Source: Pseudorhodoplanes sp. (GTDB lineage: Bacteria; Pseudomonadota; Alphaproteobacteria; Rhizobiales; Xanthobacteraceae). Taken from it: a stretch of 43,771 bases of DNA. The stretch lies in NCBI GenBank assembly GCA_022843165.1, contig JALHOD010000026.1:1-43771 (forward strand), written 5' to 3'. Positions 1 through 43,771 of this stretch are shown one piece after another. Under the pieces are notes generated by a model. It saw nothing but the letters and a program-made list of their open reading frames with translations, was not told where the DNA came from and did not search any database. The stretch's first letter is position 1; each line of letters starts with the position of its first letter. Both the position numbers and the translations under genes were made by a program.

Positions 1-1
1 C

Positions 2-78
2 GGTCCCGTAGCTCAGCCGGATAGAGCGGCGGTTTCCTAAACCGCAGGTCGGAAGTTCGAGTCTTCCCGGGATCGCCA
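2..78 (+). tRNA. tRNA-Arg (anticodon CCT)
   Basis: A complete cloverleaf can be folded. The acceptor stem pairs GGTCCCG (2-8) with CGGGATC (68-74) with one G-T wobble. The anticodon stem GCGGT/ACCGC holds the loop TTCCTAA, giving anticodon CCT, which reads the arginine codon AGG. The T arm has the usual GTTCGAGTC loop. The discriminator base is G (75) and the CCA end is encoded (76-78). It decodes a rare codon in this GC-rich genome. No integrase or repeated tRNA end is seen downstream, so there is no sign that this copy is an integration site here. Confidence 0.96.
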
Positions 79-225
79 TTTTCCTGCGGCAGGGCCGCAG
101 CCTGCCACTCCAATACCGTTCCCGCGGAACGGGCGGCCTTCACGCTTGCGCGCCCTGTGAAAACCGTATGTCATGCCGGCATGGCGCAGATCGCAGGCTT
201 GCCCCGCGAGGGCCAGGACCCGACC

Positions 226-1983
226 ATGCCGGCCCAGCCTGCAAAGCGCAGGTTCCGCATCATTCTGATCAAGCCATCGCATTACGATTCCGACGGCTAT
301 GTCATCCAGTGGTGGCGCTCGACCATTCCCTCCAACAGTCTTGCCAGTGTCTATGGGCTGCTGGACGAATGCGCGCAGGACAGGGTGCTCGGTCCCGATG
401 TCAATATCGAGATCGAAGCCTTCGACGAATGCAATACCATCATCGATGTGAAGAAGACGATCCGCGAGATCCGCGCCGCGGGGTCCGGCTTCGTCGCGCT
501 GGTCGGCGTGCAGTCCAACCAGTTTCCGCGCGCGCTCGATCTCGCCCGCCAGTTCCGCGCCGCGGACATTCCGGTCGTGATCGGTGGCTTTCATGTCAGC
601 GGCTGCATCTCCATGCTGCCGGATCTGCCGCCCGACCTGAAGGCGGCGCGCGACCTCGGCGTCATTCTCTATGCCGGAGAGAGCGAAGGCCGCATGGCGG
701 GCTTCCTGCGCGAGATGGATTCCGGCACCCCCCAGCCGGTCTATAATTACCTGAAAGACATGCCGGACATGGCGGCCGCCACCTTTCCGATCCTGCCGCG
801 CAAGGTGGTGACCCGGGTCGCCGGTCACTACACCAGTTTTGACGCCGGCCGGGGATGCCCGTTCCAGTGCAGCTTCTGCACCATCATCAACGTGCAGGGC
901 CGCAAGTCGCGCTACCGCACGGCCGATGACGTGGAAGCGATCGTGCGTGCCAACGCCAAGCAGAACATCACCCGCTTCTTCATCACCGACGACAACTACG
1001 CCCGCAACAAGAACTGGGAAGCGATCCTCGACCGGCTGATCGAACTGCGCGAGAAGGAAGGCTTCAGGATCCGCCTGCTGCTGCAGGTCGACACGCTCTG
1101 CCATCGTATTCCCGGCTTCATCGAGAAGGCGGCGCGCGCGGGCTGCACGGCGGTGTTCATCGGTCTTGAGAACATCAACCCGGAATCCCTGATGGGCGCC
1201 AAGAAGCGCCAGAACAAGATCTGGGAATATCAGGAAATGTTCCACGCCTGGCGCAAGGCCAAGGTGATGACGTTTGCCGGCTATATCCTCGGTTTTCCGA
1301 CCGACACGCCGGAATCGATCGCGCGCGATATCGAGATCATCAAGGCGGAATTGCCGGTCGACATCCTCGAGTTCTTCTATCTCACCCCGCTGCCGGGCTC
1401 CGAGGACCACAAAATTCTCTACATGAAGGGCGTCCCGATGGACCCCGACATGAACAAGTACGATCTCGAACATGCCTGCACGGCGCATCCGCTCATGTCG
1501 AAGGAGACCTGGGAAAGCGTCTATCGCGGCGCCTGGGACCGCTATTACACCGACGCGCATGTCGAGACCATCATGCGCCGCGCGGCGGCGACCGGCCTCA
1601 ACAAGACCAAGGTGATCGACGCCATCACGCTGTTCTCGGGGTCGTCGCGGATCGAGGGCGTGCATCCGCTGCAATTCGGTTTCGTGCGCCGCAAGGTCCG
1701 CACCCAGCGCCGCCACGGCCTGCCAGTGGTCAACCCGCTGATCTTCTATCCGTGGCGCGCCTACGATTTCACCCGCACGGCTGTGCGCTGGCTCAGGTTG
1801 GTGCGGCGCTATCGCGGCATCATGAAAAAGGTCTGGTCCGATCCGGCGGTACAGTCCTATACCGATCACGCACTGGAGCCGCCGGCCGGCCACAACGCGC
1901 CGATGTCGGATTTCGTGAAGACCTACGCCGACAAGATCCCGCACACCCACGGCGCGCCGGTGCAGGAAGCGGCAGTCGGCTGA
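226..1983 (+). CDS. B12-binding-domain radical SAM protein, substrate unknown
   Basis: This is a radical SAM enzyme with an N-terminal cobalamin-binding-like Rossmann domain (about residues 8-150, beginning RFRIILIKP) followed by the SAM core. The [4Fe-4S] ligands are Cys211, Cys215 and Cys218 in the motif GCPFQCSFC, just after an FDAGRG turn. Later core strands are visible (FFITDDNYARN, AVFIGLENINPES, AGYILGFPTDTPESI), and a helical C-terminal extension of about 170 residues ends at 585. Relatives include BchE-like cyclases and B12-dependent methylases; the substrate cannot be told. An in-frame GTG at 157 would add 23 residues. I prefer the ATG at 226 because homology starts right after it and AGGA lies 7 bases upstream. 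The gene stands alone, after tRNA-Arg, and converges on the dehydrogenase with a 3-base gap. The cobalamin domain is inferred from fold pattern; the classical DxHxxG motif is not evident. Confidence 0.88.
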   Translation: MPAQPAKRRFRIILIKPSHYDSDGYVIQWWRSTIPSNSLASVYGLLDECAQDRVLGPDVNIEIEAFDECNTIIDVKKTIREIRAAGSGFVALVGVQSNQFPRALDLARQFRAADIPVVIGGFHVSGCISMLPDLPPDLKAARDLGVILYAGESEGRMAGFLREMDSGTPQPVYNYLKDMPDMAAATFPILPRKVVTRVAGHYTSFDAGRGCPFQCSFCTIINVQGRKSRYRTADDVEAIVRANAKQNITRFFITDDNYARNKNWEAILDRLIELREKEGFRIRLLLQVDTLCHRIPGFIEKAARAGCTAVFIGLENINPESLMGAKKRQNKIWEYQEMFHAWRKAKVMTFAGYILGFPTDTPESIARDIEIIKAELPVDILEFFYLTPLPGSEDHKILYMKGVPMDPDMNKYDLEHACTAHPLMSKETWESVYRGAWDRYYTDAHVETIMRRAAATGLNKTKVIDAITLFSGSSRIEGVHPLQFGFVRRKVRTQRRHGLPVVNPLIFYPWRAYDFTRTAVRWLRLVRRYRGIMKKVWSDPAVQSYTDHALEPPAGHNAPMSDFVKTYADKIPHTHGAPVQEAAVG

Positions 1984-1986
1984 GTT

Positions 1987-2769
1987 TTATGTCATCGACC
2001 AGCCGTGGCTGACATTCAGCGACTGCCCGGTCAGCGCGTTGGTCTCGAAGGCGGCAAAGAATAAAGCGACCTGCGCGACATCCTCGAAGGTCGAGAACTC
2101 GCCGTCCACCGTGCCGCCCAGCATCACTTTCCTGATGACCTCGTCTTCCGAAATGCCGAGCGTCTTTGCCTGTTCGGGAATCTGCTTCTCCACCAGCGGC
2201 GTGCGCACGAAGCCGGGGCAGATCACGTTGGCGCGCACGCGATGCCTGGCGCCTTCCTTGGCGATGACTTTCGCCAGTCCCATCAGGCCGTGCTTGGCGG
2301 TGACATAGGGCGCCTTCAGCACCGAGGCCTCCTTGGAATGCACCGAGCCCATCAGGATGACGTTGCCGCCGCGGCCCTGCCTGTACATTTGCCGGAGCGC
2401 GGCGCGGCTGGTGAGGAACGCGCCGTCGAGATGAATGGCGAGCAGCTTCTTCCAGTCGGCGAAATCGAATTCGTCGAGCGGCGCCACGATCTGGATGCCG
2501 GCATTGCTGACCAGGATGTCGATGCCGCCGAAGGCGTCGACCGTTTGGGCCATGCCGGCCTCGACCTGCGCCTCGTCGGTGACGTCCATGGCGATGCCGA
2601 GGGCGTGTCCGGAGCTGCCGCCCAATTCCTGCGCGACAGCATCGGCTGCCTGCTGGTTGATGTCGGCGATGGCGACCTTGGCACCCGCTGCGAGATAGAC
2701 ACGGGCGATTTCCTTGCCGATGCCGCTGGCGGCGCCAGTGACGACTGCGATTTTTCCGTTCAAATTCAT
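1987..2769 (-). CDS. 3-hydroxybutyrate dehydrogenase-type short-chain dehydrogenase
   Basis: A 260-residue classical SDR. It has the NAD-binding motif TGAASGIG (11-18), an aspartate at the end of strand 2 (IADIN, D37 region) favouring NAD over NADP, NNAG-equivalent SNAG (88-91), and catalytic Ser142, Tyr155 and Lys159 (YVTAK). The stretch [14 protein letters not shown] (184-197) is the signature of D-3-hydroxybutyrate dehydrogenases, which interconvert 3-hydroxybutyrate and acetoacetate in poly-hydroxybutyrate breakdown. The active-site Asn usual in SDRs appears as His113 (AIHLDGAF). A longer reading begins at 2865, but the ATG at 2769 has GAGAG upstream and places the Rossmann fold at residue 6, as in the family. 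It is transcribed divergently from the MscS gene. Substrate assignment rests on family resemblance. Confidence 0.86.
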
Positions 2770-2849
2770 CTGTCGGTCTCTCATACAAATGGCGCGGCGG
2801 GGCCGCTGTCGCGCATCCCCGCCGTCCGGCATGGAAAATCTATGCCATC

Positions 2850-2876
2850 CCGGCGCAGGCTTCACAAATGCGCCGG
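2850..2876. other. Perfect 8-bp inverted repeat between divergent genes
   Basis: CCGGCGCA (2850-2857) and TGCGCCGG (2869-2876) are perfect complements separated by 11 bases. The repeat lies in the 207-base gap between the divergent SDR (start 2769) and MscS (start 2977) genes, in the leader or promoter of both. It could be an operator or an RNA hairpin in the SDR leader. No T-run follows, so it is not a typical terminator. Confidence 0.35.
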
Positions 2877-2932
2877 CGGGAGGCCCGTCTTGCGCCGATT
2901 CATCGCGGAAGCCCGCGATTTTGCCTCTTTTC

Positions 2933-2961
2933 TTGACAACACCTGATCCCGGCGAGAGACC
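2933..2961 (+). promoter_or_regulatory. Possible promoter for the MscS gene (good -35, poor -10)
   Basis: A perfect TTGACA lies at 2933-2938, 38 bases before the MscS start codon. The hexamer 17 bases downstream (956-961, GAGACC) does not resemble TATAAT. Only the -35 element is convincing. Confidence 0.22.
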
Positions 2962-2976
2962 GCTTCAGGGAGATTC

Positions 2977-5418
2977 ATGCCGATTCGATTTTTTCCGCGC
3001 GAAGGAACCATCGCGCCGCTGCTGCTGGCGGCCCTGCTGATATGTGCGCCGGCCGCGATCGCCCAGTCGCCGGCGCCGCAATCCCCGCAGGCCCAGACCG
3101 CCCAGCCGGACACCGCCTCTCAGCTCGAAACCCAGAAGCTTCTGCTCGACCAGTTCGAGGCCACGCTGCAGCGTGAGAGCCTGACCGACGAGGCCCTCGT
3201 TCAGACGCGCGGCAGCCTCGAGCCGCTGCGCGGCGAATTGCGCGAAACCATCGAGACGCTGGACCGCCGGCTGGCCGACGTGGATGCGCGTCTCAAGCAG
3301 ATCGGCGATCCGCCCGCGGCCGGCGCCCAGCCGGAGGACGCCGCGCTCGCCTCCGAACGCACGCGGCTGGCCCAGCGCCGCGGCGTGCTGGACGGCGGCG
3401 TCAAGCAGGCGCGGCTCCTGATGCTGCGCGCCGACGATCTCGCCGAACGCATCACCGAGCGCCGCCGGGCGCTGTTCACCCGCGAATTGTTCGGACGCGC
3501 CTCGAGCGCGCTCGATCCCTCGTTCTGGATGCAGGCGGCGCGCGGAGTGCCGGACGACCTGCGCGCGCTCTCGTTCCTTGGGCGGTCGTGGTGGAATTAC
3601 GCCGCGTCCAATGGCGGTCTCGGCAGCATGGCGGCGGCCGCGCTCACGCTGCTGGCGCTCGGCGCCGTCGGGCTGATGGCCGGGCGCTGGCTGCGCCGCC
3701 ACGATTTCAGGCCGGCACTCAACGGCCGCTTCGGCAAATCCTTCCAGGCGTTGATGACGCTGCTGCGCATCGCGCTGGTCACGCCGGCCGTTGTCGCCAT
3801 CGCGATCCTGGTGCTAGACGGATTCGGGCTGGTGCCGCCGCGCATCATGGAAATGGCGCTCGGCCTGGTGATGGCGGTCGCGATGGCGTCGTTCGGACGC
3901 GGTGTGGCGGTCGGCCTGTTCGCGCCCGAAGAACCCGACCGGCGGCTGCTGGCGATCACCGACGAGACCGCCCGGCTGATCGCGCACACCCTGATCTGGG
4001 CGGCGCGCATTCTCGGCGTCGTGGTGTTCGTCACCGTGATCCAGCGCACCATCGTCGCGCAGGTGTCGCTCACGGTCGCGACCTCCGCCCTGTTCTCGGC
4101 GCTGATCGCGGCCCTGCTGGTCCGGTTCCTGTGCAAGGCCGGCCCGAGCAGCGCGCCCGACGACGATGTCAGTCAGGCGCAATGGCTGCGCGCGGCGGGC
4201 TGGCTGCTGGTGGCGGGCATCGTCATTTCGCTGGCGACCGGTTTCATCGCCTTCGCGGGTTTTCTGGCGGGGCGCTTCCTGGTCGCGCTCGGCGTCATCG
4301 GCGCGCTCTACGTGCTGCTGGTGTTCACCGACGCCCTGTTCACCGAGGTGCTGACCGCGAACACGCAGCGCGGCCGCGCGGTCGCCAGTTTCGTCGGGCT
4401 GAAGCCGCGCTCGGTCGAACTGTTCGGGACCTTGCTGTCGGCGGTGATCCGCCTGCTGCTGATCCTGGTGGTGCTGCTGCCGCTGCTTGGGCCGTGGGGC
4501 ATGTTCGCCGCCGACTTCTTCGGCGTGGTGCGCGAGGCCGCGCTCGGATTCCGCATCGGCGACGTCACCATCTCGGTCACGGCGATCCTGACCGCATTCG
4601 TCATCCTGCTGGTCGGCGTTCTGGCGACGCGCGGCGCGCAGGGCTGGCTCAATACGCGCTTCCTGCCGCGCACCACGCTGGAGCCGGGGCTGCAGAATTC
4701 CGTCTCCACCATCTTCGGCTATGTCGGCGTCATCATCGCGCTGGTGCTGGCGCTGGCGCAGCTCGGACTCGACTTCCAGAAAATCGCGATCGTGGCCGGC
4801 GCATTGTCGATCGGCATCGGCTTCGGCCTGCAGGCAGTGGTGTCGAATTTCATCTCCGGTCTGATCCTGCTGGCGGAACGGCCGATCCGCGTCGGCGACA
4901 TCATCAACGTCAAGGGTGAGGAAGGTCGCGTGCAGCGCATCCATGTGCGCGCGACCGAGATCGAGACCGGCGACAATGCCAGCGTCATCATCCCGAATTC
5001 CGAACTCATCACCGGCGTGGTGAAGAACTGGACCCATGCCAACACCTTCAGTCGCATCGTGGTGAAGGTCGGCGTCGGCTATGACAGTGACGTCGAGAAG
5101 GTGCGCGAGATCCTGCTGGAGATCGCGAAGGCCCATCCCAAGTTGATGCAGTCGCCGGCGCCGGTCGCCTTTCTCACCGGCTTCGGGGACAGCGCGATCA
5201 ATTTCGAGCTGGGCGGCGTTGTGCGCAATATCGGCGACGGCGCGAGCGTGAAGAGCGATCTCTATTTCTCCATTCTGGAGCGCTTCCGCGCCGAAGGTAT
5301 CGCGATCCCCTTTCCGCAGCGCGAGGTCAGCCTGCGCGGCGGTACCGATGCGCCGTCCGGCCCGGCGCCGGACAAGCCCAAGACCGGCAAGTCCCGCGCG
5401 GGAAAAGCCCGGTCCTGA
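2977..5418 (+). CDS. DUF3772 / MscS-family mechanosensitive channel
   Basis: An 813-residue inner-membrane protein. A signal peptide (1-29, ending AIAQ) leads a periplasmic, coiled-coil-like region (about 45-170) matching the DUF3772 N-terminus of large MscS proteins. About ten membrane segments follow (about 210-600). The MscS pore helix and beta domain come next: the Gly/Ala-rich helix IAIVAGALSIGIGFGLQAVV (about 600-620), then LAERPIRVGDIINVKGEEGRVQRI and VIIPNSELITGVVKNW, both family hallmarks. The C-terminal cytoplasmic vestibule ends in a basic Lys/Pro-rich tail. It would open under membrane tension in osmotic downshock; the long family members often have additional, unknown ligands. 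AGGGAG precedes the ATG. The CAP-domain gene begins 68 bases downstream, probably in one transcript. Confidence 0.93.
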   Translation: MPIRFFPREGTIAPLLLAALLICAPAAIAQSPAPQSPQAQTAQPDTASQLETQKLLLDQFEATLQRESLTDEALVQTRGSLEPLRGELRETIETLDRRLADVDARLKQIGDPPAAGAQPEDAALASERTRLAQRRGVLDGGVKQARLLMLRADDLAERITERRRALFTRELFGRASSALDPSFWMQAARGVPDDLRALSFLGRSWWNYAASNGGLGSMAAAALTLLALGAVGLMAGRWLRRHDFRPALNGRFGKSFQALMTLLRIALVTPAVVAIAILVLDGFGLVPPRIMEMALGLVMAVAMASFGRGVAVGLFAPEEPDRRLLAITDETARLIAHTLIWAARILGVVVFVTVIQRTIVAQVSLTVATSALFSALIAALLVRFLCKAGPSSAPDDDVSQAQWLRAAGWLLVAGIVISLATGFIAFAGFLAGRFLVALGVIGALYVLLVFTDALFTEVLTANTQRGRAVASFVGLKPRSVELFGTLLSAVIRLLLILVVLLPLLGPWGMFAADFFGVVREAALGFRIGDVTISVTAILTAFVILLVGVLATRGAQGWLNTRFLPRTTLEPGLQNSVSTIFGYVGVIIALVLALAQLGLDFQKIAIVAGALSIGIGFGLQAVVSNFISGLILLAERPIRVGDIINVKGEEGRVQRIHVRATEIETGDNASVIIPNSELITGVVKNWTHANTFSRIVVKVGVGYDSDVEKVREILLEIAKAHPKLMQSPAPVAFLTGFGDSAINFELGGVVRNIGDGASVKSDLYFSILERFRAEGIAIPFPQREVSLRGGTDAPSGPAPDKPKTGKSRAGKARS

Positions 5419-5486
5419 GTGCCATCTTCACCGTTCGGTCATCTTTTTGCGGCCAAGTTCGGCCCGGGATCGGGAGTTGCGGAAGA

Positions 5487-6017
5487 ATGTCTGTCCTGCC
5501 ATCGGGCGCAGTCCTGCGCGCTGCAACGCTCGCAACGGCGCTGGCCTTGGGCGCCTGCGCCGGCGATCAACTGCCCTCGCAACCGTCCTTCTATCGCAGC
5601 CTGGCGCAGCCCGGCGGCCAGCTCGATGCCGCGGCTGCGGCCTCGATGATTTCCGGCTATCGCCAGAATAACGGGCTCGGCGCGGTCACGCTCGAGCCGG
5701 AACTGATGAAGATGGCCGAAGCCCAGGCGCGCGCCATGGCTGGCCGCGACAAGCTCGACCACAACGTCGCCGGCCCCTTCAAGGAGCGGCTGCGCAAGTC
5801 CGGCTACAACGCCAAGGTCGGCGCGGAGAATATCGGCGCCGGCTATCATACGCTGGCGGAAGCCTTCTCGGGCTGGCGGGATTCGCCGCCGCACAAGGCC
5901 AACATGCTGCTGCGCGGCGCCACCAGAATGGGGATCGCCGCGGTTTACGTTCCCAACACCAAATACAAGGTATTCTGGGCGCTGATCATGGCCGCGCCCG
6001 ACGACGCCAACAGCTGA
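5487..6017 (+). CDS. CAP/SCP-domain lipoprotein
   Basis: A 176-residue exported protein. The N-terminus has a hydrophobic stretch ending in the lipobox LGAC (21-24), so Cys24 is probably lipidated. The rest is a CAP (cysteine-rich secretory/PR-1) domain: YRQNNGLGAVTLEPELMKMAEAQA opens it, the first ligand histidine is in KLDHNV, AENIG is present, and the second conserved histidine is in SPPHKANML. Bacterial CAP domains have no settled activity; binding or hydrolysis of envelope ligands has been proposed. The gene sits between the MscS channel and an acyl-CoA synthetase on the same strand, with spacings of 68 and 44 bases. Confidence 0.9.
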   Translation: MSVLPSGAVLRAATLATALALGACAGDQLPSQPSFYRSLAQPGGQLDAAAAASMISGYRQNNGLGAVTLEPELMKMAEAQARAMAGRDKLDHNVAGPFKERLRKSGYNAKVGAENIGAGYHTLAEAFSGWRDSPPHKANMLLRGATRMGIAAVYVPNTKYKVFWALIMAAPDDANS

Positions 6018-6061
6018 AGCCACTGGACCTCGCCGCCCCCTCTCACTAGCGTGCGGCCCGC

Positions 6062-7678
6062 ATGCTTCCCCGCGCCGACACTTACGACGAACTGGTCCGG
6101 CAGTTCCGCTGGCAGGTGCCGGAGCGTTACAATATCGGCGTGGATGTCTGCGACCGCTGGGCGGCGCAGGATCCCGGCCGCCTCGCCATCCTGCATGTGC
6201 ATGGCGACGGCCGCACCGACCAGATCACCTTCGGCTGGCTGCGGGAGACCTCCAACCGCTTTGCCAATGTTCTGCGCGCGCATGGCGTCGCGCGCGGCGA
6301 TCGCGTCGCGATCCTGCTGCCGCAATCGCCGGAGGTGGCCGCGATTCACGCCGGCACCTACAAGCTGGGGGCGGTCGCCCTGCCGCTGGCGCTGCTGTTC
6401 GGAATCGAGGCGTTGTCCTACCGGTTGCAGAATTCCGGCGCGAAAATTCTGGTGACCAATGCGCAGGGCGTGACCAAGATCGCGGCGTTGCGCGACCAGC
6501 TTCCCGACCTGACGCTGGTGCTGTCGCTCGACGGCGCGCAGACCGGCGTCGAACATTTTGGTGGCTTGCTCCAGCGCGCGTCGTCCGGTTTCACCGCCGT
6601 GGACACCTCCGCCGACGATCCGGCTATGATGATCTACACTTCCGGTACGACCGGTCAGCCGAAAGGCGCGCTGCATGCGCATCGCGTGCTGCTCGGGCAC
6701 CTGCCGGGCATCGAGTTGCCGCACGATTTCTTTCCGCAGCCGGGCGACCGTTTCTGGACCCCGGCGGACTGGGCCTGGGCCGGCGGGCTGCTCGACGCGC
6801 TCCTGCCGTCCCTGCATTTCGGCGTGCCGGTGGTGTCGCATCGTTTCGACAAGTTCGATCCGGAGGAAGCCTACTGGCTGATGGCGCGGGCCGGCGTGCG
6901 CAATGCCTTCATCCCGCCGACGGCGTTGCGGATGCTGCGCTCGGTGAAGAGTCCGCGCGGCCGCTACGATCTCGCCCTGCGCAGCATCGGCTCGGGCGGC
7001 GAAGCTTTGGGCGCGGAAACCTTTGACTGGGGCCGGGAGGCGTTCGGTCTGACGATCAACGAATTCTACGGACAGACCGAATGCAATCTCGTGCTGTCCT
7101 CCTGCGCGATGCTGGGCGTGTCGCGGCCCGGCGCAATCGGAAAGCCGGTGCCGGGACACATTGTTGCGGTGATCGACGACAGCGGCCACCCGGTCGAAAC
7201 CGGCGAACTCGGCCAGATCGCTATCAAGCGGCCCAATCCCGTGATGTTCCTGGAATACTGGAAGCAGCCCGAGGCCACCGTCGCGAAATTCACCGGCGAC
7301 TGGATGACGACCGGCGATCAGGGAATTGTCGACGAGGACGGCTATTTTCATTTCATCGGCCGCGATGACGACGTGATCTCGTCGTCCGGCTACCGCATCG
7401 GGCCGGTCGAGATCGAGGATTGCCTGCTCGGCCATCCCGCGGTCGCGCTGGCCGCGGCGGTCGGCAAGCCGGACCCGATGCGCACGGAAATCGTGAAAGC
7501 CTTTGTCGTGCTGAAGGGCGGCTATGCGCCGTCGGTGTCGCTGGCGACGGAGTTGCAAGGCTTCGTGCGCGAGCGGCTGTCGGCGCACGAATATCCGCGC
7601 GAGATCGAATTCATCGACCAGATGCCGATGACCACGACTGGCAAGATCATCCGCCGTCTGCTGCGGCAGCGCGTCTGA
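6062..7678 (+). CDS. AMP-forming acyl-CoA synthetase (acetyl/medium-chain type)
   Basis: A 538-residue member of the ANL superfamily that activates a carboxylic acid with ATP and CoA through an acyl-adenylate. The P-loop-like motif TSGTTGQPKG lies at 193-202, the aromatic motif NEFYGQTEC near 337-345, the hinge region TTGDQGIVDEDGYFHFIGRDDDVI at about 417-440, and the catalytic lysine is Lys528 in TTTGKIIRR. DWAWAGGLLDALLPSLHFGVPVV resembles the acetyl/medium-chain (ACSM-like) branch, so short or medium acyl substrates are likely, but chain length cannot be read. The 3' end overlaps the convergent acyltransferase gene by 32 bases. Start ATG at 6062 gives the normal family length. Confidence 0.9.
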   Translation: MLPRADTYDELVRQFRWQVPERYNIGVDVCDRWAAQDPGRLAILHVHGDGRTDQITFGWLRETSNRFANVLRAHGVARGDRVAILLPQSPEVAAIHAGTYKLGAVALPLALLFGIEALSYRLQNSGAKILVTNAQGVTKIAALRDQLPDLTLVLSLDGAQTGVEHFGGLLQRASSGFTAVDTSADDPAMMIYTSGTTGQPKGALHAHRVLLGHLPGIELPHDFFPQPGDRFWTPADWAWAGGLLDALLPSLHFGVPVVSHRFDKFDPEEAYWLMARAGVRNAFIPPTALRMLRSVKSPRGRYDLALRSIGSGGEALGAETFDWGREAFGLTINEFYGQTECNLVLSSCAMLGVSRPGAIGKPVPGHIVAVIDDSGHPVETGELGQIAIKRPNPVMFLEYWKQPEATVAKFTGDWMTTGDQGIVDEDGYFHFIGRDDDVISSSGYRIGPVEIEDCLLGHPAVALAAAVGKPDPMRTEIVKAFVVLKGGYAPSVSLATELQGFVRERLSAHEYPREIEFIDQMPMTTTGKIIRRLLRQRV

Positions 7679-8822
7679 CGATGGTGTTGCGGATGGATTT
7701 GGCCGCGCCGATGGCGGTGCGGCGCAGGGTCTCCAGATTGCAGGCGAGGCCGAAGCGGACAGTGTCGCCCGGCCGCAGGGCGATCAACCGGTCGGACAGC
7801 GCGAGCCGTTCCCGCCACAGGTGCTCGATCATCGGATGATCGGGCGTGGCGCAGGAATCGGTTGATGCGATGCCTGGCTCCCGCAGCAGCGCGCCGGTGA
7901 GGTCGCCGGCGAGCTGCACGCCCGGCGAATAACGGGCGAAATCTTCGTCATAACTGGTCTTCCAGAGCCAGGCGGACACGCCGCTGCGCAGCAGCAGTGT
8001 GACCGCGACCGGCTGTCCCGCGACCGACAGGCGGTCGGCGCGCACCTGTCCGCGGCGCGCAAGGCCGGTGACGGCGCTTTGCAGGAATGCCCGGACGGCG
8101 TGATCCTGCGCGGCGGCGGTGCCGGCGCGGCCTTTCCAGCCCTTGTCTTCGAGCGTCAGAAAATCCTGCAGGAATGCTCCAATGGAAAAGGCGTCGGACC
8201 CGGTATCGTGCGTGACCTCGCCGAGATCGGACAGCCGCCGCCGCTTGCGGCCGAGTTCCTTGCGCAGCTTGGCGCTGGTGGCCTGCGTCCTATAGCCGGC
8301 GCGATCATCTCCTGGCTCAAGACAGGCGCGGGCGTGACTGCCATAGGCTGCGCTTGGCAGGCCGCGATCGCGAAGGACATCCTGCAGGGCCGATGCAAAG
8401 GCGCCGCTCTCCGGCACATAGGGCATGATCAGGACACGCGATCCCTGTTCGCCCGACACATGATCGAGCCAGGCATTGAGCGTGTCCGCCGGATGGTCGC
8501 GATCAAGAAGCGGCAATCCCAGCGGCGCATAGGGGTGCGTCCAGCCTGTGATCACGCCGGACATCAGGCCATAGCGGTAAGGGTCCGGGCGGGCCGGGAA
8601 AAATCCGCGCAGCACGCCGTCGCCGCTGCGCACCAGCACCGCGCCGGCATCGGCGCCGAAGATTGCCGCTGCGGGAAGCGCAAAATCGGGTTCGTAGAAA
8701 ATATTCGGCTGCAACGCACGCCTTGCCAGATCGCGCCACTCGTCCGCAACCGCGGCGAGCGATGACAGCGGACGCCAGTAGGCGCGCAGGATGCGGGCGG
8801 AGGGGGCGAGCACGGCGGTCAC
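7647..8822 (-). CDS. CelD/BioF2-like GNAT-fold acyltransferase
   Basis: A 391-residue cytoplasmic protein with the double-GNAT layout of the 'acetyltransferase involved in cellulose biosynthesis' (CelD/BcsL, Acetyltransf_6) group. Seen features are the N-terminal WRDLARRALQPNIFYEPDFALPA block, the basic KLRKELGRKRRRLSDLG segment near the centre, LTLEDKGWKGRAGTAAAQD, and the C-terminal strand pair AVTLLLRSGVSAWLWKTSYDEDFARYSPGVQL. Related proteins transfer acyl groups in exopolysaccharide synthesis. Its start overlaps the end of the flippase gene by 4 bases (ATGA), implying translational coupling, so it probably modifies the glycan that flippase moves. Donor and acceptor are unknown. Confidence 0.82.
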   Translation of the reverse strand: MTAVLAPSARILRAYWRPLSSLAAVADEWRDLARRALQPNIFYEPDFALPAAAIFGADAGAVLVRSGDGVLRGFFPARPDPYRYGLMSGVITGWTHPYAPLGLPLLDRDHPADTLNAWLDHVSGEQGSRVLIMPYVPESGAFASALQDVLRDRGLPSAAYGSHARACLEPGDDRAGYRTQATSAKLRKELGRKRRRLSDLGEVTHDTGSDAFSIGAFLQDFLTLEDKGWKGRAGTAAAQDHAVRAFLQSAVTGLARRGQVRADRLSVAGQPVAVTLLLRSGVSAWLWKTSYDEDFARYSPGVQLAGDLTGALLREPGIASTDSCATPDHPMIEHLWRERLALSDRLIALRPGDTVRFGLACNLETLRRTAIGAAKSIRNTIVRRAAAADGG

Positions 8823-10207
8823 GGCGTCTTCGCTCCGCCGAAGACGAAGAGATGGTAGCCGAGCCGCGTCTTCGCCGCGACAAAGATCAGGAGCGATTCG
8901 ACGATGAACGCCGCGCTGGTCGAGATCGCCGCGCCCATTCCGCCGAAGGCCGGGATCAGCAGCAGGCCGACGCCGAGATTGACGGCGAATGCCGCCGCCA
9001 CGATCGCAGCGCAGATTTTCTGTTCGCCCAGCATGTTGAGAAAGCGCTCGCCGGGACCGATGGCGGCGCGCGCCAGAAACCCGATCGCGAGAACGAACAT
9101 CAGGCTGTAGCCCTGCACATATTGTTCGCCGAACAGCCGCAGCAGCGGCCAGCCGCAGGCGAGAATGACGATGGTGGCGGCGAGCGAGGGCCAGAAGGTC
9201 CAGCGAATGGAATCGGCGAGGAACGCGGCGAGGCGCGGGCGGTCGCCGGCGGCGAAATATTCGGCGAATTTGTGGGACGAGGCCGCGACCACCGCGAAAT
9301 AGACGAAGGCGACCAGCGCCAGCGTCTTGGCGGCGGCGTAATAGACCGCGATTTCCTCCGGCGAACGGAAATGCTTGAGCATCAGCACGTCGACATACAT
9401 CAGCAGCAGATAGAGGCCGTCGACCATGAACATCGGCAGCGAGATCGCCACCCAGCGGCCGACTTCATAGACCTTGCTGCCTTTGCCGATGGCGGCGGCC
9501 AGCTTGCGGTTGAGAAAGACCATCTGGCCGAGCGCCGTGATCCAGATCGAGATCGCGGCGGCGGCGATGCCGGTCGTGGCGTCGGTCTGGTAGCCGAGCA
9601 GGTAGGCGCCGCCTAGCAGCGCCAGCAACAGCATCTGCCGGATCAGATAGGGCGGGACGAGCGCGAGATTGACCCAGTTATAGGAGCGCGCGATGCCGTC
9701 CTGCACATGCAGGATGCCGTACATCGGCAGGATGAGACAGGCGATGGTGAGCGGAACGATGGTGTAATCGTCGAGCCAGGGCGCCAGCAGGCGCACGGCC
9801 ACGAGTCCGATCAGCGACAGCACGACGGCAATGCCGAAGGCGAGCCAGCGGCTGCCGGAGAGGAAGCCGCGCAATTGCGCGGTCGCGCCATTGCCGGCGT
9901 AATTCGGGATGAAGCGCTGCGCCGACGAGGCAAGGCCGAGATCGACCGCGCCGCCCAGCACCATCACCCAGGTCCAGACATAGACGTAGATGCCGAATTC
10001 GAAACTGCCCATCCAGCGCGCCAGCGCGATCTGCGTGAGATAGGCGAGCGCGGCGCTGACGATGCGGATCAGGAACGCCGTGCCGGCGGCGCGGCGGGCG
10101 AGCGAGCGGTCGTCCATGCCGGTGCGCCAGCTTTTGACGCGCGCCGACAGCCCGGCGAGCGACATACGCGCCGGCACGCCTTCCGGATGGTGTCCGGTCA
10201 GTGCCAC
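8819..10207 (-). CDS. Wzx/MATE-like polysaccharide flippase
   Basis: A 462-residue integral membrane protein with about twelve to fourteen hydrophobic segments. The pattern ALARWMGSFEFGIYVYVWTW near residues 62-82 is typical of the oligosaccharide flippase (MOP/Wzx) superfamily, as are the GGAVDLGLASSAQRFIPNY block and the paired C-terminal helices. It would move lipid-linked glycan across the inner membrane. It heads a two-gene operon with the acyltransferase (4-base overlap). No glycosyltransferase or polymerase lies within the window on either side, so the pathway it serves is encoded elsewhere. The first 30 residues are basic and poorly conserved-looking; an internal ATG (MDDRSLARR, residue 31) is an alternative start. 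Confidence 0.88.
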   Translation of the reverse strand: MALTGHHPEGVPARMSLAGLSARVKSWRTGMDDRSLARRAAGTAFLIRIVSAALAYLTQIALARWMGSFEFGIYVYVWTWVMVLGGAVDLGLASSAQRFIPNYAGNGATAQLRGFLSGSRWLAFGIAVVLSLIGLVAVRLLAPWLDDYTIVPLTIACLILPMYGILHVQDGIARSYNWVNLALVPPYLIRQMLLLALLGGAYLLGYQTDATTGIAAAAISIWITALGQMVFLNRKLAAAIGKGSKVYEVGRWVAISLPMFMVDGLYLLLMYVDVLMLKHFRSPEEIAVYYAAAKTLALVAFVYFAVVAASSHKFAEYFAAGDRPRLAAFLADSIRWTFWPSLAATIVILACGWPLLRLFGEQYVQGYSLMFVLAIGFLARAAIGPGERFLNMLGEQKICAAIVAAAFAVNLGVGLLLIPAFGGMGAAISTSAAFIVESLLIFVAAKTRLGYHLFVFGGAKTP

Positions 10208-10352
10208 TCAAAGCCTCCGCCTGCGCGCCCTCTGTTCTTTTGATGGGTGCGGTTCCCTGCAGGTTCAGACCTATCAAGGCGGACTTAAGATTCAGTTCTG
10301 AGAACCGGTTAACGATTCCTAAGCCATTGATTTTGCTGCGCGGATTGCGGGC

Positions 10353-11852
10353 TTAGTCTTCGGGCGCGCGCAGGGCTGTCAGGCCCTTCAGGATGAAGGG
10401 GGCGATCAGCGCCATCAGCGAGACTGCGAGCAGCGTCGCCGAGATCGGGCTTTGCAGCAGCACCATCGGGTCCCCGAGGCTGATCGACAGCGCGCGGCGC
10501 AACTGGGCTTCCGCCAGCGGCCCGAGGATCAGCCCGATCACCACGGGCGCGATGGGATAATCGTAACGCCGCATCAGAAAGCCCATGATGCCGAAGACCG
10601 TCAGCATGATCAGTTCGACGATCGACGGCTTGGCGGCCAGCGTTCCCATCACCGCGAAGGCGAGAATGCCGGCATAGAGCCAGGGCTGCGGGATCGAGAG
10701 CAGCCGCACCCATAATCCGACCAGCGGCAGGTTGAGCACCAGCAGCATCGCATTGGCGATGAACAGGCTGGCGATCAGGCCCCAGACCAGATCGGGCTTT
10801 TCGGCGAAGAGCAGCGGACCCGGATTCAATCCGTATTGCTGGAAGCCGGCCAGCATCATCGCCGCCGTCGCCGAGGTCGGCAGCCCGAGCGTCAGCAGCG
10901 GCACCAGCGTGCCGGCGGCGGAGGCATTGTTGGCGGCTTCCGGACCCGCAACACCTTCGATCGCGCCCTTGCCGAATTCTTCGGGATATTTTGTCAGGCG
11001 CTTTTCGGTCGAATAGGAGAGAAAGGTCGGGATCTCCGCGCCGCCCGCCGGGAGTGCGCCGATCGGAAATCCGAAGGCGGTGCCGCGCAGCCACGGCTTC
11101 CACGAGCGCTTCCAGTCCTCTTTCGTCATCCACAGCGAGCCGCGCACGGCCTCGATGGTTTCCGCAAACTGCTTGTGGCGCGAGGCGACGTAGAGCGCTT
11201 CGCCGACCGCGAACAACCCGACCGCGAGCGTGGTGACTTCGACGCCGTCGAGCAATTCGGGAATGCCGAAGGACAGCCGCGCCTGGCCGGTGAGCTTGTC
11301 GATGCCGACAAGCCCGAGCGTCAGCCCGATGAACAGGCTGGTGAGGCCGCGCATCGGCGAATTGCCGAAGGTCGCCGATACGGTCACGAAGGCGAGGCAC
11401 ATCAGCGCAAAATAGTCTTCCGGCCCGAAGCGGAGCGCGATCTCGACCAGCCACGGCGCGAGGAACGCAATGCCGAGCGTCGCGATGCCGCCGGCGACGA
11501 AGGAGCCGATCGCCGCCGTCGCCAGCGCCGGCCCGCCGCGGCCGGCCTTTGCCATCCTGTTGCCTTCGAGCGCGGTCGCCATCGAGGCGCTTTCGCCCGG
11601 CGTGTTGATCAGGATCGCGGTGGTGGAGCCGCCATACATGCCGCCGTAATAGATGCCGGCGAACATGATCAGCGATCCCGCGGGATCGAGCTTGTAGGTG
11701 ACCGGCAGCAGCAGTGCGACGGTGAGCGCGGGTCCGATGCCGGGCAAAACGCCGACGGCGGTGCCGAGCAGCACACCGATCACCGCAAACAGCAGGTTCA
11801 TCGGCTGCATCGCAACCGTCATGCCCTGGGCGAGCGCTGTGAAGGCCTCCAT
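10353..11852 (-). CDS. tctA: TctA: large permease subunit of tripartite tricarboxylate transporter
   Basis: A 499-residue membrane protein with about twelve transmembrane segments. The TctA signature [23 protein letters not shown] lies at residues 22-44, followed by the [19 protein letters not shown] motif (about 70-88). A matching repeat near [20 protein letters not shown] (about 250-270) reflects the internal duplication of the family. TctA carries the substrate (citrate or another carboxylate) across the inner membrane using an ion gradient. It ends the tctC-tctB-tctA order, 8 bases after tctB. An inverted repeat (10319-10325 with 10350-10356) brackets the stop codon, but its loop is too long for a confident terminator. 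Confidence 0.95.
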
Positions 11853-11860
11853 GGGTCAGC

Positions 11861-12337
11861 TCACAACAGCCGTTCGAGCGGGCCGGCGGGAAGGCCGAGG
11901 GTCAGCAGCTTGACGAAGACGAGATAGATGACGGCGCCCAGCGCGAATCCGATCGCGAGATCGGCGAGAAAGGCGCGGCGGCCGAAGGCGGCGGAGGTAC
12001 AGGCGAACAGGATGGCGGTGGCGGCAATGAACCCGCCGCCGGCGGCGATCAGCGCCATCAGCGCCACGAGTCCGCCCAGGATCAGCAGCAGCGCGGTCGG
12101 GTCGGCGTGCTCGCGGGCCGGAAAATCGCGCCGCAGCGCTATCGCGACATTGCCGGCTGCGAGCAGCAGCAATCCCGTCGCGATCACATTCGGCACGGTC
12201 TTGGGGCCGAGGCCGTAGGTGGATGAAATGGTGAGCTGTGAGGTGTCCCAGAAAATGATCGCCGCCGCGACCAGCAGCAAGACCGCCACAACGAGCCCGA
12301 CAGGGTCGGCACGCCGCAGCGTGGCCAGAATGCTCAC
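11861..12337 (-). CDS. tctB: TctB: small membrane subunit of tripartite tricarboxylate transporter
   Basis: A 158-residue protein with four predicted membrane helices (about 14-32, 48-66, 82-112, 126-150), the size and shape of TctB. The helix I/II link has the DTSQLTISSTYGLGPKTVPNV pattern common in TctB proteins. Its start overlaps the stop of tctC by 4 bases, and tctA follows after 8 bases, so all three subunits are made together. TctB is needed for transport but its exact role is not settled. Confidence 0.92.
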   Translation of the reverse strand: MSILATLRRADPVGLVVAVLLLVAAAIIFWDTSQLTISSTYGLGPKTVPNVIATGLLLLAAGNVAIALRRDFPAREHADPTALLLILGGLVALMALIAAGGGFIAATAILFACTSAAFGRRAFLADLAIGFALGAVIYLVFVKLLTLGLPAGPLERLL

Positions 12338-13290
12338 GGCTTCACGAGGCCGACGGATTTCAGAACGCCGGTCACGCGTGTCTGCTCCTGTTTCAGAAAT
12401 TCCGTGAAGGCGTCGCCGCCGAGAAAGGCGTTGTCCCAGCCCTTCTGTTTCAGGATCTCCTTCCAGGCGTCCGTCGCCACCATCTTGCCGACGAGATCGA
12501 CCAGCGCCTGCTTCTGCTCGGCGGAAATTCCGGGTGGCGCCATCACCGAGCGCCAGTTGGCGATGACCAGATCGATGCCCTGTTCCCTGAAGGTCGGAGC
12601 GTCGATGCCCGGCACGCGCTGCGCCGCCGTCACGCCGATCAGCCGCATCTTGCCGGACTTGATCTGGCCTTCATATTCGCCGTAGCCGGAAATGCCGGCG
12701 GTGACCTTGCCGCCGAGAATGGCGGCGAGCGATTCACCGCCGCCGGAAAACGGAATGTAATTGATTTTGGTCGCATCGGCGCCGACCGCCTGCGCGAACA
12801 GCGCGGCGGTGATGTGGTCGACGCCGCCGGCGGAACCGCCGGCCCAGGTCACTTTCGCCGGATCGGCCTTCGCCGCCGCCGCGAGATCCTGCGCCGTCTT
12901 GATCGGCGACCCGGCCGGCACGACGATGACTTCCACTTCCTCGGTCAGCCGCGCGATCGGTGTCGCCTGGCTGAGGCTGACGGCGGACTTGTTGGTGAGC
13001 AGAGCGCCGACCATGACGAAGCCGTTGACCATCAGCTGATTGGGATCGCCCTTGGCGCTGTTGATGAGCTGGGCGAGACCGACGCTGCCGCCGGCGCCGG
13101 TCACGTTCGTCACCTGCACGCTGCGCGCGAGCTTGGAAGATGTGAGCGCCTGCTGCATGGCGCGCGCGGTCTGGTCCCAGCCGCCGCCGGGACCGGCCGG
13201 CGCCATGATCTTCAGGTCCGTCTGGGCGGAGGCCGGCGTCGCCGTCAGGGCGGCGGCAAGTGCCGCGGCAGCGGCGGTGAGCTTCAACAT
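12334..13290 (-). CDS. tctC: TctC/BugT-family periplasmic solute-binding protein
   Basis: A 318-residue periplasmic binding protein for the TctAB permease. The signal peptide (1-22, ending ASAQ) is followed by DLKIMAPAGPGGGWDQTARAMQQAL, the conserved PGGGxD loop that binds a substrate carboxylate. NVTGAGGSVGLAQL and WAGGSAGGVDHITAALFAQAVG are further family motifs. A longer reading from 13518 is spurious: the ATG at 13290 has GGGAGG five bases upstream and starts directly with the signal peptide. The ligand is probably a di- or tricarboxylate but cannot be fixed; TctC proteins are strongly duplicated in this bacterial group. Upstream on the same strand lie the DUF924 and acyl-CoA synthetase genes, with 103 bases between DUF924 and tctC. 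Confidence 0.94.
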   Translation of the reverse strand: MLKLTAAAAALAAALTATPASAQTDLKIMAPAGPGGGWDQTARAMQQALTSSKLARSVQVTNVTGAGGSVGLAQLINSAKGDPNQLMVNGFVMVGALLTNKSAVSLSQATPIARLTEEVEVIVVPAGSPIKTAQDLAAAAKADPAKVTWAGGSAGGVDHITAALFAQAVGADATKINYIPFSGGGESLAAILGGKVTAGISGYGEYEGQIKSGKMRLIGVTAAQRVPGIDAPTFREQGIDLVIANWRSVMAPPGISAEQKQALVDLVGKMVATDAWKEILKQKGWDNAFLGGDAFTEFLKQEQTRVTGVLKSVGLVKP

Positions 13291-13393
13291 GGAGCCTCCC
13301 AAGCAATTGAAACAACTTGAATTCCCGGCAACCCTGCGGCGGTTGGTCGCAGAGACGCTAGGGCATTGGTCGCAATGCGTCCAGAGCGTCGGG

Positions 13394-13942
13394 TTAGCCG
13401 CTAAATCCGCCGCTGTCGAGAAAGGCCCGCTCCTCAGGCGTGGAGTCGCGGCCAAGCACGGCGTTGCGATGCGGGAAGCGGCCGAAGCGCCGGATGATGT
13501 CGGCGTGGATCTCGGCATATTTCAATCCGTCCGCATTGCCGAGTTCGCGATAGAGTGCGAGGCAACGCTCCTGATCGGCCAGCTCTTCCGAATGCATGAA
13601 GGGCAGATACAAGAACGAGCGCATCTCGGCGTCGACCGCGCGATCAAACCCGCGCTCCAGCGCGCGGGCGGCAATGGCGCGCGCCATCGGGTCAGCCGCG
13701 AAGGTCCGGGCGTCGCCGCGGAACATGTTGCGCGGGAACTGGTCGAGAACGAGGAGCAGCGCGAGCGTGCCGTGTGCATTGTCTTCCCACGCACCGAGCT
13801 GCCCCGCCGCCGCCGCTTCATAGGCCGGCAGAAAACGCGCCCTGATCTCCGCGTCGAGGCTGTCGCTCTTGCTAAACCATTGGTCCGGTCCGGCCTCGCG
13901 CCAGAACGTCACGATGGCGTCGGGTGTTGCGACATCGCTCAC
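13394..13942 (-). CDS. DUF924 family protein
   Basis: A 182-residue soluble, mainly helical protein of the DUF924 family. Marks are the opening TFWREAGPDQWFSKSDSLDAEIRARF, the central LALLLVLDQFPRNMFRGDARTFAADPMAR (the strongest family signature), FLYLPFMHSEELADQERC, and HADIIRRFGRFPHRNAVLGR near the end. The fold is tetratricopeptide-like; the function is unknown. It starts 14 bases after the acyl-CoA synthetase stop on the same strand, so the two are probably cotranscribed. Confidence 0.93.
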   Translation of the reverse strand: MSDVATPDAIVTFWREAGPDQWFSKSDSLDAEIRARFLPAYEAAAAGQLGAWEDNAHGTLALLLVLDQFPRNMFRGDARTFAADPMARAIAARALERGFDRAVDAEMRSFLYLPFMHSEELADQERCLALYRELGNADGLKYAEIHADIIRRFGRFPHRNAVLGRDSTPEERAFLDSGGFSG

Positions 13943-13956
13943 AGGGCTGCCCTTGG

Positions 13957-15759
13957 TCAGATGCGGATCTGTCCGGACTCGATACGCTCATGCAGCGCCG
14001 TGTCGAGCGGACGGAAACAGCCCGCCCTCAGATCGTTCAAATAAAGCGGATCCTGGGTCTGCGAGGGGTCGAAGCCCTGCTTCACCAGATCGACCTTCTT
14101 CTGCTTGAAGGTGGTGGTCATGTCGATGTTCTTGCGGATGCGCAGGAATAGCGGACGGGCATAATCCGGCAGCGCGGTCTGAAGATGATGATGCAGCTTG
14201 CCGAGATCGCACTCGCTCTCGCAGACGATCGCTGCCATGCCGGCGCGGCCCTCATGGCCGGGAACGTGGACGCCATAGATGTTGGTGTCGGTGATTCCAG
14301 CGAACGCGTTGACGGCCTCCGCGACTTCTGTGGTCGAGACATTTTCGCCCTTCCAGCGGAACGTATCGCCGATGCGGTCGACGAAATAGAAGTAACCATT
14401 CTTGTCCTTGCGCATCAAGTCGCCGGTGCGAAACCAGGCGTCGCCCTTTTTAAAGACGTCGCGCAGGATCTTCTTTTCGCTTTCCTCGCTGCGGGCATAG
14501 CCCTCGAACCGGCCGCTCGGCTTTTCCGGATCGTTGACGATCTTGCCGATCGCTTCGCCAATCTCGTCCGGCGCGCAGACCATGCAGAAACCCTTCTCGT
14601 TGCGGATCGGTTGCTCCTTTTCCACGTCGAAACGCACCAGGGCGGTGGGGAAACGGCTTTCAATGAACCAGGGCAGGCGGCCGATGGCGCCGGACTTGCC
14701 CTCGAAATTGAACATCATCACGTTGCCCTCGGTCGCCGCGTAGAATTCGAGGATCAGCGGAATGCGAAAGCGCCGCTTGAAGTCCTCCCAGATGTCCGGG
14801 CGCAGGCCGTTGCCACAGGCGATGCGAAGGCGGTGCTTGGTTTCATTGGGATTGGGCGGCGAATTGATCAGGTAGCGGCACAATTCGCCGATATATTGCA
14901 TCATCGTGCAGTCGTTCCGCACGATGTCGTCCCAGAACTCGCGCGCCGAGAATTTCTCGCGGATCACTACCGAGCCGCCATTCACCAGCAATGAGCCGAT
15001 CGCGCAGAGCCCGCCGACGGTGTGATACATCGGCAAGCAGTTATACATCCGATCGGACGAAGCCGTATTCATCACGCCGGCAAAGCCGTAGCTCGCCAGC
15101 ATGACACGATAGTGATTGACATTGGCGGCCTTTGGCAGGCCGGTCGTGCCGGAGGTGTAAATATAAAGTGCGTGATCCTCGATCGTGACCGGCCGGCGCT
15201 CGGACGGCGTGAGCGCGTGACCCGGAAGCGTTTCGATGTCGCGGTCGATGCGCGGATGGTCTTCGCCCGTCTCGCCATGCAGCCAGACCTTTGGTGCGCT
15301 CTTCAGCAAGGGCTGCACCGCCTTGAAGATGTCGAACAGTTCGGCCGCCACGATAATGTGCTTGGCGCCGACCACGTCGATGCAATGGATGAGCGAGGGG
15401 CCGACCAGATTGGTATTGAGCAGCGCCGTCACCCCGCCGGTGCGCGTGACGCCGAGCCAAATCGCTGCATATTCCGGCCGGTTTGGCATCAGCAGGCAGA
15501 TGGCGTCGTCCTTCCGAATGCCCTCGCGCAGCGCCCAGCGCGAATAGCGGTTGGAACGCTCGAACAGGCCGCGGTAGCTGAAATTCTCGCGGCTGGACAA
15601 CAGGGCGGGCGCGTCGCCGTGGCGCGCGGCAAGCTCTTCCATCACATTCGGAAAGATGCGGGAAGGGTTTTTCGCGATATGGGTCGTCATCCGCAGGGAG
15701 CGCAGGGCGCCGCGGATGAAGACAAAGTCGCCCATCAACTGGCTGAAAAAGCCCATCAC
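13957..15759 (-). CDS. FATP-type long/very-long-chain acyl-CoA synthetase
   Basis: A 600-residue AMP-forming acyl-CoA synthetase of the fatty-acid-transport-protein (SLC27) branch. The ATP motif YTSGTTGLPKAANVNH starts near residue 201. YNCLPMYHTVGG, FYAATEGNVMMFNFEGKSGAIGRLP (FATP signature), DAWFRTGDLMRKDKNGYFYFVDRIGDTFRWKGENVSTTEV and the C-terminal lysine region MTTTFKQKKVDLVKQGFDPS are all present. It would activate long or very long fatty acids, perhaps coupled to uptake, at the inner membrane. The hydrophobic N-terminal stretch may help anchor it. It is first of a minus-strand run with DUF924 (14-base gap). It differs clearly from the synthetase at 6062, so the window encodes two separate fatty-acid activation branches. 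Confidence 0.92.
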   Translation of the reverse strand: MMGFFSQLMGDFVFIRGALRSLRMTTHIAKNPSRIFPNVMEELAARHGDAPALLSSRENFSYRGLFERSNRYSRWALREGIRKDDAICLLMPNRPEYAAIWLGVTRTGGVTALLNTNLVGPSLIHCIDVVGAKHIIVAAELFDIFKAVQPLLKSAPKVWLHGETGEDHPRIDRDIETLPGHALTPSERRPVTIEDHALYIYTSGTTGLPKAANVNHYRVMLASYGFAGVMNTASSDRMYNCLPMYHTVGGLCAIGSLLVNGGSVVIREKFSAREFWDDIVRNDCTMMQYIGELCRYLINSPPNPNETKHRLRIACGNGLRPDIWEDFKRRFRIPLILEFYAATEGNVMMFNFEGKSGAIGRLPWFIESRFPTALVRFDVEKEQPIRNEKGFCMVCAPDEIGEAIGKIVNDPEKPSGRFEGYARSEESEKKILRDVFKKGDAWFRTGDLMRKDKNGYFYFVDRIGDTFRWKGENVSTTEVAEAVNAFAGITDTNIYGVHVPGHEGRAGMAAIVCESECDLGKLHHHLQTALPDYARPLFLRIRKNIDMTTTFKQKKVDLVKQGFDPSQTQDPLYLNDLRAGCFRPLDTALHERIESGQIRI

Positions 15760-15824
15760 CGGCCCCGGAAAGACAGCCCTACCATTAAAGAGTCGCGCCC
15801 CGCTCGCAAGGGGCGAGACGTGCC

Positions 15825-16982
15825 TTAGCGGTCGATGCCGCCGAAGGGAACGAGCGGGTTGTCGGCAAGCGCCGCGCGGTCCGGCTGATCGACATTCAGC
15901 CGGCCGAGAAAGGCATCGAACAGTTCGCGGATCACGCGCGGCTCAATGTCGCGGACGATGAACACCATGCGTGTGCGGCGGTCGGCGTCCGGCCAGGCGG
16001 CAAGCTGGGCGGTCGGGTGAAAGACATGCTGCACGCCGTGAATGACGATGGGCTGGTCCGGAGTCTCGGCGATGTTGACCACACCCTTCACCCGCAACAG
16101 GCCGGGTCCATGGACCGATTTCAGCAGTTCCAGGAACAGGTCGAAGGTCGCCGCCGCGATCGGGTCCTCGCTCGCCAGCGTGAAGGCCCGCACCCGGTCG
16201 TCATGGCGGTTCACGTCGTGATGATGATGGCCGTGGTCATGTCCGTGGTGATGCCGCGCCTCGGCTTCGGCATAGGCCTCGTCCGCCAGCCAGCGGCCGA
16301 CATCGGGAATCTTCCGGGCCGGATCGTAGAGCCCGCAATCGAGCAGGCGGGCGGGCACCGCCTCGCCGGTTGCGGCGTCGAGCACGGGCGCGGCCGGATT
16401 GAGCGCATGCAAGCGCGCGAGCAGGCGGTCGCGGTTCTGCTGCCGCGCGGGATTGTCGATAAGGTCGGTCTTGGTGAGCACGATGCGGTCGGCGACCGCG
16501 GCCTGCTTCACCGCCTCGGAATGCTCGTCCAGCGTGGACAGGCCGTTCACGGCGTCCACCAATGTGACGACGCCGTCGAGGCGAAACCGCAAAACCAGAT
16601 AGGGATGCGACATCAGCGTCTGCAGCAGTGGTGCGGGATCGGCGAGGCCAGTGGTCTCCAGCACCACGCGATTAAAGGTGACGCGGCCGTTGTCGAGATC
16701 GCGCAGCAGTTTCTCGAGCGCGGTGACCAGATCACCGCGCAGGGTGCAGCATAGGCAGCCGCTCGACAGCACAACCATGTTGTCGTCGATCTTCTCGACC
16801 AGCAGATGGTCAAGCGGGATCTCGCCGAATTCATTGATGATGACGGCGGTGTCCTTGAGCCCGGGATCGCCGAGGAGCTTGTTGAGCAGGGTCGTCTTGC
16901 CGGCGCCGAGAAAGCCGGTCAGCAATGTCAGCGGGATCGGCGCGACCGGGCCGCGCGGACGCGGTTGTGGCGGCGCGGTCAC
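15825..16982 (-). CDS. COG0523 (CobW/YjiA-like) GTP-dependent metallochaperone
   Basis: A 385-residue G3E GTPase. The P-loop GFLGAGKTT lies at 23-31, the metal-binding CLCC motif at 76-79, the switch ETTGLADP at 109-116, and the base motif TKTD at 170-173. A histidine cluster at 244-255 (HHHGHDHGHHHH) suggests zinc binding. The CobW C-terminal domain follows (RVKGVVNIAETPDQPIVIHGVQHVFHP). Family members deliver zinc, cobalt or other metals to client proteins. No cobalamin synthesis gene is near, so the symbol cobW is not justified; zinc allocation is the better guess. The start overlaps the end of the D,D-carboxypeptidase gene by 4 bases, so the two are translationally coupled. Confidence 0.93.
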   Translation of the reverse strand: MTAPPQPRPRGPVAPIPLTLLTGFLGAGKTTLLNKLLGDPGLKDTAVIINEFGEIPLDHLLVEKIDDNMVVLSSGCLCCTLRGDLVTALEKLLRDLDNGRVTFNRVVLETTGLADPAPLLQTLMSHPYLVLRFRLDGVVTLVDAVNGLSTLDEHSEAVKQAAVADRIVLTKTDLIDNPARQQNRDRLLARLHALNPAAPVLDAATGEAVPARLLDCGLYDPARKIPDVGRWLADEAYAEAEARHHHGHDHGHHHHDVNRHDDRVRAFTLASEDPIAAATFDLFLELLKSVHGPGLLRVKGVVNIAETPDQPIVIHGVQHVFHPTAQLAAWPDADRRTRMVFIVRDIEPRVIRELFDAFLGRLNVDQPDRAALADNPLVPFGGIDR

Positions 16983-18487
16983 TGCGGTTTCGGTTTTGCG
17001 GCCGGCTTGGCGGCGGCCTGTGCCGCAGGCTTCGCCGCGGCCGCCGCGGGCTTGGGTGTTGTCTGCGCCGCGGGCTTGGGCGCAACTGCCGCCGGCGTTT
17101 GGGCTGCGAGTCGGGGCCGCGGTTTCGGCATGGGCACACCGCCCGTTGCATAGCCCGGCGCACCGGGCGGCGGCGTGAAGGTCGATGTCGACGGGTAGGC
17201 CGGCGGCGCGGCGGCGAAAGCGGGCGCGTTGACCTGAGGATTGCCGGCCCGCGAGGGGCTGGCCGCAGGAACGGCTGCGACCGCAGCCGCCGCATCGGCG
17301 CCGGCGGCTGCCGTCGCGACACCTTTCCTCGATTTGGGGGCGGCGCCGGCCAACTGGCTGTCGGGCTGGTTCCTGTTCTTGTTCGGGCCGACATACACCA
17401 CGACGGGCTCCATCGACGGCTGCAGCGGCCCGATCAGCGACGACGGCTTGGCGATGGTGGTGCGCAGGGTCGAGAGCGTGAAGGCGTGGGCGGAACTCGG
17501 ATCGCCCGACGGGCTGGATGCATGGACTTGACCGGAATCGTCGTCCTCATCCTCGGACTCGGCGGCCGGACGCTTGCGTTTCTTGCCGCACATATCCTCG
17601 CGCATGTTGGGCGGCGCGGCATTCACCGGCATCAGCGAATCCACGGTGCCGAGCGACGGCGTCAGCCATGTCAGGGGGCCGGCGCCGAAGCCGCGCTCCA
17701 GCATGGAGGCGGCCTTGACGGCGCGCACCGGGCCCGACGGGGCGCCCAGCACGACTGCGATCAGGCGCTTGCCGTTGCGGGTCGCCGAGGCGACGAGGTT
17801 GAAGCCGGACGCGCAGATGAAGCCGGTCTTCATGCCGTCGGCGCCGGGATAGCGGTCGATCAGCGTATTGTAGTTGCGCATGACGCGCTTGCCGAACTTG
17901 ATCGCCGACAGCCGCCAATAGAATTCGTATTCCGGAAATTCCTTCAGGATCGCGCGCGCGAGAATGGCCTGGTCGCGCGCCGAGGTGACCTGGGCGTCGG
18001 CGGGCAGGCCGTTCGGATTGACATAGGTGGTCTGCGTCATGCCGAGCCGCTGCGCAGCGCGGTTCATGTCCTCGGCGAAATTCGCGATCGATCCGGAGAC
18101 ACCTTCCGCGAGCACGACCGACACGTCGTTCGCCGACTTCACCATGATCATCTTGAGGGCATTGTCGACGGTGACCTGGGTTCCCGGCTTGAAGCCCATT
18201 TTGGATGGCGCCTGGGCGGCGGCGTTGGCCGACACCGTGAGAAGGGAGTCGAGCGTCAGCCGGCGCTCCTTGACTGCGCGCAGGGTGACATAGGCCGTCA
18301 TCAGCTTGGTCACCGAGGCCGGATACCACGGCATGGTGGCATTCTCGGCGTGCAGCACCTTGCCGCTGTCGGCCTCGATCAGCAGCAGCGCTTCGGCGGC
18401 GGCGGGCCGGGCCAGTCCGGAACTGAGGGCGGCGAGCAGGGCCGCGGACAGAAGGGAGGGGCGGAACAGCTTGTTCGCAAACGTCAC
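16979..18487 (-). CDS. D-alanyl-D-alanine carboxypeptidase (PBP5/6 type) with Ala/Pro-rich tail
   Basis: A 502-residue exported serine peptidase of peptidoglycan. A signal peptide (1-31, ending PAAA) precedes the S11 domain. The catalytic triad of motifs is complete: Ser58-x-x-Lys61 (SVTK), Ser118-Ala-Asn120, and Lys220-Thr-Gly222. It removes the terminal D-Ala from pentapeptides, limiting cross-linking. After the catalytic part (to about 275) comes a long low-complexity segment rich in Ala, Pro and Lys. It contains a conserved-looking island (DPSSAHAFTLSTLRTTIAKPSS) and ends in AAAKPAAQAAAKPAAKPKPQ. The usual membrane-anchoring amphipathic helix of PBP5 is not seen. The tail probably spans or binds the cell wall (inference). 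The COG0523 GTPase overlaps by 4 bases downstream. Confidence 0.93.
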   Translation of the reverse strand: MTFANKLFRPSLLSAALLAALSSGLARPAAAEALLLIEADSGKVLHAENATMPWYPASVTKLMTAYVTLRAVKERRLTLDSLLTVSANAAAQAPSKMGFKPGTQVTVDNALKMIMVKSANDVSVVLAEGVSGSIANFAEDMNRAAQRLGMTQTTYVNPNGLPADAQVTSARDQAILARAILKEFPEYEFYWRLSAIKFGKRVMRNYNTLIDRYPGADGMKTGFICASGFNLVASATRNGKRLIAVVLGAPSGPVRAVKAASMLERGFGAGPLTWLTPSLGTVDSLMPVNAAPPNMREDMCGKKRKRPAAESEDEDDDSGQVHASSPSGDPSSAHAFTLSTLRTTIAKPSSLIGPLQPSMEPVVVYVGPNKNRNQPDSQLAGAAPKSRKGVATAAAGADAAAAVAAVPAASPSRAGNPQVNAPAFAAAPPAYPSTSTFTPPPGAPGYATGGVPMPKPRPRLAAQTPAAVAPKPAAQTTPKPAAAAAKPAAQAAAKPAAKPKPQ

Positions 18488-18692
18488 AATAGCGGTCCGG
18501 TTTCTGTTGCGGGCCTGGCGGAACCTAGCGTGGCGGTGGGTGAAAATACCTAATCCGAACCTGGGCCGGAAGCAAAGCGTAATCCCGACCGCGCTGTTTT
18601 TACCGCCGCGAAGATGATAATTCCCTCAAGAAAGCGACCAAAGTTCGGCAGGTCGGTCCAAACCATATAGAGTTCACGACAGGGAGCCGCTC

Positions 18693-19859
18693 ATGACCGC
18701 CTGTATTGTGGGATTTGCCCATAGTCCGTTCGGAAAGCTCGATGCCGAGACGGTCGAAAGTCTCATTGTCCGCGTTGCAACCGATGCCCTGGCCGATGCC
18801 GGTGTCGAACCGCGGGACGTGGACGAGATCGTGCTGGGCCATTTCAACGGCGGCTTTTCGGCGCAGGATTTCACCGCCTCGCTGGTGCTGCAGGCCTCGC
18901 CCGACCTGCGCTTCAAGCGCGCGACCCGGGTCGAGAATGCCTGCGCGACCGGATCGGCGGCGGTGCATCAGGGGCTCAAGGCGATCGCGGCCGGAAGCGC
19001 ACGCATCGTTCTCGTGGTCGGGGTTGAGCAGATGACGCGCACGCCGCCGGCCGAGATCGGCAAGAATCTGCTGAAAGCCTCCTATGTGAAGGACGAGGCC
19101 GATATCGAGGGCGGCTTTGCGGGAATTTTCGGAAAGATCGCCGGCCTTTATTTCCAGAAATACGGCGACCAGTCCGACGCGCTGGCGATGATCGCGGCCA
19201 AGAACCACAAGAACGGCGTCGGCAATCCTTATGCCCAGATGCGCAAGGATCTCGGCTACGATTTCTGCCGCACCGAAAGCGACAAGAATCCGTTCGTCGC
19301 CGGTCCGCTCAAGCGCACCGATTGCTCGCCAGTATCGGACGGCGCCGCCGCGCTGGTGCTGGCGGATGTCGAAACGGCTTTGCAGCTCGACAAGGCGATC
19401 GCGTTCCGCGCCGCGGCGCATGTGCAGGATTTCCTGCCGATGGCGAAGCGCGACATTCTGAAATTCGAAGGCTGCGCGCTGGCCTGGAAACAGGCTTTGG
19501 CGCAGGCCGGCATCGCGATCACAGATCTCTCATTCGTCGAGACGCATGACTGTTTCACTGTGGCCGAACTAATCGAATATGAGGCGATGGGACTGACGCC
19601 GGAAGGACAGGGCGCGCGCGCCATTGCGGAGGGCTGGACGCAGAAGGGCGGCAAGCTGCCGGTGAATCCCTCCGGCGGCCTGAAGGCGAAAGGCCATCCG
19701 ATCGGTGCGACCGGCGTGTCGATGCATGTGCTGACCGCGATGCAGCTTGGCGGCCATGCGGGCGACATCCAGGTCAAGGATGCGCGGCTCGGTGGTATCT
19801 TCAATATGGGCGGCGCCGCGGTCGCCAATTACGTCAGCATTCTCGAGCGCATCAAATAG
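18693..19859 (+). CDS. SCP2-type thiolase (acetyl-CoA acetyltransferase family)
   Basis: A 388-residue thiolase. The nucleophile is Cys84 in ENACATGS, and the second conserved block VETHDCF supplies His285 and Cys287. GHPIGATG gives His335. The C-terminal motif is [15 protein letters not shown], without the CxGGG cysteine of ordinary biosynthetic or degradative thiolases. This pattern, with cysteine in HDCF, is that of the SCP2/SCP-x thiolase group, which cleaves or forms 3-oxoacyl-CoA, often branched or sterol-derived. GGGAGCC lies just before the ATG. It is divergent from the carboxypeptidase gene and its 3' end overlaps ndvA by 8 bases tail to tail. No DUF35 (OB-fold) partner gene, which often accompanies this group, is adjacent. 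Confidence 0.93.
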
Positions 19860-21642
19860 CGTGCGGCTCGGGCGTATCCGTCGGCTTCTTGTCGGATGTC
19901 AGGAATTGCGCCTTGGCCAAAGCCGCGAAGGCGCCGCCGCGCGCAATCAATTCATCGAAGCTGCCGCTTTCGACGATACGGCCGCCCTGGAACACGAGGA
20001 TCAGCGTGGCATTGCGGATCGTGGACAGGCGATGCGCGATCACGAAGGTGGTACGGTCCTTCATCACTTCATCCAGCGCGGCCTGCACCTTGGTTTCGGT
20101 GGTAGCGTCGAGCGCGCTGGTAGCTTCGTCTAGAATGAGAATGGGCGGGTTTTTCAGCAGCGCGCGCGCGATTGACAGGCGCTGACGCTCGCCGCCCGAC
20201 AGGAAGCGTCCGCGTTCGCCGACCAGCGCATTCAGGCCCTCCGGCTTGCTGTCCACAAAATCGAGCGCCTGTGCGCGCGCCAGCGCCTCGCGCATTTCGG
20301 CCTCAGTGGCGTCCGGCTTGCCGATGAACAGGTTTTCCGACACCGAGCGATTCAGCAGCAGCACTTCCTGGAACACCACGCCGATATTCCGGCGCAACGC
20401 GGCCAGTCTGATGTCGCGCAGGTCGTGACCGTCAATGATGACGGCGCCGGATTGCGGGTCGAAAACGCGATGCAGCAGCGCAAGCGCAGTGGTCTTGCCC
20501 GCACCGGTCGGCCCCACCAGTGCGATCACCTGGCCGGGTTGCGCCGTGAAGGAAATATCCTCCACCGCCGGGCGTTTGCCGTCATAGGAGAACGAGACGT
20601 CGTCAAATGTCACCTCGCCGCGCAGCCGGCCGGGATCGATGGCGCCGGGCCGGTCATGCACCGCAGGCTCGGTGTCGAGCACATCGAAGAATTCCTTCAG
20701 CCGCGGCGCCACCATGAACACGCCGTTCACAAAACTCACCGTCTGGTCGAGTTTTCCGACCAGCATGGTGGCGAAGCTCATGAACATGACGATCTCGCCG
20801 ATGGTGGCGAGATTCTGGAAATGCAGCCAGGTGCCGACCAGGAAAATCGCCAGCATGGTGATGGTAGTGGAGGCGCGCGTCAGTACGGCGACCACGGCCC
20901 ACCAGGAGAGCACCGGCATCTGCGCGCTGAGCAACTGGTCCACCACATTGCGCAACGCGGTCACTTCCGCTTCGACGCGCGCGTAGCTCTGCACCAGCGC
21001 GACATTGCCGAGCGTGTCCGATGCGCGTTCGGCCAGATCGGAATAATATTGCTCGACCGCGTTCTGCATGGCGCCGGTCTTGCGCAGGATCAGCGAGGTC
21101 AGGACCGCGAAGATCACGCACAGCACGATCAGCAGCAACGCCAGCCGCCAGTTCAGATAGAGCGACAGCGGGATCAGGATGATGAGCGACACGAATCCGG
21201 AGAAATGCTCGCGGAAGAATCCGAGCCATAGATTCCACAAGGCGTCGGTGCCGGACAGCAGCACCTTCATCAGCCGACCGGAATGCGCTCCACCGTGAAA
21301 GGACAGCGGCAATTGCAGGACGTGCTCGAAATAGCTGGTCAGCACAGCATGCCGCCGGCGATGCGCCAGACGGTCAGCATAGAGCGCCACCACCACGCCG
21401 CAGGCGATGCTGAACAGCCCGAAACCGACCCAGGCCGCCAGCAGGGGGGTGAGGGTGATGAAGGTGAGGTTGCTGTCGGCTTTCTGCGCGCCGGCCAGCG
21501 CGTCGATGATCTTGCCAAACAGAACCGGCTCGGCGAACTGGGCGGCCGCCAGCGCCACATTGGCCAGGGCCAGAAACCAGCCCAGTCTGGCTTCGGGCCC
21601 GAGCAGGGCAAGGACGCGGGCATAGAGGCGCAGGAGACTCAT
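19852..21642 (-). CDS. ndvA: NdvA/ChvA-like cyclic beta-1,2-glucan ABC exporter
   Basis: A 596-residue fused permease-ATPase half-transporter, working as a homodimer. The N-terminal half has six membrane segments, starting with [27 protein letters not shown], which matches ChvA/NdvA closely, as does [30 protein letters not shown]. The ATPase half has Walker [11 protein letters not shown]-loop [16 protein letters not shown], signature LSGGERQR, Walker [13 protein letters not shown] and the H-loop [11 protein letters not shown]. NdvA exports cyclic glucan to the periplasm, for osmotic adaptation and host interaction. The glucan synthase gene (ndvB) is not in the window; in some relatives the transporter is remote from it. 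Promoter sequences are proposed at 21697-21725. Confidence 0.92.
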
Positions 21643-21696
21643 GATGAGGTGCCCTAATCACTTCCCCGATAAATTTTCGAGCTGGGGGATAAAAGT

Positions 21697-21725
21697 TTTC
21701 ATTGTTCCAAAACCAAAAATGTCAA
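21697..21725 (-). promoter_or_regulatory. Candidate promoter of ndvA
   Basis: On the minus strand a perfect TTGACA (21725-21720) is followed, after 17 bases, by ATGAAA (21702-21697), a weak -10. It lies in the AT-rich 220-base gap between ndvA (start 21642) and the divergent LysR gene (start 21863). The gap is clearly richer in A and T than its surroundings, as expected for a shared control region. Confidence 0.35.
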
Positions 21726-21862
21726 GCAATTGATATTGTTGATGATTTTATTTTTGTCGCTCCCGAAATAATAACTGAATTGTGAACGATTGCCTTGCGC
21801 TGGTGGGCCGCTCACATGCAAGACTGTGCATTCCATGCACCCTTTTGGTTCCGACGCCCCGC

Positions 21863-22783
21863 ATGATCAACATCCCCACTGAATTGTTGCGTACTCTGAT
21901 CGCCGTGGTCGATCTGAGAAGTTTCACAAAAGCCGCCCAACAACTTGGTGTTACCCAGCCCGCCGTCAGCGCACAACTCAAGCGGTTGCAGGTGCTTGTG
22001 GGAGGCGATGTCCTCGACAAGAGCGCGCCCGGCGTCAGCCTGACCCCGATGGGCGAATTGGTGGTCAATTATGCCCGCCGGATGCTGTCAATCAACGATC
22101 AGATCCTGGAGCTGTCGACCCCGCGCGAGCGCATGCAGACCATCAAGATCGCCGTTCCCGGCGACTTCGTGGCCCCGTACCTGCCGTCGGTCCTGGCGAC
22201 ATTCCGACGACAATGGCCGCAGGTCCGCTTTTCGGTCAAGAACGGCCCGTTCGACGCCATGCTGCGCGACCTGCGACAGGGCGATCTGGATATCCTGGTG
22301 AGCCTGACCACAACCGGCCCGTCCCACGACGCGCGGCATCACTGGATCGAGGAACTCGGCTGGGTTCGCGGGCGCAACACCAATATCGACCTCAATGACC
22401 CGATCCCGCTGATCTCCTACGGCGAGATCTGCGCCTTCCATCGTGTCGCGTTGATGGCCCTCAGCCAGGCCGGACTGGATCATGATCTGGTCTTTGTGGG
22501 CTCGAGCATCTCGGCGCTCTCGGCCGCGGTCCGCGCCGGACTCGGCGTCATGCCTTATGCGCGCAGCCGCATCACTGGCGACGACATGGTCGTGTGGGAC
22601 GATGGTCCGCTCCCGCAACTGGGCGATCTGTCCTGCGCGATCCATCTGCGCGACGGCGGAGACCAGCAGGCGCTCGATCAGGTGGCCACGGCTCTCGCGG
22701 AGGTCCTGAAGCCGCGATTGTTGCGGGGCGGCCGCTACGAATTGTCCTCGCCATTGACGGCGGCGGCCTATCTCATCGGCTAG
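21863..22783 (+). CDS. LysR-family transcriptional regulator
   Basis: A 306-residue LTTR. The winged helix-turn-helix is at the N-terminus: LRTLIAVVDLRSFTKAAQQLGVTQPAVSAQLKRLQ (about 8-42), followed by the linker helix and a two-lobe effector-binding domain (about 90-295). The ATG at 21863 puts the HTH at the normal distance from the N-terminus; an upstream GTG (21782) would add 27 unrelated residues. No strong Shine-Dalgarno precedes it. It is divergent from ndvA and converges on the NMT1-type ABC operon with a 16-base gap. LTTRs often control their divergent neighbour, so ndvA is a possible target, though cyclic glucan export is not a usual LTTR target. Confidence 0.93.
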   Translation: MINIPTELLRTLIAVVDLRSFTKAAQQLGVTQPAVSAQLKRLQVLVGGDVLDKSAPGVSLTPMGELVVNYARRMLSINDQILELSTPRERMQTIKIAVPGDFVAPYLPSVLATFRRQWPQVRFSVKNGPFDAMLRDLRQGDLDILVSLTTTGPSHDARHHWIEELGWVRGRNTNIDLNDPIPLISYGEICAFHRVALMALSQAGLDHDLVFVGSSISALSAAVRAGLGVMPYARSRITGDDMVVWDDGPLPQLGDLSCAIHLRDGGDQQALDQVATALAEVLKPRLLRGGRYELSSPLTAAAYLIG

Positions 22784-22799
22784 CAGCGGTCCGCAGCGA

Positions 22800-23573
22800 T
22801 CAGTTCTGCGCGAAGCCGGAGCGCTGCGCCCATCCGGTCATGCGCGTTTCCAGGATCGCCATCAGCCAGTACATCACGATGCCTTCCACCGCGAGCGCCA
22901 CGAGGCCGGCGAAGATCAGCGGCACCTGGAATTGCGCCTGCGCCTGCAGCATCAGATTGCCGATGCCGTAATTCGAGGCGATGCTTTCGGAAATAACCGT
23001 TCCGACGAAAGCGAGCGTGATCGCGATTTTCAGCGAGCCGAAAAAGTAGGGCAGCGAGCGCGGGATGCCGACCTTGCGCATGATGTCGAGCTTTGATGCG
23101 CCCAGCGCCTTCAGCACATCCTCAAGCTCTGGCTCGATGGTGGCAAGCCCGGTGGCGACATTCACGACAATGGGGAAGAACGAAATCAGGAAGGCGGTCA
23201 GCACGGCTGGCACGAAGCCGATGCCGAACCAGAGCACCAGGATCGGGACCACGGCGACTTTTGGGATAGCGTTGAAGCCGATCATCAGCGGATAAATGCC
23301 GGCGTAAATGGTGCGCGACCAGCCGATGACGAGACCCAGCGCCAGGCCGAATCCGACCGCGAGCGCGAAGCCGACCAGCGTGGCTTCCAGCGTGATCAGC
23401 GAATTGCGGTAGATCGCCGGCCAATATTCGTAGAACGCTTTTGCGACCGCGGTCGGCGGCGGCAGGAAAAATTCCGGAATCTGGAAAATCCGGACCGCGC
23501 CCTCCCAGATCACGAAAAGGCCGATGGTGAACAGCCACGGCGCCAGACGGATCAGCATGTTGGCGCGGGTCAT
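22800..23573 (-). CDS. ABC transporter permease (SsuC/TauC/ThiX type)
   Basis: A 257-residue inner-membrane permease with six predicted helices. The EAA loop with conserved glycine is seen as DVLKALGASKLDIMRKVGIPRSLPYFFGSLKIA (about 155-187). PLMIGFNAIPKVAVVPILVLWFGIGFVPAV is typical of the sulfonate/nitrate/taurine and pyrimidine-precursor permeases. The gene overlaps the ATPase gene by 4 bases and forms the last cistron of a binding protein-ATPase-permease operon. The ligand cannot be read from the permease. Confidence 0.94.
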   Translation of the reverse strand: MTRANMLIRLAPWLFTIGLFVIWEGAVRIFQIPEFFLPPPTAVAKAFYEYWPAIYRNSLITLEATLVGFALAVGFGLALGLVIGWSRTIYAGIYPLMIGFNAIPKVAVVPILVLWFGIGFVPAVLTAFLISFFPIVVNVATGLATIEPELEDVLKALGASKLDIMRKVGIPRSLPYFFGSLKIAITLAFVGTVISESIASNYGIGNLMLQAQAQFQVPLIFAGLVALAVEGIVMYWLMAILETRMTGWAQRSGFAQN

Positions 23574-24364
23574 TGCCGGGCCTGCACGATGTGGCCGCGC
23601 AGATCGTGCACGATGTCCTGGAATTCCTTGGTGAAGGTCACCTCCAGATCGCGCGGGCGCGGAATGTCGATCTTGCGTTCGACCAGGATGCGCCCCGGCC
23701 GCGATGACATCACAAAGACGCGGTCGGCGAGGAACACCGCTTCGCGCAGGTCATGCGTCACCAGCACGATCGTGATCTTGCGCGCGGCGTGCAGGTCGCG
23801 GATCACGCACCACAATTCCTCGCGGGTGAAGGCGTCGAGCGCGCCGAAGGGCTCGTCGAGCATGAGCAATTGCGGTTCGTGAATCAGCGCGCGGCAGAGC
23901 GAGGTGCGCTGCTGCATGCCGCCGGACAACTGCCACGGATATTTCGCGCCAAAACCGCCGAGCCCGACAGAGGCGAGAAGCTTTTCGGCGCGCGCGACAT
24001 ATTCCGACTTCTTGCGCCGCAACTCGCTGCGATGCGGCTGCACGATTTCGAGCGGCAGCAGAAGGTTTTCGAGTGTCGTGCGCCAAGGCAGCAGCGTCGG
24101 CGCCTGGAACGCCATGCCGGCGATCTTCACCGGCTGGCTCACCTTTTCTCCGCCGACGGTGACGCTGCCGGCATAGGGAAATTGCAGACCGGTCACCAGC
24201 TTCATCAGCGTGGACTTGCCGCAACCGGAGGGGCCGACGACCGCGGCGAATTCGCCGCGGCCGACGGAAATGGTCAAATCCTCGACGGCGAGGACGCCTT
24301 CAGGACCGGCCTGGATGCCGCCATAGCGATGGCTCACCCCGTGAAGGTCGATGAAACCGGACAC
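23570..24364 (-). CDS. ABC transporter ATP-binding protein (SsuB/TauB type)
   Basis: A 264-residue cytoplasmic ATPase. Walker A GPSGCGKST, Q-loop region MAFQAPTLLPWRTTLENLLLPLEI, signature LSGGMQQRTSLCRAL, Walker B LLMLDEPFGALD, and H-loop LVTHDLREAVFLADRV are all present in order. The tail segment EFQDIVHDLRGHIVQ is usual for the nitrate/sulfonate/taurine class. It powers the permease encoded after it (4-base overlap) and follows the binding-protein gene by 24 bases. Confidence 0.95.
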   Translation of the reverse strand: MSGFIDLHGVSHRYGGIQAGPEGVLAVEDLTISVGRGEFAAVVGPSGCGKSTLMKLVTGLQFPYAGSVTVGGEKVSQPVKIAGMAFQAPTLLPWRTTLENLLLPLEIVQPHRSELRRKKSEYVARAEKLLASVGLGGFGAKYPWQLSGGMQQRTSLCRALIHEPQLLMLDEPFGALDAFTREELWCVIRDLHAARKITIVLVTHDLREAVFLADRVFVMSSRPGRILVERKIDIPRPRDLEVTFTKEFQDIVHDLRGHIVQARQ

Positions 24365-24388
24365 GAATGGCTCCCGCCGCAGCCGCCT

Positions 24389-25417
24389 CTACATCTTGCG
24401 ATCGGCGGCGGACGGCAGGAACGAGGCGTCGAACACGTCGGTCGCTTTCGGCTTCGGATTCTTGAACTCGTAGGTCAGGGCGATCTGGTCGATCGACTTG
24501 TCGAGACGCGCGGCGTCGACGCCGCCATAGCCGTTGGCTTTCACTTCCGGCGTGACGATGTTGTCCTTCAGCGCCATTTTCAGACGCTCGAGTTCGACCG
24601 GTTTCTTGGCAACGTCGTTGCGCTTGATGACCGAGTCGACCGCCGTGTCGGGACTTTTCACCGTCTCTTTCAGGCCCTTGAGGAAGGCGGCCAGGAACTT
24701 CTTGACCACCTCCGGCTTCTCGGCGGCGAATTTCGGATTCACGATGATCGCGTTGCCGTAGAGATTGACGCCGTAATCGGCCATCAGCAGCACGGTGATG
24801 TCGTCGGCGGGCACGCCGCGATCCTTCAGGTTGATATAAGACGAGAACGAGAAGCCGGTGATGGCGTCGACCTGTCCCGCGGCCAGCATCGGCTCGCGCA
24901 CCGGGAAGCCGACATTCTCGATCGTGACCTTGGAGGCATCGATGCCGTTGGCCTGGGTGAAGATCTTCCATTGCGCATAGGCGCCGTCGGGTGCCGGCGC
25001 GCCGAGCTTCTTGCCTTCGAGATCCTTCGGCTTGGTCACGCCGCGGCTCTTGCGGCCGACGATCGAGAAAGGCGGCTTGTTGTAGACCATGAAGATGGCC
25101 TTGATCGGTGTGCCGGGATTGGCGTCGCGGAACTTGATCAGCGAATTGATGTCGCCGAAGCCGATGTCGTAAGTGCCGGAGGCGAGGCGGTTCAGCGGCT
25201 CGAGCGAGCCGCCCGCGGTGTCGATGGTCACGTCGAGGCCTTCGGCCTTGAAGTAACCCTTGTCGATGGCAACCGTGAAGGGTGCCGCGGGGCCTTCGAA
25301 TTTCCAGTCGAGCGTGAATTTCACGGGCGTCTGGGCATGAGCGGCACCGCCCAGCACCAGGGTTCCGAGGGCGGCGGCCAACAGGCCTGTCCGGCGGATC
25401 ACAGCAACAGCACTCAT
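24389..25417 (-). CDS. NMT1/THI5-like ABC solute-binding protein
   Basis: A 342-residue periplasmic protein. After a signal peptide (1-28, ending AHAQ) the mature part begins TPVKFTLDWKFEGPAAPFTVAIDKGYFKAEGLDVTID, the standard start of the NMT1/THI5/SsuA group. GGSLEPLNRLASGTYDIGFGDINSLIKF and the cross-domain segments follow. Ligands in this group include pyrimidines, alkanesulfonates, riboflavin and aromatic acids; the acidic/aromatic DWKFEG start resembles pyrimidine-precursor binders, but that is weak. It leads the importer operon, with GGA/GAGAG shortly before the ATG. No TPP aptamer lies upstream, which argues against thiamine control. Confidence 0.93.
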   Translation of the reverse strand: MSAVAVIRRTGLLAAALGTLVLGGAAHAQTPVKFTLDWKFEGPAAPFTVAIDKGYFKAEGLDVTIDTAGGSLEPLNRLASGTYDIGFGDINSLIKFRDANPGTPIKAIFMVYNKPPFSIVGRKSRGVTKPKDLEGKKLGAPAPDGAYAQWKIFTQANGIDASKVTIENVGFPVREPMLAAGQVDAITGFSFSSYINLKDRGVPADDITVLLMADYGVNLYGNAIIVNPKFAAEKPEVVKKFLAAFLKGLKETVKSPDTAVDSVIKRNDVAKKPVELERLKMALKDNIVTPEVKANGYGGVDAARLDKSIDQIALTYEFKNPKPKATDVFDASFLPSAADRKM

Positions 25418-25564
25418 CTCTCTGTCCTTTCCGATGGGGCGCCCGGAGCCGGGCTGCGGCCGCCAGGGGTGAAATATCGTTCTCTCATTCTCTGCCTATC
25501 AGCAAAGAACATGCCGCCAGAAAGTGCAAGGTAGCGACGTAGTTTCGGGGCGTGTCTGCACACC

Positions 25565-25585
25565 CGCGCGGCAGTGTGCCGCGCG
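25565..25585. terminator. Strong GC hairpin between putR and the ABC operon, possible terminator
   Basis: CGCGCGGCA (25565-25573) and TGCCGCGCG (25577-25585) pair perfectly over 9 bp with a GTG loop. A second small perfect repeat, TATCCG-G-CGGATA (25601-25613), abuts the putR stop codon. On the minus strand the hairpin lies 29 bases downstream of putR and upstream of the ABC operon, so it would separate the two. No T-run follows, so it may be factor-assisted or simply structural. The remainder of the 196-base gap (25418-25613) shows nothing else. Confidence 0.45.
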
Positions 25586-25613
25586 ATCGAGCAGCGTATC
25601 TATCCGGCGGATA

Positions 25614-26090
25614 TCAGACCGGCAGGGCGGAGGTGTTCTTCACTTCTTCCATCACCGCGAAGGTGTGGGTCTCGCGGACGCCCGGCAGGGACAATAGGAC
25701 GTCCCCGAGAAACCGGCGGTAGGCGGACATGTCGGCCACACGCGTCTTGATCAGATAGTCGAAACCGCCGGCCACCATGTGGCATTCCAGAACTTCCGGC
25801 GCGTGAGCGACCGCCTGCGCGAACCGCTCAAAGACGTCCGGCGTGGTGCGGTCCAGCTTGACCTCGATGAACACCAGAAGACCGCGCTCCAAGAGGTCCG
25901 CGTTCAGCCGGGCGCTGTAACCCAGGATGTAGCCGTCGCGCGTCAGGCGCTTGACCCGTTCGGTGGCCGCGGTCGGCGACAGCCCGATCTTGTCCGCAAG
26001 ATCGACCAGGGAAATGCGGCCGTCATCCTGCAGAACGGTCAGAACCTTGCGGTCGAGCTGATCCAGCTTGTCGCCCATGTAATTCACCAA
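25614..26090 (-). CDS. putR: Lrp/AsnC-family regulator, probable PutR
   Basis: A 158-residue Lrp-type protein. The N-terminal HTH is LDQLDRKVLTVLQDDGRISLVDLADKIGLSPTAATERVKRL (about 9-49), and the C-terminal RAM domain follows (VFIEVKLDRTTPDVFERF; HMVAGGFDYLIKTRVADMSAYRRFL; VRETHTFAVMEEVKNTSALPV). It is divergent from putA across a 109-base AT-rich gap. In Rhizobiales the same arrangement encodes PutR, which activates putA in response to proline and represses itself. The role is therefore inferred from both family and position. The first ATG (26090) gives MVNYMGDKL; the second (26078) is an alternative start. Confidence 0.9.
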   Translation of the reverse strand: MVNYMGDKLDQLDRKVLTVLQDDGRISLVDLADKIGLSPTAATERVKRLTRDGYILGYSARLNADLLERGLLVFIEVKLDRTTPDVFERFAQAVAHAPEVLECHMVAGGFDYLIKTRVADMSAYRRFLGDVLLSLPGVRETHTFAVMEEVKNTSALPV

Positions 26091-26199
26091 ATTTTCAAAT
26101 CAGATTAGTGATTACGACTACATTTATTATGAAAATGCATTCGCATCGCAACATATTAGCGAATAACATAGTGCAAACAATATTCGAGGCCGGATCGAG
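26091..26199. promoter_or_regulatory. putR-putA divergent control region
   Basis: This 109-base gap is markedly AT-rich against the GC-rich genes on both sides. It holds several short dyads of the kind Lrp proteins bind: CATTT-N7-AAATG around 26130-26146, the palindrome AATGCATT just after, and TATT-N4-AATA near 26155-26166. It must contain both promoters. On the minus strand CATAAT in this area resembles a -10 for putR. Exact -35 and -10 elements for putA are not clear. Confidence 0.55.
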
Positions 26200-29100
26200 A
26201 TGCCACCCAAAACTCCAGCGTTCCGCGCGCCTTATGCGGAAGCCGATGAGGCCATCGCCGCGCGCTTGCTCACGCCCCTCTCGGGCGTGTCCGGCTCCGA
26301 AGCGCGCATCGACGCACTGACCTGGCGGCTGGTGGCGGCGATCCGCGAACGCCGCGGCGGGCTCGGCGGGATCGAGGATTTTCTCCATGCCTATTCGCTG
26401 TCCACTAAGGAAGGACTGGCGCTGATGGTGCTGGCGGAGGCGCTGCTGCGGGTGCCCGACGCCGCCACAACCGACCGTCTGATCGAGGACAAGCTGGCGG
26501 CCGGAGACTGGTCGCACCCCGACCTGAAATCCGACGCCCTGCTTGTGTCCGCCTCGGCCTGGACGCTCGGCGTCACCGCGCGGCTGATCCAGCCGGGCGA
26601 GACGCCGGAAAACATCCTCGAAAGTCTGGCGAAGCGTCTGGGGCTTCCGGCGGTGCGCACCGCCGCGCGCCAGGCCATGCGTCTGCTCGGCTCGCATTTC
26701 GTGCTGGGACAGACCATCGAGGAGGCGCTGTCGCGCGCGCAGAACAGTCCGGAATTCCGGTATTCCTTCGACATGCTCGGCGAAGGAGCGCGTACGTCCG
26801 CCGATGCAGAGCGCTATTTCGAATCCTATTTCAACGCGATCGAGGCGATCGGCCAGTCCGCGGAAGCACCCGATCTTCCGCAGCGGCCCGGCATCTCGGT
26901 GAAGCTGTCTGCGCTGCATCCGCGTTATGAGGCGATCTCGCAGGTGCGCGTGATGCGCGAACTGACGCCGCGGGTGCTGGATCTGGCACGCAAGGCGAAG
27001 GCGCACAATCTGAATTTCACCATCGACGCCGAGGAGGCCGACCGGCTCGAATTGTCGCTCGACATCGTCCGCGATGTCGCCGCCGACCCGTCGCTCGCGG
27101 GCTGGGACGGTTTCGGTCTCGCGGTGCAGGCCTATCAGAAGCGTGCACCTGCGGTGATCGACTGGACGATCGCGCTGGCGCAAGCCCTGTCGCGCCGCTT
27201 CATGATCCGTCTGGTGAAGGGCGCTTACTGGGACACGGAGATCAAGCGGGCGCAGGAGCGCGGACTGGCGGATTATCCCGTGTTCACGCGCAAGGCGATG
27301 ACCGATCTCGTCTACATGGACTGTGCGCGCCGGCTGCTGGCGGCGCGGCCGCACATCTTCCCGCAAATCGCGACCCACAATGCGCTCACCGTCGCGAGTG
27401 TGGTCGAAGCCGCCGGCGGCGTGGAGGGACTCGAGTTCCAGCGGCTGCACGGCATGGGGGAGGCGCTCTACGATGCGTTGCGCGCGGATTATCCCGGCAC
27501 TGCCTGCCGGGTCTATGCGCCGGTCGGCGGGCATCGCGATCTGCTCGCCTATCTGGTGCGGCGTCTTCTGGAAAACGGTGCCAACACCTCGTTCGTGTCG
27601 GTGGCCGCCGATCCGGATGTCCCCGTAGCCGATATCCTGAAACGGCCGCATGACTGGATTCCCGCGCACGATCAGGTGCGGCACCCGAAAATTCCGCTGC
27701 CGCGCGATCTCTATGTGCCGTCGCGCCGGAATTCAGCCGGCATCGAGTTCGGAGATCGCGCGAGTCTTGATGGCCTGATGGATGACGTCAGGCGGGCGAA
27801 GCCCGTGTCCCAGGCCGCGCCGCTCGTTGGCGGAAAGGCGGTTGGCGGCAAGCCGCAGCCGGTGCTGTCACCCATCGACGGAGAAAAAATCGGCACTGTC
27901 ATCGATGCCGATGCCACGGTTGTCGATGCCGCAATGCGCGCGGCGGAGAAGGGATTTGCCCATTGGTCGTCCATCCCGGTCGAGCAGCGGGCCGCGATCC
28001 TCATCCGCGCCGCGGATTCGCTCGAAGAGGGCCGCGCATCGTTCATTGCGCTGATGCAGGCGGAAGGCGGCAAGACGCTTGAAGACGCGGTCGCGGAGTT
28101 GCGGGAAGCGGTGGATTTCTGCCGCTATTACGCCGCCGAGGCACGGCGCGCGCTGGTGCCCGAGACGATGCCCGGCCCGACCGGGGAGATCAACGAATTG
28201 CGCTATCGCGGGCGCGGCGTCTTTGTCTGCATCTCGCCCTGGAATTTTCCGCTGGCGATTTTCCTCGGGCAGGTCGCGGCGGCGCTGGTGGCGGGCAATA
28301 CGGTGGTGGCCAAGCCGGCCGAGCAGACGCCGTTGATCGCGTTCGCGGCGGTGCGTCTGCTGCATGAAGCGGGCATTCCGGCGCATGCGCTTCAGCTCGT
28401 GACTGGTGACGGCAAGATTGGCGCCGCGCTGGTGGCCGATGCGCATGTCGCCGGCATCGCCTTCACCGGCTCGACCGCCGTGGCGCAGAGCATCAACCGC
28501 ACGCTCGCGGGCAAGGACGGTCCGATCGTGCCGTTCATCGCCGAGACCGGCGGCATCAACGCCATGATCGCCGACGCCACCGCGCTGCCGGAACAGGTCT
28601 GTGACGACGTGATCACCTCCGCGTTCCGCTCCGCCGGGCAGCGCTGCTCGGCCTTGCGCCTGCTGTGCGTGCAGGAAGATGTCGCCGATCATCTGCTGGC
28701 GGTGGTGGAAGGCGCGGCGGCCGAATTGTCGCTCGGAGATCCGCGCGACGTCGCGACCCATGTCGGTCCGGTCATCGACGAGGACGCAAAACAGCGGCTC
28801 GATGGCTGGATCGCGGACATGGAGAGCAGGAACAGGGTCCGCTTCCGATGGAATCGCGGGCGCGCCCTGCCCGGGCAAGGACTCTACGTTCCTCCGACCG
28901 TGATTGAACTGGAACGGGCTGCGGACCTGAAGGAAGAAGTGTTCGGACCGGTGCTGCATGTCGTGCGCTGGCGCGCGCATGACCTGGAGAATCTACTGGA
29001 CCAGATCGCTGCCAACGGCACCGGCCTCACGCTCGGCATTCATTCACGCATCGATGCGCGCATCGCGCATATCGCCACGCGGCTGCGCAACGGCAATGTC

Positions 29101-29286
29101 TATGCGAACCGCAACATGATCGGCGCCGTTGTCGGCACGCAGCCCTTTGGCGGCTCGCGCTCGTCCGGCACCGGACCGAAAGCGGGTGGTCCGAATTATC
29201 TGCGCCGCTTCGCCACCGAACAGGTCGTGACGGTCAACACCGCGGCGGCCGGCGGAAATGCGAGTCTGCTGGTAGTGGATGGATGA
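26200..29286 (+). CDS. putA: Bifunctional proline dehydrogenase / L-glutamate-gamma-semialdehyde dehydrogenase
   Basis: A 1028-residue enzyme that oxidises proline to glutamate in two steps with substrate channelling. The FAD-binding proline dehydrogenase barrel occupies about 120-470 ([82 protein letters not shown]). The aldehyde dehydrogenase part occupies about 540-1010, with general-base Glu782 (AETGG) and nucleophile Cys816 (QRCS). There is no N-terminal ribbon-helix-helix DNA-binding domain, so this is the short form that depends on a separate regulator, consistent with the divergent putR. The start ATG at 26200 follows GGATCGAG and gives normal length. The product acts at the membrane, passing electrons to quinone. 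Confidence 0.97.
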
Positions 29287-29291
29287 ACGAG

Positions 29292-29359
29292 GAATGAATG
29301 GGGCGTTGCGGCAGAACAGCGATTCATTACAAAAACATAATGTCGCACGCCATTCATTC
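29292..29359. repeat. Imperfect inverted repeat downstream of putA
   Basis: GAATGAATGG (29292-29301) plus the following GGCGTTGCG pairs with CGCACGCCATTCATTC (29344-29359), allowing a two-base bulge and a one-base insertion. About 33 bases lie between the arms. Beyond it, AAGCCAC-A-GTGGCTT (29389-29403) is a perfect short dyad just before the next gene. The first could end putA transcripts, the second could be an operator for the small secreted protein. No T-run is present. Confidence 0.35.
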
Positions 29360-29423
29360 GCTGCAACCGGTCCCGATATTGAGCGTTGAAGCCACAGTGG
29401 CTTGAACGGTTGGAGGGACGGAC

Positions 29424-29768
29424 ATGAACACCCAGAGGAGTCGCGCGATTGCAGCCGTCACGGCTGCCACGCTCGCACTGACGTCGCTTGCGGCGCCGGC
29501 TGTCGCCGCGCCGAAGTCCGCGAAACAAGCGCAGGTGGCAGACGCCGCCGCGAGCACCGAATTCAGTTCGCGCAAGCGGCATTACCGCTACCGCAACAAC
29601 GCGGCGGGCGCCGCCGCCTTTGCCGCGATCGTCGGCGGCATCGCGACCTACGCCGCCGCGCGCGAATACCGCAAGGCGCGTGAGCGAGAATATCAGTACC
29701 GCTATGGCTACTATGGCGCCCCCTATGGCTATTATGGCCACGGGCCACGCTACTATCGTGGCTGGTAA
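29424..29768 (+). CDS. Small secreted protein with glycine-zipper helix and Tyr/Gly-rich tail
   Basis: A 114-residue exported protein. The signal peptide runs from 1 to about 28 (ending AVAA). The mature part is basic (SSRKRHYRYRNN), has one hydrophobic Ala/Gly segment (AAGAAAFAAIVGGIATYAAA, about 59-78), then a Tyr/Arg/Gly-rich tail (YQYRYGYYGAPYGYYGHGPRYYRGW). Such proteins are frequent in Bradyrhizobium relatives and have no known function; an outer-envelope or surface role is likely. GGAGGG sits 8 bases before the ATG. A strong intrinsic terminator follows, so it is probably a single-gene transcript. Confidence 0.82.
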   Translation: MNTQRSRAIAAVTAATLALTSLAAPAVAAPKSAKQAQVADAAASTEFSSRKRHYRYRNNAAGAAAFAAIVGGIATYAAAREYRKAREREYQYRYGYYGAPYGYYGHGPRYYRGW

Positions 29769-29793
29769 CGGGTTTGACCCGTCCCGGCATCGA

Positions 29794-29822
29794 GCCTGAC
29801 GCCCCTGGCGTCAGGCTTTTTT
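29794..29822 (+). terminator. Intrinsic terminator after the small secreted protein
   Basis: GCCTGACGCC (29794-29803) and GGCGTCAGGC (29807-29816) form a perfect 10-bp stem with a 3-base loop (CCT), followed directly by six T (29817-29822). This is the clearest Rho-independent terminator in the window and ends transcription 25 bases after the 29424-29768 gene. Confidence 0.93.
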
Positions 29823-29877
29823 GCATTTCGCCCCATTCGTTAACGTCCGCTTGGCCATTTGGAGGTAATGTGCGCGA

Positions 29878-30258
29878 ATGAGTGATTCGCTTGATCGCCT
29901 CTACAAATCCGTCATCGACCTCAAAAAGGGCGATCCGGCGAACTCGCGCACGGCGCGGCTGATGCGGGCGGGGCGCTCGAAAATCTCCAAGAAGCTGGCG
30001 GAAGAGGCGGTCGAGGTCGTGATCGACGCCATGCAGGGTGATCGCTCGGCCGTCATTCGCGAGAGCGCGGACCTGCTCTACAACCTCGTGGTGCTGTGGG
30101 CTTCGACCGGTATCCGGCCGCAGGATGTCTGGGCGGAGATGGAGCGCCGGGAGCGGCTGTTCGGGCTGGCGGAAAAGTTGCCAAAGGATTTGCCCGCGCC
30201 GGTGTCCCGTCGCAAAGTGGTGTCGCTTGAACCGCGCCAGGTCCGCAAACGGCGCTGA
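29878..30258 (+). CDS. HisE-like phosphoribosyl-ATP diphosphatase
   Basis: A 126-residue helical protein of the MazG/HisE superfamily. The pattern SKKLAEEAVEVVIDAM (about 39-54) holds the EExxE metal ligands, and ESADLLYNLVVLWASTGIRPQDVWAEMERR (about 62-91) holds the second acidic pair and matches HisE. HisE hydrolyses phosphoribosyl-ATP to phosphoribosyl-AMP in histidine synthesis. The C-terminus (RRKVVSLEPRQVRKRR) is basic and longer than in canonical HisE of about 107 residues. No other his gene is in the window, so this could be the sole HisE or a paralogue with another nucleotide substrate. GGAGGT precedes the ATG by 11 bases. Confidence 0.83.
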   Translation: MSDSLDRLYKSVIDLKKGDPANSRTARLMRAGRSKISKKLAEEAVEVVIDAMQGDRSAVIRESADLLYNLVVLWASTGIRPQDVWAEMERRERLFGLAEKLPKDLPAPVSRRKVVSLEPRQVRKRR

Positions 30259-30315
30259 TCCCCCATCCCGAGGCGCCTGCTGGCGTCCTTTCACCACTTC
30301 TGAAAAGCAGACCGC

Positions 30316-30897
30316 ATGCTACGTCGCATCTACGACTGGTTTATTGCCGCCGCCTACAAGCCGTTCGCCGCCTGGATCATGGGCACGGTGTCGTTCGTGG
30401 AAAGCTCGTTCTTTCCAATTCCACCCGACGTGATGCTGATCCCGATGTCGCTGGCGCGGCCGGAAAAAGCCTATTCCTACGCATTCCTGTGTACCTGGAC
30501 GTCGGTGGCGGGCGGCGTCCTGGGCTATGCCATCGGCGCGGTGCTTTATGACTCCGTCGGGCAGTGGGTGATTTCGCTTTACGGCTATGGCGACAAGGTC
30601 GATGCCTTCCGCCAGGCCTATAGTCAGTACGGCGCCTGGATCATCCTGCTGAAGGGCCTGACCCCGATCCCCTACAAGATCGTGACGATCACGTCGGGCT
30701 TCGCCGGCTACGACCTGCTCATGTTCATCCTGCTGTCATTTATCGCCCGCGGCGGCCGGTTCTATTTGCTGGCCTTTCTGCTCAGCCGCTACGGCCTGCG
30801 CGCCCGCGCCATCATCGAGGAGCGGCTGGGCTTCTGGGTGACGATCGGGGTGGTTTTGATGGTGGTTGGCATCATTGCGGCGGTGTATCTGTTCTGA
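30316..30897 (+). CDS. YqaA/DedA-like (VTT domain) inner-membrane protein
   Basis: A 193-residue membrane protein. SFVESSFFPIPPDVMLIPMSLARP (about 26-49) and LKGLTPIPYKIVTITSGFAGYDLLMF (about 113-138) are the two re-entrant half-helix motifs of the SNARE-associated/VTT domain. Four or five further hydrophobic segments follow. YqaA and DedA proteins act in membrane lipid or proton homeostasis, and some flip polyprenyl-phosphate or phospholipid; the ligand here is unknown. It starts 57 bases after the HisE-like gene on the same strand. Confidence 0.92.
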   Translation: MLRRIYDWFIAAAYKPFAAWIMGTVSFVESSFFPIPPDVMLIPMSLARPEKAYSYAFLCTWTSVAGGVLGYAIGAVLYDSVGQWVISLYGYGDKVDAFRQAYSQYGAWIILLKGLTPIPYKIVTITSGFAGYDLLMFILLSFIARGGRFYLLAFLLSRYGLRARAIIEERLGFWVTIGVVLMVVGIIAAVYLF

Positions 30898-31002
30898 TGA
30901 GATGAGGCTGGAGTCCTCACTTTTGCCATCCCGCACGCTCATTATGACCATGACCGGCGAGAGTGAGGAGCGTCGTCCGGCTGCTGGGTTGATGTGGAAG
31001 AT

Positions 31003-31599
31003 ATGACCGCGCGCGGGAGAATCGTTGCTCCCCGATCCGCCCATCGCGGATCGACGGCCGTATTGTGCGCCGTCTTCGCCCTTGTCCTGTGCGCGTCCAT
31101 GGTTGCCGCGCAGCAAGCGCCGCAACAGGCGCCCGCCAATCCGCCGGCGGTCACGTCCCCGGCGCCATCCGCGCCTGCGCCCGAAGCGCCCAAGAAGGAG
31201 GGCTTCCTGGATGCCATCGAAAAATGGTGGGACAAGTCGGCTGCGGATTTCAAGGCGAGCGTCGATGAGTCGAAGGAAAGCTGGCGCAAGCTGAACGAGC
31301 GCAGCGAAAAGGCGGCCAAGGACGCCGCCGCCGCCGCCAAGGACGCGGCGGACGCGCTCGCAAAATTTTCCAACATGAAAATTGTCGAGGGCAAGGAGCG
31401 TTGCGAGGTCGCGCCCAACGGCTCGCCCGATTGCAACGCGGCGGCAGAGAAAATCTGCAAGGCCAAGGGCTTTGCGGTCGGCAAGAGCGCGGATATCCAG
31501 TCGTCGCGCAAATGCTCGGCGCGCGCCTGGCTGTCCGGCAATCCCTCCGAAAGCGCATGCACCATCGAGACCGTCGTGACCAAAGCGGCCTGTCAGTGA
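31003..31599 (+). CDS. Secreted helical protein of unknown function
   Basis: About 198 residues from the ATG at 31003; an in-frame GTG at 30994 would add three. A basic N-terminus with a hydrophobic signal (LCAVFALVLCASMVAAQQ) precedes a Pro/Ala/Gln-rich linker and KKEGFLDAIEKWWDKSAADFKASVDES. A highly charged alanine-rich helix follows (EKAAKDAAAAAKDAADALAKFSNMK). The C-terminal part carries four to five cysteines (RCEV, PDCNAAAEKICKAKGF, RKCSARAW, ACTIETV, AACQ), suggesting disulfides in the periplasm. I do not recognise a named family. The dehydrogenase gene begins 10 bases after its stop, so they are likely cotranscribed. The 96 bases before it (30898-30993) hold no visible gene. Confidence 0.78.
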   Translation: MTARGRIVAPRSAHRGSTAVLCAVFALVLCASMVAAQQAPQQAPANPPAVTSPAPSAPAPEAPKKEGFLDAIEKWWDKSAADFKASVDESKESWRKLNERSEKAAKDAAAAAKDAADALAKFSNMKIVEGKERCEVAPNGSPDCNAAAEKICKAKGFAVGKSADIQSSRKCSARAWLSGNPSESACTIETVVTKAACQ

Positions 31600-31609
31600 T
31601 TGTTGCGTC

Positions 31610-32977
31610 GTGAACCTGTCCAGCAAATTGCTTGAGCGCGAAGCCGCAGGCCGCCCGATCAGGATCGGACTGATCGGTGCGGGCAAGTTCGGCACCATGT
31701 TCCTGTCGCAGGTGCGTCTCACGCGCGGAATGCACCTGGTGGGTCTTGCCGATCTCGATGTCGAGCGTGCAGGGAATCAGTTGCGCAGCGCAGGCTGGAG
31801 CGAGGAGGCTTTCGCGGCGATGTCTCTTGGCGATGCTTTGAAGGGTCACAGGACGCACGTCACGGCCGACGCCGACTCCGTGATCGCTTTCCCCGAGATC
31901 GACGTGGTCGTGGAGGCAACCGGCGACCCCAAAGTTGGGATTCGTTTCGCGCTCGCCGCCATCGCGCATGGCAAGCATATCGTCATGGTGAATGTGGAGG
32001 CCGATGCATTGGCCGGACCGCTGCTGGCGCACAGGGCGCAGCAGGCGGGCCTGATCTACAGCCTGGCCTGGGGCGATCAGCCGGCGCTCATTTGCGAGCA
32101 TGTCGACTGGGCGCGGGCTTGCGGTTTCAAGGTGATCTCGGCCGGCAAGGGCACGCGCTATCATCCAAGCTATCATCTCTCCAATCCCGACACGGTGTGG
32201 GAGATTCTCGACAAGTATCTGCGGATCGACGACCGCCACTCCATCAATCCGAAGATGTTCAATTCCTTCATCGACGGCACCAAGTCCGGGATCGAGATGA
32301 CGGCGGTCTGTAACGCCACCGGCCTCGTGCCGCAGAGCGAGGGTCTGGGTTTTCCGCCCGCCAGCCGTTTCGAGCTGGCCGATATCTGCAAGCCGAAGAG
32401 CGATGGCGGGATGCTCGAGAAGGCGGGCGTGACCGAGGTGATTTCGTCGGTGGATCGCGAGGAACGCGATGTGCCGCATCATCTGGCGATGGGCACGTTC
32501 GTCGTGTTCGAGGGCGAGACCGAATATGCGCGCCGTTGTTTCCGCGAATATCACCTGATGCCGGACAAGAGCGGACGCTTTGCCGCGCTGTACCGGCCGG
32601 TGCACATGATCGGACTGGAGCTTGGCATTTCGGTTGCCTCTGTCGCCCTGCGCGGTGAGCCGACCGGTACGCCGACGGGCTTCCGCTCCGACGTGGTGGC
32701 GACCGCCAAGCGTGCTCTGAGAAAGGGCGAAATGCTGGACGGCGAGGGCGGCTTCTGTGTCTGGGGTAAGCAGACGCCGGCCGATATCTCGCTCGCGCAG
32801 GGGTTTCTGCCGCTCGGACTCGCGCATCAGGTCAGGCTCATGCGCGACGTGGCGGAAGGCGAGCGGCTGAAATGGACTCATGTGGCGTTCGATCCGGACG
32901 ATTTTGCCGTAAAAATCCGGCGCGAGATGGAAGCCATGTTCGGCCGAAGGAATGTCGGCACCGACGCGGTGTTGTGA
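31610..32977 (+). CDS. COG4091 homoserine dehydrogenase-like NAD(P) oxidoreductase with SAF domain
   Basis: A 455-residue protein. The N-terminal Rossmann domain has GAGKFG (23-28) and continues as a dehydrogenase of the predicted homoserine dehydrogenase group COG4091: DVVVEATGDPKVG, HGKHIVMVNVEADALAGP, VISAGKGTRYHPSYHLSNPDTVWEIL, FNSFIDGTKSGIEMTAVCNATGL. The C-terminal part, with VATAKRALRKGEMLDGEGGFCVWGK and ISLAQGFLPLGLAHQVRL, is a SAF domain. Such proteins occur in sugar-acid and branched-carbon catabolic clusters; the true substrate is unknown and it is not the biosynthetic homoserine dehydrogenase. The start is GTG without a good Shine-Dalgarno, 10 bases after the preceding gene, suggesting translational coupling. 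A solute-binding gene follows by 51 bases. Confidence 0.85.
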   Translation: MNLSSKLLEREAAGRPIRIGLIGAGKFGTMFLSQVRLTRGMHLVGLADLDVERAGNQLRSAGWSEEAFAAMSLGDALKGHRTHVTADADSVIAFPEIDVVVEATGDPKVGIRFALAAIAHGKHIVMVNVEADALAGPLLAHRAQQAGLIYSLAWGDQPALICEHVDWARACGFKVISAGKGTRYHPSYHLSNPDTVWEILDKYLRIDDRHSINPKMFNSFIDGTKSGIEMTAVCNATGLVPQSEGLGFPPASRFELADICKPKSDGGMLEKAGVTEVISSVDREERDVPHHLAMGTFVVFEGETEYARRCFREYHLMPDKSGRFAALYRPVHMIGLELGISVASVALRGEPTGTPTGFRSDVVATAKRALRKGEMLDGEGGFCVWGKQTPADISLAQGFLPLGLAHQVRLMRDVAEGERLKWTHVAFDPDDFAVKIRREMEAMFGRRNVGTDAVL

Positions 32978-33028
32978 TATGAACTGCTTGAAGAAAAAAA
33001 CAAAAGTTTTCATAGGAGGAAAACTCAC

Positions 33029-33997
33029 ATGCGCTTCGCAACGATCGCCTTTGCCGTCATCATGACAGCGTCATTCTCAGCCGCGCCCGTGTCCGCCCAG
33101 GACGCCATCAAGGTCATGGTTTTTCCGGGCCTGCAGAATCTTCCGATCTTTGCGGCCCAGGCGAAAGGCCTGTTCGAGAAGCGCAAGCTCGCCGTCGAAG
33201 TGCTGCCCGCGCCGTCGTCCGATATCCTGCGTGGCGGCCTGATCAAGAACGATCATCAGATCGTGCACGGCGCGGTCGACAATGCGCTGGCCATGGCCGA
33301 AGTGGCGAAGGCCGACATTGCCGTGCTGATGGGCGGCGACAGCGGCTGGAACCATATCTTCACGCAGGGCGACACGCCCTCGATCAAGGATCTGCGCGGC
33401 AAGATCGTGATCGTGGATGCGCCTGCAACCGCTTATGCATTCCAGGTCTATGAAGTGCTGAAGCGCAATGGCCTCAACAAGGGCGACTACGAGATCAAGC
33501 CGGTCGGTTCGACCTTCCGCCGCTTCGACGCTATGAAGACCGACAAGAGCTCCGGCGCCTCGACGCTCAACCCGCCGTTTTCGATCATGGCGCGCCGCGC
33601 CGGCCTGAAGGATACCGGCGAAGTCGTGCAGACCATCGGACCCTACCAGGCCACGGCGGCTTGGGTGATGAAGCCCTGGGCGCAGGCCAATTCGGATGTC
33701 GTGGTGCGTTACATCCAGGCCTATATCGAGGGCCTGCGCTGGTCGCTCGATCCCAGGAATAAGGACGAGGCGATCGATCTTCTGGTGAAGAATCTGAAGC
33801 TCGCGCCCGATGTCGCGGCGGAATCCTACGCCATCGCCGTCGATCCCAAAGGCGGCATGGCCAAGGACGCACAATTCGACATGGACGGCTTCAGGAATGT
33901 CCTGAAGCTGCGCGCCGACTGGACCGGTATGACGCCGGGCGCGCCGGAGAAATATATCGACCTGTCTTATTACAAGAAGGCATTGTCAGGTCTGTAG
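33029..33997 (+). CDS. Orphan NMT1/TauA-like solute-binding protein
   Basis: A 322-residue periplasmic protein. Signal peptide 1-23 (ending VSAQ) is followed by DAIKVMVFPGLQNLPIFAAQAKGLFEKRKLAVEV, the NMT1/TauA-type opening. IVIVDAPATAYAFQVYEVLKRNGLNKGDYEI and YIQAYIEGLRWSLDPRNKDEAIDLLVKNLKL are later family segments. AGGAGG lies 7-8 bases before the ATG, the strongest ribosome site in the window, which implies high expression. No permease or ATPase gene is adjacent, so it either borrows a membrane complex or belongs to one encoded elsewhere. It may bring in the substrate of the COG4091 enzyme (inference from order only). Confidence 0.9.
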   Translation: MRFATIAFAVIMTASFSAAPVSAQDAIKVMVFPGLQNLPIFAAQAKGLFEKRKLAVEVLPAPSSDILRGGLIKNDHQIVHGAVDNALAMAEVAKADIAVLMGGDSGWNHIFTQGDTPSIKDLRGKIVIVDAPATAYAFQVYEVLKRNGLNKGDYEIKPVGSTFRRFDAMKTDKSSGASTLNPPFSIMARRAGLKDTGEVVQTIGPYQATAAWVMKPWAQANSDVVVRYIQAYIEGLRWSLDPRNKDEAIDLLVKNLKLAPDVAAESYAIAVDPKGGMAKDAQFDMDGFRNVLKLRADWTGMTPGAPEKYIDLSYYKKALSGL

Positions 33998-34003
33998 AAC
34001 GGC

Positions 34004-34042
34004 AAGGGCGCGACGATCTCAGGCGAGTTCGATCGCGCCCTT
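34004..34042. terminator. Possible bidirectional terminator hairpin
   Basis: AAGGGCGCGA (34004-34013) pairs perfectly with TCGCGCCCTT (34033-34042), with a 19-base loop. It lies between the converging solute-binding gene (stop 33997) and the DUF6494 gene, and overlaps the last codons of the latter. T-runs after either arm are weak, so termination is only probable. Confidence 0.4.
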
Positions 34043-34225
34043 GATTTCATGCGTCACATCGATGGTGCCGATCTTCAGCGTCATCGTGGCGTTGAGGGTC
34101 TCGGTGCCCTTAAGCTTGCCGCTGGCCACCGCCTCGCGCACCGCCTTCTCGATCTCGCGCTGCGAGGTCACCCCGACATGCTTGAGAAACTTGCGGATGC
34201 TGGTGTTGAAAACGTCCTCGTTCAT
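34019..34225 (-). CDS. DUF6494 family small protein
   Basis: A 68-residue protein: MNEDVFNTSIRKFLKHVGVT opens it, then SQREIEKAVREAVASGKLKG, and the strands LNATMTLKIGTIDVTHEIKGAIELA. This helix-helix-strand layout and sequence match DUF6494, small proteins of unknown role common in Alphaproteobacteria. A longer reading upstream (to 34366) is made of tRNA-Leu read on its coding strand and is not real. The ATG at 34225 has GGGAGA upstream. It lies 62 bases downstream of tRNA-Leu on the same strand and could share its transcript. Confidence 0.88.
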   Translation of the reverse strand: MNEDVFNTSIRKFLKHVGVTSQREIEKAVREAVASGKLKGTETLNATMTLKIGTIDVTHEIKGAIELA

Positions 34226-34287
34226 CGGATGAGTCTCCCGTGTCCTGGCGCGGCGGCCGAACGGTGTGAAGCGGTCATATTCAGGAT

Positions 34288-34372
34288 TGGTGCCCCTGGC
34301 CGGAATCGAACCAGCACTCCTTGCGGAACCTGATTTTGAGTCAGGCGCGTCTACCAATTCCGCCACAGGGGC
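34288..34372 (-). tRNA. tRNA-Leu (anticodon CAA)
   Basis: On the minus strand the acceptor stem begins GCCCCTG (34372-34366) and pairs with CAGGGGC near the 3' end; CCA is encoded (34290-34288). The anticodon stem CCTGA/TCAGG holds the loop CTCAAAA, so the anticodon is CAA. A long variable arm (about TTCCGCAAGGAG) marks it as a class II tRNA, and the TTCGATTCC T loop is normal. Length 85. Confidence 0.96.
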
Positions 34373-34540
34373 TTTGGCCGCGGATCATAGCGGCGGCGGG
34401 TCATGGGTCAATCTTGGGTGTCAATCTTTGGCCATGCCCGGCGCTGACATAAGGGTGTTTGGCGCTCCACTCAAGAGTCTTTGAATCGACAGGGAGGCGC
34501 GCCGGCGCTAAGCGGAACGCCGCACAAGGACCTGAGAACG

Positions 34541-35089
34541 ATGGCGATTGAAATCCTGCAAAAGGCGTCCAAAGACCCGGTTTCGTTTGCCGCCCTCGCC
34601 ATTGCCGGGCTTGGCGCGGCGACCATTCTGGGCGCCTGGTATTTCCAGTACGGGATGGGCCTGCAGCCATGCCCGCTCTGCCTGGAGCAGCGCTACGCCT
34701 ATTATTTCTCGATCCCGCTGGCGGTGCTGGCCCTGATCGGAGTCTCGGTGGGGGCCTCCCGCAAGGTGATGGTCGCGGCCTTTGTCGTCATCGCGGCCGG
34801 CATGCTCTGGAATGCCGGGCTCGGCGCCTACCACGCCGGGGTGGAGTGGAAATTCTGGCCCGGCCCGCAGGATTGCGGCGGCGCGCTCGGCGACCTCGGC
34901 ACCGCCGGCGGCCTGCTGAAGAAGCTGGAATCGATCCGGGTCATCCGTTGCGACGAAATCGCATGGAGCTTTCTCGGTATTTCGCTGGCGGGCTACAACG
35001 TGCTGATCTCGCTCGCGCTTGCCGCCATTGCCGGGTGGGGCGCGATGGCGGCTTACAGAACGCTGCCGCCATCGGAGAAGCTGGCCTGA
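34541..35089 (+). CDS. dsbB: DsbB-family disulfide bond formation protein
   Basis: A 182-residue inner-membrane protein with four membrane helices. The first redox pair is Cys44-Pro-Leu-Cys47 in LQPCPLCLEQR, and the second periplasmic pair is Cys112 and Cys137 in the loop after helix III. DsbB re-oxidises the periplasmic thiol oxidase DsbA and passes the electrons to quinone. The ATG at 34541 follows GGACCTGAG; an earlier in-frame start (34481) would add 20 unrelated residues. It converges on nrdB with a 6-base gap. Confidence 0.94.
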   Translation: MAIEILQKASKDPVSFAALAIAGLGAATILGAWYFQYGMGLQPCPLCLEQRYAYYFSIPLAVLALIGVSVGASRKVMVAAFVVIAAGMLWNAGLGAYHAGVEWKFWPGPQDCGGALGDLGTAGGLLKKLESIRVIRCDEIAWSFLGISLAGYNVLISLALAAIAGWGAMAAYRTLPPSEKLA

Positions 35090-35095
35090 GCGTGC

Positions 35096-36235
35096 TCACT
35101 CCCAGTTCAGCGCGCCGCCGTTCTGGTATTCGATCACACGGGTCTCGAAGAAGTTTTTCTCCTTCTTCAGGTCCATCACCTCCGACATCCACGGAAACGG
35201 ATTTTCCGCGTCCTTGAACACCGGCACGAGACCGAGCTGCGCGCAGCGCCGGTTGGCGATGAAGTGCATGTATTGCTCGCACAGGGCCGCGTTCAGGCCG
35301 AGGAAGCCCCGCGGCATTGTATCGCGGCCATAGGCGGCCTCGAGCTCCGCGGCCTCCACGATCATCTGCCGGATTTCGTCCTGGAACGTCCGGCTCCAAA
35401 GATGCGGATTCTCAATCTTGATCTGGTTGATGACATCGATGCCGAAGTTCAGATGGATCGATTCATCACGCAGGATGTACTGATACTGCTCGGCGATGCC
35501 GACCATCTTGTTGCGGCGGCCGAGCGAGAGGATTTGCGCGAAGCCGGTATAGAACCACATCCCCTCGAAGATCACGTAAAAGGCGACGAGATCGCGCAGG
35601 AAGGCGCGGTCGGCCTCCGGCGTGCCGGTCCTGAAATCCGGGTCGTCGAGATTTTGCGTATACTTCAGCGCCCAGGCCGCCTTGTCGGTGATCGAGGGCA
35701 CTTCGCGATACATGTTGAACAATTCGCCCTCGTCGAGGCCGAGGCTCTCCACGATGTACTGGAAGGTGTGAGTGTGCACGGCCTCCTCGAAGGCCTGCCG
35801 CAGCAAATACTGCCGGCATTCCGGGTTGGTCAGGTGGCGGTAGATTGCCAGCACGATGTTGTTGGCGACCAAAGACTCCGAGGCGGCAAAAAATCCCAGA
35901 TTTCGCTTGATCGAACGCCGCTCGTCCTCGCTCAGGCCGTCGCGCGACTTCCACAACGCGATATCGGCCTGCATCGATACCTCGGTTGGCATCCAGTGGT
36001 TGTTGCAGCCGGCAAGATATTTTTCCCAGGCCCAGCGGTACTTCAGCGGCAGCAACTGGTTGACGTCGGCGCGCGAATTGATCATCGCCTTCTCATCGAC
36101 GCTCACGCGTCCGCCGCCGCGTTCGATCATGCCGAGGCCGGTGGCATCGGTCTTGCGCGCGGGCTGTTCGCTGAAGACGGGATGAATCGCGGCCATGGCT
36201 TTTTGCGTCGCGGAAAGTTCTGACCAGTCGAGCAT
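35096..36235 (-). CDS. nrdB: Ribonucleotide reductase small subunit NrdB, class Ic-like (Phe at radical Tyr site)
   Basis: A 379-residue ferritin-like R2 protein. The metal ligands are Glu120 (FFAASES), Glu151 and His154 ([10 protein letters not shown]), Glu224 (VIFEG), and Glu258 and His261 ([10 protein letters not shown]). Position 158, which aligns with radical Tyr122 of E. coli NrdB, is phenylalanine. The motif EEAVHTHTF is the one found in Chlamydia trachomatis R2, which uses a Mn(IV)/Fe(III) cofactor in place of a tyrosyl radical. The whole protein resembles the chlamydial form, including [18 protein letters not shown] and [27 protein letters not shown]; Tyr370 should be the C-terminal relay tyrosine. 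The metal is inferred. It follows nrdA by 33 bases in one operon. Confidence 0.96.
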
Positions 36236-36268
36236 TGTGTGAATCCTGTTTTGTTTTCTTCTGAGGGC

Positions 36269-39115
36269 CTACTGGCACGCCTCGCAGGCCGGATCGTCGA
36301 TCGCGCAAGCATTCGGGATCGCGATCGGCTCCACAATGACCGCGTTGAGCTTGCCGTCGATGCCTTTCAGCGTGGATTTCTCGACATGGGTCGCGCTCTG
36401 CGATCGCAGGTAATAGGTCGTCTTCAGGCCGCGCTTCCAGGCGAGTTGATAGAGTGCGTCAAGCTTCCGCCCGTTCGGTTGCGCGATATAGAGATTGAGC
36501 GACTGTGCCTGATCGATCCATTTCTGCCGGCGTGAGGCCGCCTCGATCAACCATGTCGAATCGATCTCGAATGCGGTGGCATACAACGCCTTCAGATGCT
36601 CTGGCACGCGGTCGATCAAGCCCAGGCTGCCGTCAAAATATTTCAGGTCGGCGACCATCACCTCGTCCCACAGGCCGAGCGCCTTCAGGTCGCGGACCAG
36701 ATGCGGATTCACCACGGTGAAGTCACCCGACATGTTCGCCTTCACGTAGAGATTACGGTAGGCGGGCTCGATCGACTGCGCGACGCCGCAGATATTGGAG
36801 ATGGTCGCGGTCGGCGCAATCGCCATCACGTTGGAATTACGCATGCCGTTCGCGACCACACGCTGGCGCAAGGACGTCCAGTCAAATTGCGAAGACGTGT
36901 CCATGTCGAGGTCGCCGCCGCGCGCATCGGCCAGAAGCCGGATGGAATCGAGCGGCAGAATGCCATGGCTCCAGAGCGAGCCTTCGAACGAGGGATAGCG
37001 GCCGCGCTCGAGTGCGAGTTCGGACGAGGCGGAAATCGCGTGAAAGCTGATCGCCTCCATGCTTTCGTCGGCGAAGGTGACGGCCTTTTCGGACGCGAGC
37101 GGAATTCGCAGCATGTGCAGCGCATCCTGGAACCCCATCAGGCCGAGCCCGACCGGCCGATGCCGCAGGTTTGAGCGCCGCGCTTCCGGAATGGTGTAGA
37201 AATTCACGTCGATCACGTTGTCCAGCATGCGCATGGCAACGCGCACGGTGAAGGCGAGCCGCTCGCCGTCGAGGCCTTTTTCGGTGACGTGATTGGCGAG
37301 GTTGATGGACCCCAGATTGCAGACCGCGACCTCGTCGTTCGAGGTATTGAGCGTGATTTCGGTGCATAGGTTGGAGGAATGCACCACGCCGCAATGGCTC
37401 TGCGGCGAGCGCAGGTTGCAGGGGTCCTTGAAGGTGATCCAGGGATGCCCGGTCTCGAACAGCATGGTGAGCATGCGCCGCCAGAGATCGACCGCCCGCA
37501 GTTGCTTGAACACGCGGATTTCGCCGCGTTTGGTCTGTTCTTCATAGGCCTGATAGCGCTCTGCAAAGGCGTGGCCATAGAGATCGTGCAGGTCCGGCGT
37601 CTCGTCGGGCGAGAACAATGTCCATGGGCCGTTGGCCGCGACCCGCTGCATGAAAAGGTCTGGCACCCAGTTAGCGGTGTTCATGTCGTGGGTGCGGCGA
37701 CGGTCGTCGCCGGTATTCTTGCGCAGATCGAGGAATTCCTCGATATCGATATGCCATGTCTCCAGATAGCCGCAGACCGCGCCCTTGCGCTTGCCGCCCT
37801 GATTGACCGCGATGGCGGTATCGTTGGCGACTTTCAAAAACGGCACCACGCCTTGCGATTCGCCGTTGGTGCCCTTGATATGCGCGCCGAGCCCGCGCAC
37901 CCGCGTCCAGTCGTTGCCGAGCCCGCCGGCATATTTCGACAGCAGCGCATTGTCCTTGATCGACTTGAAGATGCCGTCGAGATCGTCCGGCACGGTGGTC
38001 AGGAAGCAGGACGAGAGCTGCGGACGTTGCGTGCCGGCATTGAACAGGGTCGGCGTCGAGCACATGAAGTCGAGGGAGGAGAGCAGATTGTAGAATTCGA
38101 TGGCCCGGGTTTCGCGATCGATCTCGCGGATCGCGAGGCCCATCGCAACGCGCATGAAGAAAGCCTGCGGCAGTTCGAACCGCGTACCCTCGCTGTGCAG
38201 AAGATAGCGGTCGTAGAGCGTCTGCAATCCGAGGAACTGGAAGAGATTGTCGCGCTCCGGCTTCAACGCGGCGGCAAGACGGGCGAGATCGAAGCGGGCG
38301 AACTCGGGATCGAGCAGATCGAGCACAATGCCTCGCTTGATGTAATTCGGAAAATAATTGGCATAGGCGCCCGCGAGATCGGTATTCTCTATCGATCCCT
38401 GCACAAAGCTGAGCGCCTCATCGGCGAGCATGGCAAGCAGCAAGCGCGCACTGACATAGGCGTAATTCGGGTCGGCCTCGATCAACACCCGCGCTGCCAT
38501 GATCCTGGCGAGCGAGAGCTCCTGCGCGCTGATGCCGTCGAAAATGTTACGGTTCAGTTCGGCAAGAATCGGCTCGGGCGAAGTGCCATCCAGTCCCTCG
38601 CAGGCCGCGGCGATCGAGCGCGTCAGCGCGGCCTGGTCGATCGGCTGCCGCGCGCCGTTCGGTGCTAGAACATGCAGCGCCGGCGTCGCCGCCATTTCCG
38701 CCTTGGCGTCGCGGCGCGCCCGCGCCCGCTCCTCGCGATAGAGCACATAAGCGCGCGCCACCTTGTGATGCTCACCGCGCATCAGCGCGACTTCGACGCG
38801 ATCCTGCACATCTTCGATATGCAGGGTGCGGCCGGTCTCGGCGCGGCGCGTGAGCGAGGCCACTACTTCTTCGGTCAGTTGCTCCACTGCCTCATGCACC
38901 CGGCGCGACGCCACCGCGGAATTGCCTTCCACCGCCAGGAACGCCTTGGTCATTGCGACCGCGATCTTGCTTCTGTCGAACGGCGACACCGACCCGTTGC
39001 GGCGGATCACCTGAAAGCCCGGCGCAGCCGGCGTCGCGATTGGCGCAGGTACCGTTGCAAGACCCGGATGCAATGCAACAAGGCTGGAGAGTGTGGTGTC
39101 GGCGGAGAGCGGCAT
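36269..39115 (-). CDS. nrdA: Ribonucleotide reductase large subunit NrdA with two ATP-cones
   Basis: A 948-residue class I R1 protein. Two ATP-cone domains occupy the N-terminus (about 34-125 from VIRRNGSVSPFDRSKI, and about 148-235 from VLAPNGARQPIDQAAL). The barrel has the redox pair Cys370 (SSCFL) and Cys599 (VCNLG), and the active-site triple Asn582-x-Cys584-x-Glu586 (NLCTE). PTATISNICGV is the conserved phosphate-binding loop. The C-terminal shuttle cysteines are Cys944 and Cys947 (CEAC). It reduces ribonucleoside diphosphates with NrdB; the ATP-cones set overall activity by ATP and dATP. The extra cone parallels chlamydial NrdA. The start ATG (39115) is preceded by AAGGG, itself inside a hairpin, and by a cobalamin riboswitch. 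Confidence 0.97.
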   Translation of the reverse strand: MPLSADTTLSSLVALHPGLATVPAPIATPAAPGFQVIRRNGSVSPFDRSKIAVAMTKAFLAVEGNSAVASRRVHEAVEQLTEEVVASLTRRAETGRTLHIEDVQDRVEVALMRGEHHKVARAYVLYREERARARRDAKAEMAATPALHVLAPNGARQPIDQAALTRSIAAACEGLDGTSPEPILAELNRNIFDGISAQELSLARIMAARVLIEADPNYAYVSARLLLAMLADEALSFVQGSIENTDLAGAYANYFPNYIKRGIVLDLLDPEFARFDLARLAAALKPERDNLFQFLGLQTLYDRYLLHSEGTRFELPQAFFMRVAMGLAIREIDRETRAIEFYNLLSSLDFMCSTPTLFNAGTQRPQLSSCFLTTVPDDLDGIFKSIKDNALLSKYAGGLGNDWTRVRGLGAHIKGTNGESQGVVPFLKVANDTAIAVNQGGKRKGAVCGYLETWHIDIEEFLDLRKNTGDDRRRTHDMNTANWVPDLFMQRVAANGPWTLFSPDETPDLHDLYGHAFAERYQAYEEQTKRGEIRVFKQLRAVDLWRRMLTMLFETGHPWITFKDPCNLRSPQSHCGVVHSSNLCTEITLNTSNDEVAVCNLGSINLANHVTEKGLDGERLAFTVRVAMRMLDNVIDVNFYTIPEARRSNLRHRPVGLGLMGFQDALHMLRIPLASEKAVTFADESMEAISFHAISASSELALERGRYPSFEGSLWSHGILPLDSIRLLADARGGDLDMDTSSQFDWTSLRQRVVANGMRNSNVMAIAPTATISNICGVAQSIEPAYRNLYVKANMSGDFTVVNPHLVRDLKALGLWDEVMVADLKYFDGSLGLIDRVPEHLKALYATAFEIDSTWLIEAASRRQKWIDQAQSLNLYIAQPNGRKLDALYQLAWKRGLKTTYYLRSQSATHVEKSTLKGIDGKLNAVIVEPIAIPNACAIDDPACEACQ

Positions 39116-39119
39116 GTGG

Positions 39120-39148
39120 CAGACCCTTATATGTCGCGTGCGGGTCTG
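39120..39148 (-). promoter_or_regulatory. Hairpin covering the nrdA Shine-Dalgarno, expression platform
   Basis: On the minus strand CAGACCC (39148-39142) and GGGTCTG (39126-39120) pair perfectly over 7 bp with a 15-base loop. The 3' arm includes GGG of AAGGG, the only ribosome-binding sequence before the nrdA ATG (39115). If this stem forms, the start site is blocked. Placed directly after the cobalamin aptamer, it looks like the off-state of a translational riboswitch. A second stem (CCGAT-CACG with CGTGATCGG, one bulge) lies between aptamer and hairpin. Confidence 0.6.
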
Positions 39149-39219
39149 GCAGAGGCGCGCGGCCGATCACGTGCAGGCGTGCATCGGCATGCGGCCTCCG
39201 GTGCACCCCGCCCGAGGAC

Positions 39220-39415
39220 GTGTCATCAATGTCACGGCAGTTCTTCTGGCTCGCGGGTCGTCATAGCACCGTCAGCCTTCCCGACCTCGTACGCGCGAGG
39301 GCAGTGACTCGATCGACGATGCAATTCGCCGCTTACAGTTGCGGGGGCAGCCCCGGCCTTGTTTTCAGGCATATAGCCTTACTCACGCACCGGATTCTCT
39401 CTTAGCCCCGGATCT
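39220..39415 (-). ncRNA. Cobalamin (B12) riboswitch aptamer upstream of nrdA
   Basis: Read on the minus strand, all core elements occur in order: GAATCCGGTGCG (about 39397-39386), GCTGCCCCCGCAACTGTAAGCGG (about 39351-39329), CACTG (39306-39302), GGGAAGGC (about 39282-39275), and the B12 box ACCCGCGAGCCAGAAGAACTGCC (about 39258-39236). This is the classical AdoCbl-type aptamer. It lies about 100 bases upstream of nrdA and in its direction. Binding of cobalamin should lower nrdAB expression. The rest of the 424-base gap (39116-39539) holds the expression platform and, at 39416-39539, presumably the promoter, which I cannot place exactly. Confidence 0.95.
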
Positions 39416-39539
39416 TGCGATTCCGGAGACCGTAACATCTACATTTGGGAGTGAGTCGGAGACGGCGGTCAATGACGTGCGAACGCGCTAACCGCGCAAA
39501 ACAGCTAATGACCAAAAAAATTTGCACTGTCGCCGTAAT

Positions 39540-40121
39540 TCACGGCTCCAGTTCGGTATCCCAATAGAGATAGTCCATCCAGCTTTCGTGCAGATAGTTC
39601 GGCGGAAACAGCCGGCCGTTGCGGTGCAGATGCTGGACGGTGGGCTGGAACGGAAGCTGCGAGGGATGCATCCCGGCTTCCGCCGGCGTGAGGCTGCCCT
39701 TGCGCAGGTTGCACGGCGAGCAGGCGGCAATCACGTTGTCCCAGGTGGTGTGCCCGCCGCGCGAGCGCGGGATCAGGTGATCGAAGGTGAGATCGTCCTC
39801 TGCGCCGCAATACTGGCACAAAAACTTGTCGCGAAGGAACACGTTGAACCGCGTGAAGGCGGGGTGTGTCGCGGGCTTCACATAGGTCTTGAGCGACACC
39901 ACGCTCGGCAGCTTCATCTCGAAGCTCGGCGAATGCACCGCGCGCTCGTAATTGGCGACGATATTCACGCGCTCGAGAAACACCGCCTTGATGGCGTCCT
40001 GCCAGGACCAGAGCGACAAGGGGTAATAGCTCAAGGGACGAAAATCCGCGTTGAGCACAAGAGCCGGAAAGCCGGTCGGCGACACGTGAACGTTCAAGCA
40101 AGGCGCTCCTTGAAGAGCCAT
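39540..40121 (-). CDS. HNH endonuclease family protein
   Basis: About 193 residues. The HNH/zinc-finger domain is near the C-terminal half: FLCQYCGAEDDLTFDHLIPRSRGGHTTWDNVIAACSPCNLRKGSLTP. It has two CxxC zinc pairs (CQYC, CSPC), the DH catalytic histidine and the asparagine of WDNV. The N-terminal part (FPALVLNADFRPLSYYPLSLWSWQDAIKAVFLERVNIV) is shared by a large conserved bacterial family whose members are not tied to phage or restriction; the role is unknown, perhaps DNA repair. The ATG at 40121 (or TTG at 40124) is possible. AAGGAG before a TTG at 40097 makes MNVHVSPTGF a good alternative start. A promoter is proposed at 40145-40173. Confidence 0.9.
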   Translation of the reverse strand: MALQGAPCLNVHVSPTGFPALVLNADFRPLSYYPLSLWSWQDAIKAVFLERVNIVANYERAVHSPSFEMKLPSVVSLKTYVKPATHPAFTRFNVFLRDKFLCQYCGAEDDLTFDHLIPRSRGGHTTWDNVIAACSPCNLRKGSLTPAEAGMHPSQLPFQPTVQHLHRNGRLFPPNYLHESWMDYLYWDTELEP

Positions 40122-40144
40122 CAACCTGAAACAACTGCACCCAA

Positions 40145-40173
40145 TCTATAAAATAGCGTGACGGAAATGTGAA
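40145..40173 (-). promoter_or_regulatory. Candidate sigma70 promoter of the HNH gene
   Basis: On the minus strand TTCACA (40173-40168), 17 bases, then TATAGA (40150-40145), in an AT-rich patch. Transcription would start near 40138, leaving a leader of about 15-40 bases depending on the true start codon. Confidence 0.5.
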
Positions 40174-40215
40174 GCAGGACGGCGGGTTACCCCGTTTTGT
40201 GCCGATTCTGCGGGC

Positions 40216-40881
40216 TCACAGGCCGAATCGCCGGGCCAGAAACGCGCCGCCATGGCGCAATCCCTCGCCATCGATGCCGTGACCGATTCCCTGCGAGAGA
40301 TGCCATTCGACCGGGACATTCAGTTCGGACAGGGCGCCGGAGGCGTGAAACAGGGCCTGTGCCGGGATCAATTCGTCCTGGTCGCCATGCACCAGCAGCA
40401 CCGGCGGCCGCGACGCGATCTCGCCTTCCACGGTGTCCGGCGGGCCGTCTTCCGGCAGCACCAGCATGCCGGAATAGCCGACAATCGCGGCGACCGGGGC
40501 GGCGCGGCGCAGACCGACATGCAGCGACATCATGGTGCCCTGACTGAAGCCGACGAGTGCCAGCGCCGACGGCGACAACTGGTGGCGCGCCAGTTCATCG
40601 TCCAGAAATTCATTCAGCAGCGGCGCAGCCTTGTTCACGCCGATCCAGCGTTCGTCGGGATTGCGGAACGTCAGTTCGAACCATTGCCGGCCGACCGGCG
40701 CCTGCCCGCAGGGCTCCGGCGCATGCGGCGACACGAAAGCGGTGTCGGGCAGCATTTGCTGCCAGGCGCGGCCGATATCGATCAGGTCGTTGCCATCGGC
40801 GCCGTAGCCGTGCAGGAACACCACCAGCCGCTTGGCCTTGCCGCCGGGCGCGTCAAGCCGCGGGCCGTCGAGTTTTGCCAT
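40216..40881 (-). CDS. Alpha/beta-hydrolase, phospholipase/carboxylesterase family
   Basis: A 221-residue serine hydrolase of the Abhydrolase_2 family (PGP/EstB-like). LVVFLHGYGADGNDLIDIG opens the fold with the oxyanion region. The nucleophile is in GFSQG (about residue 113), the acid in HGDQDELIP, and the histidine in GIGHGIDGEG. Members hydrolyse short carboxylic esters or lysophospholipids. The gene overlaps the end of the glycosylase gene by 29 bases on the same strand, so it is cotranscribed with it. Confidence 0.93.
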   Translation of the reverse strand: MAKLDGPRLDAPGGKAKRLVVFLHGYGADGNDLIDIGRAWQQMLPDTAFVSPHAPEPCGQAPVGRQWFELTFRNPDERWIGVNKAAPLLNEFLDDELARHQLSPSALALVGFSQGTMMSLHVGLRRAAPVAAIVGYSGMLVLPEDGPPDTVEGEIASRPPVLLVHGDQDELIPAQALFHASGALSELNVPVEWHLSQGIGHGIDGEGLRHGGAFLARRFGL

Positions 40882-41551
40882 TCGCTTTCCTTTTCGCCGC
40901 CCCTCGCGCCAGCGGAGTTCCGTCGCGCTTCTTTGCGACGCTGTAATATTTCCATAGCAGATGGGCTGCGACCCCGCGCCAGGGCCGCCAGCTTTCGGCG
41001 ATGATGGTGAGTTCCTTCGCGGTCGGGCGTTTTTTCAGATTGAACGCGATGCGCGCGGCTTCCTGCAGGGCGAGATCGCCGGCCGGCCAGGCATCGGCAT
41101 GGCCAAGACAGAACAGGAGATAAACGTCGGCGGTCCACGGGCCGATGCCGTGCACGGCGATCAGCGCCCGATGCGCGCTGTCGGCGTCGCTTTGCGCGAT
41201 GGTTTCAAGGTCGAGCCGGCCCTTGGCGATCTCGGTCGCGATCACCTTGATCGATTTGATCTTGGGTGCCGACAATCCGAGTTTGGCCAGTCTGGGTGCG
41301 CGGGCGCGGCGCAGTGTGTCGTGATGAAAGGGATCGAACGCGGCCTGCAGCCGTCCCCAGATCGCGGCCGCGCTGGCGGTGGACAATTGCTGTCCGCAGA
41401 CGATCGCCGCGAGGCCGGGAAAGCCGGCATCGCGCCGGCGTAAGGCCGGTACGCCGGCCAGCGCCAGCACATCCGCGAGGCGCGGATCGGCCTTCACCAG
41501 CTTGCGCAAGGCTTTCATCAGATCGGCGTCGGTGTGGAGATGGTCGGGCAT
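40853..41551 (-). CDS. AlkA-type DNA-3-methyladenine glycosylase
   Basis: A 232-residue HhH-GPD glycosylase that removes alkylated purines from DNA. FPGLAAIVCGQQLSTASAAAIWGRLQ starts the domain. The helix-hairpin-helix and GPD loop are LIAVHGIGPWTADVYLLFCLGHADAWPAGDLALQ, with the catalytic aspartate in AGDLAL. ESWRPWRGVAAHLLWKYYSV ends the fold. The last 25 residues are very basic (KRKANGKTRRPAA). It is the first gene of a run with the esterase (29-base overlap). It starts just beside the palindromic repeat shared with gluQ. Confidence 0.93.
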   Translation of the reverse strand: MPDHLHTDADLMKALRKLVKADPRLADVLALAGVPALRRRDAGFPGLAAIVCGQQLSTASAAAIWGRLQAAFDPFHHDTLRRARAPRLAKLGLSAPKIKSIKVIATEIAKGRLDLETIAQSDADSAHRALIAVHGIGPWTADVYLLFCLGHADAWPAGDLALQEAARIAFNLKKRPTAKELTIIAESWRPWRGVAAHLLWKYYSVAKKRDGTPLARGAAKRKANGKTRRPAA

Positions 41552-41562
41552 TCTTTACCTTT

Positions 41563-41649
41563 GTCATTGCCGGGCTTGACCCGGCAATCCATCAGGCTTT
41601 CAAGACTCATGCACTAAAGATGGCTCCCCGGGTCAAGGCCCGGGGTGAC
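41563..41649. repeat. REP-like paired palindromes between alkA-type gene and gluQ
   Basis: Two palindromes: ATTGCCGGG-CTTGA-CCCGGCAAT (41566-41588), and CCCCGGG-TCAAGG-CCCGGGG (41626-41645). The whole unit is closed by GTCA (41563-41566) and TGAC (41646-41649). This is the layout of the short mobile palindromic elements scattered between genes in Bradyrhizobium and related rhizobia; the conceptual translation VIAGLDPAIH is its usual trace. It fills the 110-base divergent gap and may alter transcription of both neighbours. Confidence 0.75.
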
Positions 41650-41661
41650 GGAATCTCACAT

Positions 41662-42528
41662 ATGCCGCCACCCGTTTTCCGTTTCGCGCCGAGCCCCAAC
41701 GGCTATCTGCATCTCGGACACGCCTTGTCCGCGCTGATGAACTTCGACATGGCGCGCGCGGCAGGCGGGCGGTTCCTGCTGCGGATCGAGGATATCGACG
41801 CTGCGCGCTGTCGCCCCGAATTCGAGGCGGCGATTTATGACGATCTTGCCTGGCTCGGACTGGAATGGGAGAGGCCGGTGCGGCGGCAGTCCGGTCATTT
41901 CGATGCGTATCGCGCGGCCCTGGACCGCCTGACGGAGATGGGGCTGATCTATCCCAGCTTCGAAAGCCGCGGCGAGATCGCCCGCATGACTGCCGAGCGC
42001 GGCGGCAACGCGGCGCGCGATCCCGATGGCGCGCCGCTTTATCCCGGGCATGCCAACGTGCTCACCGCGGAGGAGCGCCGGCGCCGCGTGGCGACCGGCG
42101 AATCCCACGCGCTGCGGATCGACATGGCGGCGGCGATCGCGCGGACCGTCCCGCTGCACTGGCAGGAGACGGGATCCGGACCGGACGGTGAAACGGGTTC
42201 GGTGGCCGCGCAGCCTGCGGCCTGGGGCGACGCGGTGCTGGCGCGCAAGGAAATTCCGACCAGCTATCATTTGTCGGTGGTGGTCGACGACGCGCTGCAG
42301 GGCGTCACCCATGTGGTGCGCGGGCAGGATCTGTTCTGGTCCACCAGCCTCCACCGGCTGCTGCAGGACCTGCTGGAACTTCCGGCGCCGGGCTATCACC
42401 ACCATCGGCTGGTTCTGGATGCGGAGGGCCGCAAGCTGTCGAAATCCACGCAGGCCACCGGCCTGCGCGAATTGCGCGCCCAGGGGCTGAAACCCGCCGA
42501 TATCCGGCGCATGCTCGGCCTGACGTAA
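41662..42528 (+). CDS. gluQ: Glutamyl-Q tRNA(Asp) synthetase, zinc-site residues missing
   Basis: A 288-residue truncated glutamyl-tRNA synthetase paralogue that attaches glutamate to queuosine-34 of tRNA-Asp. The HIGH-type motif is HLGH in FAPSPNGYLHLGHALSAL (about 8-25), LLRIEDIDAARC follows, and the KMSKS-type motif is KLSKS near residue 265. There is no anticodon-binding domain, as expected for GluQRS. The zinc ligands of the E. coli enzyme (Cys-x-Cys ... Cys) are absent: the region reads YPSFESRGEI and the later Cys is missing; the only cysteine is in AARCRPE. The ATG at 41662 gives the family start; a long upstream reading from 41266 is antisense to the glycosylase and palindromes. Confidence 0.94.
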   Translation: MPPPVFRFAPSPNGYLHLGHALSALMNFDMARAAGGRFLLRIEDIDAARCRPEFEAAIYDDLAWLGLEWERPVRRQSGHFDAYRAALDRLTEMGLIYPSFESRGEIARMTAERGGNAARDPDGAPLYPGHANVLTAEERRRRVATGESHALRIDMAAAIARTVPLHWQETGSGPDGETGSVAAQPAAWGDAVLARKEIPTSYHLSVVVDDALQGVTHVVRGQDLFWSTSLHRLLQDLLELPAPGYHHHRLVLDAEGRKLSKSTQATGLRELRAQGLKPADIRRMLGLT

Positions 42529-42582
42529 GCCGCGTTGGTGCCGGCGCGGCCCCGTGCCATTCTGGGCGGGGCATGAGGACTC

Positions 42583-43771
42583 ATGGCGCGACCGGGGCGG
42601 AAAAAGACTGTCGCAAAGCGGCGCAGAGCCGCGCCGCGAAAGGCTGCGCCGGCCAGGCCGCGCGCCGGCAAGACCGGCGCCTCGCCCGGCGTCGAGATGG
42701 CGCTGGCGGCGCTCGCCCACGATATCCGCACGCCCCTGACCGGCATTCTGGCGCTGGCCGAATTGCTGGCGGCAAGCGACATCGGCGAGCGCGAGCGCGG
42801 CTGGGCCTCCGGCATCAAGAATGCCGCCGAGCATCTGACGCAACTCACGACGGTGGTCACCGATGCGGTGAAGGCCGATGCAGCGCAGCTTGTGCTGCGG
42901 CACGAGATTTTCTCGCCGCGCCGTCTGGCCGAGGCGGTCGGCGTTGCCCTGACGGCACGGGCCGAGGCCATCGGACTGGCAGCGCATGTCTCGATCGATC
43001 CCGATCTGCCGGCCAATTTGGTAGGCGATCCAGTCCGTCTGCGCGCGGCGCTGGAAAATCTGGTCGACAATGCGGTCAAGTTCACCGCGCGCGGCTCGGT
43101 CACGCTCGCGGTCTCCGCGCGGCCGGCCTCGCGTAACCGCGTGCGGCTGGACTTCGCCGTCACCGACAGCGGCATCGGATTGAGCTCGGCCGACATCAGA
43201 AAGCTGTTCCGTCCCTTCTCGCAGGCGAGCGCTGAGGTGTCGCGCCGCTATGGCGGCACCGGCCTTGGCCTCACGCTGGTGAAGCGGCTGGCAAAGGCGA
43301 TGGGCGGCGATCTCACGGTCGCGAGCAAGCCGGGCGAGGGCAGCACGTTCCGTCTGAGCGTGGTCGTCGAGCGGATGCAGGGCGCGGCGCCGGACACGAG
43401 CAAGGCGCAGGCCATGGCGCACGATTCCGGCCCGGCGACCGCGCGGACCATTCTCTGCGTCGAGGACAATCCTTACGGCCGCGTCGTGCTGTCGACCATT
43501 CTTGCCGAACTCGGCCACCGCGCGGAATTCGCCGCCTCCGGCGAGGCGGCGCTGGCGGCGCTCGCGCGCGGAAAATTCGATCTCGTGCTGATGGACGTGA
43601 CCCTGTCCGGCATGGACGGCCTTGAGGCGACGCGCCGCATCCGCGCGCTGGCGGACGGCAAGTCGCGGATCCCGGTCATCGGAATTTCGGCGCGCAGCAC
43701 GGCGGCCGACGCAAAGGCCGCCCACGAGGCCGGCATGAATGCCTATCTGGTCAAGCCGGTGTCGCCGAAGA
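42583..43771 (+). CDS. Soluble hybrid histidine kinase / response regulator (3' end beyond window)
   Basis: The frame is open from the ATG at 42583 to the window end, 396 codons without a stop. GAGGA sits 3 bases before the ATG. Order: a basic Lys/Arg/Ala/Pro-rich N-terminus (1-33); the dimerisation and H box ALAHDIRTPLTGILALAELL with His46; the N box ALENLVDNAVKF; G1 DSGIGLS, F box LFRPFSQ, G2 GGTGLGL; then a receiver domain (TILCVEDNPYGR) with phosphoacceptor Asp338 (LMDVTLSGMDG), ISARS, and Lys in LVKP. No membrane segment or PAS-like sensor is seen ahead of the kinase, so it acts in the cytoplasm. A second receiver or Hpt domain may lie beyond the end. It follows gluQ by 54 bases. Confidence 0.92.
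   Translation, partial: MARPGRKKTVAKRRRAAPRKAAPARPRAGKTGASPGVEMALAALAHDIRTPLTGILALAELLAASDIGERERGWASGIKNAAEHLTQLTTVVTDAVKADAAQLVLRHEIFSPRRLAEAVGVALTARAEAIGLAAHVSIDPDLPANLVGDPVRLRAALENLVDNAVKFTARGSVTLAVSARPASRNRVRLDFAVTDSGIGLSSADIRKLFRPFSQASAEVSRRYGGTGLGLTLVKRLAKAMGGDLTVASKPGEGSTFRLSVVVERMQGAAPDTSKAQAMAHDSGPATARTILCVEDNPYGRVVLSTILAELGHRAEFAASGEAALAALARGKFDLVLMDVTLSGMDGLEATRRIRALADGKSRIPVIGISARSTAADAKAAHEAGMNAYLVKPVSPK

Follow-up and report, generated by a model that had tools for sequence, protein, structure and literature searches.

A cobalamin riboswitch ahead of a class Ic-like ribonucleotide reductase operon in Pseudorhodoplanes sp. and its relatives

The class I ribonucleotide reductase (RNR) operon nrdAB of Pseudorhodoplanes sp. 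is preceded by a cobalamin riboswitch, which most likely turns the operon OFF with adenosylcobalamin (AdoCbl), so that NrdAB would serve as a fallback when the B12-dependent reductase NrdJ lacks its cofactor. The observed basis of this reading comprises the aptamer, both halves of its kissing loop, the gene order, an NrdJ elsewhere in the genome, a Phe at the radical site of the R2 subunit and conservation in relatives. The window, i.e. the whole stretch of DNA analysed (43,771 nt), carries the following features:

39449..39219, minus strand: cobalamin riboswitch aptamer, full-length match to RF00174 (101.8 bits)
39346-39341, minus strand: L5 half of the kissing loop, CCCCGC, read from the sequence
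39236..39250, minus strand: B12 box in a variant form, GCCAGAAGAACTGCC, read from the sequence
39195..39217, minus strand: P13-L13 region directly after the aptamer, with L13 GCGGGG at 39211-39206
39120..39148, minus strand: hairpin CAGACCC/GGGTCTG, predicted to cover the ribosome site of nrdA, with its end 4 nt short of the ATG
36269..39115, minus strand: nrdA, class I RNR large subunit, 948 aa (NF005544, 1657.8 bits)
35096..36235, minus strand: nrdB, R2 subunit, 379 aa, with Phe158 at the radical position (NF005550, 675.8 bits)

When the whole window was searched with cmscan, the element matched RF00174 over model positions 1–189 of 189 with an E value of 1.7e-24, its score standing against a gathering threshold of 31.5 bits; the match is to the general cobalamin model and thus at a level above the class I (AdoCbl) and class II subtypes. 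The original prediction, which had placed an AdoCbl aptamer on the minus strand upstream of nrdA and proposed a covariance search as a check, is borne out by this score, far over the threshold. The span given there, 39220-39415, was right at its 3' end but 34 nt short at its 5' end, so that the outer stems lost their 5' strands. The start of nrdA (39115) lies 103 nt downstream of the aptamer on the same strand, and the next upstream gene among those examined, also on this strand, encodes an HNH protein (39540-40124). L5 and the complementary L13 downstream are both present, the kissing-loop role of L13 being assigned by analogy with the system treated in passages of PMC9600662. GCGGGGT (L13) follows the aptamer in 35/35 leaders of the family Xanthobacteraceae, 33 of which carry an exact copy of the wider L5 motif GCCCCCGC.

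The element resembles the Rfam cobalamin riboswitch in its full-length match, B12 box, L5 and L13, but differs in two places of the usual aptamer core, the B12 box and its P3 partner. The box reads GCCAGAAGAACTGCC where the usual form is GCCAGGAGACCTGCC, and P3 carries a matching change; with GAAGAAC for GGAGACC in the box and GAGAGAA for GAGGGAA on the P3-partner side, there are three changes in all. Apart from copies of the window, the same B12-box variant was found among 162 fetched loci only in L019 (5323-5337, minus strand), which scores 114.4 bits with RF00174 and whose NrdA is not a neighbour of the window's in the tree. Judged from these changes, the response to the ligand is possibly altered.

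NrdA contains an ATP-cone (in two stretches), the RNR N domain and the class I barrel according to Pfam. In NrdB, Phe158 sits where radical-bearing R2 proteins have Tyr. The solved structures closest to NrdB are 6y2n (691 bits) and 1syy, 4d8f and 2ani (448–449 bits, with 1syy at 449), the last three of which we take to be chlamydial R2 proteins; the next match has 148 bits. In the motifs WxPTE, FEEAVH, EG and RDExIH, NrdB aligns with 1syy with unchanged residues at the presumed dimetal ligand positions. At the sequence level NrdB is a class Ic-like R2 (Phe158; 449 bits to 1syy), in line with the original prediction, and the cofactor of NrdAB is probably Mn/Fe; a Phe at the radical position alone is also compatible with a Mn2 centre (class Id). 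NrdB shares a Phe at the radical-Tyr position of the aligned stretch with the class Ic R2 (1syy) and with 6y2n, the R2 of Saccharopolyspora erythraea (PMC7467353); the likeness is one of sequence, and the passages on 6y2n in that paper name no subclass.

The source assembly (3.87 Mb, 96% complete) encodes two large RNR chains, the NrdA of the window and a B12-dependent NrdJ. The latter, whose presence in the same genome had been set as another check, is located on contig C29 (G000:C29), where it is truncated by the contig end, and scores 2221 bits with NF005736. RF00174 has two matches in the 3.87-Mb genome, the window element and one on contig C13 before a TonB receptor gene. MetH is present, a full-length MetE was not found in the genome (best match 104 bits vs a cut-off of 930), and neither CobN (PF02514) nor CbiC had a match in this 96% complete assembly. 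Based on these gene contents and the riboswitch before the TonB receptor gene, the organism is probably a B12 scavenger possessing both a B12-dependent and a B12-free RNR.

Among 119 Xanthobacteraceae genomes, NrdB was matched in 36, comprising 26 matches over the cut-off (the window operon included), 9 weaker ones of more than 300 residues and one 40-residue fragment. Besides the window, Rfam was run on all 35 other loci of these genomes. A same-strand riboswitch precedes nrdA in 26/26 operons of the window's type, all with Phe at the radical site, and in 9/9 operons of a second, weaker-matching class I RNR, in one of which (L049) the riboswitch match is weak (40.6 bits). The second type, named by NCBIfam in 2 of the 9 loci as PRK09102 (NrdA) and PRK09614.1-5 (NrdB), has Tyr at the radical site in 9/9 cases, its NrdB being 27% identical to that of the window in L047, and occurs also in the window's own genus (G217). 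A gene swap behind a resident riboswitch is left undecided by the leader tree, where the second-type leaders are unresolved among the first-type ones. The NrdJ model was matched in 148/150 genomes of the order and over the cut-off in 136/150, the stricter figure, as NrdA can weakly match this model.

The 40-residue NrdB piece (L050, about 4004-4123, genome G188) shares 70% identity with the NrdB of the window; its locus has no riboswitch match, and it is likely the remnant of a lost operon. The idea that retention of nrdAB is mainly a trait of genomes unable to synthesize B12 was rejected: CbiC was present in 10/35 nrdAB-plus genomes vs 38/84 others (Fisher p 0.10), a statistic that ignores kinship and counts the G188 fragment genome among the 84. 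CobN (PF02514) was left out of this comparison because its family also holds Mg-chelatase.

Beyond the family, a scan of named genomes confirmed 581 NrdA loci, of which the best 80 were searched with a profile HMM built from the window-family elements (all 80) and with Rfam (21). The element precedes nrdA in 24 of these 80, namely in 18 Rhizobiales kin and 6 Actinobacteria. One of the 18 (L066) comes from a MAG that bears the label Acidobacteria; its NrdA falls together with that of the Rhizobiales-family genome G240, owing to either mislabelling or transfer. The searches found no element in front of nrdA in 5 Amycolatopsis and Arboricoccus, nor in the remaining 50 of the best 80 loci; absence in these 50 rests on the family-built profile HMM, with Rfam backing for 9, and means little for L092, L114 and L115, which have less than 500 nt before nrdA. 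An NrdA tree built by a quick method from these best 80 of 581 and the family loci, which overlap (106 rows, with L018 identical to L054 and L038 to L069), contains one clade of Rhizobiales and Actinobacteria (SH-aLRT 100) with 56 rows, 56/56 of Phe type and 50/56 riboswitch-preceded. In the other 50 rows the element was found in none; they include 46 of Tyr type, 2 of Phe type (Guyparkeria and Larsenimonas) and 2 unread (L073 and L086). The association is thereby seen throughout most of one Phe-type clade, instead of in the few bacteria in which it had been said to be known.

NrdJ was searched for in 40 of the 80 genomes. It exceeded the cut-off in 20/24 riboswitch-plus named genomes, the others being two MAGs (L056 and L068), a Rhizobiales isolate (L064) and Saccharothrix obliqua (L090). 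Either NrdJ escaped detection in these four or their riboswitch has some other function, in which case the fallback reading would need revision there. Since NrdJ was also present in 7/8 Phe-type genomes lacking the element and in 5/8 of the Tyr-type genomes examined, NrdJ alone does not predict the riboswitch.

Streptomyces had been offered as an example of such control. Going by the title of Borovok 2006, a B12 riboswitch reportedly controls nrdABS transcription in Streptomyces, which would resemble the present case in having the switch on a class I RNR operon with NrdJ also present. In the genus of Streptomyces nanshensis, the usual R2 is of a different, Tyr type. R2 was matched there in 31/31 genomes; in the 30 loci read (S. 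coelicolor not identified among them), 29 R2 proteins are of Tyr type, with about 32–35% identity to the window's, these 29 loci being read for their R2 only. The only one of Phe type, that of S. nanshensis itself (L082), is 81% identical to the window's NrdB, which suggests horizontal transfer of nrdAB.

Other B12-independent isozymes lie close to nrdAB. In 8 family loci (L016, L017, L019, L024, L025, L028, L030 and L037), a riboswitch-preceded metE is divergent from nrdAB, and in 5 of these (L016, L019, L024, L025 and L030; Pfam checked on L024) queH, encoding a B12-independent epoxyqueuosine reductase, is situated in between. No riboswitch was found directly before queH in these five. Placed side by side, metE, queH and nrdAB form islands of B12-independent isozymes with riboswitches before metE and nrdA. 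NrdD was matched in 5 loci searched, with a riboswitch directly before nrdD in 4 (L018, L054, L065 and L091, the first two representing one genome); in the fifth, L066, none was seen. In L018 (263-3449, plus strand), riboswitch-preceded nrdDG is directly upstream of riboswitch-nrdAB, and the nrdD leader groups with nrdA leaders in the leader tree (97/99), suggesting that this riboswitch was duplicated locally.

The hairpin over the nrdA ribosome site is part of the minimum-energy fold of the window leader (z -2.7) and, taken alone, has a shuffle p of 0.047. Summed over leaders, the score for a hairpin between the G-run at the nrdA start and an upstream C-run gave z +4.4 (35 leaders) and +4.5 (26 leaders), compared with -5.4 at 26 nrdB starts; in single-leader tests, it was significant in 6/35. 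Within 20 nt of the nrdA start, GGGG occurs in 31/35 cases; an ordinary Shine-Dalgarno (SD) motif is found at 1/35 of these starts, compared with 21/26 for nrdB, where GGGG occurs in 0/26. RNAalifold, applied to 23 of the 35 leaders, gave 3 pairs with no compensatory change. Neither a minus-strand terminator-like site nor a sigma-70-like promoter was found in 39000-39700, and no NrdR box was matched in the whole window with up to 3 mismatches allowed. From the hairpin at nrdA but not nrdB starts, the GGGG in place of SD and the lack of a terminator-like site, we infer that control would be exerted on translation.

The mechanism that we favour would operate as follows. With AdoCbl present, NrdJ would be active and supply deoxynucleotides; the aptamer would fold, L5 would kiss L13 just downstream, and the hairpin over the nrdA ribosome site would block translation of NrdAB. 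With AdoCbl absent, NrdJ would be left without its cofactor and L13 would be freed, which may then compete for the 5' arm of the hairpin. Synthesis of NrdAB would then provide a fallback that needs oxygen but no cobalt and that probably uses a Mn/Fe cofactor. The OFF direction is suggested by NrdJ and the second riboswitch in the genome, by conservation in the family and the clade, and by the riboswitch-preceded metE and nrdD; together with ligand binding, the competition of L13 and the metals, it is what we infer in addition to the translational level. The competition is the most speculative step. In the window the 5' arm contains CCCGC, which is able to pair with L13; a fold in which they do so is predicted to lie 6.3 kcal/mol higher than the minimum and 4.6 lower than the one keeping L13 unpaired. 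Across 34 leaders the nrdA G-run is predicted to be paired either way, with a mean unpaired probability of 0.04 with L13 held and 0.11 with L13 free.

The same riboswitch might instead act on transcription, e.g. by Rho-dependent termination, and be OFF with AdoCbl as well. The title of Borovok 2006 speaks of transcription control, and isolated leader folds (n 34) show no ON state. This version is nonetheless unlikely in our view, since no minus-strand terminator-like site was found in 39000-39700 and the hairpin, not present at nrdB starts, covers the ribosome site of nrdA. Far more doubtful is control through a short upstream frame (MPMHACT, 39190-39167, minus strand) whose translation would govern nrdA. 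A GGAGG of its own, located within the 3' side of P13, precedes the ATG by 4 nt, and uORFs are tied to B12 riboswitches in another bacterium in the passages concerned of PMC11260477; the ATG frame, however, is absent from the 34 other leaders, where no conserved peptide could be recognized by eye, and it was set aside.

The window element could also be a decaying aptamer that binds poorly and leaves nrdAB constitutive, as 32 of the 34 family nrdA-linked elements score higher, at 109.9–139.1 bits, and the B12 box and P3 partner carry three changes. However, L019, which does not neighbour the window in the NrdA tree, has these same changes in a higher-scoring element, and the window has kept aptamer, L5, L13 and hairpin at 70 bits over the gathering threshold; we consider decay improbable, and a functional OFF switch acting on nrdAB translation remains the preferred reading.

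B12 control of B12-independent RNRs is already known; what is added here is the class Ic-like partner and the consistency of the association. The passages concerned of PMC545781 describe B12-elements before nrdDG where NrdJ is present and propose repression by B12, as seen before in other genomes. These delta-proteobacterial elements are like the present one in preceding an RNR that needs no B12 and for which repression is proposed in the presence of B12 and NrdJ, but the enzyme there is an anaerobic class III RNR, whereas here it is an oxygen-dependent class I RNR, judged to be Ic-like. In the parts consulted, PMC8620254 includes nrdD among genes with cobalamin riboswitches, and PMC8079986 places RF00174 elements of S. 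lividans at cobalt/cobalamin genes, with no mention of nrdAB. In the literature searched, outside which the key 2003–2006 papers fell, no class Ic-like RNR was found described as controlled by a B12 riboswitch; Rhizobiales nrdAB may have been listed earlier in Rodionov 2003, Borovok 2006, Vitreschak 2003 or Nahvi 2004.

On balance, we lean towards a wider view in which a clade of Phe-type (class Ic-like) NrdAB in Rhizobiales and Actinobacteria is tied to AdoCbl by the riboswitch, with B12 choosing between the cobalt chemistry of NrdJ and the Mn/Fe chemistry of NrdAB, and in which the switch behaves in Rhizobiales as a module put in front of several kinds of enzymes that spare B12, namely metE, nrdDG and class I RNRs of two unrelated types. 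The switch between Mn/Fe and B12 chemistry is a prediction from sequence. With NrdJ in 136/150 genomes of the order, DNA synthesis may require B12 wherever a backup is missing, and each class I backup examined in the family (35/35 operons) is behind a B12 switch. The proposed control offers a testable account of how these bacteria meet B12 or cobalt shortage and would link B12 supply to the demand for manganese and iron. The leader could also serve as an AdoCbl reporter in Rhizobiales.
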